NCBI GenBank assembly: GCA_016215705.1
Contig: JACRIR010000162.1
Coordinates: forward strand, 1-12,950
Direction: 5' to 3'
DNA length: 12,950 nt
Source of the DNA: Candidatus Poribacteria bacterium
Lineage (GTDB): Bacteria > Abyssobacteria > SURF-5
Shown here: in pieces, positions 1 to 12,950 of the stretch
How positions within the stretch are numbered: position 1 is the stretch's first letter
Layout: each line of letters opens with the position of its first letter
Made by a program: the position numbers and the translations under genes
The notes under the pieces: model-generated
The model's database searches: none
Told to the model about the DNA's origin: nothing
The model's input: only the letters and a program-made list of their open reading frames with translations

Positions 1-617
1 AAGCCGTCGAGAAGCTGCGGAAGGACGTGCTCTCGAAGCCGGAGTTTGATCCCGCGACCCTGTTCCAGTGGGGACTCATGATGTCGCTCGGAGTGATCCA
101 ACTTCTGAAGGATGTCGAAGAGAAATTCGGTGAGGAAGGCCAAAAAATCGCCGGCGAAGCCATACGGAAAGTGGGCCGCGACGCCGCCCGCCAAATGCTC
201 GAAGGAGCGGAAATTCCGCCCGGCATGTCTCAGGTTGAGATCATGAGCCAAATCGCAACATACATCAACACCGTCCTGTGGGCGTCGCTCGAAGACCCAT
301 GGATTCTGAGCGAGGACGAGTGCGGCTTCGATATCCTATGGTGTCCGCTTCAGGACATTTATCTGCCGTTCGATTGCCGCGTGCAGCGCTACTTCGTGCA
401 GGGGATTCTCGAGCATTGTCGCGAAAAGATGGGAGTGGACGCCTTTCACGTCGCCTTCGAGAGCATCATCCCGGCGGGCGCCCCCACGTGTAAGTTCCGC
501 ATGTGGCGAAAGAAGCCCGGCGACACCGACGCGTGGGCGACATATACCAAGAAGCTCGAAGAAAAAAGCCTTCGCAGACTGCAAGACAAGGGAAACCCGT
601 TAAAAGGTGAAACGTAA
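1..617 (+). CDS. L-2-amino-thiazoline-4-carboxylate (ATC) hydrolase-like protein, 5' end outside the window
   Basis: The reading frame is already open at the left edge (first full codon at base 3) and ends at a TAA at 615-617, so the true start may lie upstream. A GTG at 27 would give 196 residues but has poor ribosome-binding spacing. Counting from that GTG, residues 20-65 are a helical segment with a KFGEEG-type motif, followed by a Cys-containing half (ECGFDILWCP, then DCR, HC and GAPTCKF). This layout, with an early helix bearing (F/Y)GEEG and a late Gly-rich Cys-Phe strand, resembles the ATC hydrolase family (Pfam PF14196), known from conversion of ATC to N-carbamoyl-cysteine. Many proteins in that family are of unknown substrate. 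No signal peptide or membrane segment is visible. A V4R-like ligand-binding fold is an alternative. The assignment is by pattern memory only, so function is tentative; that it is a real coding region is likely. Confidence 0.55.
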   Translation, partial: AVEKLRKDVLSKPEFDPATLFQWGLMMSLGVIQLLKDVEEKFGEEGQKIAGEAIRKVGRDAARQMLEGAEIPPGMSQVEIMSQIATYINTVLWASLEDPWILSEDECGFDILWCPLQDIYLPFDCRVQRYFVQGILEHCREKMGVDAFHVAFESIIPAGAPTCKFRMWRKKPGDTDAWATYTKKLEEKSLRRLQDKGNPLKGET

Positions 618-919
618 TAGAATAGGCGAAGGTTGTGTTTTCCTAATCCAAAATAAGAGACATTGTCTTTTGCCTTTGCTTGCGCAATGAGATGTCGGTT
701 GTGTCAGGATATTATCAATATTTCCGGCGGAAGGGAATAATTAAGTAGAGGCTTGTCATTGCGAGTGTTGGACCCCGAAGGACGACGCAAGGAGGATGCT
801 AAACGCAAATTCCTCATTAATCCAAAATCTAAAATCCAAAATAACGGTCCGGGTCGCGTGTTTCAGTAGAGGAATCGGTAGGCACTATCCAGTAAGCAGT
901 GCGGAGAGGCGGAGTCGGC
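618..919. other. Intergenic stretch with dispersed-repeat remnants
   Basis: No gene is visible in these 302 bases. At about 753-795 there is a degenerate copy of a TGTCATTGCGAG...GACGCAAGG short dispersed repeat. At 820-843 there is a short tandem AT-rich repeat with unit close to TCCAAAATC; single copies of the unit also occur near 645 and 7082. A purine-rich GGAGAGGCGGAG at 903-914 lies just before the leucine dehydrogenase start and can serve as its ribosome-binding site. I found no convincing promoter hexamers here. Confidence 0.5.
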
Positions 920-2020
920 ATGATTATCTTTCAGCGCATGGAGGAGTTTGACTACGAAGAATTGATATGCTTTCAGGACCGCGCCACAGGGCTCCAGGCG
1001 ATCGTTGCAATTCACAATACAACGCTCGGGCCGGCGCTCGGCGGATGCCGTTTCTGGCAATACACCTCGGAGCGCGCGGGCATCGACGACGTGCTTCGAC
1101 TGGCGCGGGGCATGACTTACAAAGCGTCGGTCGCGGGCCTGAACCTCGGTGGCGGCAAGAGCGTAATCATCGGCAACCCAAAGACGCATAAGACCGACGA
1201 CCTCCTTCGCGCATTCGGGCGTTTTGTCAATACTCTCAAGGGCAGGTATATCGCAGCGGAAGACGTGGGCACATCAACTGACGACATGGTGACTATTCGC
1301 AAAGAGACCCGCTATGTTGTCGGTTTACCGCTCGACCACGGTGGTAGCGGCGACCCCTCTCCCGTGACCGCCTATGGCGTGCTCCACGGCATGAAAGCTT
1401 GCACAAAGGCAGTCTTCAAGACGAACCACCTCAGCGGCCTGACCGTCGCCATCCAGGGGGCGGGCCACGTGGCGTATAATCTTGCGAAGAACCTCGCAAA
1501 AGAGAATGCTCGCATCATTATTACTGACATATACAAGAAGAAGGCCCAGCGAGCGGTCGATGATTTCGGAGCCGAATATGTCGAACCTGACAAAATCTAC
1601 TCGGTGAAATGCGATATTTTCGCGCCGTGCGCGCTCGGAGGGATTCTCGACGACAAGAATATTCGCCGGCTCAAATGTAAAATCATAGCCGGAGCGGCCA
1701 ACAACCAGTTGAAATCCGATCGCTCCTGCGGCAGACTTGAGCAGATGGGGATACTCTATGCGCCTGACTATGTGATAAATGCGGGTGGCCTCATCAATGT
1801 TGCCGACGAACTCAAAGGATATAATCACTCGCGGGCGCTCCACAAAGCCGCTCGAATCTACAACGCGGTTGCGCGTGTCATTCGCATTGCGAAGGAAGAG
1901 AAGATTCCGACGTGCGTCGCAGCCGATCGGCTGGCCGAGCGCCGCATCGAGCGCGCCAAGCTTGCACGCACCATCCACGGCGCCCGTAGGAAACCCGTTG
2001 TTAGGCAAATATACACGTGA
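920..2020 (+). CDS. ldh: Leucine dehydrogenase (Glu/Leu/Phe/Val dehydrogenase family)
   Basis: NAD-dependent oxidative deamination of L-leucine, and usually also valine and isoleucine, to the 2-oxo acid and ammonium, in the cytoplasm. The start is set at ATG 920: it gives a 366-residue protein whose beginning (MIIFQRMEEFDYEEL) matches Bacillus leucine dehydrogenases, and GGAG at 911-914 is well spaced. An in-frame GTG at 899 would swallow that ribosome-binding site. With this start the substrate-binding and catalytic lysines fall at K68 and K80 (GGGK) and the catalytic aspartate at D115, the same numbers as in the Bacillus enzyme. The N-terminal substrate domain covers about 1-140, and the Rossmann dinucleotide domain follows with GAGHVA at 180-185 (canonical GVGNVA). 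CDIFAPCALGG and APDYVINAGG are family signatures. The peroxiredoxin gene follows after 69 bases on the same strand, so co-transcription is possible. Phenylalanine or valine dehydrogenase specificity cannot be excluded. Confidence 0.93.
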   Translation: MIIFQRMEEFDYEELICFQDRATGLQAIVAIHNTTLGPALGGCRFWQYTSERAGIDDVLRLARGMTYKASVAGLNLGGGKSVIIGNPKTHKTDDLLRAFGRFVNTLKGRYIAAEDVGTSTDDMVTIRKETRYVVGLPLDHGGSGDPSPVTAYGVLHGMKACTKAVFKTNHLSGLTVAIQGAGHVAYNLAKNLAKENARIIITDIYKKKAQRAVDDFGAEYVEPDKIYSVKCDIFAPCALGGILDDKNIRRLKCKIIAGAANNQLKSDRSCGRLEQMGILYAPDYVINAGGLINVADELKGYNHSRALHKAARIYNAVARVIRIAKEEKIPTCVAADRLAERRIERAKLARTIHGARRKPVVRQIYT

Positions 2021-2089
2021 TCGAATCACGGTTCAGTCTCCCCGAGACCCAGAATTCTTGGGAAAAGGAATCCTGCAAAGGAGGCAAAT

Positions 2090-2554
2090 ATGGCAAACAC
2101 ACCCAAGGTCGGGGAAAAAGCCCCTGCTTTTGAATTGCCGGATTCGGCGGGAAGCAAGCGCACACTCGACGAGTTGCTGGCGACGAGCAATGTAATGCTT
2201 GTGTTTTTCCGAGGGCTTTGGTGACTGTTTTGCCGCCTTCAGTTGAAGGGTCTCAGAAGACGCTTCGGACAATTTCAGCAGGCCGGCGCACAAATAGTCA
2301 CTATCAGCGCCGATCCTGTCGATGACCTGCAAAAATATGTGAGCGGTAATGCCGTTCCACTTATTATGCTGAGTGATGCAGAGCGCACAGTAATAAAGCG
2401 GTACGATGTCTACAACCCATCCGAACGCGGCGGAGTGGCGATACCGGCCATCTTCATCATCGACAAATCAGGCATCGTCAGATTTGCGCACGTCGAGCGC
2501 AAGGTGGTCCGCGTGCGGAACAAGACACTGCTCGAAGAAGCTAAGAAGCTGTAA
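2090..2554 (+). CDS. Selenocysteine-containing peroxiredoxin (AhpC/TSA family), UGA read through at codon 45
   Basis: Reads as a 154-residue thioredoxin-fold peroxiredoxin if the in-frame TGA at 2222-2224 is decoded as selenocysteine (U45). A strong SD, AAAGGAGG at 2077-2084, sits 5 bases before ATG 2090. The 44 codons before the TGA (PKVGEKAPAFELPDSAG, then VMLVFFRGLW) and the 109 after it (LFCRLQLKGL, then VTISADP, then IPAIFIIDKSGIVRFAHVE) are both typical AhpC/TSA sequence and join without frame change. The TGA replaces exactly the peroxidatic Cys of the common motif RGxWCPFCRxQL, giving W-U-L-F-C with C48 retained as the likely resolving residue. Role: reduction of hydroperoxides using a thiol partner, cytoplasmic (no signal peptide). 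A hairpin with GU in its loop follows at SECIS distance. A nonsense mutation of a Cys codon is the alternative, but the preserved downstream frame and the hairpin argue against decay. Conventional gene calling would leave only a fragment starting near 2243. Confidence 0.85.
2225..2256 (+). promoter_or_regulatory. Bacterial SECIS-like hairpin for the peroxiredoxin UGA
   Basis: Immediately after the TGA, CCTTC (2236-2240) pairs with GAAGG (2245-2249) around the tetraloop AGTT (2241-2244). The loop begins 16 bases after the TGA and carries the GU dinucleotide (2242-2243) that SelB recognises in bacterial SECIS elements. Bacterial elements lie inside the coding region with the apical loop roughly 16-37 bases beyond the UGA, so the spacing sits at the short limit. 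CTG 2225-2227 can pair with CAG 2254-2256 as a weak lower stem. Recognition by SelB is inferred. Confidence 0.65.
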
Positions 2555-2557
2555 GAC

Positions 2558-2612
2558 CGCATCGGAATGCGCTTTAGACACTTAAGCTCACACCAGGCGC
2601 TTCGCGTCTTTC
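2558..2612 (+). terminator. Weak tandem hairpins, possible terminator after the peroxiredoxin
   Basis: Two short hairpins follow the peroxiredoxin stop codon: CGCAT/ATGCG with loop CGGA (2558-2571), followed by CTTTAG, and AGGCGC/GCGTCT with loop TTC and one G-U pair (2595-2609), followed by TTTCCTC. Stems are only 5-6 bp and the T-tracts poor, so this is a weak call. Confidence 0.3.
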
Positions 2613-2629
2613 CTCAGATATCATCCCTC

Positions 2630-2658
2630 TTGACTAGGTTTTCTTCATGTGATATGAT
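2630..2658 (+). promoter_or_regulatory. Sigma-70-type promoter for the small Arg-rich gene
   Basis: TTGACT (2630-2635) and TATGAT (2653-2658) are separated by exactly 17 bases, each one mismatch from consensus. Transcription would start near 2665, giving a leader of about 48 bases before ATG 2713. A short palindrome (CAATTAATTG, near 2673-2682) lies in the leader just past the predicted start and could be an operator. Confidence 0.7.
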
Positions 2659-2712
2659 TAGCCCACTGGTCAATTAATTGCCCCGATGATGAGGTGTTGG
2701 AGAGGAGGAAAT

Positions 2713-2865
2713 ATGGCAGAAAACCGCAAAGAACAACGCCGCAAGGGCGAACGCCGGAAAGACATAGCGTCGGCAAAAACATACCTTGGCATGGAGCGGC
2801 GGATGTTTGAGCGCAGAATGTCCGAGAGGAGACGTTCTAGCTTCGCCTATTTTTCCCCCAAGTGA
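2713..2865 (+). CDS. Small Arg-rich basic protein, 50 residues, unknown function
   Basis: ATG 2713 is preceded by AGAGGAGGAA (2701-2710), a near-perfect SD, and the frame ends at TGA 2863-2865. The product has 12 Arg and 5 Lys in 50 residues, against 7 acidic residues. Residues 27-40 are a three-fold M-x-E-R-R repeat (MERR, MFERR, MSERR), likely a charged helix with arginines on a recurring face. It has no cysteine, membrane segment or signal peptide. A good promoter upstream (2630-2658) and a perfect 11-bp terminator hairpin downstream (2918-2944) make it a complete single-gene transcription unit, the main reason to believe it. It could bind nucleic acid or an acidic partner, but no family was recognised and no function is claimed. 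Confidence 0.65.
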   Translation: MAENRKEQRRKGERRKDIASAKTYLGMERRMFERRMSERRRSSFAYFSPK

Positions 2866-2917
2866 AGGCCCATAGAATATATTTTCATTTCGGATTTCAA
2901 ATTGAAGCCTGAAGCCC

Positions 2918-2965
2918 GAGAGGGAAGAACACCTCTTCCCTCTCTCTTCTCTTCTCTTCCCTTTT
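2918..2965 (+). terminator. Rho-independent terminator of the small Arg-rich gene
   Basis: GAGAGGGAAGA (2918-2928) pairs perfectly with TCTTCCCTCTC (2934-2944) around loop ACACC, an 11-bp stem 52 bases after the stop codon. It is followed by a pyrimidine run (TCTTCTCTTCTCTTCCCTTTT) that serves as an imperfect U-tract. Because the stem runs into a longer pyrimidine-rich repeat, part of the pairing may be a by-product of that repeat. Confidence 0.6.
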
Positions 2966-3000
2966 CGCCTTTTCCCCCTTGTTCTATCCCCTTTTGTCTT
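2934..3000 (+). repeat. Pyrimidine-rich dispersed tract, copy 1
   Basis: A stretch of almost only C and T, with internal motifs CCCTTTTCGCC and TTTTCCCCCTTGTTC. Similar tracts occur at 4026-4085 (same strand) and, as a purine-rich complement, at 5874-5912. In each case the tract lies within about 40 bases of a CATTCTGAGCGAAGCGAAGAATC-type repeat. No coding frame is convincing here. Confidence 0.5.
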
Positions 3001-3033
3001 TACGGCCTGTTGCCCAAAAGATAACAGCTATTT

Positions 3034-3124
3034 GTCATTCTGAGTGAAGCGAAGAATCCCTGTTTACAGGCGCAAATTCGCAGGAAAATCAGGGATTCTT
3101 TGTCGCTTCGCTCGTCAGAATAAC
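3034..3124. repeat. Long inverted repeat of the GTCATTCTGAGYGAAGCGAAGAATCCC family
   Basis: The left arm 3034-3062 and right arm 3090-3124 are near-complementary (right arm read backwards starts GTTATTCTGACGAGCGAAGC and ends GAATCCCTG), separated by a 27-base loop. The right arm has a few extra bases. The transcript would fold into a long hairpin. Related single-arm copies are at 4000-4025 and 5931-5955. This looks like a miniature non-coding mobile or REP-type repeat; no transposase is nearby. Confidence 0.7.
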
Positions 3125-3202
3125 GATACTGATACCACTATGAAACAAAATCTAACAGTCAACACGCCGTTTAGTCTTGCTCCTTAGCGATGGTTGCGCC
3201 CA

Positions 3203-3229
3203 TTGAATTCTCTGCCCACACTATATAGT
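3203..3229 (+). promoter_or_regulatory. Possible promoter of the zinc-ribbon gene
   Basis: TTGAAT (3203-3208) and TATAGT (3224-3229, inside CTATATAGTA) are 15 bases apart, shorter than ideal. The position, about 40 bases before the SD of the next gene, is suitable. Confidence 0.3.
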
Positions 3230-3275
3230 AGAGAACATAGGAAAAGGGGTTTGTAGTACGAGGGAGGGGAATTCC

Positions 3276-3716
3276 ATGGCAAATACGATCAACAATGCCG
3301 GAAGGGGCGCTGCAGGACCGGGAAGCGCTTCAAGGATTGGGGCCACGAAGCCTCCAAAGCGCTACGTGGGGCAGAAGAATCTCCTCAATGACGGGATTCA
3401 AAAACCCAGCGGGGAAGAGGAAAAGTATTTTGTGAGAGACGACTTGATGAAACTCCGGAAATTCGAGGAGGAACGAAAAGTCCGCATCGAAACCGAGGAA
3501 AAGGAGCATGCCCGGCAAATCCACTACCGTAAATGCCCGAAATGCTACGGCGACCTCGTGGAAACAATCTTCAAGAAGAAGGTCAAAATCGACAAATGCG
3601 TGGAATGCAACGGAGTATGGCTCGATAACGGCGAACTGGAAATCCTCGCCGGACACGAGGAAAGTTTCCTCACAAGCTTTCTCTCACATTTGATTGGCCG
3701 CGGGAAGAGCATTTAA
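3276..3716 (+). CDS. zf-TFIIB domain zinc-ribbon protein
   Basis: A 146-residue protein starting at ATG 3276 with SD GGGAGGGG at 3262-3269. Residues 1-45 are low-complexity (Gly, Ala, Ser, Lys) and probably disordered. Residues 46-84 form a charged helix, probably a coiled coil, beginning EEEKYFVRDD. Residues 87-122 are a zinc ribbon with Cys pairs C87/C90 (CPKC) and C108/C111 (CVECNGVWLDNGELE), the signature of the zf-TFIIB family (Pfam PF13453). A short hydrophobic helix (FLTSFLSHLIG) ends the protein. Such proteins are common in bacteria and uncharacterised; Zn2+ binding is well supported by the four cysteines, while nucleic-acid or protein binding is only inferred from the fold. It stands alone, between repeat-rich gaps, so context adds nothing about its job. 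Confidence 0.88.
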   Translation: MANTINNAGRGAAGPGSASRIGATKPPKRYVGQKNLLNDGIQKPSGEEEKYFVRDDLMKLRKFEEERKVRIETEEKEHARQIHYRKCPKCYGDLVETIFKKKVKIDKCVECNGVWLDNGELEILAGHEESFLTSFLSHLIGRGKSI

Positions 3717-4097
3717 CAAAGCGACGGCGAAAAGACTTTTCACAGATGCCCCAAGAATCTGCTATCTCAATTCTGTAGATGCGAATTCATGCGCAGAGAT
3801 GGAGGGCGCCGATTCTTCTTTCACCTTCTCTATGAAGCATTTTCCCGAAACCCGAATCTTGTGTCATAATTGTGCCATATCACGAAAAGAAAGGCGGAAT
3901 AATCCGTGCGGGTTATCTTCATGGATTCAGTGAGAAGCGTCCGACCCCGCTTATGGCGTGACTGACCGTAGCTATGGGAGAAACAGTATGTGCGGCGGTG
4001 TCATTCTGAGCGAAGCGAAGAATCTCCGTTCTTCTTTGGTTCTTTCCCTTTCACCTTGTTCCTTTTCCCTTTCGCCTTCTTCTCAGGAGATGTCTTC
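3717..4097. other. Intergenic stretch before the phosphatase gene
   Basis: About 380 bases with no supported gene. The first 280 bases show nothing recognisable: no tRNA-like fold and no strong promoter. The last 100 bases hold a copy of the GTCATTCTGAGCGAAGCGAAGAATC repeat and a pyrimidine tract, listed separately. AGGAG at 4085-4089 is the ribosome-binding site of the next gene. Confidence 0.5.
4000..4085 (+). repeat. GTCATTCTGAGCGAAGCGAAGAATC repeat joined to a pyrimidine tract (copy 2)
   Basis: Bases 4000-4025 match the left arm of the inverted repeat at 3034-3062 with few differences. Bases 4026-4085 are a C/T-rich run with motifs CCCTTTCACCTTGTTCC and CCCTTTCGCC. The pair lies directly upstream of the phosphatase SD and reads in frame with that gene, creating a false N-terminal extension (HSERSEES). 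Confidence 0.6.
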
Positions 4098-6017
4098 ATG
4101 AGGAGAAAAATCGCGGTATGTGCAGTGCTTGCCGTTTGCTTATTGTCCGTTTGGGGGGCGGCGCACGGGTTCCTGGAACCGAACGAGAGATACCTTTTCA
4201 TATTCGTTATTGACGGCATCCCGAAGGCCGAATTCGACGCGATGCTGGCGAGGGGGGACCTGCCGAATTTCAAGAAATACATCTACGACAGGGGAATCCA
4301 TTCGGAACATCATATTTCCGTGTTCCCGCCACTCACTTTTCCTGCAATGGCTAGCATCTTCAGCGGCTCCTACCCGTCAAGGCATCGTGTCCCGACTTTC
4401 TTCTGGGTTGATCGCGAGCGGGGTTTCTATAAAAACTATCTCAGTACCACCCTCGGCGACTATCAGCGCGACCTGAAACAGACGGTCTGCGTTCTCTTTG
4501 AATATTTCCCCGATGAAAGAACCCTCTGCTTCGGTCTGCCCCTTGGCGGCGGAGCCACGTATCAACGGACGGTAATGGGATCGTTCATCGATCCGCTTCG
4601 CGAGCCCAGAGACCTGGACTATATATCGAAAGCCGTCGAACAACGACACACCATAGCGGCGGACGTGTTTGTCAGACCGTCGGAGGTCATCTCACTTTTC
4701 AACCCGGCAAAGGAGACCAATATCATCTCGCTTGTCAATCCTTTCAGCACATCGGGGATGCTGAGGTATGCAATCGATTCCTTCTCTGAAGAACGAAGCA
4801 GACTGCGGACGAAAAAGCCGAAAGTCGTCGTCTATTACGATTGGGCCGCCGACCACTATGGACACGAGGACGGGCCGATGAGTCCGCAGGTCGTGGGATC
4901 CCTGATCAGGGATGACACGGAGTTCGGCAGGTTTGTCGAGGTCTACCAAAAGGCGGGCCTTTACGACAGCACGTATTTCGCGCTGCTTTCCGACCACGGG
5001 CAGATGCCCCTCGAGCCGCATTATGTTCCGATACAGCCGATATTCACTGCCAGGGGCTTCAAGACTGCATTCATTTCACATGAACTGATCGCGAAAGCGG
5101 GACTCTCCGGATTGCTTCAAGTTCGGTCCGTGCTCTTCGGAAAAGGCACGGTCGTCGGATATAACTGTATCATCGGAACAGCCGGCGCGGGCTCAGTAAA
5201 CGTGTTTCTGACAAAGAACGGCGGAACCGATGCGGCCTCGTGGAAAGGGGAAGTATACTACAATGACCTTCTGCAGTACCCCGTTGTCCCGGGCAAATAC
5301 ATCAATGTTGAGGATTTTGTCAACTCGATTGACGGCGTCAACTTCTCATTGGTGCGCGAAAACGAGCGCGTGCCCGGCGACATTCACAAGACCCGCATCA
5401 TGAGCCGGCGCGGCTCCTCGATCATAAGCGCGCGTCTCGAGAACACAAAACCGGTCGAGTTGAAATACGAAGTCATCAAAGGCGCCGATCCGCTCAGTTA
5501 TTCGGAAAACCCGATCCTGGCCGGGATGATGGCTTCAGGCTTCCACGGTGACCGAGAATGGCTGCGCGCGACCGCGGAAACCGCTTATCCCGATGCGCTC
5601 GCTCAAATCGCCCAAATCATGGAACTCGACCGCTCCGGTTCAATCATTATTGTGCCTGATGATGGGCATTGCTTTAATGCGCGCGTCTGGGCGAAACACG
5701 GCGGCCTGAGCGCAGGAGAGATGATCACAACATTTGCAGTCGCCGGACCGGGCCTCAGCCCCGGCGTCGTTCATGACTCGCGCGTCATCGACATTGTCCC
5801 GACGCTTCTGTCGCTCATGGGAAAAGATAACCCCGAAGCCTGTTTCGACGGAATCGCGCTCCCGGACATAACAGGGGAAAGACGAAAGGCGCAAGGCGAA
5901 AAGGGGGCCAAAGACGAACCCTCTAACCACCATTCTGAGCGAAGGCAAGAATCTCAATCTGGAATTCAGAATTCAAAACGAAATCATCCGCAGACTTCCT
6001 CGAGGACCTTGCGGTAG
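4098..6017 (+). CDS. Secreted alkaline phosphatase-superfamily protein (type I phosphodiesterase/nucleotide pyrophosphatase-like)
   Basis: Start chosen at ATG 4098, 8 bases after AGGAG (4085-4089), because it opens directly into a signal peptide (MRRKIAVCAVLAVCLLSVWG, residues 1-24). A GTG at 3990 would only add translated repeat DNA. The 639-residue product carries the metal-hydrolase signatures in order: D39 (FVIDG); nucleophile T80 in PPLTFPAMASIFSGSYPSRH; D252, H253, G255 and H256 in the DHYGHEDGP motif; D299 and H300 (SDHGQMP); and H534 in KHGG, followed by FAVAGPG. These are the two-zinc site residues and catalytic Thr of the type I phosphodiesterase family (PF01663). It should hydrolyse phosphate mono- or diesters in the periplasm or outside; the substrate is unknown. 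The recognisable domain ends near residue 592. The last ~47 residues are Lys/Glu/Ser-rich, are encoded by repeat DNA, and run 34 bases into the convergent gene. Confidence 0.85.
   Translation: MRRKIAVCAVLAVCLLSVWGAAHGFLEPNERYLFIFVIDGIPKAEFDAMLARGDLPNFKKYIYDRGIHSEHHISVFPPLTFPAMASIFSGSYPSRHRVPTFFWVDRERGFYKNYLSTTLGDYQRDLKQTVCVLFEYFPDERTLCFGLPLGGGATYQRTVMGSFIDPLREPRDLDYISKAVEQRHTIAADVFVRPSEVISLFNPAKETNIISLVNPFSTSGMLRYAIDSFSEERSRLRTKKPKVVVYYDWAADHYGHEDGPMSPQVVGSLIRDDTEFGRFVEVYQKAGLYDSTYFALLSDHGQMPLEPHYVPIQPIFTARGFKTAFISHELIAKAGLSGLLQVRSVLFGKGTVVGYNCIIGTAGAGSVNVFLTKNGGTDAASWKGEVYYNDLLQYPVVPGKYINVEDFVNSIDGVNFSLVRENERVPGDIHKTRIMSRRGSSIISARLENTKPVELKYEVIKGADPLSYSENPILAGMMASGFHGDREWLRATAETAYPDALAQIAQIMELDRSGSIIIVPDDGHCFNARVWAKHGGLSAGEMITTFAVAGPGLSPGVVHDSRVIDIVPTLLSLMGKDNPEACFDGIALPDITGERRKAQGEKGAKDEPSNHHSERRQESQSGIQNSKRNHPQTSSRTLR
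5874..5955 (+). repeat. Purine tract plus CATTCTGAGCGAAGG repeat inside the phosphatase 3' end
   Basis: Bases 5874-5912 are purine-rich (AGACGAAAGGCGCAAGGCG, then AAAAGGGGG), the complement of the pyrimidine tracts at 2934-3000 and 4026-4085. Bases 5931-5955 are a diverged copy of the CATTCTGAGCGAAGCGAAGAATC repeat. Both are read as codons of the phosphatase tail, including the residues HHSERRQES. Confidence 0.6.
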
Positions 6018-6967
6018 TAGACGAAGTTCTTAAAGGGGATATGCGAGCGGGCGCGGTTATCAATGGTTGGAATGTAGCCGCCGGACTCGAGGAGTGGCGG
6101 CACTCTCTCGTAAATCTCTTTTCTGATTGCCTTCTCGTCCCTCGTGAGCACGTTCGAGTCGATGCCTCCTATCAAAGCAAGTCTTTGCCCGTACTCGCTC
6201 CGAATCGCTTGATAATCCATGTTGGATGGAATCGTGTCGGTCATCCATAAGCCTGTGACACCGGCCTCGACCATGTCCGGCAAAAGGACATTTATGTTCC
6301 CAAACGACCTCATGATGATGATATCCACCCCGCGCTCCCGCAGGAGCTTCGCGATTCTTTGGTAGCGGGGGATCACGAATTCGCGGAACATTCTTGGAGA
6401 GATGACCGGCCCGTTGCTGCCTGCGATCGGCTCCGTAAAGTAGGCGAAATCAATTTCGGCTTCCCTCAGCGCGCGCTCGATCCCCAGCATCAAATAATCA
6501 GCCGCCGTGTCCATGATCGCGTGAACCAGCTTCGGTCTGTCACACATAAGCAGGCAGGCACGCTCGAAAGACGGCGAGTCATTGACTCCCAGAAATTGCA
6601 GGATTCCGGACTCCCACGCCCCAACGCCGACCGGATAGTCGCGATTGCGATATTTCTCGGTTAGCTTTCGCCAATTGCGCGGGTAGGCTCTCTTTCGTGC
6701 ATTCTCGAGAAACTCTCTGAGGCGGGCGAGATCGTCACTGTCTTCAATCGGGTAATCGAATTCTCCTCTCATCTCGTGGAACGAAAGCTTGAGTGGCAAA
6801 ACTTCGCGGTGGTCAAGATGAAAATACTCTTCTATATCAACCCCGAGCGGCAGTCCTTCTTTGCGCCATCGACGAATGGTGTCCTCGCGGATGTACTGCT
6901 CGAAGCGCGGCGTTCGGTCGGGGTTCTCAAACCGCATTGTCTTCAGAAATCTCTCTCGCTCATTCAT
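5984..6967 (-). CDS. Uroporphyrinogen decarboxylase (UROD)-family protein, methyltransferase-like
   Basis: A 327-residue TIM-barrel protein beginning MNERERFLKTMRFENPDRTP, the characteristic opening of the UROD/corrinoid-methyltransferase family (MtaA/MtbA/CmuA relatives, PF01208). ATG 6967 is the first start after an in-frame TGA. Family-like blocks include the PRMFREFVIPRYQRIAKLLR helix (191-210), the strand IIMRSFGNINVLLPDMVEAGV (217-237), LIGGIDSNVL (265-274) and a C-terminal YIPTIDNRARSHIPFKNFVYY block. Real uroporphyrinogen decarboxylation (heme synthesis) is unlikely. Relatives move methyl groups to or from corrinoids or act on O-methyl substrates. Only three cysteines exist (138, 142, 326), none in the HxC...C zinc pattern of MtaA, so a coenzyme M methyltransferase is not supported. 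The substrate is unknown. It converges on and overlaps the phosphatase by 34 bases. Confidence 0.82.
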   Translation of the reverse strand: MNERERFLKTMRFENPDRTPRFEQYIREDTIRRWRKEGLPLGVDIEEYFHLDHREVLPLKLSFHEMRGEFDYPIEDSDDLARLREFLENARKRAYPRNWRKLTEKYRNRDYPVGVGAWESGILQFLGVNDSPSFERACLLMCDRPKLVHAIMDTAADYLMLGIERALREAEIDFAYFTEPIAGSNGPVISPRMFREFVIPRYQRIAKLLRERGVDIIIMRSFGNINVLLPDMVEAGVTGLWMTDTIPSNMDYQAIRSEYGQRLALIGGIDSNVLTRDEKAIRKEIYERVPPLLESGGYIPTIDNRARSHIPFKNFVYYRKVLEEVCG

Positions 6968-6974
6968 CTCTCAT

Positions 6975-7004
6975 ATTGTACAGATTGTGATCTCAGAAAT
7001 GCAA
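6975..7004 (-). promoter_or_regulatory. Promoter of the UROD-family gene, start close to the ATG
   Basis: On the minus strand TTGCAT (7004-6999) and TACAAT (6980-6975) are 18 bases apart. Only 7 bases separate the -10 box from ATG 6967, so the predicted transcript would begin at or within a base or two of the start codon. The bases just before the ATG (GAGAG) leave no normal ribosome-binding spacer, consistent with a leaderless mRNA. Confidence 0.5.
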
Positions 7005-7018
7005 AGTAAGTCTAAAAG

Positions 7019-7036
7019 GAAGTCCACCGAGTGGAG
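7019..7036 (-). terminator. Weak hairpin after tonB
   Basis: On the minus strand TCCAC/GTGGA with loop TCG (7035-7023) is followed by CTTCCTTTTAG. The stem is only 5 bp, so this is a low-confidence terminator for the exbB-exbD-tonB unit. Confidence 0.28.
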
Positions 7037-7094
7037 AAGTGGGAAAGTATGAAAGGAAAGGAAATGGTTTGGTTTTCTTCAATCCAAAATTGAT

Positions 7095-7889
7095 CTAGTC
7101 CTCGAGACTGAACTCAACCGGAATCTTCACCCATGCAGCAGCGGGATTTGCCCCTTTCTTCGCTGCCACAAAGCGCCATTTCCGGACGGCCTCAATTGCG
7201 GCTTTGTCCAGGAGTTCATGGCCCGACGTCTTATCAACCCTCACTTCGCCCGTGCGCCCGTTTGGAAACACCTCGACGAGAAGTGTCACGGTCCCTTCGT
7301 GACCGGCCTGGCGGGCCGCCCGAGGGTATTCCGGCTTCGGATTGTGCAAGTATGCCGGTGAACTGGCCGAGACCTTTCCATTGCTGATTCCTTGCGCGCC
7401 GGATTGCGGCCATCCGCCAAAACCTTCGCCATAAGATTGCCCCGATCTCTCGCCGTCTCCCATAGCCACGGGAGTGTCAGTCAAGGCATTGTCGCCGGAA
7501 AGTTGTGTCACTCCCACAGGAACTTTCTCGATTTCCGGCACTGTTGGCAGGATTGATTCATCCGCTGCTCGGACAGCCGGAATCTCCACGCCCTCTTCAG
7601 CGGTGTGGACGGGTTCCGGATGCGCCAATGATTTTGGTTCCAAAACGGCGACGACTCTCGACTTGCTCTCCGGTTTCGTTGACGGCCGCAACACCTTCGA
7701 CGGTTTAGGCCCGCTTGCCGTGACTTCCTCGCTTCCGGGCTCTGTCTGTGCCGGTGCGACGAGTGAGACCTCTATCGAGGGCGCCGGGTCGGCAATGCTC
7801 TGGTTTGGCCATCCGAAATTCAAGAAAAGCAACATGATATGGAGCAGGCAGGCGACTAAGAGCGACACAAAGAGCATCCGGTCTTTCAT
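7095..7889 (-). CDS. tonB: Energy transducer TonB
   Basis: A 264-residue inner-membrane protein spanning the periplasm that passes proton-motive energy from ExbB/ExbD to outer-membrane receptors. Residues 5-27 are a single N-terminal membrane segment (MLFVSLLVACLLHIMLLFLN) with a histidine at 17, as in TonB signal anchors. Residues 35-165 form a Pro/Glu/Ser-rich periplasmic linker. Residues 175-264 are the TonB C-terminal domain with the PEYPRAAR motif (186-193), GHEGTVTLLVEV (196-207), the LDKAAIEAVRKWRF helix (227-240) and a final strand VKIPVEFSLED. Its ATG overlaps the exbD stop by four bases (ATGA, 7889-7886), a sign of translational coupling. It is the last gene of the exbB-exbD-tonB unit, downstream of the BtuB-like receptor, and is presumably the dedicated energiser of B12 uptake. 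Confidence 0.93.
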   Translation of the reverse strand: MKDRMLFVSLLVACLLHIMLLFLNFGWPNQSIADPAPSIEVSLVAPAQTEPGSEEVTASGPKPSKVLRPSTKPESKSRVVAVLEPKSLAHPEPVHTAEEGVEIPAVRAADESILPTVPEIEKVPVGVTQLSGDNALTDTPVAMGDGERSGQSYGEGFGGWPQSGAQGISNGKVSASSPAYLHNPKPEYPRAARQAGHEGTVTLLVEVFPNGRTGEVRVDKTSGHELLDKAAIEAVRKWRFVAAKKGANPAAAWVKIPVEFSLED

Positions 7890-8308
7890 CTCTTTTCCTC
7901 CGGCTCGGATGCCGCGGTCTGAATCGCGACGTGTTCGACCGACAAAACTCGAAGTATGTCGAGTACTTGCACTACCACTCCGTGCCGCGCATCGCGGTCG
8001 CCGCTAATGAGCACGCGGACCGACGAATTGGCCGCTCGCGCAGCCGCGATGCGCGCAGCCAACGCATCGAGGCTCACCTTCACATCGTTGAGGTATACTT
8101 CATCCTCGTCAGTTATCGAAACCGTCAAAGACTCTTCATGAATCGCCGGCGCAGTCCGGGCCGTGGGGAGAGTGACGGGTATCCCCTGTGGCTGCGTGAG
8201 CGTCATCATCGAGTACACAAAGAACACAAGTAGCAGGAACATGCAGTCGATAAGCGGGATGATTTCGATGCGCGCCCGCTTGATTGGCATTTTACCGCTC
8301 AGGTCCAT
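7886..8308 (-). CDS. exbD: ExbD/TolR-family proton channel subunit
   Basis: A 140-residue protein when started at ATG 8308 (MDLSGKMPIKRARIEIIPLID), with AGGGG at 8318-8314 as SD. An upstream in-frame start at 8368 would add an Arg-rich stretch lying inside exbB and is rejected. Residues 14-36 are the single membrane helix (IEIIPLIDCMFLLLVFFVY) with D21 in the position of the essential proton-carrying aspartate of ExbD. The rest is a periplasmic domain containing VSLDALAARIAAARAANSSVRVLISGDRDARHGVVVQVLDILR, typical of ExbD. It overlaps exbB by 17 bases and tonB by 4 bases, so all three are translated from one message. It forms the proton channel with ExbB. Confidence 0.92.
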   Translation of the reverse strand: MDLSGKMPIKRARIEIIPLIDCMFLLLVFFVYSMMTLTQPQGIPVTLPTARTAPAIHEESLTVSITDEDEVYLNDVKVSLDALAARIAAARAANSSVRVLISGDRDARHGVVVQVLDILRVLSVEHVAIQTAASEPEEKR

Positions 8309-8912
8309 TGTTGCCCCTATTCTTCTCGTAAACGATTTCGAGGCTCGTGCTGTACGTCTCGATCTCATGTAGCGCGTCTTCGATCCGCGAATTGAAATAA
8401 TTGAAGAAGAAAACCGCAGGAATTGCGATCGTCAGACCGGCCGCCGTCGTAATAAGCGCTTCGGCAATGCCGCCGGTCACGGCCATCGGGTTCTGCGCGC
8501 CCGAAATCCCTATCGCCTCGAAGGAGCGGATGATGCCGGTCACCGTCCCGAATATCCCGAGCAGAGGCGATACCGTGACCATGGTGTCAAGCATGTTCAT
8601 GAAGCGCTTCATCCGCTTCACCTCGACTGCCGCCGCCATCTCCAACGCGCTGTCGAGAGAAAAGTTCCGGTGCGCGATACCGCACACAAGTATGCGCGCC
8701 ACGTAGTCGCTCGAGCCACTCCCGATGCGCGCCGCCTCGTTATAATCGGCGTGTTCCGCGCAATCAAGAATCTTATCAACGAGATTCTGATTGCGGCGCC
8801 CGCGCTCGCGAACCCAGAATATTGCCCGCTCGATTATCACCGTCAGCGCGATAATCGAACACAACAGCAGCGGGTACATGATCGGCCCGCCCTTTAAGAA
8901 GAATTGGAGCAT
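8292..8912 (-). CDS. exbB: ExbB/MotA/TolQ-family proton channel subunit
   Basis: A 206-residue inner-membrane protein with three predicted membrane helices: residues 11-33 (IMYPLLLCSIIALTVIIERA), 111-131 (MVTVSPLLGIFGTVTGIIRSF) and 150-173 (containing EALITTAAGLTIAIPAVFFF). The PLLGIFGTVTGI and GIAEALITTAAGL blocks are family signatures, and threonines 155/156 line the presumed proton path. It forms a pentamer around ExbD and drives TonB. The ATG at 8912 has a GAGAG SD close upstream on the minus strand. ExbD begins inside its last codons. The 182-base gap to the receptor gene contains two palindromes, so exbB may have its own promoter or be read through from btuB. TolQ is unlikely, because a TonB-type and not a TolA-type partner follows. 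Confidence 0.92.
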   Translation of the reverse strand: MLQFFLKGGPIMYPLLLCSIIALTVIIERAIFWVRERGRRNQNLVDKILDCAEHADYNEAARIGSGSSDYVARILVCGIAHRNFSLDSALEMAAAVEVKRMKRFMNMLDTMVTVSPLLGIFGTVTGIIRSFEAIGISGAQNPMAVTGGIAEALITTAAGLTIAIPAVFFFNYFNSRIEDALHEIETYSTSLEIVYEKNRGNNGPER

Positions 8913-8960
8913 ATCATCTCTCTATCTGACCGTGACTATGGATACCATGTGTCTCGCTGC

Positions 8961-8978
8961 GGCGGTTCGCGAACCGCC
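8961..8978. repeat. Perfect 18-bp palindrome GGCGGTTCGCGAACCGCC
   Basis: GGCGGTTCG (8961-8969) is exactly complementary to CGAACCGCC (8970-8978), followed by a run of C. It lies 49 bases upstream of exbB on its transcript. It resembles the core of a widespread G-rich palindromic repeat family; see 9030-9057. Confidence 0.7.
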
Positions 8979-9029
8979 CCCCCTCGAAATATTCCCGCGA
9001 AAGGCCGGAGCGCATGATTGCCAACCGCC

Positions 9030-9057
9030 GTAGGGGCACGGCGCGCCGTGCCCCTAC
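9030..9057. repeat. Perfect 28-bp palindrome with GTAGGGGC/GCCCCTAC ends
   Basis: GTAGGGGCACGGCG (9030-9043) is exactly complementary to CGCCGTGCCCCTAC (9044-9057). It sits 38 bases past the btuB stop codon and could act as an RNA hairpin between btuB and exbB. No T-run follows on either strand, so a Rho-independent terminator is not supported. A related element with a different core ends the window (12929-12950). Confidence 0.75.
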
Positions 9058-9094
9058 CGCTTCCTGTGAGATTATATCACCTGTCAGCCCGCTA

Positions 9095-11284
9095 CTAAAA
9101 CACCGCTTTCACTCCGGCGAGCACGCTAATCCCCGGATTCTCGAAGCCCAGCGCCTGCTCGAAGTGCTCGTCATCAAGCAGGTTCTCGATTAGCGCAACA
9201 ATCGACACGCTGTCGTTCAGCTTGTATTCGCCCGCAACGTCGAGCTTCACGTAGCCGTTGCCGTCGTCGTCGGTGATATCGTTCACAAAATCGCCGTCGT
9301 TATCGACAAACGCAAAATTGAGGTCGGCCCTTTCACTCGCAATTGTAGCGGCAAGGTTGAGCATCAACCGCTCGTGCGAATAATTCAGGTTGATCGACGC
9401 CAGATGCTTCGGAATGCGGATCAAGTCGTCTCCCTCGCTGTCTTCGGTCTCGGTAAACGTGTACGCGCCTCTGAGCCTGAGATGGTGTGGCAGTTGAGCG
9501 GTCATCTCGAGTTCCACTCCCTTCGAGACGGCGTCATCAAGATTCTCAACAGTGAAGACAAAAGGCGCTGTCTCCACGGTTGCTATCAAGTCCTCGAAAT
9601 CCGAGCGAAAATATGTCGCGCCTACTCGAAGCTTTCCGTCGAATAACTCCTGCTCCACTCCCGCATCCCACGATTTGTTTTTCTCCGGCCCCAAATCCGG
9701 ATTCCCGAAGAAGAACGGAGGCGAATCAAAGAAGAGGTCGAGGAATGTCGGATTCTTGATTCCCTCGCCGTAGCTCCCTTTGAGCCGGGTGGCCGTCTCC
9801 TTCACCAAATAGCTCGCAGCCACACGTGGCGTGACCTCGGAGCCGAACACACTGCTGTCATCGTGCCTCACGCCCGCAACTACGTCGAGTCGGTCCCAGA
9901 ACGAAAGCGCTGCCTGCGCGTAGAAGGCAAGGTTCCGGCGCTCCTCGTCAACGACAGTGGTCCCGCTAAACGGGTCCGAAGAGACAATGTCAGCCTCCTC
10001 CTGCTCCCAGTTGGCCCCGACAGTTATGACGTGATCTTGAAGCACCGTGAAATCATGCTTGTAATCGAGCGCTACTCGGTTCATCACAGTGTCATTATCA
10101 AACACGGCGTCGTTGAAGAGGTCTTGCGCTTCGGGGTCGCTCGCGACCAACTCATGCTCGAAATAAGACGCTTGAAAGGAGTGTCCCCACCACTCGGTTA
10201 ATTGCTGATTATAGATGGCGGTAAACGTTAGTTCCCGCGTGTCGAGGTCGTCATCAAGATCTTCGGGGATGAACTCTGTCGGGCCGGGATTCTGGACCTC
10301 GGCATCCTGAAACCGCAGGATGAATGACAAATCCACCTCGTCCTCGATATTGAAACCGGCGCGCGCCGAAATTGAAACGTTGTCGTACCTGTCGTTCTTG
10401 ATGTCGTCAATGTTTTCCGTGCCGAAGTGTGAAGCGGAAACCGAGTAATTGAAGCCGCTGCTGGAACCGGACAGACCCACCGTCTCAAGATTGTTGTCGA
10501 GGTTCCCAGCCTGCAGCGATGCCGTCACCTGCGGCGCTCCTTCGCCTTTCTTCGTGATAATGTTGATTACTCCGCTCAATGCGTCCGCGCCGTAGAGCGC
10601 GCTCTGCGGGCCGCGTACAACCTCGATGCGCTCGACGTTATCGATTGTCACGTGCGCTAGATTACCCAAACCAATCTGGTCGGTGAGTTCCACGCCGTCA
10701 ACCATGACAAGCGTGAAATCCGACTGGCCACCCCGCACGGAAGCTGACGTTGTGACCCCTTTGCCGCCGCTCTGTCGTATTTGTAGCGCAGGCACTTGAC
10801 GAAGCGCCTCGATGACGCTGTTGGACCCCAACTGCTCCAGTTGTTCTCTTGTGATGACCGTAACAGAAGAACCAATGCGGCTTATCGGCGTCTCGATGCG
10901 TGTGGCAGTCACCACCACCGGCTCGAGCGTCTCGGGCTCGACTGTTTCCTCGGGCTCTTGAGCAGGCTTCTGAGCGGATTCTTCAGGGGAGCCCTCCGCC
11001 GCAGCAACGGTCGTCCATCCGGATTTTTCCACAGAGGGCAGCGAGCCTTCCTCACCGAACGCCGCCGAAGCCAAAGCCAATAACAGGACTCCACACCCGC
11101 CGCCCAGAAAGAATCTGCGCAATAACATCCGCAACGAAACGCACGAATTTGACCTGACACCCAAAATCCCGGACTTTCGACTTTCGACCTTCGACCTTCG
11201 ACCATTTGCCATGACACTCGAAATCCCGGACTTTCGACCTTCGACCTTCGACCTTCGACCATTTCTTCCGACAATGCTTCTCAT
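9095..11284 (-). CDS. btuB: BtuB-like TonB-dependent outer-membrane receptor, probably for vitamin B12
   Basis: A 729-residue outer-membrane receptor. ATG 11284 has a strong SD GGAAAGGAG (11300-11292) 7 bases upstream. Residues 8-43 are repeat-encoded (two copies of a 19-residue unit, NGRRSKVE...). The signal peptide appears only at residues 53-77 (MLLRRFFLGGGCGVLLLALA, then SAAFG). A Pro/Glu-rich linker (80-118) leads to a TonB box (EPVVVTATRIE, 121-131), the plug domain (about 132-248, with RGGQSDFTLVMVDGVEL and VVRGPQSALYGADALSGVINIIT) and a 22-strand-type beta barrel ending in phenylalanine (VLAGVKAVF). A cobalamin riboswitch precedes it and exbB-exbD-tonB follows, which makes B12 or another corrinoid the likely cargo. 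Acidic loops (EDLDDDLD, FVDNDGDFVNDITDDDGNG) suggest Ca2+ binding as in BtuB. Another siderophore- or sugar-like ligand cannot be ruled out from the barrel alone. Confidence 0.88.
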   Translation of the reverse strand: MRSIVGRNGRRSKVEGRKSGISSVMANGRRSKVESRKSGILGVRSNSCVSLRMLLRRFFLGGGCGVLLLALASAAFGEEGSLPSVEKSGWTTVAAAEGSPEESAQKPAQEPEETVEPETLEPVVVTATRIETPISRIGSSVTVITREQLEQLGSNSVIEALRQVPALQIRQSGGKGVTTSASVRGGQSDFTLVMVDGVELTDQIGLGNLAHVTIDNVERIEVVRGPQSALYGADALSGVINIITKKGEGAPQVTASLQAGNLDNNLETVGLSGSSSGFNYSVSASHFGTENIDDIKNDRYDNVSISARAGFNIEDEVDLSFILRFQDAEVQNPGPTEFIPEDLDDDLDTRELTFTAIYNQQLTEWWGHSFQASYFEHELVASDPEAQDLFNDAVFDNDTVMNRVALDYKHDFTVLQDHVITVGANWEQEEADIVSSDPFSGTTVVDEERRNLAFYAQAALSFWDRLDVVAGVRHDDSSVFGSEVTPRVAASYLVKETATRLKGSYGEGIKNPTFLDLFFDSPPFFFGNPDLGPEKNKSWDAGVEQELFDGKLRVGATYFRSDFEDLIATVETAPFVFTVENLDDAVSKGVELEMTAQLPHHLRLRGAYTFTETEDSEGDDLIRIPKHLASINLNYSHERLMLNLAATIASERADLNFAFVDNDGDFVNDITDDDGNGYVKLDVAGEYKLNDSVSIVALIENLLDDEHFEQALGFENPGISVLAGVKAVF
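11163..11268 (-). repeat. Two 57-bp-spaced copies of a GGTCGAAGGTCGAAAGTC minisatellite inside btuB
   Basis: On the minus strand two copies of AATGGTCGAAGGTCGAAGG...AAAGTCCGGGATTT(C/T)G(A/G)GTGTC lie 57 bases apart, each itself built of GGTCGAA 7-base units. Because 57 is a multiple of three, both copies are read in the same frame and give nearly identical peptides (NGRRSKVEGRKSGI and NGRRSKVESRKSGI). Confidence 0.8.
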
Positions 11285-11291
11285 AAATGTT

Positions 11292-11309
11292 CTCCTTTCC
11301 CTGGAAAGG
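11292..11309 (-). promoter_or_regulatory. btuB ribosome-binding site enclosed in a hairpin
   Basis: On the minus strand CCTTTC (11309-11304) can pair with GAAAGG (11299-11294) around CAGG, or alternatively TTCCCT with AGGGAA. Either fold hides the SD GGAAAGGAG. This is a plausible expression platform for translational control by the upstream riboswitch; the coupling is inferred. Confidence 0.45.
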
Positions 11310-11310
11310 G

Positions 11311-11440
11311 AATTGTTGAATCAGTCCGACAATTATCAACGTTCGATTAGAATCAAACCTGCCAATCCGCAAGCCGACTGTGGGTGCGAATTCATTCGCA
11401 CAGGTTGATACGGATAACATTGCCGAACAGATTCTGTTTG
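11311..11440 (-). other. Structured leader between riboswitch and btuB
   Basis: Four further hairpins lie between the aptamer and the SD hairpin. Named on the plus strand they are 11422-11440 (CCGAACAG/CTGTTTGG, loop ATT, one G-U), 11384-11401 (GTGCGAA/TTCGCAC, loop TTCA), 11341-11358 (GTTCGATT/AATCAAAC) and 11311-11334 (AATTGT/ACAATT). None has a long T-run after it on the minus strand, so a translational rather than a terminator mechanism is favoured. Confidence 0.45.
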
Positions 11441-11442
11441 GC

Positions 11443-11594
11443 CGAACGGCAAGATTTCCTGACTGACGGCGTCGCCTACTCCCCGCGCCTTCCCATCCGC
11501 GCATCCGGCGCGAACAGTGGCATCCTGCGGGTTTCGTGCCGATCACAGTTGCCGGGCAGAAGCGGACTCTCACTGCTTTCCCTACGTCCGTTCG
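11443..11594 (-). ncRNA. Cobalamin riboswitch
   Basis: Read on the minus strand, conserved aptamer blocks appear in the right order: GGGAAAGCAGTGAGAGTCCG, then CTGCCCGGCAACTGTGATCG, AGGATGCCACTG (the B12 box, around 11526-11515), GGATGGGAAGGCGCGGGGAG, and GTCAGTCAGGAAATCTTGCC. The closing stem P1 is CGAACGG (11594-11588) with CCGTTCG (11449-11443). It belongs to the adenosylcobalamin-type class with the long peripheral arms, and lies 159 bases before the btuB start codon. Binding of cobalamin would be expected to lower receptor synthesis. Confidence 0.9.
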
Positions 11595-11625
11595 ACGTGA
11601 TGCAATACTACCAGTTATACATGAC

Positions 11626-11708
11626 GCCAAGAGCTCTTGCGCACGTGGATGACCCTCATCCTTTTCCTCTTCTTGCTACGTGCCAAAAGCTCTTGCGCAC
11701 GTGGATGA
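11626..11708. repeat. 27-bp direct repeat, two copies 56 bp apart
   Basis: Copy 1 (11626-11652) and copy 2 (11682-11708) share GCCAA(G/A)AGCTCTTGCGCACG followed by TGGATGA, differing at one base. Copy 1 contains the 12-bp palindrome CAAGAGCTCTTG. They lie just upstream of the riboswitch on its transcript, where the btuB promoter should be; TATAAC at 11619-11614 (minus strand) is a possible -10 box. They could be regulator-binding sites or dispersed repeats. Confidence 0.6.
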
Positions 11709-11721
11709 ACCACCATCGATT

Positions 11722-11750
11722 GTCATTCCCGCGAAAGCGGGAATCCATGA
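11722..11750. repeat. GTCATTCCCGCGAAAGCGGGAATCC hairpin repeat
   Basis: ATTCCCGC (11725-11732) and GCGGGAAT (11737-11744) enclose a GAAA tetraloop, an 8-bp stem. This TCATTCCCGCGAAAGCGGGAATC form is a very common small dispersed repeat in many bacterial genomes. Confidence 0.7.
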
Positions 11751-11819
11751 TTACTGCGGCGCTGAGCATGCGCAATTATTCATGACGCTCCAGCTTGAAC
11801 ATAGTCCTTGTTAAACCGT

Positions 11820-11960
11820 GCGAGAATCTCCCTCTCGCTTCTTCTTCAAAGGAGATCCTCCTATCCCTCTTTTCTCAACAAGAATCCTATTCTTCTCTCC
11901 CCCTTCTTTTCGCAAAGGAAGACCTGTTATCCCCCCTTTCGCAAAGGGGGGGAGGGGGGA
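11820..11960. repeat. Row of five short hairpins between cobS and the btuB promoter
   Basis: Successive inverted repeats are GCGAGA/TCTCGC (11820-11838), AGGAG/CTCCT (11850-11862), AAGAAT/ATTCTT (11880-11894), CTTCTTTT/AAAGGAAG with one G-U (11903-11921) and CCCCCCTTT/AAAGGGGGG (11931-11951). Four of the five have three-base loops and their centres are 25-31 bases apart. The last one is a familiar C/G-run repeat found between genes in many genomes. Confidence 0.55.
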
Positions 11961-12010
11961 TTTAAGATGCCACCAACATCCCGTACCGCCTTGCCGAACC
12001 GATTCCTCCT

Positions 12011-12760
12011 TTACAAATGCGGAGCCGTCATCGCCGCGCCCACAAGGGCCGGCAATACTTCCACTATCTCGCATACGGCTCCCAACGTGTCTCCCGTCAG
12101 GCCGCCTATTTTCGACCGCACATATGCGGAAAACAAAACAGTCCCGATAACCACCGCGCCTCCAATCGCCAATCCCGTCATCCCGGCTGCCACCCACCCG
12201 GCGACAGCAAGCAGACCCACCGCCCAAAGCGTATGAAGAGACGAACAACGCTTTAGAAACGGGCTGACGAGGCCGCCCTCCTTTCTAGCGTACGGCAACA
12301 AAAACAGTGAAATGACCAGCGCGCATCGGCCGGCAAGGGGCATCAAGAAAACCACCGGGCGCCGTATTCCCGCCCCGAGTGACGCTACCGCAGCAATCTT
12401 GAGCGAAACGATGAGCACGATCGCCAACACGCCCATGACGCCGCTGCGACTGTCACGCATGATCTCCAGAATCTGTTCCCGGGGGCGTGAGCTTAGAAAG
12501 CCGTCGGCCGTATCTCCCAGGCCATCCATGTGCAGTCCGCCGGAGACCGCCACCATCGCGATAACCGTAAGGGCGCTCGCGAGCAAGGGTGGAAACAGTC
12601 TGACAAAGCCGGAATCCAGCGCGGCTACCACCGCGCCTATAAGCAACCCCACCATCGGGAAAAAGGGTATCGAGCCGGCGAGGGCCTCTTTCTCATGAGC
12701 CCACCGTGATGGCAAAGGAATGATTGTCAGAAAACCAAGCGCCGCAATAAAAGACTTCAT
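12011..12760 (-). CDS. cobS: Adenosylcobinamide-GDP ribazoletransferase (cobalamin synthase)
   Basis: An integral membrane enzyme that joins adenosylcobinamide-GDP to alpha-ribazole (or its phosphate), the last assembly step of cobalamin. Started at ATG 12760 (MKSFIAALGFLTIIPLP) the protein has 249 residues, the usual length, with AGGA 6 bases before the start. An in-frame ATG at 12784 would add eight residues and is the alternative. Family signatures: GGLHMDGLGDTADG at 74-87 with the metal-binding acidic residues, MRDSRSGVMG at 101-110 and KIGGLTGDTLGA at 217-228. Several hydrophobic helices fill the rest. No other cob gene is in the window; its partners may lie beyond the right edge. Together with the riboswitch-controlled receptor downstream it suggests corrinoid uptake and completion. 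I see no cobalamin riboswitch in the 190 bases upstream. Confidence 0.93.
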   Translation of the reverse strand: MKSFIAALGFLTIIPLPSRWAHEKEALAGSIPFFPMVGLLIGAVVAALDSGFVRLFPPLLASALTVIAMVAVSGGLHMDGLGDTADGFLSSRPREQILEIMRDSRSGVMGVLAIVLIVSLKIAAVASLGAGIRRPVVFLMPLAGRCALVISLFLLPYARKEGGLVSPFLKRCSSLHTLWAVGLLAVAGWVAAGMTGLAIGGAVVIGTVLFSAYVRSKIGGLTGDTLGAVCEIVEVLPALVGAAMTAPHL

Positions 12761-12928
12761 TCTCTTTCCTAATTCCGGGGACATAATACCAATTTCCTAT
12801 CCTCATTCAAGGCCACCGAAGGATCGCACTAACAAACAGTCAGTGTATGAATAGAACTCTGTACTACTCACGTTCGAAATCATGAATTCTTGTCGCGATT
12901 CTCATGACACACCGTATGAAACTCACAC

Positions 12929-12950
12929 GGGCGCAATGAATTGCGCCCCT
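12929..12950. repeat. GGGCGCAA/TTGCGCCC inverted repeat at the right edge
   Basis: GGGCGCAA (12929-12936) and TTGCGCCC (12941-12948) enclose TGAA, and the sequence continues CCCCT at the window edge. The GCCCCT end matches the palindrome at 9030-9057, so it may be another, edge-truncated member of that family with a different core. Confidence 0.55.

Follow-up and report, generated by a model that had tools for sequence, protein, structure and literature searches.

A gene interrupted by an in-frame TGA, located at nt 2090–2554 (+) of the window (the whole 12,950-nt stretch of DNA analysed), very probably encodes a thioredoxin-fold thiol:disulfide oxidoreductase of the AhpC/TSA type, possessing a UxxC active site with selenocysteine (Sec) inserted at the UGA in a SelB-dependent manner. 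In the genome G000 (5.47 Mb, 92% complete), the window corresponds to contig C85. If the TGA is read as a residue, nt 2090–2554 form one AhpC/TSA-domain frame of 154 aa plus stop, with the translation MANTPKVGEKAPAFELPDSAGSKRTLDELLATSNVMLVFFRGLW-U-LFCRLQLKGLRRRF...EEAKKL, in which this codon, the 45th, is the sole internal TGA. The match to Pfam AhpC-TSA (PF00578) extended over residues 7–132 and thus spanned the TGA (104.5 bits, cut-off 26). The preliminary description, which regarded the two halves around nt 2222–2224 as one AhpC/TSA protein, is therefore confirmed at nt 2090–2554. The features of this region are as follows.

nt 2077–2084, plus strand: Shine-Dalgarno motif (AAAGGAGG) located 5 nt ahead of the ATG, as seen in the sequence itself

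nt 2090–2554, plus strand: AhpC/TSA-domain gene for a predicted Prx-like selenoprotein with UxxC, 154 aa followed by a stop

nt 2222–2224, plus strand: in-frame UGA, predicted to encode Sec at residue 45, where UxxC begins; the G002 orthologue has it too

nt 2228–2258, plus strand: predicted bSECIS stem-loop, apical part identical in G002

nt 2228–2232/2254–2258, plus strand: lower stem of the bSECIS

nt 2236–2240/2245–2249, plus strand: upper stem of the bSECIS

nt 2241–2244, plus strand: apical loop AGUU of the bSECIS

nt 2231–2233, plus strand: codon for Cys48, the partner position in UxxC, aligned with the peroxidatic residue of peroxiredoxins

nt 2444–2446, plus strand: Pro119 codon, position of the thioredoxin cis-Pro and of Arg in peroxiredoxins (interpretation from PMC2757866)

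No N-terminal signal peptide was apparent by eye in the UxxC gene product, which is therefore probably cytoplasmic. A single-sequence structure prediction of the 154-aa product gave a pLDDT of 47, too poor for use.

That TGA 2222–2224 encodes selenocysteine is strongly supported, in part by comparison with a relative. The phylum sample comprised three genomes of an uncultured lineage (G000, G001, and G002). The orthologue in G002, which belongs to another genus of the same family, shared 67% protein identity and possessed a TGA at the same codon with no indel, while G001 contained only distant relatives of the UxxC protein and a scan of genome contigs gave one distant relative only. Downstream of the TGA, dN was 0.20 and dS 1.71 between G000 and G002, and the ratio of about 0.12 indicates that purifying selection acts on the codons after the TGA. 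Synonymous change was lower in the ten codons following the UGA (3 of 10 versus 49 of 90 elsewhere), as expected, although the difference was not significant (p 0.13). Downstream of the gene, at nt 3276–3716 (+), a gene for a TFIIB-type zinc-ribbon protein was observed, which is kept beside the orthologue in G002 with 65% identity. On the sequence evidence, this is a confirmed selenoprotein gene, and one that standard gene callers would break in two or miss.

The preliminary description had implied a host possessing SelA, SelB, SelC, and SelD, and predicted selA, selB, selC, and selD were all found in G000. The genes selA (580 bits, cut-off 268) and selB (371 bits, cut-off 242) were adjacent on contig C228, selD (391 bits, cut-off 125) had its own in-frame TGA (U-A-C-K), and a tRNA-Sec with the anticodon tca (UCA) was found at 68 bits (gathering score 47). 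Because this machinery is present together with TGA-interrupted genes at canonical Sec places, G000 almost certainly uses Sec, with the UxxC gene being one of at least five Sec genes. Another of these is selD, whose product has U at UxxK (GGUACK; G000:C134:6943-7869, L010), and the alpha subunit of formate dehydrogenase, fdhA, has U at CARLUHSP (G000:C259:10566-12557, L094; 869 bits). Two TlpA/ResA-like genes, with in-frame TGAs at AGUNSC (L102, G000:C145:32805-33152) and AGUKPC (L101, G000:C176:3720-4064), possess strong hairpins of the bSECIS type (GUU loop, -11 kcal/mol) and are further selenoproteins of this genome. Both selA and selB were found in all three genomes of the phylum sample. 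The complete Sec trait, including five or more Sec genes, can be recorded for this uncultured lineage, in which three genomes were examined. In the wider comparison, selA was above the cut-off in 23 of 26 genomes carrying a sampled U45 or U48 homologue versus 64 of the remaining 166 genomes in the search (odds ratio 12, p 2e-6). Three genomes (G032, G074, and G191) had U genes but no selA match, possibly due to genome incompleteness.

Shortly downstream of the UGA, the predicted hairpin CCUUC[AGUU]GAAGG was observed, the loop beginning 16 nt after the UGA in G000 and in the G002 orthologue alike. The lower stem around it was also kept in both, the 34-nt folds having energies of -7.5 (G000) and -8.0 (G002) kcal/mol. 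Published values for bSECIS elements are a loop of 3–9 nt, a stem of 4–16 bp, a G in the first two loop positions, a distance of 16–37 nt from the UGA, and an MFE of at most -7.5 kcal/mol (PMC13188914). The window hairpin, with a loop of 4 nt beginning with AG, an upper stem of 5 bp, a spacing of 16 nt, and energies of -7.5 and -8.9 kcal/mol for the 34-nt and 38-nt folds, respectively, lies within these values, at their limit for energy and spacing. It was the weakest of the G000 Sec set (-4.6 kcal/mol for the apical hairpin, with a codon-shuffle fraction of 0.09); taken alone, its folding energy showed no significant excess over dinucleotide shuffles, and longer stretches around it can adopt other folds. 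The loops in the other Sec genes of G000 were GUU, GUU, GGUCU, and GUU, with G always in the first position. Among the homologues, such a hairpin occurred at the same place in 25 of 26 U45 genes, with medians of -7.7 kcal/mol for the energy and 0.02 for the codon-shuffle fraction, but was mostly absent from homologues with Cys or Thr/Ser at column 45 (p about 7e-9 for the difference). The hairpin of L036, CCTGC[AGTT]GCAGG, matched that of the window in register and loop.

The position of the Sec residue within the fold was located by alignment to solved peroxiredoxins (AhpE Rv2238c and archaeal Bcp), in which C48 fell on the peroxidatic Cys and U45 on the T/S of the T/SxxC motif. Among 41 TGA-bearing homologues examined, in-frame TGAs were found at two columns only, column 45 in 26 genes and column 48 in the 15 others. 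The former encode UxxC, UxxS, and one UxxU, while the latter are mostly TxxU, i.e. Sec-peroxiredoxins. Active sites with two in-frame TGAs (UxxU) or with UxxS were seen, in the same family, in L064 (G049) and in L061 and L082 (G040, G036). As anticipated in the preliminary description, Cys was found opposite U45 in homologues, namely the CxxC proteins L029, L037, L044, and L046. An independent mark is the beta-3 position, which is occupied by cis-Pro in thioredoxins and by Arg in peroxiredoxins (PMC2757866). At this column (119), Pro was present in 20 of 20 UxxC or UxxS proteins and Arg in 15 of 15 TxxC or TxxU proteins that the motif could score, and the window protein has Pro (P119). Because the column alignment and Pro119 agree, U45 is assigned to the N-terminal position of a thioredoxin-type CxxC, as the probable attacking residue, with C48 as its partner. 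Columns 45 versus 48, together with Pro or Arg at 119, provide a simple rule separating thiol-disulfide UxxC selenoproteins from Sec-peroxiredoxins having the same Pfam domain.

These results bear on the reading proposed in the preliminary description, namely a one-subunit peroxidase in which U45 would be the peroxidatic residue and C48 would resolve it. The protein does match AhpC-TSA, and reaction with peroxide, as seen in many selenol enzymes, is conceivable for a Sec in place of the N-terminal Cys. However, both the solved peroxiredoxins and the TxxU selenoproteins place the peroxidatic residue at column 48, where C48 itself lies, and the conserved Arg of peroxiredoxins is replaced by Pro119, as in Trx/CMP proteins (PMC2757866), so that this reading is unlikely and was rejected. 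The gene thus stands as that of a selenoprotein, but not as a peroxiredoxin with a peroxidatic U45. The Leu following Sec, formerly considered distinctive in place of Pro, loses this significance, as P, G, K, T, D, I, H, and L all occur after U in the homologues. There is a slight chance that the U-L-F-C site, in which Sec stands between Trp and Leu, adapts the enzyme of this lineage to a distinct partner or permits a selenol peroxidase mechanism from the thioredoxin-type Cys position; we know of no description of such a mechanism for AhpC/TSA proteins.

The TGA is one base from TGT or TGC and could thus have arisen by nonsense mutation of a gene with CxxC or through a sequencing or assembly error, but the TGA common to the orthologue from another genus, the low dN/dS after it, the Sec machinery, and the matching hairpin make such an origin extremely improbable. 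On the basis of the orthologue TGA, dN/dS, and the neighbour conserved in G002, a pseudogene, a sequencing error, or a binning accident is excluded for practical purposes. Equally hard to credit is a split into two independent products, an N-terminal one of 44 aa and a C-terminal one of 103 aa translated anew from TTG 2243, where a mechanical ORF does begin. The AhpC-TSA domain spans the break, the C-terminal fragment would lack both UxxC and the initial strands, and TTG 2243 corresponds to the conserved Leu of an RLQL motif. The pseudogene and two-gene readings were accordingly rejected, leaving the UxxC thiol:disulfide oxidoreductase as the preferred interpretation.

A family with these properties has been described, the Prx-like thiol:disulfide oxidoreductases with UxxC/UxxU (PF00578; representative WP_010940744.1; PMC13188914 Table 1), called "Prx-like" in PMC1088965 and PMC1794560 and "Prx-like 1", with 225 Sec members, in PMC2398784. 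The family is defined by the UGA at the N-terminal position of UxxC, as opposed to the TxxU of Sec-Prx (PMC1088965). Its testable features, the UxxC position of the UGA as well as selA, selB, selD, and tRNA-Sec in the host, were all found here, and therefore the sequence fits membership. The window protein has in common with the family the Pfam domain, UxxC at the same place, a downstream bSECIS, and a distant homology to Prx combined with a thioredoxin-like motif. It differs in the Leu after Sec (ULFC), as compared with the published description of the family, and in its host, from an uncultured lineage with three genomes examined. Thus, the family was already known, and what is new is one further member in a phylum represented by three genomes. 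SelL itself possesses UxxU. The SelL-related family (NCBIfam NF040769) was the best NCBIfam match and has a Prx-like redox domain too, but the window protein has one Sec only and its 65.6 bits were below the curated cut-off of 120, so that membership was rejected. Sec-peroxiredoxins (TxxU, PF00578; PMC13188914; NCBIfam NF040737 PrxU) share the AhpC/TSA fold and the use of Sec, but their Sec lies three residues further on (column 48) and their cis-Pro column holds Arg. Against PrxU, the window protein scored 45.5 bits (cut-off 270). Membership among the peroxiredoxins, T/SxxC or TxxU, was likewise rejected, with U45 at the Thr/Ser position and Pro119 instead of Arg.

The function of the product is likely thiol-disulfide exchange, judged from the active site W-U45-L-F-C48. 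Computation shows the reading frame, the conserved UGA, the Sec machinery, the hairpin, and where U45 lies relative to peroxiredoxins, whereas the incorporation of Sec, the steps of catalysis, and the nature of the substrate are inferred. In the inferred scheme, SelB and Sec-tRNA(UCA) would bind the hairpin just 3′ of the UGA, leading to insertion of selenocysteine. The U45 selenolate, at the N-terminus of the active-site helix, would be the likely nucleophile attacking a disulfide or related substrate; C48 would then resolve the mixed selenenyl-sulfide, giving an internal U45-C48 bond that may be reduced by thioredoxin or a similar donor.

The neighbouring genes, encoding a leucine/glutamate-type dehydrogenase upstream and the zinc-ribbon protein downstream, gave no hint of the substrate or donor, and promoter and terminator scans added nothing. 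At nt 2713–2865 (+) of the window, a 50-aa Arg-rich ORF (MAENRKEQRRKGERRKD...) having no Pfam match was observed, preceded by a good Shine-Dalgarno sequence.
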